A DNA stretch of 38,442 bases from the NCBI GenBank assembly GCA_013140605.1, contig JABFSL010000005.1:1-38442 (forward strand), in the 5' to 3' direction. The stretch's first letter is position 1. Each line of letters starts with the position of its first letter. The notes beneath the pieces were generated by a model. That model worked only from the letters and a program-made list of their open reading frames with translations, was not told the origin of the DNA and made no database searches. Origin of the DNA: Anaerolineales bacterium. Its GTDB lineage: Bacteria > Chloroflexota > Anaerolineae > Anaerolineales > Villigracilaceae. Below, piece after piece: positions 1-38,442 of the stretch. A program made the position numbers and the translations under genes.

Positions 1-736
1 CAACAACTTCGACCATGTTCACAGATTGGAATTCAGGCAGAACCAGATCCATCTCTTGCAGGAAGATAATGTCATTCGTAAGCGTGACGATCTGATCCAC
101 ATTGCGCGTGATCGTCTCCATTGAAGTTGCAAGTTGTTCTTTTGTAAGGACTCCCTTATTAAGCGCGTGCAAATATCCGCTGGCGATCATTAACGGGGTT
201 CGTAATTCGTGCGCGATATTTGAAAGGAATTCCCGCCGCGCCAGTTCCTGCTCCGCGAGTTTTTGATAAGCATCCGCCAGCTCAGATGCGCGCAGACGCA
301 AATCCTCGATGGCCATCTCGTCGTTCTGACGAAGCCGATTGCTGATCTCGCCGACCATGGCCATTGCAACGCTGGAGCTGTGTTTTAAGACTCGATTAAA
401 TCCTTCATCATCAAGCTCCAGCAGGATTGCATCAGTCAGGGCTGTGACAGTTGCGGCGCGCGGCGCGTTATGGATCAGCGCCATCTCCCCAAAAAAATCT
501 CCCGCGCTGAGTGTTTTCAAATATCGCTTGTCTGAATTATTGATCGTTTTTGTGACTTCAAAATTCCCTTCAAGGATCATGTAAAACGTATGCTCGATCG
601 CATCTTCTTTGCATATCACCGAATTTGGCGGATATGTTTTTATGCGGCTGTTCGCAATGATTTCCTCCACCTCGGCTGGCTTTATGCCCGGAAATGCGCG
701 GGGAATGATCCTTGCGGGGGTACGTATCGTGGTCAT
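1..736 (-). CDS. Sensor histidine kinase with N-terminal cyclic-nucleotide-binding domain, partial (C-terminus outside window)
   Basis: The frame is open from the ATG at 736 to base 1, so only about 245 codons are present. Residues ~15-125 look like a cNMP-binding (Crp-like) beta roll, with the phosphate-cassette-like segment GDFFGEMALIHNAPRAAT. A helical, coiled-coil-like linker (~130-165) leads to a HisKA dimerisation domain with the H-box FLSNIAHELRTP; the phospho-accepting His is residue 176. The ATPase domain must lie beyond the window edge. No membrane segment or signal peptide is visible, so it should be a cytoplasmic sensor. Whether it binds cAMP/cGMP or another ligand cannot be told. 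It is divergent from the phosphoesterase gene at 878. Confidence 0.85.
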   Translation of the reverse strand, partial: MTTIRTPARIIPRAFPGIKPAEVEEIIANSRIKTYPPNSVICKEDAIEHTFYMILEGNFEVTKTINNSDKRYLKTLSAGDFFGEMALIHNAPRAATVTALTDAILLELDDEGFNRVLKHSSSVAMAMVGEISNRLRQNDEMAIEDLRLRASELADAYQKLAEQELARREFLSNIAHELRTPLMIASGYLHALNKGVLTKEQLATSMETITRNVDQIVTLTNDIIFLQEMDLVLPEFQSVNMVEVV

Positions 737-798
737 AAAATTTTTCTTCCTGAACTTATCTCACAGAATCATGGAATCCAGCGCCCGTTGATCGACAA

Positions 799-826
799 TT
801 GAATTGTAGCAAAAACATTGTAATAC
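799..826 (+). promoter_or_regulatory. Possible promoter of the phosphoesterase lipoprotein gene
   Basis: A TTGAAT box at 799-804 and a TAATAC box at 821-826 are 16 bases apart, in the divergent gap between the kinase (start 736, minus) and the ATG at 878. Neither hexamer is perfect, so this is a weak call. Confidence 0.3.
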
Positions 827-877
827 CCATATTGCGGTTTCAAAACATTTATCCTTGTGCCTATAAAAGGAAATTTC

Positions 878-1885
878 ATGCGACTTCTTAAATACTTAAT
901 CTTGATGACGATCAGCGCTTCCCTGCTAACCTCAGCCTGCCAGCCCGCTTTGACAGAGTCAGCGCCCACGCAGTCTCTACCTACTCTCGCGCCTTTGCCC
1001 ATTCTGACCGAGACGCCAGAACCAACGCCGACAATTTTGCCAACCCCAACACCCCTGCCGCTTGTCCCAAATTTTTCGCATATTGTGATCATCATCTTTG
1101 AAAACAAAGAGTTTGGAACAGTCATCGGGAATGGCGACATGGCATATTTTAATTTGCTGGCAAGTTCACATACGCTTTTAACCCAGCATTATGCCACCAC
1201 TCATCCCAGCCTGCCAAATTATATCTCCCTCATCGGCGGAGACACATTCGGGATCACAGACAATTGTGCCAATTTTGAGAGTTGTTTTATCAACTCGCCC
1301 AGCCTGCCAGACCTCATCGAAGCGAGCGGACGCACCTGGAAGACCTATCAGGACGATATGCCAGAGCCTTGTTATGAGGGTGAGACTTCGCGTTATTTGC
1401 GAAAACATAACCCATTCATCTTCTTTGATCCCATCCGCCTGGATGCGGAAAGATGTCAACGAAGCATTGTCCCTCTGACTCAAATGGATGCGGACATCGC
1501 CGCGAACGATCTTGCTAATTTTATTTTTATCACGCCAGACATTTGCTATTCAGCCCATGATTGCTCTCTCAACCTGGCGGATGAGTTTTTGAAGGAACAA
1601 ATGGATAAGCTATTTCCCGCCCTGGAATCCACTGCCGAACCTTACCTCATCATCCTCACCTGGGATGAAGGGCAGGGCGAACATTCATGCTGCGGTCTGC
1701 CGCCATCCGCTGGCGGGCGGATCGCCACCGTATTGATCTCTCCACAAGCAAAGGAGAATTTTCAAGACGCTACGCCATATTCGCACTACTCGATCCTAAA
1801 AACGATTTCCGAGGCTTGGGGGCTGCCTTATCTCGGCCATGCAGCGGATCTTGAAACCTCCCTAATCACCGCACCATGGAGGTGA
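878..1885 (+). CDS. Phosphoesterase-family lipoprotein (acid phosphatase / phospholipase C-like)
   Basis: The frame extends upstream to a GTG at 857, but the ATG at 878 has an AAAGG ribosome site at 866-870 and begins a typical lipoprotein signal (MRLLKYLILM..., lipobox LTSAC), giving 335 aa. A Pro/Thr-rich linker (~35-65) joins the lipid anchor to the catalytic domain. The domain carries hallmarks of the PF04185 phosphoesterase family: FENKEF near its start, THPSLPNYISLIGG, and TWDEGQGEHS near the end. It should act outside the membrane, hydrolysing a phosphate ester. Six cysteines in the catalytic part suggest disulfides. The substrate is unknown. It is a monocistronic gene as far as can be seen. 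Confidence 0.85.
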   Translation: MRLLKYLILMTISASLLTSACQPALTESAPTQSLPTLAPLPILTETPEPTPTILPTPTPLPLVPNFSHIVIIIFENKEFGTVIGNGDMAYFNLLASSHTLLTQHYATTHPSLPNYISLIGGDTFGITDNCANFESCFINSPSLPDLIEASGRTWKTYQDDMPEPCYEGETSRYLRKHNPFIFFDPIRLDAERCQRSIVPLTQMDADIAANDLANFIFITPDICYSAHDCSLNLADEFLKEQMDKLFPALESTAEPYLIILTWDEGQGEHSCCGLPPSAGGRIATVLISPQAKENFQDATPYSHYSILKTISEAWGLPYLGHAADLETSLITAPWR

Positions 1886-1989
1886 AAACTGGAGAGATGA
1901 ACTTCAAATATGAGAATTAGATTAGAGAATTGATCAGCCAATAACTTTTTATAAATTTCGCCGACTAAATATAATAAAGGAGATAAAAA

Positions 1990-2697
1990 ATGTCCAAAAA
2001 ACTCATAAACTTCATTACTGTTACGTTCATTGCTTTTGCATTATTAATCTCAACGGCATCCCCAGCCTTTGCTTCAAGCAGCGCCAAATCGGAGGGCGAA
2101 GTTGAGGGGAGTATTTCTGCGGCAGGATCAGGTTTTATCTCGGTCACACCCAAGAAGGGCGGTGCGGCGGTTAATTTAAGTGTTGATGGGTCAACCCGCA
2201 TCAAGCGCGACGGCAAAAACGTTGCTGTTACTGATTTGCAGGCAGGCGACAGAGTCAGCGTAAAATATAACAAGACGACCATGCTGGCCTTGCGGATCGA
2301 CGCCAAGGCCAAAAAAGTATCCAATAATTCCAACTCTTCTTCAAATAAAAATGGTGAAGTTAACGGAGTTGTCTCGTCAGCCGGGCCTGGCACAATAACC
2401 ATCACGAAGAAAGGCGGCTCAAGCGTTACCATTACTGTGGACGGGTCAACCCGTATCAAACGTAACGGCAAGAATGTCAGCGCAGCCGACCTGCAGGCAG
2501 GCGACAAGGTTGAAGTGAAATATAATAAAACAACCATGCTGGCTTCCAAGGTTGAAGCCAAGGGCGTAAAGACAAACGGTAATTCAAACTCCAACTCGAA
2601 TTCAAACTCCAATTCCAATTCGTCAGATGACAACTCCAACTCATCAGATGATGATTCAAACTCCAACTCCAATTCAAATTCGAACTCGACTCCCTAA
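1990..2697 (+). CDS. Secreted protein with two DUF5666-like repeats and a Ser/Asn-rich tail
   Basis: A strong AAAGGAG site (1976-1982) precedes the ATG. Residues 1-29 form a Sec signal peptide, probably cleaved after AFA. Two homologous modules follow (about 36-103 and 118-185). Each has a GEV(E/N)G beginning, a VDGSTRIKR core, a DLQAGD turn and a VKYNKTTMLA end, a pattern that fits small beta-barrel DUF5666-type domains. From about residue 190 to the end the protein is almost only Asn and Ser with a few Asp, encoded by degenerate AAC/TCN repeats (about 2580-2690). The tail may be a flexible spacer or wall-associated segment. No catalytic residues are recognisable. The function is unknown; an extracellular or surface role is inferred. 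Confidence 0.75.
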   Translation: MSKKLINFITVTFIAFALLISTASPAFASSSAKSEGEVEGSISAAGSGFISVTPKKGGAAVNLSVDGSTRIKRDGKNVAVTDLQAGDRVSVKYNKTTMLALRIDAKAKKVSNNSNSSSNKNGEVNGVVSSAGPGTITITKKGGSSVTITVDGSTRIKRNGKNVSAADLQAGDKVEVKYNKTTMLASKVEAKGVKTNGNSNSNSNSNSNSNSSDDNSNSSDDDSNSNSNSNSNSTP

Positions 2698-2710
2698 AAC
2701 ATTCTCCTGA

Positions 2711-2750
2711 ATCAAAAAAGAGCATCCTGTTGAGGATGCTCTTTTTTGAT
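2711..2750. terminator. Bidirectional intrinsic terminator
   Basis: A perfect 17-bp inverted repeat (2711-2727 and 2734-2750) with a TGTTGA loop. It is A-rich on the outer left and T-rich on the outer right, so it works for both convergent genes (ends 2697 plus, 2755 minus). Confidence 0.9.
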
Positions 2751-2754
2751 TCGA

Positions 2755-3312
2755 TCAGCTTAATCGATCGTAAAAAATGATCAATGTGCTTCCGTATTTT
2801 CTTTGTTCGGTTTCTTCCAGGTTTTTTAATTCGATCTCTTGATATTCTGTCGGGTCGATTTGTACGATTACGGTTCCGTCATCTGTCAGCCAGCCAATAT
2901 GATCGTCAGCCAGTTTCAAAGCCTTTGACCACATTTCCTGATATTGCGGCGGGGCGATGTAAATATATTCAAACTTCCTGTCGACTTGCGCAGATAACAT
3001 GCTGAAGGAATCACCTTTGCGCACCTCTGCCTGTTTACTGAATCCGCAATGCTCAACATTTTCCTTGATGGTTTCAACAGGCGCGCGATTAAGATCGGAA
3101 AACCGTACGAAGGATGCGCCGCGGCTTAACGCTTCAATTCCGACCGCACCTGTGCCTGAAAACAAATCCCACCAATTTGAATCAAGAACATCGCCTGCGA
3201 GAATATTGAACAAAGCTTCCTTGACTCGATCCATCACCGGGCGCGTGGTGTCGCCGGGTACAGATTTTAATTTTCTTCCCCTTGCACTTCCCGAAATTAC
3301 ACGCAGGGTCAC
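2755..3312 (-). CDS. rsmD: RsmD-like 16S rRNA (guanine-N2)-methyltransferase
   Basis: The reading frame continues further upstream, but the GTG at 3312 overlaps the stop of the upstream URO-D-like gene in a GTGA junction and starts the typical VTLRVISGSARGRKL N-terminus; this gives 185 aa, the usual size. RsmD uses SAM to methylate G966 of 16S rRNA during 30S assembly. Visible signatures are RPVMDRVKEALFNIL, the SAM loop DLFSGTGAVGIEALSRGA and a late PPQY. The expected catalytic (N/D)PPY motif reads IAPPQY, so the acidic or amide residue is replaced by Ala. I recall similar motifs in other Chloroflexota, unverified. It is the last gene of the operon that starts near 6751. Confidence 0.85.
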   Translation of the reverse strand: MTLRVISGSARGRKLKSVPGDTTRPVMDRVKEALFNILAGDVLDSNWWDLFSGTGAVGIEALSRGASFVRFSDLNRAPVETIKENVEHCGFSKQAEVRKGDSFSMLSAQVDRKFEYIYIAPPQYQEMWSKALKLADDHIGWLTDDGTVIVQIDPTEYQEIELKNLEETEQRKYGSTLIIFYDRLS

Positions 3313-4283
3313 TCGACGCTCCTTCTTGCGGCCATCAAATTTCCATGCGATGCGGTCACAGGAACAACACATCCAGTACCGAGGATGAAACGATGGGATT
3401 TTGTTTGCTTAATCGCATCCTCCGCTTCTCCCTTAACTTTGGCCTGATCCTCGAAAACGAGAGTATCCTGCCTCAAGCCTCCGCATAGCGTGCCCCTGAA
3501 GAGACTCTGCGCCTCAGCCAGTGATGGATATGTTTCGCGGTCATGCCAGTTGACGATTTGAAAATTATACATACGCAATAAAGAGAAATAAATGTCCCTG
3601 CCATGCAGATGAAGCATGTTGCACCAAAGATCATCAGTTGTTTCCAAAACTTTGTGATCAAACGGGATGCCGAAGGTTTTATATTCTTCAAGCGATAATA
3701 ATTCTGATTGCGCATGTTGCACCGCATAGAAGATTCCATCCACTCCAGTTTCGCAGACAGCTTCCACAAATTTTGCTGTTGTGTTTGCGATGGTGTCCAA
3801 TCCTTTGAGCAAAGCTTCTGGGTACTCACGCATGTGTTCGATTAGCTTCTCGTTGCCAATTAAGTTTTTCGCCTGCGCCAGCGGACTAAATATGGATTGG
3901 ATGAGCGGAGTCTCCGGGCTGAGATTCTGTCGAATTAGCCGGAGACAGGCCAACTGTTCCGCGAGATGCGCAGAGGTTGGCTCAACTGCGCGGAGCTTTT
4001 CCCAGTCGCCGGGTTCCTGAATGATTCGTTTTGTATATCGCCGTGATCCCTCTGCATCGCCCATCCATTTGTCTTCCACGCCCCAATCTTTTACAGCAAA
4101 AGATGAGGCGGGTGTGACTTTGACGATATCGAAATCATAAGTATTTTGAAAATGCAAAGTAGACGCGGCGAGGGTTTCAGGATCCTGGTCGTCAACTGGA
4201 AAATGCCGCCAAAGTGCAATGGGTGTGCGGTCTGTGGTTTCCCCACGGAGACATGCTTGAATTCGTTCTCGATGTGTGGTCAT
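3309..4283 (-). CDS. Uroporphyrinogen decarboxylase-family (URO-D fold) protein
   Basis: A 324-aa protein resembling the URO-D/MtaA superfamily TIM barrel: the N-terminal MTTHRERIQACLRGE segment with TPIALWRHFP, then IQSIFSPLAQAKNL, a DGIFYAVQHAQ segment and a C-terminal FILGTGCVVPVTASHGNL. The N-terminal RQAGR substrate-binding motif of true HemE is absent (WRHFP sits there), so haem synthesis is not supported. Family members act on corrinoid methyl transfer or unknown substrates. It is 3 bases after the GNAT gene and overlaps rsmD by four bases, so the genes are translationally linked. Role unknown. Confidence 0.8.
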   Translation of the reverse strand: MTTHRERIQACLRGETTDRTPIALWRHFPVDDQDPETLAASTLHFQNTYDFDIVKVTPASSFAVKDWGVEDKWMGDAEGSRRYTKRIIQEPGDWEKLRAVEPTSAHLAEQLACLRLIRQNLSPETPLIQSIFSPLAQAKNLIGNEKLIEHMREYPEALLKGLDTIANTTAKFVEAVCETGVDGIFYAVQHAQSELLSLEEYKTFGIPFDHKVLETTDDLWCNMLHLHGRDIYFSLLRMYNFQIVNWHDRETYPSLAEAQSLFRGTLCGGLRQDTLVFEDQAKVKGEAEDAIKQTKSHRFILGTGCVVPVTASHGNLMAARRSVE

Positions 4284-4286
4284 GAT

Positions 4287-4886
4287 TTAGAGTTTGCTTT
4301 CCATGCGGTGTCTGTGATATTGCCCTTCACGAAATGTTTTGGCTATTGTAAAGCCATTTGATAATGTTGCCGAAAGACTGGCCTTATTCCAGGTCTCTAT
4401 GCTGGCTAACATTTTTTTATATCCCAATTTTCGCGATTCATCCATCAATGCTTTTTGAATTGTCCGCCCGATTTTTTGCCCACGAAATTTTGGATCAACA
4501 GAAAAGTAAACACATTCGATTGCGCCTACTTCGTTCATTTGTCCTTTGATGGTGATGCTTGAAATTATTAATTGAATAAAAACAAGAGGTCGCGTAAAAA
4601 ATAATTTTATGATTTGTCTTATAAACCAGCTTTTGTCATTCGTGAGTTGTGATGTGAGCGATTCTGGCTCGGGTGATGCGATGCCGTAACCAACTACTTC
4701 ACCTGAATTGTTATCCTGCGCAAAGACTCCGATCACACGCGGGTCTTTATACGCGATCTCGAAATAGCGCAGCACAAACGGATATCCTAATTTGGAAAGC
4801 AGTCCGCGATCTCCCATGTGGATCTCTGCCAGCCTTGGTAAAAGCTCAACAGGAAGTTCTTTTAGGTTGAGAATTGTGTAATTCAT
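4287..4886 (-). CDS. GNAT-family N-acetyltransferase
   Basis: A 199-aa protein with the GNAT acetyl-CoA-binding motif A: a beta strand (AIECVYFSVDPKF) followed by RGQKIGRTIQKAL, matching the (R/Q)xxGx(G/A) pyrophosphate loop. A later NKASLSATLSNGF segment fits motif B, the end of the fold. A hydrophobic stretch near residues 90-115 (KLFFTRPLVFIQLIISS) is unusual for GNATs and could be membrane-associated. It lies 9 bases after the FemAB-like gene, in the same operon. Acceptor unknown; context suggests a glycan, lipid or cell-wall precursor. Confidence 0.8.
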   Translation of the reverse strand: MNYTILNLKELPVELLPRLAEIHMGDRGLLSKLGYPFVLRYFEIAYKDPRVIGVFAQDNNSGEVVGYGIASPEPESLTSQLTNDKSWFIRQIIKLFFTRPLVFIQLIISSITIKGQMNEVGAIECVYFSVDPKFRGQKIGRTIQKALMDESRKLGYKKMLASIETWNKASLSATLSNGFTIAKTFREGQYHRHRMESKL

Positions 4887-4895
4887 GGTTGTTTT

Positions 4896-5918
4896 TTATG
4901 CCAGCCCGCGGACGATATACGGTCCCAGCGGGCGGACAATAAATGCGGGCAGGCGTTTCCATACGGCAATCGCCAATTGGAATTTTGGATTCTTTTGATT
5001 CAGCGCTGGCAATTCCTGCCCAGGCGCAAGCCAGTGCCAGTAGGCTAAAAGTTTTTTGCGGGGCTGCCATTTCATTTTGAAGGTTTCATTCCCTGAACCA
5101 ATGAGACTGCGTCCCAGGTCGAAAGTTTTCATTCCCTTTTGTATGGCTCGTTCGATGGCTGACCAGTAAAGAAATTCTCCAGCATAAGCAGCACGTACGT
5201 GCCGTAAGATATTCGCGTGCAAATTGAAGATCGTGTCGCCTTGATAAATAAAGACGCCGCCGCCAGCTATTTTTCCCTGTGGATCGTATAGCACCGCAAA
5301 CTCAAGTGTGTCTCCAAGCGACTCCGCCATTTGGCTCAGATATGTTTTTGTGTGATACGGCGAGCCAAGTTCATGCATGCTTTGGGCTAATGCTTCGTAA
5401 ATATCATCCAGCAAGTCAAGATGCCCGAAGCGGATCTGGAATCCCTTTTTTGTTGATTTGCGCACATGGTTGCGGTGGTCAGATGCGAAAGTTTTTAGAA
5501 GCTCCTCAGGTGTGGACGGTAGATCTATCAGGTAGGTGGAATATGCGGAATTTTGAATCCAGTTGTCGGGTGGGGTTGATGCGCCTTCTCCGTGGTGGAT
5601 GGAAACATATTCAACTTTAGTCTGCTTTGCCAATTGTCGAATTTCATCCAGTAAAAGATCGCGAGCCTCAGAGTTTTCATAGGCGAATCCGCCGTAGCTG
5701 CCAAAAGGCGCCGTGATCAAATAATGTCCAAATATCGGATGCTTCACTTCCGTCAAAGAAATCGCCGCCACTGGATTTGAATTTTCCAACACGGCGTAAC
5801 GATGAATTTTATAATCATAAACAGATTGAACAAAACTCGTCCAGGTATCAAGACCTGAAAAACTTAATTGTTTTTCGAGCGATGGAAAACTCAGCGCGCC
5901 AACTTTTTCAACTTTCAT
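4896..5918 (-). CDS. FemAB-like / GNAT-fold acyltransferase
   Basis: A 340-aa protein with the duplicated GNAT fold of the FemABX / PF13480 group: the N-terminal half has FGHYLITAPFGSYGGF; a central FASDHRNHVRKSTKKGF segment matches the signature that binds the phosphate-rich donor. The C-terminal half has GGGVFIYQGDTIFNLHAN followed by LYWSAIERAIQKGMKTFDLGRS. Such enzymes transfer amino acids from aminoacyl-tRNA to peptidoglycan precursors, or acyl groups in exopolysaccharide systems. The ATG at 5918 overlaps the stop of the deacetylase (ATGA), which fits the deacetylase/FemAB pairs of exopolysaccharide loci. Precise substrate not determinable. Confidence 0.8.
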   Translation of the reverse strand: MKVEKVGALSFPSLEKQLSFSGLDTWTSFVQSVYDYKIHRYAVLENSNPVAAISLTEVKHPIFGHYLITAPFGSYGGFAYENSEARDLLLDEIRQLAKQTKVEYVSIHHGEGASTPPDNWIQNSAYSTYLIDLPSTPEELLKTFASDHRNHVRKSTKKGFQIRFGHLDLLDDIYEALAQSMHELGSPYHTKTYLSQMAESLGDTLEFAVLYDPQGKIAGGGVFIYQGDTIFNLHANILRHVRAAYAGEFLYWSAIERAIQKGMKTFDLGRSLIGSGNETFKMKWQPRKKLLAYWHWLAPGQELPALNQKNPKFQLAIAVWKRLPAFIVRPLGPYIVRGLA

Positions 5919-6751
5919 TGAGCGCTCTCTTTGATAAAGTCGGCAAGTGTGGATATTGGAAATGAATGCAATAAATCATTTAGGAAATTCGATTTGTTAA
6001 ATGTAAATGGATAGAGAAGCGGATTCGCCAGCAGGTCACGCGCAAAACGGGCAGGCCAATTATTTGGCGGAACGATCTCGTATGGGTGCAGAAATATTAC
6101 CGGGCTTAGCCCCGCCTTCAGTTCCCTTTCGATGATTCTAAAAACAGTTTTTGTAAATAGTCCGCTCATCATGCTTGAGCCATAGGGAAATTCACCGCCA
6201 AGCACAAGCGGCAGATTCATTCTACGCGGCGCTTGAATATTTGCGGGATGCCCAAGCAAAGGAAAAGTGCTGACTGGCAATTCCCAAATATTTCCTTTGC
6301 GCAAAACTGTTCCCGTTGGCGCATAGAGCGATGAGCTATAGATAAAATTGTTTCGTTCCAAAATCGGGTAAACATCTTCAATAGTGTTGATCATTGGAGC
6401 GCGGAATCCGCGCACGTTGTATTTCCTGCGCCACTCAAAAGATTTTTCCAGATCGTGTTCAATATCCGCAACGGTGGTAAGCGGGCGATGCACCTGACAA
6501 TGAAAGCCAACCTCGTGCCCTGCGTCCGCTATTTTTTGCGGCAGGTCTGGGTACCATTCCACCAACTCACCAACCAAATAAATACTTGTTTTTACATCCT
6601 TTAGTTTTTCCAAAATGGGATCAAGCGCATTGCATGCAAATCCATCATCCAAATTTCGGCGCTCTTTTGAAGTGAGAGAATCGTATCTTCGCGAAGGCGC
6701 ATACCAGGATTCGTAATCAATTGTCAATAACAGGCGTGGGGAAGGAATCAT
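5915..6751 (-). CDS. Polysaccharide deacetylase (NodB-like)
   Basis: The frame opens at a TTG (6760), but the ATG at 6751 lies about 10 bases after a TGCTATAAT box, so I choose it (278 aa, probably a nearly leaderless message). NodB-fold motifs: LLLTIDYESW (metal-ligand Asp12), GHEVGFHCQVHRP (the HxxxH pair His84 and His88) and RGFRAPMI (motif 3). A late LSPVIFLHPYEI carries the final His motif. It removes N- or O-acetyl groups from a polysaccharide by a metal-dependent hydrolysis. There is no signal peptide, so it may be cytoplasmic or act with membrane partners. First gene of the operon that ends with rsmD; similar to deacetylases of exosortase/exopolysaccharide loci. Confidence 0.88.
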   Translation of the reverse strand: MIPSPRLLLTIDYESWYAPSRRYDSLTSKERRNLDDGFACNALDPILEKLKDVKTSIYLVGELVEWYPDLPQKIADAGHEVGFHCQVHRPLTTVADIEHDLEKSFEWRRKYNVRGFRAPMINTIEDVYPILERNNFIYSSSLYAPTGTVLRKGNIWELPVSTFPLLGHPANIQAPRRMNLPLVLGGEFPYGSSMMSGLFTKTVFRIIERELKAGLSPVIFLHPYEIVPPNNWPARFARDLLANPLLYPFTFNKSNFLNDLLHSFPISTLADFIKESAQ

Positions 6752-6760
6752 AGAGAACAA

Positions 6761-6769
6761 ATTATAGCA
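6761..6769 (-). promoter_or_regulatory. Extended -10 promoter of the deacetylase operon
   Basis: On the minus strand the sequence reads TGCTATAAT, an extended -10 with a perfect TATAAT. The last T is at 6761 and the ATG starts at 6751, so transcription should begin at or just before the start codon. Confidence 0.6.
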
Positions 6770-6787
6770 TGACGAAATTGGGTGATT

Positions 6788-8791
6788 TTATTGGATGCAG
6801 CCTAACGCGGATTGTATCTCGGCGATTTTTGACGCATCACGCTTCGCGCCCGCCCGAGCCTGAATCTGCTTCCAAACAGCGCATACTCCCCGACGCATTT
6901 TCGTGTCCGCGCTCAAAGTGTTTTCTGATAATTTCTGCGCGGAGTCCATGTCATTGGTCAGAGCATATGCTTCAATGAATATCAGCCATTCGTTTGAATC
7001 TTCTGGAGCATATCCATTTGAAATTGCTTCTTTTCCAAGTGTGGACACTTTTTCATAATCGCCAATTTGAGATGCGAGTTCTGCTTTTGTGAAATAGTAA
7101 CACCATGTGTGTTCAGGCTCGTCAAACAGAAATGTTGGTGACGCGGCTATGGCGGGATCGGTAATGATCCGTGACGGGTCTGAGATTGGAATTGCATTCG
7201 TAAGTGAATCAGGCAGGTTTGAATATATCTCCGCATCGCCGCGTGATGGGTCGAGCACGCGCAGGCATCCGTTTGCGGGCATGTAGATCACAACAGCTTG
7301 CGAAGTGGAGCCATTAAAGTTCACTGTCCGATAGGCAAATGAAATGTTTGTGTCTGAGGCAAGGGAGGGCAGGGTTGGGCCGCCAATTCTTTTTTCTGTA
7401 TACAACAGCGCGTAAGGCAGATTGGGCGGCATGATTTTGTCGGCGTAAATCCAGTTGATGGGCGCGGTGAAGGATAGATCGGTTTCATAGTCAATTGGCA
7501 TTTGATGCGTGAGGAGCACCGTGTTTGGTTTGAGTGCTGGAATGCGCCATGACAGTTGCCAGTAGATTTGGCGCTGCTGTTCCCAGTCACGGCGGAAGAC
7601 GTTGGCGTTGAAGAATTGCTGCCCCACGCCCAGCGCGACAAGAGCAATGAACACAATATTTCGAATTCTTGAGTCTTGAAAGATCAATTCGATCAAGCCG
7701 ACGATGAAAAAACTTCCCCCGATCATCATGGAGATCATGAACCTATCGTAACTGCTTTGAAGCCTGAGCGGCAACTCCGCAGCCAGTGACGGTAGTCGTC
7801 CAAGTAGAATGCCGATCAGGCCGACAACGATTAATGAAAGTGCAAAATTTCGATTTTCAGTTTTTCCTTCCAGTAAATTTGAAAAGACAGTTAACGCTAC
7901 GAAAGCTGTGACGGTCAATGCCAGTGTAAGCAGGGATGAAGGCGCGAGAATGTTGGATGAGATCAAGACCAACACCTGCCCCCAAACATAGAAACAAACT
8001 TTCCAGAGTGTATCTACAATTTCGAAAAGTAAACTGGCCCTGGTCACATCATTCGCGGCTGTGACTTCGTAAGAGTTGTACGGCCCAAATTTGTAATAAT
8101 AGACCAGCCAAAGCGCGTTGAGTATCCAAATCAGTAAATAAGGCCACCAAACTTTAAACGTGGAGCGGATGCGATTAATAAAGTTTCCGTCGCTGTTGAA
8201 GAAGAAAAGAAAAAGTACGCGCAGGCCTTCGAGACCGAAAAAATATTCGGTGGGGAAAATTCCACAGACTTGAAGAAGAAGCGCGATGATCGTGTAGGAT
8301 AAGGGGCGTTCAGCGCGTAATGCTTTGAAGGTAAACCCAAAAGATAAGATGTAAAAAATAAATGGAATCAATTCCTGATTGATATGGGTGTATGCCACCC
8401 AGTGCTGACTGTATCCAGGAAAAACTGTGATAAGAAGTGCAGGGATTAGCGCGAAGCGCGGTCGGGTTGGGAAAACTTGTTTGAAAGTCCACCAGGCTGA
8501 AAGTCCAATAAAGAAGCGGATGATTAACGCGAAGATCTGCCAATACAGTGGGATCGGTGGAATGAGGCTGGTGGTCGCGTAGAAAATCGGTCCCAAAAAT
8601 GGACGGAACGGCATGAAGGCAGGGATAAATTCAGCGGGGCCAAGAAATTTCGCGATCCATGCGAAAGGCCAGTCATCCCAATAAAAGCCTGTCAGCGGCA
8701 GGAGCAGGCCGTAGCCAAGCAGGGTTATGAATGAAAATAAAAAAATAGGGTGAGAGAGTTTTGTGCGGAGGGTTTGCATTGGGCAGGTCAT
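6788..8791 (-). CDS. Large GT-C-type multi-pass membrane protein, probable glycosyltransferase
   Basis: A 667-aa protein with about 10-12 hydrophobic segments in the first ~430 residues and a soluble C-terminal part from about 450. After the first membrane span an acidic motif (FYWDDWPF) sits in the first outer loop, the usual place of the catalytic Asp in GT-C enzymes that use lipid-linked sugars. The C-terminal part (residues ~560-667) is helical with alternating pairs reminiscent of TPR repeats. No family name is clear to me. It lies 4 bases after the upstream GT39-like gene, so they are co-transcribed. Role inferred: glycosylation of surface polymer or protein. The ATG at 8791 lacks a good ribosome site; an internal ATG at 8779 is possible. 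Confidence 0.65.
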   Translation of the reverse strand: MTCPMQTLRTKLSHPIFLFSFITLLGYGLLLPLTGFYWDDWPFAWIAKFLGPAEFIPAFMPFRPFLGPIFYATTSLIPPIPLYWQIFALIIRFFIGLSAWWTFKQVFPTRPRFALIPALLITVFPGYSQHWVAYTHINQELIPFIFYILSFGFTFKALRAERPLSYTIIALLLQVCGIFPTEYFFGLEGLRVLFLFFFNSDGNFINRIRSTFKVWWPYLLIWILNALWLVYYYKFGPYNSYEVTAANDVTRASLLFEIVDTLWKVCFYVWGQVLVLISSNILAPSSLLTLALTVTAFVALTVFSNLLEGKTENRNFALSLIVVGLIGILLGRLPSLAAELPLRLQSSYDRFMISMMIGGSFFIVGLIELIFQDSRIRNIVFIALVALGVGQQFFNANVFRRDWEQQRQIYWQLSWRIPALKPNTVLLTHQMPIDYETDLSFTAPINWIYADKIMPPNLPYALLYTEKRIGGPTLPSLASDTNISFAYRTVNFNGSTSQAVVIYMPANGCLRVLDPSRGDAEIYSNLPDSLTNAIPISDPSRIITDPAIAASPTFLFDEPEHTWCYYFTKAELASQIGDYEKVSTLGKEAISNGYAPEDSNEWLIFIEAYALTNDMDSAQKLSENTLSADTKMRRGVCAVWKQIQARAGAKRDASKIAEIQSALGCIQ

Positions 8792-8795
8792 TTAG

Positions 8796-10367
8796 TTAGG
8801 GTACTTGCTTGATCACACAAAATACCGCGCCTCCGCGCTGAACCGAGAGAATGACAGGCGCATCTTTGAATGTGTTGACATCTTCGTTTGTGCGTGTGTT
8901 GATCAGCACAAAATCACCAGATTGGATATTGCCGAATTCAGCGCGATAATCATGAATGGTGATATTTCCGTTTGCATAATATTCCGCAATATACGGTTCT
9001 CGTTTAACAAAGAGCTGCGCATTCTGTTCGTTGAATCCTTGCACGGCTTCCTTGTAACAAGTGAGCCAGTATTCTGTTTCGTATGTGCGGAATGCTCCGC
9101 TTGTTCCGCCTGTGAAGGAGTTGTAATAAGCATATTCGTAGGGATGAAGTCCAAGCGCTCCGAAGATGCCTGGTGCGAGCAGGGCGAGTGTAAGTGCAAT
9201 TGCGATCCATTGTGTTTTTATTGCCGTGAATAATTTTTCGAATGTGAATCCTGCGAAGATAAAAACTGGCGGGAGAATAAATAAAAAGTGTCGAAAGCCA
9301 TCGTACATTGGCGGCTTGCGGAATACAACATATGCGCTGGGTACTATGAACCAAAGCAATGCAAGCGCGAGCGTTATTCGTTGTTTATTATTTGATTTCC
9401 AAAATCCAATCGTTACGCCAGCAATAAATAAAAGCCATATCGGTTCGGTGAGTGTGTAGCCAAGCAGGGTTGGAAGGTATCTACGGGGCAGTTCATCCGC
9501 TTTGTAGACCTGCCCGTTGAAAAGGACAGGGAGTTGCGTTGGATTATCAGACATGAATCCGAAGACTTCAATAAATTTTTGAAACGGACTTGTCCATAGG
9601 TAAGGCCATGTTAAAAATGTAATTAGTATGGTAAGGACAAAGTACGCTGCAAAGTACTTTATCAGTATCACCGCTGTGGATTTGTCGAATTTCCCAAGCG
9701 CGTAAATCCCCACCAGGATTCCAGCCAACGGGCCAAGCACGCGAATGGATGTGGCAATGCCGAGAAAGAACGCGGCAAGAAATATAGACCCTAAAGGTTT
9801 TTTCTCCGCCAAGTTGTGTTTGTTGCTACGCAAACCTTTAGGGTCTGATTGTGTAATCGCATCGATCATTTCAAAGCCAAAGCATATCGCTCCCAGGAAA
9901 AAAACGAGGAACGGCGGGTCCTTGGGGTTGATAAACGCATGTCCCCATAAAAGCGGCTGCCATGCGAATAATGCGGCTGATGCTAATGCGGCGAAAGGAT
10001 GCATCCACTTTTTGGCGAGGCGATAAAGTAAATACACGCCAAGTTGAAATGTAAGGAAGTTAACGAGATGCCATGTGGAGGCGTTATCAATGCCAAAAGA
10101 TTCAAATACAGATACAACAGGCTGGGCGAGCAGGATATAGGCTGGGCCGCGATTGGCGTGATCTGTTCCGCTGGCGCCATAGGCATTTTCAAGATCAAAG
10201 TTTCCGCTGAACCATTCACTGGGCGTGTAGGCGTACCCAAGCGCGTTGGCGTAATCATAAAAGAGCGGTTCGTCCCAGGATAATCCGTAATTACGGAAAG
10301 TAAGGAGACCGACCACTATATTGATGATCAGCAAAATAAGAATTGGGTGTTGGCGGAGTTTCTGCAA
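8796..10367 (-). CDS. PMT/ArnT-like (GT-C, GT39 type) membrane glycosyltransferase
   Basis: A 523-aa multi-pass protein. Right after the first membrane span it has NYGLSWDEPLFYDY, the acidic DE motif expected of the PMT_2 family (dolichyl/undecaprenyl-phosphate sugar transferases). Further signs are NRGPAYILLAQPV, WHLVNFLTF and a long run of spans ending near residue 410, followed by an extracytoplasmic C-terminal domain (YAYYNSFTGG..., 410-523). The start is a TTG at 10367 with no clear ribosome site. Between two membrane spans, residues ~170-200 (QSDPKGLRSNKHNLAEKKPLGS) are encoded by an in-frame palindromic repeat, annotated separately. Donor and acceptor unknown. Confidence 0.8.
   Translation of the reverse strand: MQKLRQHPILILLIINIVVGLLTFRNYGLSWDEPLFYDYANALGYAYTPSEWFSGNFDLENAYGASGTDHANRGPAYILLAQPVVSVFESFGIDNASTWHLVNFLTFQLGVYLLYRLAKKWMHPFAALASAALFAWQPLLWGHAFINPKDPPFLVFFLGAICFGFEMIDAITQSDPKGLRSNKHNLAEKKPLGSIFLAAFFLGIATSIRVLGPLAGILVGIYALGKFDKSTAVILIKYFAAYFVLTILITFLTWPYLWTSPFQKFIEVFGFMSDNPTQLPVLFNGQVYKADELPRRYLPTLLGYTLTEPIWLLFIAGVTIGFWKSNNKQRITLALALLWFIVPSAYVVFRKPPMYDGFRHFLFILPPVFIFAGFTFEKLFTAIKTQWIAIALTLALLAPGIFGALGLHPYEYAYYNSFTGGTSGAFRTYETEYWLTCYKEAVQGFNEQNAQLFVKREPYIAEYYANGNITIHDYRAEFGNIQSGDFVLINTRTNEDVNTFKDAPVILSVQRGGAVFCVIKQVP
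9786..9846. repeat. Palindromic repeat inside a coding region
   Basis: Two perfect 15-base inverted arms (9786-9800 and 9832-9846; right arm AAACCTTTAGGGTCT) flank a 31-base spacer. The element lies in frame within the GT39-like gene, where it encodes a hydrophilic loop. Its arms match those of the mreB-mreC repeat (27442-27537) at 11 of 15 positions. Confidence 0.85.
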
Positions 10368-10376
10368 GTTTGGAAA

Positions 10377-10850
10377 TTATTTTTGTGCGATACGATACGC
10401 TTGTCGTTCTTTGGCCTGAACCATGCGCTGTTTTTGTTCTTCTGTTTCTGCGAGCAATTGCGGTACAGGTTGAGGCTTGTTGTCATCGTCGAGGGCGACG
10501 TAAACCAGATAGGCAGTATTGGTGGTTGTGCGCTCACCTGTAATAGGGTTTTCTGCGATGACCTGCACTTCAGTTTCCATGGATGTGCGGCCAGCAAATG
10601 AGACTTCGGCGTTGAGGATGACGAGGTCTCCGATTCGGATGGGGTTGCGGAAGGTCATCGAGTCGATGGCGACGGTGACCACTTTGCTTTGGGAGTGACG
10701 CATGCAGGCCAACGCGCCCGCCTCGTCGACGAGTTTCATGATCCAGCCGCCATGGACATTACCGTGATTATTGGCGTGTTCGGGCTGCATTAATTGGGCA
10801 AGCTGAATTCTGGAAGCGCTAATGGTTTTTGGTGTGAGGTTATGTGTCAT
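10377..10850 (-). CDS. Acyl-CoA thioesterase (hotdog fold, YciA/BFIT-like)
   Basis: The frame opens at a GTG (10892), but the family N-terminus fits the ATG at 10850 (157 aa) and the longer version would overlap the upstream gene by 29 bases. Hotdog motifs: LMQPEHANNHGNVHGGWIMKLVDEAGALA (the N/D-H-G-N-V-H-GG pattern with the catalytic acidic residue on the following helix), VTVAIDSMTFRNPIRIGD and VLNAEVSFAGRTSMETEV. These enzymes hydrolyse short- to long-chain acyl-CoA in the cytoplasm. A Gln/Glu/Arg-rich helix ends the protein. It sits 9 bases before the GT39-like gene, among envelope genes, so a link to lipid supply is possible but unproven. Confidence 0.88.
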   Translation of the reverse strand: MTHNLTPKTISASRIQLAQLMQPEHANNHGNVHGGWIMKLVDEAGALACMRHSQSKVVTVAIDSMTFRNPIRIGDLVILNAEVSFAGRTSMETEVQVIAENPITGERTTTNTAYLVYVALDDDNKPQPVPQLLAETEEQKQRMVQAKERQAYRIAQK

Positions 10851-10863
10851 TTTGTTTCTAAAG

Positions 10864-11244
10864 TTAATCCATATCTTGTCTTTGATCGCCACTATCTATT
10901 GTGTGCAGGAGTTCGGGAGCGTCGAGCAACACATCAATGACTGAATGACTCAACTCAGGCATCATGGGTGGGAGTGGAATTGTGGCGGGGAGATAAATTC
11001 TTTGGGGTTTTAGAGGCGGCTTGAGGCGGGGTTTGAGCGTGGATGTCGCTTTCTTGCGAACAATGCGTGGGTCGTTGGTCAATGTGCCAACGTATTGTCC
11101 CATCACGGAGTAGACATCCCGCTTTGGGGTTACAAACCCAACCCAGTCGCCATTTCTATTGAACAGGTATGGATATGCCAAAAACGCTTCTGCGTCACCT
11201 TTTGTGGTGTAAATGGGAATTATTGTGGGTCGTGGAGTGTTCAT
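10864..11244 (-). CDS. Small conserved-looking protein, possible 4-fold beta-flower type
   Basis: 126 aa, no signal peptide. The first ~60 residues are rich in short beta strands with aromatic/Gly turns (YLFNRNGDWVGFVTPKRDVYSVMGQYVGTLTNDPRIVRKK). The alternation of short strand and turn, 'name-gene-dwvg-vyS', resembles 4-fold beta-flower proteins; that link is from memory and weak. The rest is basic and Pro-rich (KPRLKPPLKPQRIYLPATIP), then an acidic tail. It lies 9 bases after GtrA, with a GAGG site upstream, and 13 bases before the thioesterase, in the same operon. Function unknown. Confidence 0.6.
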   Translation of the reverse strand: MNTPRPTIIPIYTTKGDAEAFLAYPYLFNRNGDWVGFVTPKRDVYSVMGQYVGTLTNDPRIVRKKATSTLKPRLKPPLKPQRIYLPATIPLPPMMPELSHSVIDVLLDAPELLHTIDSGDQRQDMD

Positions 11245-11253
11245 TGACGTGCC

Positions 11254-11715
11254 TCAGGAAATATTGTCAATGTCATTATACGTCCAATATCTGTTAACGA
11301 AAAAATTCCAGATCATGACGATTCCAACCGCGGCCGCGAGTGTGATGTTGTTGGCGTAGAACTCCGCGATCCTGGCGGACGTGTGGAATACGCCTTCAAA
11401 AAAACGAAGCACTGGCGGCTCAAGATAATGCAGGGTGGGAATGCGGATCGCCACCCCTGCGGTGTTTACGAGAAAGAACATTCCAAGCTGGTTGAGAAGC
11501 GGGCGTGAACGCGATTCAGGATATGTCCAAAAACGATTCCAGATGAAGTTGCTGAAGACGGCGCACGTAAAAGAGATTGTTCCCGCGTAGACCAGGGATA
11601 TATGCGTAAAATGAGACAGCAGATTCATCACCCCGAAATCGATCGCTGCGCCGAGCGCTCCCACTATTGCGAATTTATAAAAGCGGGAACGTTCCTTCGT
11701 ATCTGTAAAGATCAT
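11254..11715 (-). CDS. GtrA-family membrane protein
   Basis: 153 aa with four hydrophobic segments, the size and layout of GtrA/PF04138: [23 protein letters not shown], then [22 protein letters not shown], a third segment, and a C-terminal [17 protein letters not shown]. The two NxxxNRxWTY motifs are typical. Such proteins help move or flip polyprenyl-linked sugars across the membrane or partner GT-C glycosyltransferases. Its ATG overlaps the stop of the SDR gene (ATGA, 11712-11715), and membrane glycosyltransferases follow downstream, which fits that role. Confidence 0.9.
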
Positions 11716-12671
11716 GCAATCCCCAGTTTTTGTTTAAAGAATGGAATGGTGCGGCGGATGCCTTCCTCGAGGTCCACCTTTGGCACCCAATTCAGAATAT
11801 CGTGGGCGCGGGTGATGTCTGGCTGACGGCGCTGTGGGTCGCGTGCGCTTCGTGCGTCATCAATATAGGTGATTCCCGCCTTGTTGCCTGTGATCTTGTT
11901 GATCGTTTCCGCGAACTGCAGAATGGTCATTTCAATCGGGTTGCCAATGTTGACTGGGAAGTGCTCGTCTGAATAAAGCAGTTTTACGATCCCGTCAACG
12001 AGATCGTTCACAAAACAAAATGAACGGGTTTGGCCTCCGTCTCCGTACACGGTGAGCGGTTGCCCGAGCAGGGCTTGCTTAAGCAAGTTTGGCAGGGCGC
12101 GGCCATCTTCCAAATCCATGCGCGGACCGTATGTATTGAAGATGCGGACGATTCGTGTATTTACATTATGGAATCGGTGATAGGCCATGGTCAATGATTC
12201 AGCGAAGCGTTTAGCCTCATCGTACACGGCGCGTGTGCCAACGGGGTCCACATTTCCCGCATAGGTTTCAACCTGCGGATGTACTTCCGGGTCGCCGTAA
12301 ATTTCACTTGTGGATGCCAGCAGGAATCTCGCATCTTGTGTGCGTGCGAGACCAAGACAATTGTGCGTTCCAAGTGCGCCGGCTTTCATGGTTTGAATGG
12401 GAAGATTGAAATAACCTGATTTTGAAAGCGGGTTTGGGCTGGCGGGCGAAGCGAAGTGCAGGATCGCATCCACCTTGCCAGGTACAAAAATATAATTTGA
12501 AACATCCCGCTTGTAGAACGAAAACTTTTCATTATTGGCAAGATGGGCAATGTTATCCGGGCTTCCAGTAACAAAATTATCCATGCCAATGACTTCATGA
12601 CCGTCCCCTAGCAATTGGTCGCAAAGATGTGAGCCGAGGAACCCAGCTGCGCCTGTAATCAATATTCTCAT
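11712..12671 (-). CDS. UDP-glucuronate decarboxylase-like extended SDR (NAD-dependent nucleotide-sugar enzyme)
   Basis: 319 aa. NAD-binding motif [14 protein letters not shown] at the N-terminus, then [24 protein letters not shown], the catalytic YDEAKR (YxxxK) and [17 protein letters not shown]. These motifs are those of UDP-xylose synthase (UXS): UDP-glucuronate to UDP-xylose plus CO2. The usual GPRSCYDEGKR of UXS reads [11 protein letters not shown] here, so a related epimerase or dehydratase is an alternative. ATG at 12671 with an AGAGGC site upstream. It supplies an activated sugar to the glycosyltransferases downstream in the same operon. Confidence 0.8.
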
Positions 12672-12695
12672 TTTTTATATGCCTCTTTTCATGAT

Positions 12696-14288
12696 TTAAT
12701 TCCAATCAATTCCATTGATCAACCCATCCCCGGTAACTTGATAGGCATCACCATTTTCACTATCCACGAGCCAAAGATTTCCTTGATACATCACTGCAAT
12801 AAAATCACCCGCCTGTCCCTCGATCGCCCCTGGCGACCAGTTCGGTGTTTGCGGCTCCAATCCGCTTGAATCAATGGGCGGGAAAAGCTCTTTTTTATTC
12901 GAACCATCGCGATCCATTACGACAAGCCGATAGCGGCTTGTTTCGCTTTGCTCCACAAAGATCGATTGCAAGTACGCCACCTGATAGGAATTTTCCCTGC
13001 CTTCAGGTTTTACGGATGATGTGGATGGATAGGCAAACATTCCAGTTGAATCGATGATGGAGACGGTCGCTTCGCTGCTGAACGATGTAGCTGAGAGGTC
13101 AAAAAAAGGTGACTCTTCCCCGGTGACGGGTGCTGGAGCGGGCGCGTGAGACACGAAGTATAAACTCTTTCCGTCAGCGCCCCAGGTGATGGGAGGGATC
13201 CATGCCCAATCACTGTGTGTATTAAGCGGTGTGATCTCAAGCAACGGTTTCAGATAACCGCCATCCTGATCGACAAGGCCGATCTCATCAGGGCGTGAAT
13301 ATGCCAGCCTACCATCCGCGGAATATGCAAATGACATTCCCCACCAGCCGTACACACCACCGCTGTTGGCATCCAACAATTTGCGCGGACCGCCGCCCGT
13401 GATGCTGACGCGGTACAAGTCATTATTTGCCTGCCAGCCGGGGGCTGTGCTGCGCGGTTCAACTGTCGAATAGGCCACTGAATTTGTGCCGGGAATCCAC
13501 GAAGCAAAATGGACAACATTCTTTGCTTGTAGATAAACTGGTTTCGGTTCCAGATTTTTAGTTCGTACTGACCATAGTGTGTTGATCTCTTCACTGGCAG
13601 GCTTTTTGGATTTTCTGGTGAAGATCAAATATTCGCCATTGGGTGAAAGGGAAAAAATTCGGCCATCCAGATCGCCAGTGCTGACGATCACGCGGCGGTT
13701 GGCGGTGGAGCCTTCCATGATCCATGCATTTCCGCCAGCAAGGTAGGCTATTGTGCCGGGAATGTTGAGCGGCGTGAAGGATGATTGCGCTCCAACCATT
13801 ATGATTTCTGGCAGTGACTCGTTTAATACAATAGTCTTCACAGCAGATTTACTGACTTCAACCGTATCCTCAAGAATTCTTCTATAAGTGATTTCTTCCA
13901 GACCGTTTACGCCGGCTTGCACAAGTCTCGTTTCACCTTTAGGGAGAGTTTCATTGCGCACAACTTGCTGTTCGAATGGGACAACTCTCTGCTCGGTTTC
14001 GAATATCTCTTCCACACGTGTGAATATGATATTGTCGCCTTCGCTTAGCACGGTGTATAACGGCGGTTCTGTGCGATCCAGCTTTCCTGTTGCAAGGCCT
14101 GCGGTTTGCATTGCTTGCGATACTGTACTACCTGCCGCTACACTGACTTCGCTCGTAGCCCCATCTGCGGTAATGGTGATGATGATCTCGTCACCAATTT
14201 GCGGGGAGCGGCAGGAAACTGTCAGCCACGCGAATGCTAATAGAAACAGAAGCAGTTTCGGGCGGACGCGAAGCGGGATGCGGAACAT
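12696..14288 (-). CDS. Lipoprotein with DUF348 and G5 domains and a beta-propeller
   Basis: 530 aa. A signal peptide ends in the lipobox LTVSC at residue ~26. Residues ~35-90 resemble DUF348 (ITADGATSEVSVAAGSTVSQAM). Residues ~93-165 match a G5 domain (VEEIFETEQRVVPFEQ, LPKGETRLVQAGVNGLEEITYRR, PEIIMVG). From ~180 on the protein is a TolB-type six-bladed propeller with repeated 'SPNGEYLIFTR', 'SADGRLAYSR', 'GADGKSLYFVS' and 'RDGSNKKELFP' signatures. G5 and DUF348 usually occur in wall hydrolases; here no hydrolase domain is present. It should sit on the outer face of the membrane and bind wall glycan and other proteins. Follows the lipoprotein at 14308 by 19 bases. Confidence 0.85.
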   Translation of the reverse strand: MFRIPLRVRPKLLLFLLAFAWLTVSCRSPQIGDEIIITITADGATSEVSVAAGSTVSQAMQTAGLATGKLDRTEPPLYTVLSEGDNIIFTRVEEIFETEQRVVPFEQQVVRNETLPKGETRLVQAGVNGLEEITYRRILEDTVEVSKSAVKTIVLNESLPEIIMVGAQSSFTPLNIPGTIAYLAGGNAWIMEGSTANRRVIVSTGDLDGRIFSLSPNGEYLIFTRKSKKPASEEINTLWSVRTKNLEPKPVYLQAKNVVHFASWIPGTNSVAYSTVEPRSTAPGWQANNDLYRVSITGGGPRKLLDANSGGVYGWWGMSFAYSADGRLAYSRPDEIGLVDQDGGYLKPLLEITPLNTHSDWAWIPPITWGADGKSLYFVSHAPAPAPVTGEESPFFDLSATSFSSEATVSIIDSTGMFAYPSTSSVKPEGRENSYQVAYLQSIFVEQSETSRYRLVVMDRDGSNKKELFPPIDSSGLEPQTPNWSPGAIEGQAGDFIAVMYQGNLWLVDSENGDAYQVTGDGLINGIDWN

Positions 14289-14307
14289 GTCGGGTATAAT
14301 CCAGCCG

Positions 14308-14880
14308 CTATTTGGTCCGACCAGTCAATGTCATGACACCATCTGCGATTGTGATCGATTCCAAACGGAAGCCAATTGCAACTGGGCCCAGTGAACCGGT
14401 GAAGGCTTCGTCAATCATGGCGCTGATGGCGGTGTTCAACCCTTCGGGCGCTGGGATTGGGCCGAAGTCAGCCGATACGATTTCTATTTTTGGCAGGCCG
14501 CTGGTTTCGTCAATGCCGACATTCATTGTGATCAGAATATTCGCCTTAATCATTCCGCTTTCAACTTTGCCGTACAGTTGCATTTGGCCGTCGCGAAGTA
14601 GAATCAGCGGTTCAGTGAATGGCGGGTCGGTTTGCTCCTGCATCTTTTGTGTAATGTAGGCTGTGAGCTGGCTTTCCGTGATCTGCAATGTGACGATGCC
14701 AGTTTCGGCGCCATCGATGAAGGCTTGTTCGATCTGCGTCTGCATGGTTTGCACTTCGTCCGCTGAAAATGGGACGGTTTGAGCGGGATATTCTGGTCCG
14801 CCAGCAAAAACGGAGCACGCAAGGGATGCGAGCAGTAGTGCGGTAAAGAAAATAGTAAGATGGGAAGTTTTTGTTTTCAT
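14308..14880 (-). CDS. Lipoprotein of unknown function, possibly LmeA/DUF2993-like
   Basis: 190 aa with a lipoprotein signal (lipobox LASLAC, acylated Cys at residue ~22). The mature part alternates beta strands with one N-terminal helix: TLQITESQLTAYITQK, ILLRDGQMQLYGKVE, ILITMNVGID, IEIVSADFGPIPAPEGL, and a final SITIADGVMTLTGR. The order 'ITxxqLTayi - DGqmxLyG - lxsItixdGxmtLtG' resembles the lipid-binding LmeA/DUF2993 fold; no enzyme residues are recognisable. It is the first gene of the operon running to the G5 lipoprotein, its promoter box lies at 14919-14927. Role may be lipid or glycan binding; uncertain. Confidence 0.7.
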   Translation of the reverse strand: MKTKTSHLTIFFTALLLASLACSVFAGGPEYPAQTVPFSADEVQTMQTQIEQAFIDGAETGIVTLQITESQLTAYITQKMQEQTDPPFTEPLILLRDGQMQLYGKVESGMIKANILITMNVGIDETSGLPKIEIVSADFGPIPAPEGLNTAISAMIDEAFTGSLGPVAIGFRLESITIADGVMTLTGRTK

Positions 14881-14918
14881 GGTTTTTTCTTGTGAAATTT
14901 AATTTTTTAAGCGGAGTA

Positions 14919-14927
14919 ATTATAGCA
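14919..14927 (-). promoter_or_regulatory. Extended -10 promoter of the lipoprotein operon, touching the scpB start codon
   Basis: The minus strand reads TGCTATAAT; the T of TGC is the complement of the A of the scpB ATG at 14927. The predicted start lies about 30 bases upstream of the lipoprotein ATG (14880). Confidence 0.5.
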
Positions 14928-15496
14928 TGAGCGACTCTCAATCCACTTCAAACACCGATTTGACACTTTCGGCAAAAATAGAGGCGATGCTGTTCGTTTC
15001 AGCCGAGCCTGTGCCTGTTGCCCAGCTTGCCGCTGCGCTGGATATTACTGCTTCGGTGGTGGAGCGCGGACTAAAGGAATTGGACGAATCCCTCTTAACT
15101 CGCGGCTTGCGGTTACAACGAAATGCTGGACGCGTTCAATTGACAACTGCACCCGAACTCGCTGAGCTTGTTGAACTTTTCCTTGGCCTCGAAGCGATCA
15201 CACACCTAAGCCGCGCCGCGCTGGAAACTTTGGCGATCATCGCTTATCAGCAGCCTGTCACTCGTCCGCAGGTGGATTCGATCCGCGGTGTGAATAGTGA
15301 TGGGATGATGAAGAGTTTATTGAGCAAAGGCCTTGTTCAAGAGTCAGGCCGCACTGATGGTCCGGGGCGGCCGATCTTGTATTCTACAACGCCGGAGTTT
15401 TTACAACATTTCGGTTTGAGTTCAATTATCGAATTGCCCCCACTGGCCGCTCCTGTAGAAGTCGATAGCGAACATAATGAATTGTTAAAAGGATAG
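14927..15496 (+). CDS. scpB: Segregation and condensation protein B (ScpB)
   Basis: 189 aa. ScpB forms the kite subunit of the SMC-ScpAB condensin that compacts and segregates the chromosome. Two winged-helix domains are visible: the first starts LSAKIEAMLFVSAEPVPVAQLAAALDI and the second has LSRAALETLAIIAYQQPVTRPQVDSIRGVNSDGMMKSLLSKGLVQESGR, the most diagnostic stretch of the family, ending GRPILYSTTPEFLQHFGL. A GGAG at 14913-14916 stands 10 bases before the ATG. The stop at 15496 is 9 bases before the RluB-type gene, so the two are co-transcribed, an arrangement also common elsewhere. scpA and smc are not in the window. Confidence 0.95.
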   Translation: MSDSQSTSNTDLTLSAKIEAMLFVSAEPVPVAQLAAALDITASVVERGLKELDESLLTRGLRLQRNAGRVQLTTAPELAELVELFLGLEAITHLSRAALETLAIIAYQQPVTRPQVDSIRGVNSDGMMKSLLSKGLVQESGRTDGPGRPILYSTTPEFLQHFGLSSIIELPPLAAPVEVDSEHNELLKG

Positions 15497-15505
15497 TTGG
15501 TTATT

Positions 15506-16411
15506 ATGCAGGAACGCTTACAAAAACTACTTGCTCAAGCTGGATATGGTTCCCGCCGCGATTGTGAAGAATTCATTATTTCAGGTCGTGTGCGTGTGAA
15601 TGGAGAGGTGGCCACTCTCGGTCAAAAAGCTGACCTGTCTGTTGATAAGGTTACGTTGGACGGCAAGGCATTGCCCAAATCGGAATCTTTGACGCTTGTT
15701 TACATTGCACTTTACAAACCGCGAAATGTACTCTCTGCGGCGGAACGCCAGGATGATCGTGAGACTGTCCGTGATTTGATTCCTGTGAAGGGACACTTAT
15801 ATCCCGTTGGCCGTTTGGACTTTGACTCCGAAGGGCTGATCTTAATGACAAACGATGGTGAGTTGACCAATAAATTAACTCACCCAAGGTTTGGACATTT
15901 AAAAGAATATAGTGTTTTAGTTGCACGCCGCCCAGACGAGAAGCAGTTGGATGCATGGCGACGTGGAGTTGTGTTGGAAGACGGTGATAAAACCGCGCCT
16001 GCCGAAGTTCACCTTATTTCTGCGTCTGGCAAAGGCGCTTGGATTCGCGTAATTATGGGCGAAGGGAAAAAGCGTCAGATTCGCGAGGTGGGGAAGCTGT
16101 TAGGCTTGCCTGTTGTTAAGATCATTCGCTTGCGAATAGGCACATTGAAATTAGGCAGCCTCAAACCGCGACAATGGCGGCATTTGACAGAGGATGAAGT
16201 AAAGGAGTTGAAAGGTGAAAAGGGCACGAAGGCTGTAAGCCGCCGCGGTGGCCGAACTCCTGATAAAAAACGGCTTCACCCAACAGATCGGCCAAAACGT
16301 GTTCCCGTTACGAAGTCCCGTGTGCTGGACCGCAGTCGCGGCGAGCGACCCCCTACAAAAGAAAAGACAGAGCGTGGGCGTGAAGACCGTCTACGGACAA
16401 GGCGTCGTTGA
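15506..16411 (+). CDS. rRNA pseudouridine synthase, RsuA/RluB type, with basic C-terminal extension
   Basis: The frame opens at a TTG (15497), but the ATG at 15506 has an AAAGGA at 15488-15493 and starts the family N-terminus MQERLQKLLAQAGYGSRRDCEEFI. This first ~60 residues are the S4 RNA-binding domain. The catalytic domain has LYKPRNVLSA, YPVGRLDFDSEGLILMTNDGEL (catalytic Asp105) and MGEGKKRQIREVGKLLGLPV, typical of RluB/RsuA-class enzymes that isomerise a uridine in rRNA. Residues ~235-301 are a Lys/Arg-rich, low-complexity tail that probably binds RNA. Without a structure I cannot choose between RluB, RluE/F and RsuA. Confidence 0.9.
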   Translation: MQERLQKLLAQAGYGSRRDCEEFIISGRVRVNGEVATLGQKADLSVDKVTLDGKALPKSESLTLVYIALYKPRNVLSAAERQDDRETVRDLIPVKGHLYPVGRLDFDSEGLILMTNDGELTNKLTHPRFGHLKEYSVLVARRPDEKQLDAWRRGVVLEDGDKTAPAEVHLISASGKGAWIRVIMGEGKKRQIREVGKLLGLPVVKIIRLRIGTLKLGSLKPRQWRHLTEDEVKELKGEKGTKAVSRRGGRTPDKKRLHPTDRPKRVPVTKSRVLDRSRGERPPTKEKTERGREDRLRTRRR

Positions 16412-16421
16412 TATGAAAATG

Positions 16422-16460
16422 AAATCCGCTGCTTGAAACAAGCAGCGGATTTTTGTTATT
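16422..16460. terminator. Intrinsic terminator between convergent genes
   Basis: A perfect 14-bp hairpin (16422-16435 and 16439-16452, AAA loop) followed by TTTTGTTATT on the plus strand. The left side is preceded by A-rich sequence, so it may also serve the minus-strand gene ending at 16475. Confidence 0.85.
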
Positions 16461-16474
16461 GTTCTTGTGAGAGA

Positions 16475-17116
16475 TTAACTCTGTCGGATATCCCAGAATT
16501 TCTTCACGAATTTCGTCAAGGCTTTTTGAACGTTGTCTTTTTTGACGCCCGCTATTTTGAATGTGAGAATCTTTGTGCTTGGATCGGTTCCGGAGAATTG
16601 GCCGAAGGAAATAAAGTTGCCGCCTTCATCTGCAACCGCTTTTGTGATCGCTGCCAGTTGACCGGGATGGTCTTCAATTTCAGCAGTAACCCTAATTCCC
16701 TTTGTGCGCGCGCCCATCAATTCAAGGAAGATTTTGAACAGATCAGTCTCTGTGATCATGCCCACAACTTTGCCTGAACGAACCACAGGCATGCCGCCAA
16801 TTTTGGAATCAGCCATGATGCGGGCGGCTTCTTCAATGGGAGTGTCAATATCAATGGTCTTGACCTTTTTGCTCATGACCTGTTTAACAGTCACTTTGCT
16901 GATCAGGTAGTTCATTTCCCAGACGCTCAAACTGGTGACGGGTGAGGGGGATGCATTAAGTAAATCTCGTTCAGAGACGATGCCGACCAGCTTGCCGTCT
17001 TTAATGACCGGGGCGCGGCGGATGTGTTCTTTTTTGAACATCACCAGCGCGTCATGAATGGGGACTTCGGGTGATACTGCGATAACGGGGTGAGACATTC
17101 TTTCACCGACAAACAT
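16475..17116 (-). CDS. CBS-pair and ACT domain protein (AcuB-like)
   Basis: The frame extends further, but the ATG at 17116 has a TGGAGGT ribosome site 4 bases upstream (213 aa). Residues ~1-60 and ~70-130 are two CBS motifs (VGERMSHPVIAVSPEVPIHDAL...VGIVSERDLL and VKQVMSKKVKTIDIDTPIEEAA...VGMITETDLF), which bind adenosyl ligands. Residues ~140-213 form an ACT domain (IRVTAEIEDHPGQLAAITKAVADEGGN), a small-ligand sensor. This architecture occurs in AcuB-type proteins of acetoin and amino-acid metabolism. No enzyme domain is attached, so a regulatory role is likely; the partner is not in the window. Confidence 0.85.
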   Translation of the reverse strand: MFVGERMSHPVIAVSPEVPIHDALVMFKKEHIRRAPVIKDGKLVGIVSERDLLNASPSPVTSLSVWEMNYLISKVTVKQVMSKKVKTIDIDTPIEEAARIMADSKIGGMPVVRSGKVVGMITETDLFKIFLELMGARTKGIRVTAEIEDHPGQLAAITKAVADEGGNFISFGQFSGTDPSTKILTFKIAGVKKDNVQKALTKFVKKFWDIRQS

Positions 17117-17179
17117 TTTTACCTCCAATAGGTTAACCAAACAGGAAAATCTCTTGTTCGTGAAAATTTATACAAACAG

Positions 17180-17185
17180 ATTATA
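17180..17185 (-). promoter_or_regulatory. -10 box upstream of the CBS-ACT gene
   Basis: Perfect TATAAT on the minus strand, 64 bases before the ATG at 17116. A weak GACTTT-like -35 lies further upstream. The rest of the 17117-17250 gap shows nothing else. Confidence 0.4.
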
Positions 17186-17250
17186 AGCGGGTTTAAATAA
17201 AAGAAAGTCACGAAATTGGAGTGAATAAGGTCATATTATAAGAAATCAAA

Positions 17251-17288
17251 AGCGCATTGTTTAGCTGTACTCAGCTAAACAATGCGCT
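17251..17288 (-). terminator. Intrinsic terminator of the dipeptidase gene
   Basis: A perfect 17-bp inverted repeat (17251-17267 and 17272-17288, loop TACT). On the minus strand it is followed by TTTTGATTTC, 12 bases after the stop of the gene ending at 17300. Confidence 0.85.
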
Positions 17289-17299
17289 CGATCACTTTA

Positions 17300-18658
17300 T
17301 TATTTCGCGAATTCCTTTATAACACGCGCCATATGCTGCGCATGTTTGAGATACAAGTCTAGGCGAATGTTTTCATTGGGAGCATGTGCGCGTGTATCAG
17401 GGTAGCCATGTCCCATCGTCGCAACGGGCAGGCCCAGGTCATGTACGAACGGGTAGTTGGGGCCAGAACCGCCGATCATTGGGACAATCTCCATTGGCGA
17501 TTCAAAAACCTCCTCAGCAGTATCCACAACGATCTTTATGAATGGGTCGTCGGGATCTGTGCGTGCTGCGGGTTCGCCTCCAAGAAGCGTAACCTGTATA
17601 TCGCTGAAGCCTTCATTATCCAGATGGAGGCGAAGTTTCGCGACAATATCCTCAGGTTTCTGGCCGGGCACGAGGCGGAAATCCACTTTTGCTGAAGCGA
17701 ATGCAGGCTGAACCGTCTTCGATCCGGGACCCTGATATCCGCTGGTAAGCCCGCAAATCGTGCAGGTGGGCGTGAAAACCTCCTCCATTTTTAGATCGGT
17801 GCCGCCTTTCAAGCCCTTGATAAATTCTTTCACCCCAAATTGCTTTTTGTAAACTTCGGCAACATCGGGAAGCGCATTCATCAACTCACGATCTCGGGCG
17901 GATGGAGGAACAATATTATCGTAAAAGCCTGGGATGCGGATCCGCTCATCCGGCCCTTTGAGGCTGTTCAGTGCCCAAACGAGACGCCACGCCGCGTTGG
18001 GGAAGATACTGCCACCCAAACCCGAATGCACATCTGTCCCAAGCGATTCGACACTTAATTCAACATAGCAAATTCCGCGCAGACCGAGATATTGCATTGG
18101 GACTTCGCGATGATCCACGCCGCCGAATTCCCAAATGCAGGCGTCAGCCTTAAGGAGTTCCAGGTTTTCTTTGATGAAACCGTGGAGGTGAACACTGCTT
18201 GTTTCCTCTTCACCTTCGATGATAAATTTTATATTGCATGGCAGTTCACCGTCGGTGTCCAGAATTGCGTCGATCGCAAACAAGCGCGCGGTGAGATGAC
18301 TTTTGTCGTCGCTGACTCCGCGGCCATAGAGTTTATCTCCGCGCAGACTTGGCTCAAATGGAGGAGACTCCCATAATTCCAATGGTTCAGGCGGCTGAAC
18401 ATCATAATGATTATAGATAAGCAGGGTCTTGTCGCTTTTGCCTTTTCGTTCAGCATACACGACTGGCGCGCCTTCTGTTTCCATGACTCTGGCTTTGAAG
18501 CCGCGCACCATAAGCATTTCCTTTACGAGTTGCGCGCACTCTTTCAATCCTATATTTTGTGCGCTGATGCTTGGCTGGGCTACATAAGTCGAAAGTTCGG
18601 AAATGCTTTTATTGAAATTCTTGTAGAGATATGAGTCTATCTTTTTGAAGTCATCCAT
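17300..18658 (-). CDS. M20-family dipeptidase / metallopeptidase
   Basis: The ATG at 18658 has an AAGGAG site 6-7 bases upstream; the longer open frame (to 18790) runs into the neighbouring gene and lacks such a site. The 452-aa protein has the M20 metal-site series: IYNHYDVQPP (His84 with Asp86), YGRGVSDDKS (bridging Asp117) and IIEGEEETSS (catalytic Glu150 and metal ligand Glu151), then SGPNYPFVHDLGLP with a final MGHGYP His. A dimerisation lid domain separates the halves. The family cleaves dipeptides or N-acyl amino acids, usually with zinc; it resembles M20 dipeptidases rather than ArgE. Cytoplasmic, no signal peptide. Confidence 0.92.
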   Translation of the reverse strand: MDDFKKIDSYLYKNFNKSISELSTYVAQPSISAQNIGLKECAQLVKEMLMVRGFKARVMETEGAPVVYAERKGKSDKTLLIYNHYDVQPPEPLELWESPPFEPSLRGDKLYGRGVSDDKSHLTARLFAIDAILDTDGELPCNIKFIIEGEEETSSVHLHGFIKENLELLKADACIWEFGGVDHREVPMQYLGLRGICYVELSVESLGTDVHSGLGGSIFPNAAWRLVWALNSLKGPDERIRIPGFYDNIVPPSARDRELMNALPDVAEVYKKQFGVKEFIKGLKGGTDLKMEEVFTPTCTICGLTSGYQGPGSKTVQPAFASAKVDFRLVPGQKPEDIVAKLRLHLDNEGFSDIQVTLLGGEPAARTDPDDPFIKIVVDTAEEVFESPMEIVPMIGGSGPNYPFVHDLGLPVATMGHGYPDTRAHAPNENIRLDLYLKHAQHMARVIKEFAK

Positions 18659-18687
18659 AATGCTCTCCTTGATCGAAGTGGACTTTA

Positions 18688-19314
18688 TTAAAATAAATTT
18701 ACGATCCAATCTATCGAATACGCGCCCGCAAACGCGAACATTCCCATTTTGATGATCTGTCCGATCCAGCAGAAAAACAGGAATTTCCAAACTGGAATTT
18801 TTGCGACCCCGGCGGCGATCCCTGCCAGATCAAAGAACGGGTTGGGAATCGCAGAGAGCACAAGAATTGCCCATGCTCCATATTTTTGCACCCAGGGTAA
18901 CACGCGATTGTATGCCTTTGAGTTTTCTACAATGGCCTGACCGCTGAAGCCTGCCAGATAACCGGACAATTCACCGATGGCGCCGCCTGTCCCTGCTGCA
19001 AGCGCGACCAAAAAAGGATTGAAAATATTACCCATCGCGAACACAACCGCCACCCCGGGTGCTGGGATGATCACTGTGGCATTCGCCATCAGCATGACCA
19101 GGAAGATGCCGGGGTATCCGTATTGTGCAAAATCCTCTACGCGGTCACGAATACTGAAAATATAGACAGTAATTCCAATGACCACAGCCAGCGCCAGCAT
19201 CCGCAAAAGCAAAACGCCAATCCCCGATTTTTTTTGTTCTTGAATTGGCGTTCCTGCTATATTTGCGGCGCGTGGTTTTACATTCTGCCGTTTAGTTTTC
19301 TTCGATGGTGACAC
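18688..19314 (-). CDS. VTT (DedA/YqaA-like) small membrane protein
   Basis: 208 aa from a GTG at 19314 that overlaps the cyclophilin gene by 23 bases; the real start may be downstream. A basic N-terminus is followed by five to six hydrophobic segments. The VTT signature is visible in [45 protein letters not shown] and [26 protein letters not shown]; the [12 protein letters not shown] re-entrant motif is typical of the YqaA branch. Relatives are implicated in phospholipid scrambling or membrane homeostasis. It follows the cyclophilin gene and precedes the dipeptidase by 29 bases, so they are probably co-transcribed. Confidence 0.85.
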
Positions 19315-19801
19315 GGATGATCTTTACTGCCGGCGCATTGACATTGCCCGGGTCACGTGCGGGAATGGACATGAGCACATCCAGTCCTTCCACAACCTGA
19401 CCAAAGACAGTGTGCTTGCCATTTAAGTGCGGCGTGGGTCCGTGGGTGATGAAGAACTGCGAACCATTGGTGCCGGGGCCAGCATTTGCCATCGAGAGAA
19501 TGCCCTGCTTATCATGTTTCAAGCTGGAATTAAATTCATCGCCAAATTTATAACCGGGGCCGCCTCTGCCGGTGCCGGTCGGGTCGCCGCCTTGCACCAT
19601 AAAATTATCAATGACACGATGAAAGATGACGCCATCGTAATAGCCCTCGCGCGAAAGAAAAACAAAGTTGTTGACGGTCATTGGGGTTTTGTCTGCAAAT
19701 AGTTCAATGACCATTGTGCCTTTGTCTGTTTCCATGCGGGCCTTGTATTGCTTCTTCGGGTCGATCTGCATTTCAGGTGGTTTAGTCCATTGCTTTGCCA
19801 T
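19292..19801 (-). CDS. Cyclophilin-type peptidyl-prolyl cis-trans isomerase
   Basis: 169 aa. It catalyses proline cis/trans isomerisation in protein folding. Sequence shows the cyclophilin core: [47 protein letters not shown] (catalytic Arg and Phe in FHRVI, Gln/Gly in [11 protein letters not shown]), then [16 protein letters not shown] and [12 protein letters not shown]. This is the short, tryptophan-less-site bacterial type. No signal peptide, so cytoplasmic. An AAAGGAG lies upstream of the ATG at 19801. Size is slightly shorter than average. Confidence 0.95.
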
Positions 19802-19833
19802 TCAAAAATCTCCTTTGGTAAATTTCATGATGT

Positions 19834-20457
19834 TTATTTTAACAATGATTCAATTCTTGCAACAACCATATCCAGCGCGGCGGTATTGAAGCCGCCCTCT
19901 GGGATGATGATGTCTGCGTACCGTTTTGAGGGTTCAACAAATTCGAGATGCATGGGGCGTACTGTGGCTTGATATTGTTTGATGACAGATTCGGTTGTGC
20001 GTCCCCGCTCTGTAATATCGCGATGTAATCGGCGAATGAAGCGCAGGTCCGAGTCGGTATCTACAAAAATCTTAATATCAAATAATTTTCGCAGGTCAGG
20101 TTCGGCAAAAATTAAAATTCCCTCGACCAAAATGACTCCGCGCGGTGCAACTGAAAATGTCTCGGCGGTGCGTCTATGGGTGGAGAAATCGTAGATCGGG
20201 ACTTCAGCAGCTTTCAGCTCCCGCAATGATTCGACATGCTTGATCAGTAATTCAGTTTCAAGAGAGTGGGGGTGGTCGAAGTTTACGTCCGCGCGCAGGG
20301 TCGGGGGTAGTCCGCTCAGGTCTTTGTAGTACGAGTCGTGTTGTAGATATGCGATTCTATCCGCGCCAACACGGTTGAGAATTTCCTGGGCCACAGTCGT
20401 TTTGCCTGAACCGGATCCGCCTGCGATGCCGATCACCAGTGGAGTGTTATGACTCAT
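19834..20457 (-). CDS. udk: Uridine kinase
   Basis: 207 aa, usual size. It phosphorylates uridine and cytidine to UMP/CMP with ATP or GTP in pyrimidine salvage. Walker A GIAGGSGSGKTTVA at residues ~9-22, YLQHDSYYKDLSGLPP (nucleoside-binding), VNFDHPHSLETELL, YDFSTHRR and VILVEGILIF (Walker B-like), then the lid RFIRRLHRDITERGRT. The minus-strand -10 TATAAT (20470-20465) ends 7 bases before the ATG at 20457, so the message may be leaderless. It is 33 bases ahead of the cyclophilin gene. Confidence 0.93.
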   Translation of the reverse strand: MSHNTPLVIGIAGGSGSGKTTVAQEILNRVGADRIAYLQHDSYYKDLSGLPPTLRADVNFDHPHSLETELLIKHVESLRELKAAEVPIYDFSTHRRTAETFSVAPRGVILVEGILIFAEPDLRKLFDIKIFVDTDSDLRFIRRLHRDITERGRTTESVIKQYQATVRPMHLEFVEPSKRYADIIIPEGGFNTAALDMVVARIESLLK

Positions 20458-20464
20458 ATATATA

Positions 20465-20470
20465 ATTATA
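20465..20470 (-). promoter_or_regulatory. -10 box of udk
   Basis: Perfect TATAAT on the minus strand. The start codon at 20457 falls where transcription is expected to begin. Confidence 0.5.
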
Positions 20471-20484
20471 GCCCATGACAGGCA

Positions 20485-20516
20485 AAACCGGCTCCAAGCG
20501 GACCTGGAACCGGTTT
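20485..20516 (-). terminator. Hairpin after the thioredoxin-DUF2892 gene, probable terminator
   Basis: A 12-bp stem with one mismatch (20485-20496 and 20505-20516). On the minus strand it is followed by only a short T tract (TTTT within GGTTTTGCC), so termination may be partial. Confidence 0.5.
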
Positions 20517-20532
20517 CAGTCTCGAGGGAATT

Positions 20533-21033
20533 TTATTTGCGCTTCAGCATTCCCGTCAACGCTGACCACAGCGGACAGCGATCATAGATGCCCATGAAGA
20601 TCAGGATTCCACCGATCCCGGCCACAAGCCAGTTACTGGTGGATATGCCGATCATGATAATGGCTGTTCCCGCGCCAAGCCTTAACATACGATCAAATGG
20701 AGTAAGCGGAACTTTTACTTCCCTGCCTTCAGCCAAAGCCTCAAACATGGAACGATAGTTTTTTTCTGTCTGTGCGCCGGTGACGCGACCAACCTCTTTC
20801 CCGTTTTTGAATGTGATCACGGTTGGGATGCCAAAAACACGAAACTGTTCAAGCACCTCACGCGAAACGTCAGCGTTGATCGGCATGAAATCAACTTTAT
20901 CCACGTATTCTTTTGCGAGCTTGTCGAGGATCGGTTTTGTCATCATGCACGGCCCGCACCAGGTTGCCCAAAAATCAATGATGACCGGCTTGTTTGCTTC
21001 TGAGATTTTTTGTTGAAATTCTATTTTGTTCAT
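20533..21033 (-). CDS. Thioredoxin fused to a DUF2892 membrane domain
   Basis: 166 aa. Residues ~1-105 are a thioredoxin fold with the active-site WATWCGPC (Cys26, Cys29), cis-proline FGIPTVITFKNGKEVGR. Residues ~113-166 hold two hydrophobic segments of the DUF2892 (YgaP transmembrane) type with GAGTAIIMIG, GGILIFMGIYDRCPLW and Cys153 in the conserved CPL motif. The fusion should tether a thiol-disulfide exchange domain to the inner membrane. The N-terminal redox site faces the cytoplasm because there is no signal peptide. Neighbour: a stand-alone DUF2892 protein directly upstream. Substrate unknown; sulfur or persulfide handling is inferred by analogy with YgaP (rhodanese-DUF2892). Confidence 0.85.
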   Translation of the reverse strand: MNKIEFQQKISEANKPVIIDFWATWCGPCMMTKPILDKLAKEYVDKVDFMPINADVSREVLEQFRVFGIPTVITFKNGKEVGRVTGAQTEKNYRSMFEALAEGREVKVPLTPFDRMLRLGAGTAIIMIGISTSNWLVAGIGGILIFMGIYDRCPLWSALTGMLKRK

Positions 21034-21045
21034 GGCTAAACATTA

Positions 21046-21073
21046 CAGAGCGGATGATCTCTCATCCGCTCTG
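21046..21073 (-). promoter_or_regulatory. Hairpin in the leader of the thioredoxin-DUF2892 gene
   Basis: A perfect 12-bp stem (21046-21057 and 21062-21073, TCTC loop) lies between the DUF2892 gene (end 21097) and the thioredoxin start at 21033. The T tract after it is poor, so an attenuator, RNA-stability element or weak terminator is possible. Confidence 0.55.
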
Positions 21074-21096
21074 CTCCTTATGATTTGTAATAATCT

Positions 21097-21294
21097 TTAT
21101 TTGTAGGTACTGAACTTGAAAGGCGCATACAACGGGCAGAAGGCAATCACGGCAGTGAGCAGGAATACTGCGCCGAGAACCACGAGCACGATACCCAGTG
21201 TGCCGGTCACGATTCCGCCAAAATATAAATAGGCGAATAATACGGCAAGAACCACGCGGACGATACGATCGGTATTGGACATATTGCGTTTCAT
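21097..21294 (-). CDS. DUF2892-family small membrane protein
   Basis: 65 aa, with AAAGGAG about 7 bases before the ATG at 21294. It has two hydrophobic segments (VVLAVLFAYLYFGGIVTG and LGIVLVVLGAVFLLTAVIAF) and the family CPLY motif, like the C-terminal domain of the thioredoxin fusion next to it. Proteins of this family (YgaP C-terminus) are membrane-bound partners of rhodanese or thiol proteins. It lies between the Crp/Fnr gene (ends 21368) and the thioredoxin fusion gene, suggesting a linked thiol or sulfur function. Confidence 0.85.
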   Translation of the reverse strand: MKRNMSNTDRIVRVVLAVLFAYLYFGGIVTGTLGIVLVVLGAVFLLTAVIAFCPLYAPFKFSTYK

Positions 21295-21358
21295 TGAAAA
21301 TCTCCTTTGGTTGATTGGTTTGATGTCCCCAGTATAGGAGGTAGTTCAATTCCTGTCG

Positions 21359-21371
21359 GTGACAAAGTCAC
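21359..21371. repeat. Small palindrome at the end of the Crp/Fnr gene
   Basis: GTGAC-AAA-GTCAC, 5-bp arms around a 3-base centre. It overlaps the Crp/Fnr stop codon and lies 65 bases upstream of the DUF2892 start. It shares the GTGAC core with the repeat at 22095-22136, so it is a possible operator. Confidence 0.3.
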
Positions 21372-22042
21372 ACAAGCGAACGTGATTTCAACAACTCAAA
21401 ATCCAATACTTCGACCGTGCCTCGCCCGGAGCGGATGCTTCCTTCGCTGACGAAATCTTCTATCAAGCGGCTGACGACTTCACGCGAACTTCCCAATTCG
21501 GCTGCGATCTCCTGATGAGTGGTTTTCATTGGGTTCTGGATTTTGGCTTGATCCAACAACAACGAAGCCACACGGCTGTCCATGCGGCGGAAGGCTACTT
21601 CCTCCACGATTGCCATCACGGTCGAGAGTCTTTGCGAGAATAGGTCAAAGACGAACTCACGCCACAGATCGTAACGCCGTACCCAGTCGCGGAAAGAATC
21701 GGCAGGGATCATGACCGCTTCTGCATCTTGTTCAACTGTTGCGATGGCAGGGAATGTTTTCTGGCTTAATATGGCGTTGGCGGTCAGAATGCAGGACGCG
21801 CCATTTCCAAAACGATATAAGGTGATTTCACGGCCAGTCTCGCCGATCTTGTAAACGCGGACAACACCAGAGATCAATAATGCAATCGCCTCCACGCGGT
21901 CGCCTTCGAGGAATACATCATGGCCCGCGGAGATGCGCGCGAAAAAAGCGGCCTGTTGGAATTCGCGCACGAACGAAGCGTCAGCTTGTTTAAGGATGGG
22001 CAGGGATCGGGCAAGCAGGTTGAATTGAGCAGTATCGATCAT
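21368..22042 (-). CDS. Crp/Fnr-family transcriptional regulator
   Basis: The frame opens further upstream, but the ATG at 22042 has AAGGGA about 10 bases before it and starts the family N-terminus (224 aa). Residues ~20-125 are the cNMP-binding-like beta roll (GHDVFLEGDRVEAIALLISGVVRVYK) and ~130-150 the dimer helix. Residues ~165-205 are the winged helix with THQEIAAELGSSREVVSRLIEDF as recognition helix. Only one cysteine is present, so it is not a 4Fe-4S FNR. The usual phosphate-binding Arg of Crp is not evident, so the effector is unknown. DUF2892 and thioredoxin genes follow downstream, and it may control them. Confidence 0.9.
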   Translation of the reverse strand: MIDTAQFNLLARSLPILKQADASFVREFQQAAFFARISAGHDVFLEGDRVEAIALLISGVVRVYKIGETGREITLYRFGNGASCILTANAILSQKTFPAIATVEQDAEAVMIPADSFRDWVRRYDLWREFVFDLFSQRLSTVMAIVEEVAFRRMDSRVASLLLDQAKIQNPMKTTHQEIAAELGSSREVVSRLIEDFVSEGSIRSGRGTVEVLDFELLKSRSLV

Positions 22043-22085
22043 AATTAGGTTTTCCCTTCGGTTTATTTTACCCGATGAGCAAAGC

Positions 22086-22136
22086 GGTGGAGAAACAGTC
22101 ACCTCCACCCACAAGGTACTCCGCTAAGGTGACTGT
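22086..22136 (-). promoter_or_regulatory. Overlapping inverted repeats in the Crp/Fnr leader
   Basis: Two alternative hairpins share sequence: ACAGTCACCT at 22095-22104 pairs with AGGTGACTGT at 22127-22136 (10 bp, 22-base loop), while GGTGGAG at 22086-22092 pairs with CTCCACC at 22103-22109. They are mutually exclusive. The region lies 44-95 bases upstream of the start codon at 22042. It could be a regulatory leader, an operator or a small dispersed repeat. Confidence 0.55.
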
Positions 22137-22277
22137 CATTTTAGTTCTCCAAAGATTCGTAACATTTTCCCAAAATGGCATCCAACGCTCTGCTTAATCA
22201 TTTATGAGGTTTTATTAGAAAATCAATGTATAAAAGAAATTAGGGAGGAAAATCATATTTTTAGCATGTAATATGAG

Positions 22278-22286
22278 TGCTATACT
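22278..22286 (+). promoter_or_regulatory. Extended -10 promoter of the hybrid kinase gene
   Basis: TGC followed by TATACT at 22281-22286, 75 bases before the ATG at 22361. The -35 region is only T-rich. The rest of the 22137-22277 gap is A/T-rich with no ORF or RNA gene recognised. Confidence 0.4.
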
Positions 22287-22360
22287 CGCATTAATAAATT
22301 ATCCTGTTTTGCGGAGTGCCTTCAAGTCTGTTGAATGCACCGTCATTTATGGAGTAATGA

Positions 22361-25279
22361 ATGAAGACGAAAAAAAATAAAACTCCCTTGCGCACGGCGC
22401 TCGTCTACGCAGTATTTGGGGCATTATGGATTGTGGTTTCAGATAAGACCCTTGAATTTTTTGTCCCACCTGCATCTCCAGCCTATCTGGTAATGCAAAC
22501 CATAAAAGGCTGGATTTTTGTATTGACGAGCGCCGTCTTGATCTATTTTATTGCGAAGACCGATATGAAATCCCTGTTGGAAAGCGAGAAGCGCTACCGG
22601 GCAGTGGCGCAAACCGCCAACGATTCCATTATCTCTGCCGATGGCGAAGGAAACATTATAGGTTGGAATCACGGCGCTGAAAAAATATTTGGCTACACAG
22701 AAAGCGAAGTTCTTGGTCGGCCACTGACGCTGATACAGCCAGCCCGTTATCGCAAAAGGCATCTGGCTGGCATGGCGCGCGTGCAAGCGGGCGGAGAGAA
22801 ACACGTTATTGGAAAAACCATCGAATTGGAGGGGTTGCGTAAAGATGGAAGTGAATTCCCGCTTGAGCTTTCACTTTCAGATTGGCAGGTTGATGACCAA
22901 AAATTTTATACATCCATTATCCGTGATATCACCGGGCGCAGGCAGGCGGAGGAAGCCACGCAGGAAAGTGAACGTCAAATGAAAGCCCTGGTCAGTTCGC
23001 TAGATGATATCGTCTTCGAATTCGATGAGCAGGGAACTTATCTCAACATCTGGACGGCCAATGATAGCCTGCTGGTTCAACCCAAAAGCCAATTACTTGG
23101 GCGGAAAATCATCGAGGTTTCGGGAGAGGAAATTGGCCGCCCATTTGTCGAAGCGCTAAAGCGGGTGCTGACGAGTGGTTCTCCTGAAAGCATCGAGTAC
23201 CCTCTGGAAGTGCTTGGCGGGCAGCGCTGGTTTACAGCCTATTTCAGCCCCATCCTCACTCAGAACGATGGTCGTCGAACCGCCTCCATGCTGGTCCGTG
23301 ATATTACCGAGCGCAAACAAGAACAGGAGGAATATCAGACGGTCATCAAAACATCCATGGAAGGATTTTGGATCTTAGATACCCAGGCGCATTTTCTGGT
23401 TGTGAATGACGCGTATTGCCATCTCATCGGCTACGAACGCGAAGAACTAATGACAATGAGCGTTCAGGATGTGGAGGCTGCGGAAAAGACGCACGAAACC
23501 GCAGAGCACCTTCAGAAAGTGCTGGCAAGCGGTTATGGCCGCTTTGAAACCAAACATCGGCGCAAAGATGGCAGAATTGTTGACGTTGAGATCAGGGTTA
23601 ACTATCAGCCCTACAAAGGCGGGCGTCTCTATGTATTTCTGCGCGACATCACCGAACACAAGCGGGCAGAGAGGGTACTCCATCAATATGCCAGTGAATT
23701 GGAGTTACGCGTCAAAGAGCGCACGGCGGAAGTGCAGGATTTGTACGAACATGCCCCTGCGGGTTATCACTCACTTAACTCAAAGGGCATATTTATCAGA
23801 ATTAATCAGACTGAGCTGGATTGGTTTGGCTATACTCATGAAGAAATCTTAGGCGTAAAAGCATTTGGAGATTTAATTACCGACAAGAGTAAAAAGGTTT
23901 TCGCTGAAACCTTTCCCCGTTTTAAAGCACAGGGATGGGTAAAAGACCTGGAATTTGAAATGATCCGTAAGGATGGAAGCATATTAATAGTTCTGATCAA
24001 TGCCACCGCCATTTATGATGAACATGGCGAATTTGTCATGAGCCGCTCCTCTCTGATCGATATTACCAAACGCAAACAGGCGGAGTTAAAACTACAAACT
24101 GCCAATATTTTGCTCGAAAAGGCATCCAAACTAAAGGATGAATTCCTTGCGAATATGAGCCACGAATTGCGCACTCCACTAAATGGTATTTTGGGATATT
24201 CAGACATACTACTGGAAGGGGTGCATGGCGCAATCAGTGAAAAACAGCAGCAGGCTGTGCAAATGATCCGCTCCAGCGGTGAACACCTTTTGGAATTGAT
24301 TAACGATATTCTGGATGTTTCCAGGATCGAAGCCGGTAAACTTGAACTGCAACCCGAAATTATTAACGTGGATGTGATCTGCCAGTCAAGCCTTGTGTTT
24401 ATCAAGCAGTTGGCGAATAAGAAATCCATCGCTGTGGAGTATTCATCCTCCCCGGCAAACTCCACAATCCTTGCGGATCCAATGCGCCTCAAGCAGATCC
24501 TTGTCAACCTGCTGAGCAATGCTGTGAAATTCACGCCTGAAAAAGGAACAATAAAACTTGATGTTCAAGCAAATGACAGGGCGGGTCTGATGCGTTTCTC
24601 CATCACAGATACAGGGATTGGCATCAGTTCAGGGAACATGCAAAAAATATTCAAGCCTTTCGTACAGCTGGATAGCAGTTTATCCCGTCAACACGAAGGG
24701 GCAGGGTTGGGTCTGGTGCTGACAAAAAATCTGGTTGAAATGCATGGCGGCAGTATTGAAGTTCAAAGTGAAGTTGGCGCAGGCAGCTGCTTCACTTTTG
24801 TTCTGCCATGGACAATACAAATGAATACTAAAACCCTTTACGATCGACCTGCTGTTGAAGATAAAGAACATAATACAACGCAGAGTGCCGCTTCACAAGG
24901 CTTCGGAAAAATACTGATCGTGGATGATAACGAAACCAACGTGATGATGACCCAGGATTATCTTGAACTCCGTGGCTATCAGGTATTGGTGGCTTACGAT
25001 GGCGATGAAGTATTGCAAATTACAGAGGAATTTTTACCCGATATCATCCTGATGGATATCCAGATGCCAGGCATGAACGGATTTGAAGCGGCCCGCCGCC
25101 TCCGTGCCGACCCGCGTTTTGCTTCTGTTCCGATCATCGCCCTCACCGCCCTTGCCATGTCCGGCGACCGCGAGCGCTGTCTCGCAGCCGGCATGAATGA
25201 ATATTTGAGCAAGCCCGTCAAGTTAAGAGAGTTGACTAAAATGATCGAAAAGTTTTTGGAGCATTCTCCGAATAAGTAA
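22361..25279 (+). CDS. Hybrid sensor histidine kinase with four PAS domains and a receiver domain
   Basis: 972 aa. GGAG at 22351-22354 stands 6 bases before the ATG. Two membrane segments (about 12-27 and 42-65) flank a short outer loop, then four PAS domains (about 75-195, 200-320, 325-435, 460-580), most ending in a DIT(E/K)RK linker. HisKA follows with H601 in FLANMSHELRTPLNG, then an HATPase with ILVNLLSNAVKFTPE, SITDTGIGIS and GAGLGLVLTKNLVEMHGG. A C-terminal receiver has ILIVDDNETN, phospho-acceptor Asp899 in LMDIQMPGMNG and YLSKPVK. It is a complete phosphorelay of sensing PAS, kinase and receiver; ligand unknown. Its output partner is not adjacent. Confidence 0.93.
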   Translation: MKTKKNKTPLRTALVYAVFGALWIVVSDKTLEFFVPPASPAYLVMQTIKGWIFVLTSAVLIYFIAKTDMKSLLESEKRYRAVAQTANDSIISADGEGNIIGWNHGAEKIFGYTESEVLGRPLTLIQPARYRKRHLAGMARVQAGGEKHVIGKTIELEGLRKDGSEFPLELSLSDWQVDDQKFYTSIIRDITGRRQAEEATQESERQMKALVSSLDDIVFEFDEQGTYLNIWTANDSLLVQPKSQLLGRKIIEVSGEEIGRPFVEALKRVLTSGSPESIEYPLEVLGGQRWFTAYFSPILTQNDGRRTASMLVRDITERKQEQEEYQTVIKTSMEGFWILDTQAHFLVVNDAYCHLIGYEREELMTMSVQDVEAAEKTHETAEHLQKVLASGYGRFETKHRRKDGRIVDVEIRVNYQPYKGGRLYVFLRDITEHKRAERVLHQYASELELRVKERTAEVQDLYEHAPAGYHSLNSKGIFIRINQTELDWFGYTHEEILGVKAFGDLITDKSKKVFAETFPRFKAQGWVKDLEFEMIRKDGSILIVLINATAIYDEHGEFVMSRSSLIDITKRKQAELKLQTANILLEKASKLKDEFLANMSHELRTPLNGILGYSDILLEGVHGAISEKQQQAVQMIRSSGEHLLELINDILDVSRIEAGKLELQPEIINVDVICQSSLVFIKQLANKKSIAVEYSSSPANSTILADPMRLKQILVNLLSNAVKFTPEKGTIKLDVQANDRAGLMRFSITDTGIGISSGNMQKIFKPFVQLDSSLSRQHEGAGLGLVLTKNLVEMHGGSIEVQSEVGAGSCFTFVLPWTIQMNTKTLYDRPAVEDKEHNTTQSAASQGFGKILIVDDNETNVMMTQDYLELRGYQVLVAYDGDEVLQITEEFLPDIILMDIQMPGMNGFEAARRLRADPRFASVPIIALTALAMSGDRERCLAAGMNEYLSKPVKLRELTKMIEKFLEHSPNK

Positions 25280-25283
25280 AGAT

Positions 25284-25320
25284 AAACGTCCAGATTCCTA
25301 AAAACCTGGACGTTTTTGTT
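25284..25320 (+). terminator. Intrinsic terminator of the hybrid kinase gene
   Basis: A 10-bp stem (AAACGTCCAG at 25284-25293, CTGGACGTTT at 25306-25315, 12-base loop) followed by further T residues, immediately after the stop at 25279. Confidence 0.8.
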
Positions 25321-25365
25321 CAAGTCGCCGAGAGCGTAATCTTGATGGTGTATTTAAAGCAATTA

Positions 25366-26217
25366 CTAATCAACCATAAAGGCCAAACCCACAGTCCCAG
25401 GGCCGGTATGTGTCCCCACCACCGGGCTAACTTCTGTGAAGATCATCTCCACTGGATTTAACTCATTCTTGACGCGCTCAAGCAGCGCTTTCGCATCGTC
25501 TGCCGCATTTGCGTGTAAAGATGCCACGCGGATATTTGATTTACCCTTTACCTGCTCGGCTACCAGTTCAAATATGCGATCATGAGCCTTGCTCTTGGTG
25601 CGGATTCTTTCTATGCCTTCAACTTTGCCTTCCTTGAGCGCAAGGATGGGTTTTAAGTTTAGAGCGGCGCCAATAAATCTTTGAGCGCCGCCAATACGTC
25701 CGCCGCGATGCAGGAATTCCAAAGTGTCAACTGCGAAGAAAACACCTGTTTTTGCGTGGGCTTTTTCTGCCAGCGCAACTACTTCCTTTAGTCCGGCACC
25801 AGCTTCCAGTGCGCGTGAGGCGGCGAGCGCCTGAAATCCCAGAGCCATTGCGGTGGATTGGCTGTCCACGAGAGTCACTTTTTCGCCGGCAATCCCCATC
25901 AACTCTTTGCCATGAATGGCAGACTGTAAAGTTCCAGAGAGTTTGGATGAGATGAAAATTCCCAATACCTCAAATCCCTGATCCACCAACGGTTGAAAAA
26001 TGGATTGCATTGCAGCAGGGGAAACTTGTGAAGTGGAAGGCATTGCTTTTGATGTTTTCAAGCGCGTGAAAAATTCATCCGAGCGAATGTCAATTCCGTC
26101 ACGAAAGGTCTCGCTGTCCCAGATCAAAACCTGTGGGGCGACTGTTAGATTATGTTTCTGAACATATTCCGCAGGGATGTAAGCGGTGCTGTCTGTAACG
26201 ACTGCAAATTTAGACAC
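25366..26217 (-). CDS. DegV-family fatty-acid-binding protein
   Basis: The GTG at 26217 has a GGAGG ribosome site 6 bases upstream and starts the family N-terminus VSKFAVVTDSTAYIPAEY (283 aa, usual size). The DegV fold binds a fatty acid and hands it to the FakA kinase in lipid synthesis from host or medium fatty acids. Visible motifs are VTDSTAYIP at the start, AMPSTSQVSPAAM, FISSKLSGTLQSA, LVDSQSTAMALG and the C-terminal GPGTVGLAFMV. FakA is not in the window. The gene is divergent from mreB, with a gap of 146 bases holding the mreB promoter. Confidence 0.93.
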   Translation of the reverse strand: MSKFAVVTDSTAYIPAEYVQKHNLTVAPQVLIWDSETFRDGIDIRSDEFFTRLKTSKAMPSTSQVSPAAMQSIFQPLVDQGFEVLGIFISSKLSGTLQSAIHGKELMGIAGEKVTLVDSQSTAMALGFQALAASRALEAGAGLKEVVALAEKAHAKTGVFFAVDTLEFLHRGGRIGGAQRFIGAALNLKPILALKEGKVEGIERIRTKSKAHDRIFELVAEQVKGKSNIRVASLHANAADDAKALLERVKNELNPVEMIFTEVSPVVGTHTGPGTVGLAFMVD

Positions 26218-26308
26218 GACTATCCTCCGAACAATTGGGATGTGATATTCGCGCAATTCTACCCTAGTGGGGGATTGCGCATTGACGAAAATCCAATTTT
26301 AAGGCTCA

Positions 26309-26317
26309 TGGTATAAT
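26309..26317 (+). promoter_or_regulatory. Extended -10 promoter of the mre-min cluster
   Basis: TGG followed by a perfect TATAAT (26312-26317), leaving a leader of about 40 bases before the TTG start at 26364. A TTGACG at 26282 lies 24 bases upstream of the box, too far for a normal -35. Confidence 0.5.
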
Positions 26318-26363
26318 CGCTATGTTATTCATTTTCGCATGAAATCTCACTTAGGAGCCTATT

Positions 26364-27437
26364 TTGGCCTTCAACCCTATTAACTGGCTGTTAGGCCTTT
26401 TTTCTCTGGACATTGCCATAGATCTTGGCACTGCGAATACATTAGTTCATGTTCGCGGCAAGGGGATTGTTATTAATGAGCCATCCTGGGTCACTGTTGA
26501 CAAGAAATTACGCCAGCCCGTAGCAATTGGTCTCGAAGCAAAAGAAATGGTTGGCCGCACACCAAGTAATGTTATGGTGGTGCGTCCTATTCGCGATGGT
26601 GTCATTGCCGAGTTCGATGTTACTCAGGTAATGCTTGAGTATTTCATCGGCAAAGTCCATGAACAAAGCATGGTCCCGTTGCCGCGGCCGCGTGTGATCG
26701 TGGGTCTGCCCACCGGCGTAACAGAAGTTGAAAAGCGCGCGGTTTATGATGCGGTCATGGCCTCGGGCGCGCGTCAGGCCATGTTGATCGAAGAACCGAT
26801 CGCGGCTGCACTGGGAGCTGGTCTGCCAGTCGGAGAGATTCGCGGCTCGATGGTGGTTGACATCGGCGGCGGCACCACCGAAGTGGCGGTCTTGTCCATG
26901 AGCGGCGTTGTCGCATCCCGTTCCCTACGTGTTGCCGGCGATGAAATGGATCAGGATATTGTGCAGTATCTTCGCAACAAATATAACCTTTTGATCGGTG
27001 AAGGAAACGCGGAGCAGATCAAATGGCAGATCGGTTCAGCGTATCCATTACAACCCGAAAAGACTATGGAGGTACGCGGCCGCAATTTGGTAACTGGCCT
27101 GCCTGAAACCGTTGAAGTTTCTTCCGTTGAGATCCGTGAATCCTTAAGCGCCTCCGTACAGGTTATCATTGACACAGTGCGCGACGCATTGGATGAAATT
27201 CCGCCCGAGATCGTTTCAGACCTGATGGATATTGGAATTTGTCTAGCCGGTGGCGGCGCGCTCCTTCAAGGGCTTGCCGAACGCCTCACCGATGAATTGA
27301 AACTGCGTGTATGGGTTGCGGAAGACCCGCTGACTTGTGTGGCCCGCGGCGCTGCAATGATCTTTGAAGATCTGGATGTTCTTGGACGTTATTTGGTCGG
27401 CTTGGAACGCGGCAGTACTCGTCATATTGTTGGATAA
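26364..27437 (+). CDS. mreB: Rod-shape-determining actin-like protein MreB
   Basis: 357 aa from a TTG with AGGAG at 26353-26357. MreB forms membrane-bound actin-like filaments that position lateral wall synthesis. Phosphate-1 motif: SLDIAIDLGTANTLVHV; a central PRVIVGLPTGVTEVEKRAVYDAVMASGAR; phosphate-2 VVDIGGGTTEVAVLS; adenosine motif ICLAGGGALLQGLAERL. The N-terminal hydrophobic NPINWLLGLFSLD resembles the membrane-binding start of other MreBs. First gene of a shape and division operon; mreC follows after 108 bases that contain a palindromic repeat. Confidence 0.97.
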   Translation: MAFNPINWLLGLFSLDIAIDLGTANTLVHVRGKGIVINEPSWVTVDKKLRQPVAIGLEAKEMVGRTPSNVMVVRPIRDGVIAEFDVTQVMLEYFIGKVHEQSMVPLPRPRVIVGLPTGVTEVEKRAVYDAVMASGARQAMLIEEPIAAALGAGLPVGEIRGSMVVDIGGGTTEVAVLSMSGVVASRSLRVAGDEMDQDIVQYLRNKYNLLIGEGNAEQIKWQIGSAYPLQPEKTMEVRGRNLVTGLPETVEVSSVEIRESLSASVQVIIDTVRDALDEIPPEIVSDLMDIGICLAGGGALLQGLAERLTDELKLRVWVAEDPLTCVARGAAMIFEDLDVLGRYLVGLERGSTRHIVG

Positions 27438-27441
27438 TTGT

Positions 27442-27537
27442 AAACCTGACAGGTCTCATATACGACATGCCAGGTGAAGATGGTTGCGCGAAACGAATCT
27501 AAGGATAATCAAGGTTGTTCGCAGACCTGTCAGGTTT
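27442..27537. repeat. Palindromic repeat between mreB and mreC
   Basis: Perfect 15-base inverted arms AAACCTGACAGGTCT (27442-27456) and its complement (27523-27537) with a 66-base spacer. Each arm is itself a partial palindrome (ACCTG-A-CAGGT). It fills almost all of the 108-base gap, from 4 bases after the mreB stop to 8 bases before the mreC start. Confidence 0.85.
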
Positions 27538-27545
27538 TATAAAAT

Positions 27546-28382
27546 ATGAATTCCCGCTCTTTACAAACAACGATTATTTTTCTTGTAGTGGGGGGCATCC
27601 TTGCTCTGGCTCTGGGCGGTTTCTTTGGCTCCGCCTCCAGACAATTTAGCTCAGTGTTGATCGAACTTCAAACCTGGATATCCTCTCGTTTCCTTGGCGT
27701 TCAGGATTTTGTCAGTGCGCCTCGTGATATTGCCTCCTTACGAACTCGTAACGCCGAACTTGAAACTCAGGTGTCACAATTACAAGCGCAGGTAATTGAA
27801 CTTCAGCAGCGAGTAAATGAAACTGAAATTCTTGCCGCCCTTGTGGATTTTTCCCGAACAAATCCTGAAAGCACATATAAAGCAGCCGCAGTGATCGGCC
27901 GCGACCCAAGTCCATTTTTGCATTACATCATTATCAACCGCGGCTCAAATGATGATATTCGACGCGGTATGCCCGTGGTGACCAATCAGGGATTGGTGGG
28001 GCGCGTAGATGCGGTAATCGCAGATGCCGCCCGCGTACAGCTTATTACTGATCCCGGTTCCGCCGTCAATAGTTCTTTGCAAAACGCGAAAACGACCGCG
28101 GTCACATTTGGGTCAGTCACTGGTGACATTTCCCTCGATATGATTTCGCAGAACGCTGTGGTTCAACCCGGCGATCTGATCTTAACCTCGGGGCTGGGTG
28201 GCGGTTATCCTTCCGACATTCCCATCGGGCAGGTGATTACGCTCCGCAGCCTTGAGTTTCAATTGTTTCAACAGGCCACCATCCAGCCCGCTGTGGATTT
28301 TTCACGCCTCGCGATTGTGCTTGTGATCACCAATTTCCGTCCAGTGGATATCGCGCCACTCGAACCCCAAACTACTCCATAA
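27546..28382 (+). CDS. mreC: Cell shape-determining protein MreC
   Basis: 278 aa. One N-terminal membrane span (TTIIFLVVGGILALALGGFFG), a coiled coil of about residues 60-100 (LRTRNAELETQVSQLQAQVIELQQRVNE), then the two beta-barrel domains that bind PBP2 outside the membrane (AAAVIGRDPSPFLHYIIINRGSNDDIRRGMPVVTNQGLVGRV...). MreC links MreB to the wall synthases. The ATG has no obvious ribosome site, because the upstream gap is occupied by the palindromic repeat. mreD follows after 13 bases. Confidence 0.95.
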   Translation: MNSRSLQTTIIFLVVGGILALALGGFFGSASRQFSSVLIELQTWISSRFLGVQDFVSAPRDIASLRTRNAELETQVSQLQAQVIELQQRVNETEILAALVDFSRTNPESTYKAAAVIGRDPSPFLHYIIINRGSNDDIRRGMPVVTNQGLVGRVDAVIADAARVQLITDPGSAVNSSLQNAKTTAVTFGSVTGDISLDMISQNAVVQPGDLILTSGLGGGYPSDIPIGQVITLRSLEFQLFQQATIQPAVDFSRLAIVLVITNFRPVDIAPLEPQTTP

Positions 28383-28395
28383 TCCCATATTTGCC

Positions 28396-28896
28396 ATGCG
28401 AAACCTTGTTGCGTTTCCACTGCTTGCGCTGGCGGTCATCCTGCAATCTTCCGTTGTCAGCCAGGTAAAATTACTTTCAGGTTATGCCGACCTGCCCTTG
28501 ATTATGATCGCGGCCTGGGCACTGCAGGAGCGTGTAAAATCCACCTGGCACTGGGCTGTACTTGTCTGTGCGATGTTGGGTTTTGTCTCAAAGATGCCAT
28601 GGCCTGCGCTTGTGATCGGTTATCTTTCAATTGTTTTTGTCGCACAGGCATTGCAAAAGCGTGTTTGGCAGGCGCCGTTACTTGCTATGTTCAGTGTAAC
28701 TTTTATCGGCACCTTATTCGTTAATTTCTTGTCCTTTGCTGCTTTGCAAGTCTTGGGAACAAATTTTCCTTTGGGGGATGTTGTAGGATTGATCGTATTG
28801 CCCAGTTTATTGCTCAATATGCTTTTTTCGATTCCGGTTTATACTTTTATGCGAGATTTGGCCCGTTGGGTCTATCCTCCAGAGGAGTTTGAATGA
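28396..28896 (+). CDS. mreD: Rod-shape-determining membrane protein MreD
   Basis: 166 aa with about five hydrophobic segments; starts MRNLVAFPLLALAVILQSSVV and continues LSGYADLPLIMIAAWALQERVKSTWHW, fitting the MreD family, whose members are poorly conserved. It is a membrane partner of MreC and PBP2. The stop overlaps the PBP2 start codon (ATGA at 28893-28896), so translation is coupled. Confidence 0.85.
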   Translation: MRNLVAFPLLALAVILQSSVVSQVKLLSGYADLPLIMIAAWALQERVKSTWHWAVLVCAMLGFVSKMPWPALVIGYLSIVFVAQALQKRVWQAPLLAMFSVTFIGTLFVNFLSFAALQVLGTNFPLGDVVGLIVLPSLLLNMLFSIPVYTFMRDLARWVYPPEEFE

Positions 28897-31091
28897 GTAC
28901 TGGTTCCATACCACGTCCAGCTCGTTTTGAAACGTGGCGTCTGGCTACAATTTATATAGTTGTGATATTGTCATTTACTGGCTTGCTCATGCGGCTTGTC
29001 AATTTACAGGTGTTTGAAGAATCAACATGGACCGCACAAGCTGTTGACAATTACACATTCGAAGTGAATGTGCCTGCTCCGCGCGGAATTATCTATGACC
29101 GCAATGGGTTTATTCTTGCGCGCAATTTGGCTTCCTACAATATAGTGATTACGCCCGCAAGTTTGCCTGACGATGCTTCGGATATTCAAAGCATTTACCG
29201 CGAGCTTTCCGATTTGATCGATGTCCCGGTAGGCGGAGTGGTAACAGATGCTTCTTTGGAAGAAGCCAAGCTCTTTGCCGCTTGCGTGCCCGGGCCTGGG
29301 ATTGCCCAGCTTGTGGCATTGCAGGATACCCTTGCTCCATACAGTCCTGTAAAAATTAAATGTAATGTCTCCGAAGATATTGCCCGCGTAGTGGAAGAGA
29401 ATTCGGTCGATTGGCCCGGAGTTTCCGTTGACATCGAACCCATCCGCGATTACCCAACAGGTTCACTGACAGCCAGCGTTGTGGGTTTTTTGGGGCCAAT
29501 CCCTGCGCTGTTTGAAGAAGAATATAGAGCCAAAGGCTTTGTGCCAAACCGCGATAAAATCGGGTATGCCGGCGTTGAGGATTCTTTGCAGGATATTCTG
29601 GCCGGCAGGAATGGTTTGCGCGTTGTGCAGATCGATGTGGCCGGACAGGAACTTCGTAACCTCGAGCCGCCCAGGCCTACCGTTCCCGGACAGAACTTAT
29701 ACCTCACCATTGATACGCGATTGCAGGCAGCGGCCGAAGCCTCTCTGGTGCAAGAGATCAATTTTTGGAATACATATTTTGGGACAGTTCGTATTTCCAG
29801 CGGTGTGGTGATCGCCATGAACCCTAAAACTGGCGAGATTCTTGCGATGGTTTCCTACCCCTCTTTTGAGAATAATCGTTTTGCGCGTTTGATCCCAGCC
29901 TATTATTATGAACAATTGAGTCAGGATTCGCGCAATCTTTTACTGAACAACGCGATCGCTGCCGAGTTTCCACCGGGGTCGGTTTTTAAATTGTCCACAG
30001 CAACCGGCGCATTTAACGAGAAGGTTGTTGATTTAAGTACGATTGTTCAAGCACCTGGACAGTTGCTCCTTTGCGAAAAATTCAATCCGAATGACACATG
30101 TACTGATAGCAACACACGTCCCTTCGTGGATTGGATCTTTGAGCAGAATCCGGAAGGTTTTGGACAAATAGATTTTCAACATTGCATAGCGTATTCAAGT
30201 AATGTTTGTTTCTATAAGCTGGGTGGCGGCTTCGAAGACGAGATCAAGCAGGGGCTGGGCATCGAGCGTCTTCAACAGTATGCCCGCGCGCTTGGATATG
30301 ATCGAAGATCAGGCATCCAGTTAAAAGGTGAGGTGGATGGATTGATTCCCGATCCGCAATGGAAACGCATCAATACCGGCGAGAACTGGTCAACAGGCGA
30401 TACCTATATCGCAAGCGTGGGACAGGGGTATGTGCTGGCAACTCCGTTGCAGATATTAATGTCCGGTGCGACCATTGCCAATCGCGGTAAATTGATGCAG
30501 CCAACAATTGTGCGTGAAGTGACCGATGGCGAGGGAAATCCAGTTGAATTGTGGTTCAACTCTGACCCGGAACTATTTACAGTTTCTCAAGAACAGACAC
30601 CGGGCAGTTATCAAATATCACCTTTCACCCCAAATTTGAAATGGGATATCACAGTTACTCCGATGATCGCGAATTATTCCTGTGATGGCAGCGTTTGTAG
30701 TTTGGATGAGGATACTTTAAAGATCGTTGATCCTGCAACAGTTGAGGCTGTGCGAGGCGGCACTCGTCTATCAGTTACAGATTCGCGTGGGACACTTAAT
30801 GAATTGTTTTCCAGTTTCCCCATCGCAGTGGCAGGCAAGACCGGCACCGCGGAATATTGTGATGATGTTGCCCGTAAGGCAAACCGTTGTAATTTCGGCG
30901 CATGGCCGACCCATTCATGGACTCTGGCGTATGCACCGTATGAAGACCCTGAGATCATTGTGATTGCTTTCGCTTATAACGGTGGCGAAGGCGCAAGCGT
31001 GGCCGGGCCGATCGTCGAACGCGTTATCAAGGCTTATTTTGAATTGAAAGCCATTGATATCTCTCAGGGAAGCCCGACTGGCGGACAATAA
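28893..31091 (+). CDS. mrdA: Penicillin-binding protein 2, elongation transpeptidase
   Basis: 732 aa, somewhat longer than average. One membrane anchor (about 14-35), then the allosteric pedestal (VPAPRGIIYDRNGFILARNL) and the transpeptidase domain. Catalytic motifs: Ser363 in PPGSVFKLS (SxxK), S435-S436-N437 in AYSSNVCFY (SxN) and K649-T650-G651 in AGKTGTAEYC (KTG). It cross-links peptidoglycan during elongation with RodA. A Cys-containing insertion between the SxN and KTG motifs (NYSCDGSVCS, VPSQ-rich) adds length. Its partner rodA is three genes downstream (after minCDE). Confidence 0.95.
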   Translation: MSTGSIPRPARFETWRLATIYIVVILSFTGLLMRLVNLQVFEESTWTAQAVDNYTFEVNVPAPRGIIYDRNGFILARNLASYNIVITPASLPDDASDIQSIYRELSDLIDVPVGGVVTDASLEEAKLFAACVPGPGIAQLVALQDTLAPYSPVKIKCNVSEDIARVVEENSVDWPGVSVDIEPIRDYPTGSLTASVVGFLGPIPALFEEEYRAKGFVPNRDKIGYAGVEDSLQDILAGRNGLRVVQIDVAGQELRNLEPPRPTVPGQNLYLTIDTRLQAAAEASLVQEINFWNTYFGTVRISSGVVIAMNPKTGEILAMVSYPSFENNRFARLIPAYYYEQLSQDSRNLLLNNAIAAEFPPGSVFKLSTATGAFNEKVVDLSTIVQAPGQLLLCEKFNPNDTCTDSNTRPFVDWIFEQNPEGFGQIDFQHCIAYSSNVCFYKLGGGFEDEIKQGLGIERLQQYARALGYDRRSGIQLKGEVDGLIPDPQWKRINTGENWSTGDTYIASVGQGYVLATPLQILMSGATIANRGKLMQPTIVREVTDGEGNPVELWFNSDPELFTVSQEQTPGSYQISPFTPNLKWDITVTPMIANYSCDGSVCSLDEDTLKIVDPATVEAVRGGTRLSVTDSRGTLNELFSSFPIAVAGKTGTAEYCDDVARKANRCNFGAWPTHSWTLAYAPYEDPEIIVIAFAYNGGEGASVAGPIVERVIKAYFELKAIDISQGSPTGGQ

Positions 31092-31153
31092 TAGTTTTGT
31101 TCCGTGGAATTGTATTTTCACAACAATTTTTTCGTTTCTTGTCACGCGTCAGG

Positions 31154-31159
31154 TATAAT
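31154..31159 (+). promoter_or_regulatory. -10 box upstream of minC
   Basis: Perfect TATAAT in GGTATAAT, 17 bases before the minC ATG (31177); the leader would be about 11 bases and no ribosome site is visible. It gives minCDE a promoter separate from mreB. Confidence 0.5.
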
Positions 31160-31176
31160 TTGTACGAAATAATCTT

Positions 31177-31857
31177 ATGGAGCAAACAACATCACTCGTT
31201 CAGATCAAAGGCATCCGCGATGGACTTCTTGCGTCTTTTTCGGATGCGCCCTGGGAAGACCAATGTGGTGCCTTGATCACGCAAATTGATGAACGCCCCG
31301 CTTTTTTTCAAGGCGCGCGTTTGGCCATGGATGTTGGTTTGCAAGTGTTGAAAGTGAACGATCTTGTTGATTTGCGTGACCGCCTCTCAGAGCGTAATGT
31401 TGTTTTATGGGCTGTCGTTAGCGAATCTCCAACCACTGAGAAAACATCACAATTGCTGGGGCTGGCGACTCGTATATCCAAGCCGAGGCCGGAAGAACGA
31501 AAACAGTTTGCAGATGTAATTAGTGACGACACGGCTTTATTCATCACCAAGACCCTTCGTTCTGGAACACGTGTTGAGTACCCCGGGCATATTGTAATAT
31601 TTGGAGATGTCAACCCTGGTGCCGAGGTTGTTGCTGAAGGAAATGTGATCGTTTGGGGACGTGTGCGCGGCATGATCCATGCCGGGGCGAAAGGGAATCG
31701 CTCCTCGTTTATTTGTGCTCTTGATCTCTCTGCCAACCAACTCCGCATTGCGGATGAAGTCTCTGCCATGCTCAAACCACAAAAAGATCCGAAGCCCGAA
31801 ATAGCCAGCATTAATAGCGAAGGAAGATTGCAAGCCGAGCTCTGGCATACAGGCTAA
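31177..31857 (+). CDS. minC: Septum-site-determining protein MinC
   Basis: 226 aa. MinC inhibits FtsZ polymerisation at the poles, with MinD. The N-terminal domain (~1-105) resembles MinC_N (VQIKGIRDGLLASFSDAPWEDQ). The C-terminal domain (~115-226) is the beta-helix dimer region with TLRSGTRVEYPGHIVIFGDVNPGAEVVAEGNVIVWGRVRGMIHAGAKG, the most diagnostic stretch. The start codon is close to its own -10 box. minD follows after 19 bases. Confidence 0.93.
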   Translation: MEQTTSLVQIKGIRDGLLASFSDAPWEDQCGALITQIDERPAFFQGARLAMDVGLQVLKVNDLVDLRDRLSERNVVLWAVVSESPTTEKTSQLLGLATRISKPRPEERKQFADVISDDTALFITKTLRSGTRVEYPGHIVIFGDVNPGAEVVAEGNVIVWGRVRGMIHAGAKGNRSSFICALDLSANQLRIADEVSAMLKPQKDPKPEIASINSEGRLQAELWHTG

Positions 31858-31876
31858 CCCAATTTTAGGAATGAAT

Positions 31877-32674
31877 ATGACCGCTCAAGTGATCACAGTT
31901 ACTTCTGGAAAAGGCGGCGTGGGAAAAACCACAGCCGTAGCCAACCTCGCCACTGCGCTTGCCGCAGACGGTAAGCGGGTCGTGTGTATTGATGGCGATA
32001 TTGGCCTGCGCAATCTCGATGTGATCATGGGGTTGGAGAATCGCATCGTTTACGATATCGTTGACGTGATCGAGGGCAGGTGTAAACTAAAGCAGGCGAT
32101 GATCCGAGATAAGCATTACCCGTCCATGTATTTGATTCCCGCCGCGCAGACCCGAGACAAGAATGCTGTTTCGCCGTCTGACATGGTGCGCATCTGTAAC
32201 GACCTTCGGCCTGATACTGATTTCATCATCATTGATTCCCCTGCGGGTATTGAGCGCGGTTTCCGAAACTCCATCGCGGCCGCTGATCGCGTTTTGGTGG
32301 TGACCAACCCCGAGGTCAGCGCGGTGCGCGATGCTGATCGCGTAGTCGGAATTTTGGAAGCAGAAGAAAAAGGGAGCCCGGCGCTGATCATTAATCGGTT
32401 AAATCCAGTTCTGGTAAAGAACAACGACATGCTCTCTGCCGAAGATGTGTTGGATTTGCTCGGCATTCAGTTGATCGGTATTGTGCCTGAAGATGAGTCT
32501 GTTATTATTGGCTCAAATCGCGGCGCGCCTGTGGTTACCGATACCAAGAGCCGCGCGGGGCAGGCTTTTCGAAATATCGCCAAACGTCTGCAGGGACACG
32601 ATGTGCCCTTCATGGAACTTGAACAACAAAATGCCTTGTGGTCTGCATTTCAACGGCTGACGGGGAGGAAGTAA
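31877..32674 (+). CDS. minD: Septum-site-determining ATPase MinD
   Basis: An ATG at 31871 lies directly behind TTAGGA, so the ATG at 31877, 6 bases further, is the better start (265 aa). Deviant Walker A GKGGVGKTTAVANL at about residue 10, then GDIGLRNLDVIMG (Switch I), DFIIIDSPAGIERGF and TNPEVSAVRDADRV. The C-terminal RRL/helix (AFRNIAKRLQGHDVPFMELEQQN) includes the amphipathic membrane helix at the very end (LWSAFQRLTGRK). MinD binds the membrane with ATP, recruits MinC and is released by MinE. Confidence 0.97.
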   Translation: MTAQVITVTSGKGGVGKTTAVANLATALAADGKRVVCIDGDIGLRNLDVIMGLENRIVYDIVDVIEGRCKLKQAMIRDKHYPSMYLIPAAQTRDKNAVSPSDMVRICNDLRPDTDFIIIDSPAGIERGFRNSIAAADRVLVVTNPEVSAVRDADRVVGILEAEEKGSPALIINRLNPVLVKNNDMLSAEDVLDLLGIQLIGIVPEDESVIIGSNRGAPVVTDTKSRAGQAFRNIAKRLQGHDVPFMELEQQNALWSAFQRLTGRK

Positions 32675-32928
32675 TGTTTAATTTCTTCAAGCGAAAGCAA
32701 AGTGCCACAAGCGCAAAAGAACGATTGCAGCTTGTATTGGTTCATGACCGCACAGATTTAACCCCCGCTCAATTGGAAGCATTGAAGGATGATCTGCTAA
32801 AAGCCATCTCGAAGTATATTGATATTGACCCTGATGCGGTGCAGCTTGCGCTGGAACGTGATGGCCGCTCCCAGCGATTGGTTGCGGATATTCCCTTGCG
32901 AGGCGTTTCTCGTCACCGCGCAGGTTGA
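32674..32928 (+). CDS. minE: Cell division topological specificity factor MinE
   Basis: 84 aa. The ATG at 32674 overlaps the minD stop (TAATG) and has GGGGAGGAA just upstream. MinE begins MFNFFKRKQSATSAKERLQLVLVHDR, a membrane-targeting helix followed by the MinD-contact region. The rest fits the dimer domain (LKDDLLKAISKYIDIDPDAVQLALER). Because MinE is present, the Min system here should be of the oscillating type (as in E. coli), not the DivIVA type. Confidence 0.93.
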   Translation: MFNFFKRKQSATSAKERLQLVLVHDRTDLTPAQLEALKDDLLKAISKYIDIDPDAVQLALERDGRSQRLVADIPLRGVSRHRAG

Positions 32929-32945
32929 TCTTATTTCATTCGGAG

Positions 32946-32995
32946 ACACGGATCAGCCTTCAGCATAATGTCGGTTGCATCCGTGTTTTTATTTT
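32946..32995 (+). terminator. Terminator-like hairpin between minE and rodA
   Basis: ACACGGAT (32946-32953) pairs with ATCCGTGT (32979-32986), with a few more pairs inside, followed by TTTTATTTT that runs straight into the rodA ATG at 32996. Termination here would end the min transcript. Confidence 0.6.
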
Positions 32996-34123
32996 ATGAC
33001 TCGTGGACTTTCCTGGCGTAACTTCGATTTTATTTTATTAGGCGCGATTGTGCTGGCCTCGTCTTTTGGCACAGCCATGATCCGCTCTGCTGTTGCGGGA
33101 AATGAAGTTTTACAGCCGTTGATTACCCGTCAGGTTTATTTTGCCTTGCTGGGTGTTGTGCTTATCTTTTTGGTTGGCTCAGTGGATTATCGTTACTGGC
33201 TGGCCTTGTATCGCCCGATCTATTTGGGAATCATGATCTTCCTGGTGACGTTGACCGGCTTTGGCCAATCTGCTTTTGGTGCGCAGCGCTGGTTTCAAGT
33301 GGGCGTATTATTTCTACAACCCACTGAATTTGCCAAGATCGTTGCGATCATTATTCTGGCGCGTTATTTTGAAGTTGTCCAATACCAGCCGCGTGATCTA
33401 AAGTGGGTGTTTGGAGCCGTTCTCTGGGCTTCGGGAATTATTTTGATGATTCTTCTTCAACCCAATTTGAGTAATGTGCTGCTGCTTTCCGTTATCCTTG
33501 CGGTGATGTTGTGGGTCAATGGTATTCAAGTTAAGCATGTGTTCTCTGCCGTTGTGATCGGCGCTATTGCTCTGGCAAGTTTGGTGGCGCTCTCGGTGCT
33601 TGGTGTAAGAGTCCCGTTTTTGCAGGCGTATCAGCAGGAGCGCATTGTGAATTTTGTTGTGCCAGACCCAAATGACACCTACGGCAATCGCTATAATGTA
33701 AGACAGGCGTTGATTGCTGTTGGTGCGGGCGGCGTTTTTGGGGAGGGATATGGACACGGCACACAGACCCAGTTGCGCTTTCTAAAAGTCCGCCATACCG
33801 ATTTTATCTTTGCGGCCAGCTCAGAAGAATTCGGTATGATCGGGGGGGCGCTGATCATTGTTACACTTGGTATTATCGTCTGGCGTTGTATTCGCGCGGC
33901 GCAAAAAGCGCGTGATGTGGCAGGCTCCATGATCGCCATGGGGGTTGCGACCCTTATCTTTTTCCAGGCCGCTGTCAACATTGGGATGAACTTGAATGTG
34001 CTGCCTGTTTCAGGTCTCCCTCTTCCATTCATTAGTTATGGCGGCAGTGGACTCACTGCGCTGATGCTGGGAATTGGACTCGTTGAAAGCGTTGTAATGC
34101 GCCACACACAAATGGAATTTTAA
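32996..34123 (+). CDS. rodA: Lipid II polymerase RodA (SEDS family)
   Basis: The frame opens at a TTG (32975); the ATG at 32996 starts MTRGLSWRNFDFILLGAIVL (375 aa). Ten hydrophobic segments, GAQRWFQVGVLFLQPTEFAKIVAIIILARYF (SEDS signature), HTDFIFAASSEEFGMIGG and a C-terminal PLPFISYGGSGLTALMLGIGLV. SEDS enzymes polymerise glycan strands from lipid II with PBP2. No ribosome site is visible because the T tract of a terminator-like hairpin lies just upstream. RodA rather than FtsW is inferred from the context. Confidence 0.9.
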   Translation: MTRGLSWRNFDFILLGAIVLASSFGTAMIRSAVAGNEVLQPLITRQVYFALLGVVLIFLVGSVDYRYWLALYRPIYLGIMIFLVTLTGFGQSAFGAQRWFQVGVLFLQPTEFAKIVAIIILARYFEVVQYQPRDLKWVFGAVLWASGIILMILLQPNLSNVLLLSVILAVMLWVNGIQVKHVFSAVVIGAIALASLVALSVLGVRVPFLQAYQQERIVNFVVPDPNDTYGNRYNVRQALIAVGAGGVFGEGYGHGTQTQLRFLKVRHTDFIFAASSEEFGMIGGALIIVTLGIIVWRCIRAAQKARDVAGSMIAMGVATLIFFQAAVNIGMNLNVLPVSGLPLPFISYGGSGLTALMLGIGLVESVVMRHTQMEF

Positions 34124-34131
34124 AAATCACA

Positions 34132-34278
34132 TCGTCCTGCGAGGTCTGGTGGTTGAGTAGCCGCGCTCTTGTTCTTTGCGGTGTACACTTGCACCAGTAC
34201 GCAAGTGCGGGTGTCGAAACCCAGCCCTAAGCAATCTCGCAAACGCTTGTGCCGCACGCCAGTTCTGGTGTGACGGCA
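34132..34278. repeat. Leader of gltX made of palindromic repeat pieces
   Basis: The 175-base gap from rodA to gltX holds several hairpins: CACTTGC (34186-34192) pairs with GCAAGTG (34201-34207), and TGCCG...CCAG at 34250-34262 pairs imperfectly with CTGGTGTGACGGCA at 34265-34278. The first lines (GTCCTGCGAGG at 34136-34146, AAGCAATCTCGC at 34229-34240) resemble the repeat ending the window (38351-38442). A GGTTGAGTAG (34151-34160) and GTGTCGAAACC (34211-34221) resemble another REP type. No ORF, tRNA or T-box is evident. Confidence 0.5.
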
Positions 34279-34298
34279 GAAATTAAGGAGTATTTTTC

Positions 34299-35780
34299 TT
34301 GACCACCAAACCCGTTCGTACTCGTTTTGCGCCTTCTCCCACCGGGCGTATGCACATCGGCAATGCTCGTTCAGCGCTCTATCCCTTCCTGCTTGCGCGT
34401 CGTTTGGGAGGCACATTCATCCTTCGAATCGAAGACACCGACCAGAAACGGTACGAGCCTGGGGCAGAGCAGGAATTGATTGAGGGATTGCACTGGCTCG
34501 GCTTGCATTATGATGAGGGCCCCGATATTGGCGGGCCGCATAGGCCATATCGCCAGACCGAACGACGCTCCACCTATCACGAACATGCCTGGAAATTGGT
34601 GGAACTGGATAAGGCTTTTCCTTGTTTCTGCACTTCCGAACGGCTGGCAGAAGTGCGCCAGGAACAATTGAAGAATAAGCAGAATCCGCGTTATGACGGT
34701 TTGTGCCGCGTGCTTACTCCCGAGGAAGCGCGGCGACGCGTTGATGCGGGAGAAAAATACGTGATCCGATTCAAGATGCCAAAGGAAGGCTCGATCACAA
34801 CCACCGATCTTCTGCGTGGTTCCATTACAACGGAAAACTCCGCCCTCGACGATACCGTCCTCTTAAAGTCCGATGGCTTGCCCACATATCACCTCGCCGC
34901 AATGGTGGACGATCACGAGATGGAAATCACTCACGTTATTCGCGGCTCCGAGTGGCTTCCGTCCATGCCGCTGCACATCCACGTTATTCGCGCTTTTGGT
35001 TGGGACGAGCCCGTCTTCGCCCATCTTTCCGTATTCCTCAAACCCAGCGGCAAGGGCAAAATGAGCAAGCGAGACCGTGCCGACGCTATGAAAGACGGCC
35101 ATTCCATTTTTCTTGGGGATATGAAAGAGCTTGGGTACACTCCCGAAGGCGTGCTCAACTGGATCGCGTTGATGGGGTGGGGCGTCGCCGAAGATGATGT
35201 GATGACCCTCGACCAGATGATCGCGCGTTTTAGCATTGACCATTTAACTCCTTCACCAGCCGCGATTAATTTCCAGAAACTGGATCATTTCAACGCGACG
35301 CATATCCGCCTCTTTACAACCGAGGACTTGGCCGGGCGCATCAAGCCTTATTTTACCCGTGAGGGATTGAACGTTAATGATGAGGTTTTGCTAAAAATTG
35401 TCCCATTGCTGCGCGAGAGACTCGTTACATTGGATGATTGTCTTTCGTTTGGAAGTTTCTTCTTCAAGGAAGATGTGATGCCCGCTCCCGAAGATTTGAT
35501 CGCAAAAGGATTGGACGCGAAGCAGTCTGCGGAAATTGCTCAAAGGGCGTACGAGATTCTCGTGGCGCAACCAGATATCAGTCACGAAAGATGCGAGCCG
35601 CCGTTGCGGGCGTATATCGAAGAGTCAGGATTAAACGCAAATCAAGTTTTTGGAATTCTACGCGTAGCCACGACGGGGCAAAAAGTCAGCCCTCCGTTGT
35701 TCGAGTCAATGGAAATTATTGGCAGAGAAAAATGCCTTGAGCGCATTCAGAATGCGATTGAACTTTTGAAGAAAAATTAG
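34299..35780 (+). CDS. gltX: Glutamyl-tRNA synthetase
   Basis: 493 aa from a TTG at 34299, with AAGGAG at 34285-34290, 8 bases upstream. Class I synthetase that charges tRNA-Glu. HIGH-type motif HIGN at residues 19-22 (PSPTGRMHIGNARSA), KMSKR at 254-258, the glutamate-binding FAPSPTG, and the C-terminal anticodon-binding helical part (KLDHFNATHIR onward). Typical bacterial size. Whether it is discriminating or not (tRNA-Gln via GatCAB) cannot be seen here. A terminator follows. Confidence 0.97.
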   Translation: MTTKPVRTRFAPSPTGRMHIGNARSALYPFLLARRLGGTFILRIEDTDQKRYEPGAEQELIEGLHWLGLHYDEGPDIGGPHRPYRQTERRSTYHEHAWKLVELDKAFPCFCTSERLAEVRQEQLKNKQNPRYDGLCRVLTPEEARRRVDAGEKYVIRFKMPKEGSITTTDLLRGSITTENSALDDTVLLKSDGLPTYHLAAMVDDHEMEITHVIRGSEWLPSMPLHIHVIRAFGWDEPVFAHLSVFLKPSGKGKMSKRDRADAMKDGHSIFLGDMKELGYTPEGVLNWIALMGWGVAEDDVMTLDQMIARFSIDHLTPSPAAINFQKLDHFNATHIRLFTTEDLAGRIKPYFTREGLNVNDEVLLKIVPLLRERLVTLDDCLSFGSFFFKEDVMPAPEDLIAKGLDAKQSAEIAQRAYEILVAQPDISHERCEPPLRAYIEESGLNANQVFGILRVATTGQKVSPPLFESMEIIGREKCLERIQNAIELLKKN

Positions 35781-35787
35781 TAATACG

Positions 35788-35831
35788 AATCAAAATCGCC
35801 CACGCTAATATTAGCGTGGGCGATTTTGATT
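35788..35831. terminator. Bidirectional terminator after gltX
   Basis: A perfect 44-base palindrome (22-bp arms, centre AT). Outer ends are A-rich on the left and T-rich on the right, suiting both gltX (plus, ends 35780) and the gene ending at 35843 (minus). Confidence 0.85.
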
Positions 35832-35842
35832 TACTCAATGGG

Positions 35843-36118
35843 TTATGTGTTTCCCGTTGAAATCTTTTGCAGCGTTGAGTCGGCAGTATACCCGGCAATA
35901 AACGCTGATTGCCAGGTGGTCAGTGTGTCGCCCAAAAGAGCAACGATGATGAGTGAAACGATCAGCGAAAAAACAGCCGTGACCAGATATGGTTTTGCGT
36001 ATTCCCAAAATTTGGATGGCGGGTTTTTCATTGCGAGCGGCTTGGGAAGCATGGGGCGGATCAACGGCAGTACAACACTTACAACGACGCCAGCAACAAC
36101 GGAAAAGTAGATGATCAT
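35843..36118 (-). CDS. Small membrane protein of unknown function
   Basis: 91 aa with a GGAGG site 7 bases before the ATG at 36118. Two hydrophobic segments (IIYFSVVAGVVVSVVLPLI and YLVTAVFSLIVSLIIVALLG) separated by a short basic, Pro-rich loop, then a polar tail (AGYTADSTLQKIS). I recognise no family. It lies downstream of the cyclase-like gene (36205-36822), 86 bases away, and both are minus; a shared function is possible. Confidence 0.6.
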   Translation of the reverse strand: MIIYFSVVAGVVVSVVLPLIRPMLPKPLAMKNPPSKFWEYAKPYLVTAVFSLIVSLIIVALLGDTLTTWQSAFIAGYTADSTLQKISTGNT

Positions 36119-36204
36119 GAGGTTACCTCCTGTAGAGTTGAATGGGATTTGTAATAGTAGAAAACCCTATTGACGTAAATGGATACGGCTGGCGGGATTT
36201 ACTG

Positions 36205-36822
36205 TTATGCGCGATATGCAATTGCGTAAGCGGGAATCGTAAGCCCGGAGACAGATATATTGACCTCACGGAGTTTGAAATCCAGTTCTGATGTGACTGT
36301 TTTGATTGCATCCTGCGTAACGAGTATTTCTCCTGCCGCGGCGACATCTTCTCCCAATTTACAGGCTCTGTTGACTGCATCGCCAAAACAATCTTCGTTT
36401 CCAACGATCAGGATCTTGCCATAATCAATTCCGCAGGAGATATGAACATCGAAATCGTCAGATGTGAGCAGGTTGGAAGCGTCAAATGCTAGCTGCAGGG
36501 CAATGGCGGCGTGGACTGCTGAAAGTGTATCGGGGAAAACTGCGAAACAATTATCCGCTTCAAATTTGAGCAGGCTGCCACCATAAGTTTTGATGATCGG
36601 CTCGGATGTCAATTGCATTCGGCGCACCATCGAAAGATAATGGATGATTCCGTATTTGCGTGTCAGCAGCGAGAACCCGGACATATCCAAAACAAAGACA
36701 ACTCTTTCTGTGCCATAATTTTTCCAGAGTTGTTCCTCTATCTTTTGTCGGCCAGAATTTGTAGTCTCCTGGGAAAATCGAAGAATCAGATCTTGAAATT
36801 GTTTGGATTGTATTTTGTCCAT
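36205..36822 (-). CDS. Class III adenylate/guanylate cyclase-like protein, possibly degenerate
   Basis: The frame extends upstream, but the ATG at 36822 has AAAGGA about 9 bases before it (205 aa). A single cyclase homology domain (about residues 40-175): metal Asp46 in VFVLDMSGFS, Lys86 and Asp90 in LLKFEADNCFAVF, and Asn151 in FGDAVNRACKLGED. The transition-state Arg normally four residues after Asn is Lys155, so activity is uncertain. Class III cyclases make cAMP or cGMP from ATP or GTP as homodimers; no membrane or sensor domain is present. A cNMP-binding kinase lies at the other end of the window, but that pairing is only speculation. Confidence 0.75.
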   Translation of the reverse strand: MDKIQSKQFQDLILRFSQETTNSGRQKIEEQLWKNYGTERVVFVLDMSGFSLLTRKYGIIHYLSMVRRMQLTSEPIIKTYGGSLLKFEADNCFAVFPDTLSAVHAAIALQLAFDASNLLTSDDFDVHISCGIDYGKILIVGNEDCFGDAVNRACKLGEDVAAAGEILVTQDAIKTVTSELDFKLREVNISVSGLTIPAYAIAYRA

Positions 36823-36878
36823 GGATTTATTTCCTTTAGTTTGAGCATAACCGAAAACAGTATTGTTACGCAATAGGA

Positions 36879-36911
36879 AACATGGTCTGAGATATTATCT
36901 CAGACCATGTT
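36879..36911 (-). terminator. Hairpin after rtcB, probable terminator
   Basis: A perfect 14-bp stem (36879-36892 and 36898-36911, TATTA loop), 2 bases after the stop of the gene ending at 36913. The T tract after it on the minus strand is short (TTTCC), so strength is uncertain. Confidence 0.6.
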
Positions 36912-36912
36912 A

Positions 36913-38334
36913 TTAGTTATCGCCCGGCTCATCCGCCATTCTGACGATGCGCGGCGTAAATTTGCCAAGTACTTCCACAAGTTCCGTTTGAGCATTTATT
37001 ACGCTTTCAATCGGCTTGTAGGCCTGCGGTGATTCATCCATGCCGCCGCCGAGCAGGGTGACATCATTCTTCTTGAGATACTCATCCCGCGCGGACTTGC
37101 TGATCGAGTTCAATGCGTTTCTCCGACTCATCAACCTGCCTGCTCCATGCGAAGCAGACTCGAGCGATGACGCAATGCCCTTGCCACGCACGAGATAACC
37201 CGCATCTCCCATCGACCCGGGGATAATTCCCAGCGTGCCGATGCCAGCAGGCGTTGCGCCCTTGCGGTGCACGATGACGGTTCTGCCATCAGACAATTTT
37301 TCCTTCCATGCAAAGTTATGGTGATTCTCAACCACGCCAACTTCCTTAAGACCGACTGCGGCGGCAACCCGTTGGTGAATGATGTAGTGATTGGCCGAAG
37401 CGAACCTGCCCGCGAGTTCCATCGAAAGCCAGTATTCCTGACCTTCTTCTGAATCCAAAGACAGCCATGCCAAAAATTTTACACTCGCGTCAAGATCGGG
37501 ATGCTTTTCCCTTGCAATCTTGCTGTAGCGATCTGCGATCTTTGCGCCTACTCCGCGCGAGCCGCTGTGTGAAAGAAGTGCAAGATAAATTCCTGGCTTC
37601 AATCCAAACATGGGTTCGGTCAAATGGAACGAGCCCCACTCGACAAAGTGATTTCCAGTTCCGCTTGTGCCAAGTTGATTCATGGCGGTGTCCTTCAACA
37701 TCTTAAGTTGAGGAGTTGCATACCATGAATCATCATCCAGGACAGCGTGCTGCGCCTTCTTGCTGCCGGTCCATTTTGCGCCCATGCCGAAGGCGGTTTC
37801 ATTCCAGAGCGCATCTTCGAAAATGCCCGGCTTTTGCCCAAGCAAAATCGGCGAGACCTCATACAGCGAGAGTCTCATACGGCAGGCAATGTCCACGCCA
37901 ACGGCGTAGGGGATGACCGCGTTGTCGGTTGCGAGCACGCCACCAATGGGGAGTCCATAACCGACGTGGGCGTCGGGCATCAACGCGCCCGCCACGCTCA
38001 CAGGCAGGCGCATGGCGCTATCCATTTGGGCAACAGCGCCATCGTCAATTTGATCCCGCCCCCAAATTGGATAGGAGATTGGGCTTTCAAGCAATGTGTC
38101 TACTGAAGGCTCATCCTTTTGCGTGAGCCGAATACACTCGCGGGCGAGGTCTGCCATGAGTGGATCGGCGAGAAAGGGACCTGGATCCTGCCGAACTGCA
38201 TCCATCTGACTGAGGATCGCGTCGCGTTCCACGCCTTGAGCTGATAACTGCGCCGAGATACTTTTTGCAATCCCGATAATTTTTCCATCGGGCCAGTTGT
38301 TTAACTTTAAAATCTTGCCGGTAATGATGTCCAT
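36913..38334 (-). CDS. rtcB: RtcB-family RNA ligase
   Basis: The frame extends further, but the ATG at 38334 has an AAGG-type site before it (473 aa). RtcB joins RNA 2',3'-cyclic phosphate or 3'-phosphate ends to 5'-OH, with Mn and GTP. Metal and catalytic residues: GVDIACRM (Asp148, Cys151), GTSGTGNHF (His229), LLSHSGSRG (His256), ENHHNF (His338/339) and SHGAGR (guanylylated His396). It has a ~115-residue N-terminal extension compared with classical RtcB and MPDAHVGYGLPIGGVLATDNAV in place of the usual DVHLG. There is no archease, RtcA or RtcR nearby. Role: tRNA or stress RNA repair. Confidence 0.9.
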   Translation of the reverse strand: MDIITGKILKLNNWPDGKIIGIAKSISAQLSAQGVERDAILSQMDAVRQDPGPFLADPLMADLARECIRLTQKDEPSVDTLLESPISYPIWGRDQIDDGAVAQMDSAMRLPVSVAGALMPDAHVGYGLPIGGVLATDNAVIPYAVGVDIACRMRLSLYEVSPILLGQKPGIFEDALWNETAFGMGAKWTGSKKAQHAVLDDDSWYATPQLKMLKDTAMNQLGTSGTGNHFVEWGSFHLTEPMFGLKPGIYLALLSHSGSRGVGAKIADRYSKIAREKHPDLDASVKFLAWLSLDSEEGQEYWLSMELAGRFASANHYIIHQRVAAAVGLKEVGVVENHHNFAWKEKLSDGRTVIVHRKGATPAGIGTLGIIPGSMGDAGYLVRGKGIASSLESASHGAGRLMSRRNALNSISKSARDEYLKKNDVTLLGGGMDESPQAYKPIESVINAQTELVEVLGKFTPRIVRMADEPGDN

Positions 38335-38350
38335 TGTTACCTTCTTATGT

Positions 38351-38442
38351 CGTTGCGAGGAGCGCTCTTGCCCTTCGCGACGAAGCAACCCCCAACTCGT
38401 TAAGGAGATTGCTTCGGGCGGGAAAGCACCGCCCTCGCAACG
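38351..38442. repeat. REP-like palindromic element ending exactly at the window edge
   Basis: Terminal arms CGTTGCGAGG (38351-38360) and CCTCGCAACG (38433-38442) are perfect complements; inside, GAAGCAA (38382-38388) pairs with TTGCTTC (38409-38415). It lies 16 bases upstream of the rtcB start. From memory, this 'CGTTGCGAGG ... GAAGCAATCTCC' type is a dispersed repeat of many Chloroflexota; I could not count copies here. Confidence 0.75.

Follow-up and report, generated by a model that had tools for sequence, protein, structure and literature searches.

A dispersed palindromic repeat, probably of REP/REPIN-like kind, read in frame within a glycosyltransferase loop of an Anaerolineales bacterium

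Does a perfect palindrome inside an intact reading frame belong to the protein, or to a family of mobile DNA that the protein has come to carry? The question is raised by a glycosyltransferase gene in a 38,442-nucleotide stretch from an Anaerolineales bacterium of the Villigracilaceae (contig JABFSL010000005.1); this whole analysed stretch is called the window below. A preliminary description, made from the letters of the window, had noticed two perfect 15-base inverted arms in the gene, proposed that a dispersed repeat had become part of the protein and likened it to Rickettsia palindromic elements (RPE). These are the features concerned:

8796 to 10367, minus strand: GT-C glycosyltransferase gene (PMT_2/ArnT-like), host of the element; 523 aa, frame intact, predicted start TTG
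9786 to 9846, minus strand: in-frame palindromic element, medium form (15 + 31 + 15 nt), host codons 174-194
9832 to 9846, minus strand: arm read first in the gene, AGACCCTAAAGGTTT, within (S)DPKG(L)
9801 to 9831, minus strand: 31-nt spacer, encoding the predicted disordered middle of the loop
9786 to 9800, minus strand: arm read second in the gene, AAACCTTTAGGGTCT, within KPLGS
27442 to 27537, no strand assigned: another member of the superfamily, of TGTCA subtype and long form (66-nt spacer), flanked by the ORFs at 26364-27437 and 27546-28382

The arms at 9786-9800 and 9832-9846, of 15 nt each with 31 nt between them, were complementary at 15 of 15 positions (100%). The element covered nucleotides 522-582 of the gene (codons 174-194; encoded reading SDPKGLRSNKHNLAEKKPLGS), and no internal stop interrupted the 523-aa minus-strand ORF at 8796-10367; coordinates, complementarity and frame thus agreed with the description of two perfect arms read in frame. 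Not one of 40 order-1 Markov versions of the window contained a perfect inverted repeat of 15 bp with at most 75 nt between its arms, and chance does not explain the repeat. When the 61-mer was folded as single-stranded DNA and compared with 200 shuffles, z was -4.67 for the minus strand and -4.15 for the plus strand. A known structured RNA was rejected as an identity, the window and three long-form loci having no Rfam match at gathering level. A loose search confined to the window (3 mismatches) returned the two arms as its sole matches, with a chance expectation of 0.82, so the arm is unremarkable at that scale and its dispersed nature becomes visible only at the level of the whole genome.

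The host had been called GT39-like, a label that is fair by fold and weak by sequence. PMT_2 was the sole Pfam match of the protein, at 20.7 bits and so under the 26.1-bit cut-off, and a Foldseek search with the predicted structure ranked ArnT (5ezm) top among solved structures, with GT-C enzymes taking most first ranks. The AlphaFold2 model, built on 40 aligned sequences, had a mean pLDDT of 90 and a pTM of 0.91. Residues 178-188, within the insert, formed the only stretch with pLDDT below 50, with helices 150-173 and 192-208 on either side; the prediction is of a disordered insert-encoded stretch linking two membrane helices, and the element's place between them bears out the earlier reading of a hydrophilic, charged loop between membrane spans. 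The position of a conserved NPKDP stretch, taken with the known topology of the family, would put the loop on the cytoplasmic side. In a 61-genome search that counted paralogues and partial matches, the gene was found in all but one of 37 genus members (G022 had no match). Its relatives in named genomes were Chloroflexota, nearly all of them Chloroflexi or Anaerolinea-type metagenome-assembled genomes, one being a Candidatus Villigracilaceae. A paralogue in the same genome (G000:C31:41120-42910, L385) carried about 100 extra residues at the same loop, apparently additional membrane helices, and split matches suggest a similarly enlarged loop in paralogues of many genus genomes.

The genome as a whole settled whether the arm is particular to this gene. 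Its 14-base core, GACCCTAAAGGTTT, had 25 exact copies in the 3.93-Mb assembly and its reversed control had none, which established, as the preliminary description had supposed, that the arm is not unique to the glycosyltransferase. The wider pattern AGACCNNNNNGGTTT matched 84 times, against 13 for the reversed control, and its inner five bases sorted into the types CTAAA/TTTAG, TGACA/TGTCA and TCCGA/TCGGA. Loci were read for 82 of the 84 matches (all except the single matches at C98:71433 and C100:9386) and held 44 paired elements at distinct coordinates. Spacers were 3 nt in 24 of these, 30-36 nt in 7, 65-66 nt in 6 and of other lengths in 7, giving short, medium and long forms of 33, about 61 and about 95 bp with spacers of about 3, 30-36 and about 65 nt; in the medium and long forms the spacer mostly varied from copy to copy. 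Across the genus, the exact 15-base arm occurred in 35 of 41 genomes, with 0-181 copies in each, and the reversed control in none. The 181 copies of G034, far above any other genus genome listed, look like a recent burst.

Further palindromes were seen in the window and beyond. The second superfamily element begins five bases after the stop of the ORF at 26364-27437, with no open frame across it. At 38351-38442 lies another inverted repeat, CGTTGCGAGG.../...CCTCGCAACG, similar to a CATTGCGAGG...GAAGCAATC family that has 77 exact-pattern copies in this genome. Long forms in G003, G036 and G028 (L142-L152) have spacers of about 65 nt with weak end motifs, YTYNGC at the start and GCNAAGG at the end, which may pair with each other and possibly make a larger folded element.

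Orthologues revealed the loop in its empty state. Between fixed anchors it measured 39 residues in the window gene and 26 in 16 of the 30 same-genus orthologues fetched; with loci from named genomes added, 31 of 86 distinct loop DNAs had the 26-residue form. Repeat-free orthologues without the long loop thus confirmed that it is an insertion relative to homologues. The AGACC element was present in four of the 30: the window gene (L056), its G019 counterpart with the same element (L057), a long decayed copy in G031 (L061) and a short decayed copy in G009 (L065), whose loop is nevertheless 26 residues long and is counted among the 16. Because an element of 61 nt brought a net gain of 13 residues (39 nt), about seven ancestral loop residues must have gone. 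Counted over occupied sites, 3-11 ancestral residues were missing, and neither a target-site duplication nor a clean empty site was found. Occupied loops have thus both shed ancestral residues and acquired new ones: the proposal that a short dispersed repeat was made part of a protein stands, with the qualification that the insert is no clean addition.

The two best-preserved copies had diverged unevenly. Between L056 and L057, 8 of 9 third positions in same-residue codons were kept in the arms. Outside the insert the gene kept 207 of 394, and the spacer 1 of 5; the arms and spacer offered few such sites. In the interior of the insert, 45% of codons gave the same residue in both copies, a share that rose to 78% elsewhere in the gene; the arms hardly differed. 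In a tree built without the loop, L058 and L059, both empty, fell between L056 and L057. The two carriers formed one clade in 71% of bootstrap trees, and a single origin of their insert is possible. Taken together, the in-frame arms, the 25 genomic copies, the shorter loops of orthologues and the low-confidence insert in the model support the in-frame insertion of a dispersed palindrome.

The glycosyltransferase was not alone in hosting the family. Eight of the 44 paired copies lay in frame within recognisable genes of the same genome, namely the window gene and those for LipB, an M20 peptidase, HemW (within the HemN_C domain), aconitase, a PD-(D/E)XK protein, an M50-TPR protein (at its last codons) and a RAYT (an IS200-like Y1 transposase). 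The preliminary description had spoken of a rare case, which at this frequency it is not. This tally leaves aside ORFs at L010, L038 and L096, which have no Pfam match, and those at L029, L032 and L046. No frame spans the L015 element or the window element at 27442; a 76-codon frame spans that of L018, and at L104 the element occupies the last codons of a 167-codon frame. Solved structures mark two of the inserts: aconitase aligned with human IRP1 (2b3x) with a 9-residue gap exactly at the insert, and LipB aligned with a bacterial lipoyltransferase (2qht) in two stretches, 4-95 and 129-235.

Comparison of orthologues then showed differing repeat types at the same codons in three of the four enzymes compared, with unrelated families in two of these. 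At the glycosyltransferase loop, other dispersed repeats filled four further orthologues of the 30: GTCCTCGSCGSCG in G003 and G036 (respectively 21 and 55 copies per genome, against 0 and 1 for the reversed control), CATTGCGAGG...GAAGCAATC in G006 (19 copies, control 0) and GGACGATGGACGAT in G020 (4 matches in 196,160 bp, control 0). The long loop of G005 (L084) could not be traced to a repeat: its pattern occurs once in the genome, as itself, and the G005 stretches searched (137,854 bp) gave 0 matches to the specific form of the pattern and 1 to a looser form. To the eye, the loops of L060, L189, L235, L237, L240 and L241, which lie outside this tally, seem to derive from repeats. The next loop of the same glycosyltransferase in G036 (L069) contained, in frame, a medium-form AGACC-type element, AAACCCTAAAGGTCT, with a 33-nt spacer.

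Among 18 genus rows of aconitase, the site held a TCCGA element in the window's own genome (G000) and G015, a TTCCGAA type in G002 and G003, a CTAAA element in G016 and another in G001; G005 and G006 had longer loops of unproven origin and ten rows a 25-residue loop. On an aconitase tree built without the site from 28 of 29 rows (one left out for its length), these labels required six changes, gains or losses, of which at least four were forced by well-supported branches, and the repeat label clustered no more strongly than in 101 of 500 shuffles. G000 and G015 share the same element and boundaries and yet fall in separate supported clades. Of 14 genus rows of the M20 peptidase, G000 and G009 had CTAA(A/G) palindromes, three (G001, G006 and G010) had a GTGACAGTCAC palindrome unrelated to these, G012 retained half an arm and eight had nothing. 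A second variable site of this peptidase, after GHIDTVPGEI (L095), carries an LTPNPSPEGRG-like insert encoded by CCCTCACCCCTAACCCCTCTCCC that is present in some species and absent from others, the empty site measuring 18 residues. In LipB, where 16 genus rows were compared, eight had a TGACA element, the same one throughout, two a reduced copy and six none, a pattern that, on these sequences, would be compatible with one old insertion.

As a control, we sought inverted repeats with arms of at least 11 over whole genes. Counts at the site and elsewhere were 5 and 4 in 29 aconitases, 7 and 0 in 22 LipBs, and 4 and 3 in 21 M20 peptidases. Perfect repeats of this kind were not enriched at the glycosyltransferase site (3 there and 12 elsewhere in 84 glycosyltransferases), where occupied loops are mostly decayed or filled by other repeats. 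The recurrence of the same or unrelated repeats at one spot in housekeeping enzymes of relatives suggests that mobile DNA finds shelter in protein loops with room to spare.

LipB also offered a view of how the arms are maintained. Across nine species, 130 of 135 cells of its arms were paired, 124 of them as Watson-Crick pairs; shuffling the partners gave an expectation of 117.8, and 0.075% of 20,000 shuffles, which ignore relatedness, reached 124. Pairs 2 and 14 changed on both sides, and every change altered a residue (RPDRF/KPVRS, RPDRS/RPVRS, KPDRF/KPVRF and KPDRS/RPVRF); two sequences, from G001 and G016, had decayed arms. The LipB arms thus seem to covary at the cost of amino-acid changes, and the arms of the palindrome appear to be kept as DNA, or as a hairpin, and not for the encoded peptide. 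Selection for the hairpin, hairpin-templated repair, gene conversion and re-insertion would all fit the LipB pairing alike.

A candidate agent for the spread of these palindromes came from the many Y1 transposases of RAYT kind in the genus. From 30 loci we read 19 RAYT-like ORFs (leaving out L341, L342 and L344-L352, where a neighbouring gene had been picked or the match was weak), and 18 of the 19 had an inverted repeat with arms of at least 11 inside them or within 30 nt. The repeat sequence went with the type of RAYT: AGACCTCCGAGGTTT, AGACTTCCGAAGTCT, AGGTGACAGTCACTT, CGTCCCGAAGG and AGACCTGACAGGTTT, and AGACCCTAAAGGTTT, the arm of the window element, in G028. There the window's CTAAA type both flanks and enters the RAYT (L340; G028:C185), and in G004 a CTAAA element (C56:30860-30954) sits between the two matched halves of a RAYT. 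Both genes, L340 and L155 (G004:C56), were seen to carry their own long-form palindrome in frame within the coding sequence. With palindromes flanking and sitting inside the RAYT genes of the genus, the repeat is best described as REP/REPIN-like, and as resembling Rickettsia RPE only in how it works.

The window's own genome has a TCCGA-type RAYT on C88 that is flanked by palindromes on either side and contains a further one. It was the only one of seven Y1_Tnp places in this assembly, which is 96.2% complete, with AGACC-type palindromes nearby, and none of the seven was a CTAAA-type RAYT; we therefore infer mobilisation in trans, by the C88 type or by a RAYT since lost.

We consider it very probable that the genus harbours a non-autonomous mobile repeat of REP/REPIN-like kind, and that the 61-bp palindrome is a copy of it that inserted at a tolerant glycosyltransferase loop and has since been translated within the enzyme. 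A RAYT acting in trans on single-stranded hairpin DNA would spread the palindromes, some of which would land in a loop that tolerates extra residues and then be read as part of the glycosyltransferase; selection would remove out-of-frame or damaging insertions, and the insert itself would be close to neutral for the enzyme. The reverse reading takes the loop for normal protein sequence under selection, whose amino acids happen to be encoded by an inverted repeat. It draws on the hydrophilic, charged character and open frame expected of any linker, and on the persistence implied by an insert common to the window gene and G019. This reading is nonetheless highly improbable: the same nucleotides recur many times elsewhere, mostly without a long spanning frame and in other frames, the residues are missing from orthologues, and between the two carriers the encoded interior diverged while the arms barely did. 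Ordinary protein evolution of the loop was accordingly rejected on the empty orthologues and the genome copies.

More can be said for retention of the hairpin in a role at the mRNA or DNA level, such as a translational pause between membrane helices, mRNA stabilisation or a protein-binding site. The covariation of LipB arms despite residue changes, the stable fold (z about -4.7) and the near identity of both arms in L056 and L057 speak for it. However, most orthologues do without the element, unrelated repeats fill the same loop without the same hairpin, and hairpin-templated repair, gene conversion or re-insertion also keep arms paired, leaving such a role quite unlikely. Somewhat better placed, though still unlikely, is a model without RAYT in which the palindromes spread, or are exchanged, as hairpins recombine and switch templates with one another, with an existing palindrome or a permissive loop serving as landing pad for swaps between families. 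Differing palindrome types occupy the same codons with similar boundaries in aconitase and M20 orthologues, the aconitase tree needs at least four label changes, ancestral residues were replaced and not merely interrupted, and a matching RAYT was not found in the window's own assembly. Set against this are the RAYT genes bordered by exactly these palindromes, as in the REP/RAYT systems described in PMC6006769, and the fact that strong selection for one tolerated loop explains common sites without swaps. We offer tentatively, as an idea of rather low probability, that certain loops of housekeeping enzymes in this lineage are standing landing pads through which RAYT palindromes of unrelated families, and other dispersed repeats, cycle: each would be translated, kept palindromic as DNA so that hairpin symmetry and not the enzyme dictates the residues, and in time give way at those codons to another family, perhaps drawn in by the hairpin already there.

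So far, in-frame palindromes have passed for a peculiarity of Rickettsia or for intragenic REPs found here and there. The 36 same-genus genomes, together with the window's own, amount to a natural experiment in which orthologous sites are empty, hold one element type or hold another. Such variety makes old questions testable: whether RAYT palindromes do transpose into genes, how they choose a site or survive there, whether upkeep of a hairpin can override protein sequence (for which the LipB arms offer a case), and how frequently enzyme loops are gained from mobile DNA. For annotators there is a warning that such loops are not conserved domains.

Among known systems, Rickettsia RPE are dispersed palindromic repeats found, and tolerated, in frame in many unrelated conserved proteins (PMC2229807 and PMC3733652); for one Rickettsia protein, gmk, translation of the element into a protein that stays active is reported (PMC2229807). 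The window family resembles them in being dispersed, palindromic and present in many genome copies, and in lying in frame inside conserved protein genes whose other orthologues lack it. It differs in its host, a member of the Chloroflexota and not Rickettsia; presumably in its sequence; in its size, with elements of 33, about 61 and about 95 bp against the 105-146 bp quoted for RPE; and in its tie to RAYT genes and the use of one orthologous site by several repeat types. The parallel first drawn with RPE therefore holds for mode of action, while the sequence ties lie with the RAYT-flanking palindromes of the genus.

REP/REPIN elements are closer: like them, the family is short, dispersed and often in inverted pairs (the 44 paired elements), and each RAYT type of the genus is flanked by its own palindrome, the CTAAA type going with the RAYT of G028. 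The GTAG, GTGG and CGTC tags were each found 0 times near the ends of 18 exact elements. Identity as a tagged REP was rejected on this ground and the family is not filed as a classical tagged REP; unlike in classical REPs, no tag marks the hairpin foot and the arms themselves make up a long perfect palindrome. The substantial intragenic share (8 of 44 paired copies) also sets the family apart from REP/REPIN.

Intragenic REPs are themselves known in several species, in-frame ones included (PMC3733652 and PMC6006769), and RAYT genes with self-insertion of palindromes have been reported (PMC6006769). According to PMC3733652, intragenic GTAG/CGTC REPs, for example those of O. terrae and R. conorii, are often dimers that lengthen the protein by 20-30 residues, supposedly in flexible linkers or loops, and Chloroflexi are among the phyla with GTAG repeats. 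Among titles on RAYT or REP palindromes in Chloroflexi, Anaerolineae or Villigracilaceae and on in-frame palindromes at homologous sites, none dealt with this system. The window element, like those GTAG/CGTC REPs, adds residues to a loop inside a gene; unlike them, its family is untagged, and orthologues reveal sites that are empty, a site occupied repeatedly and independently, and arms that covary. What is new is the recurrent use of one site by several families, with untagged RAYT palindromes of Anaerolineales entering the loops of orthologous enzymes.
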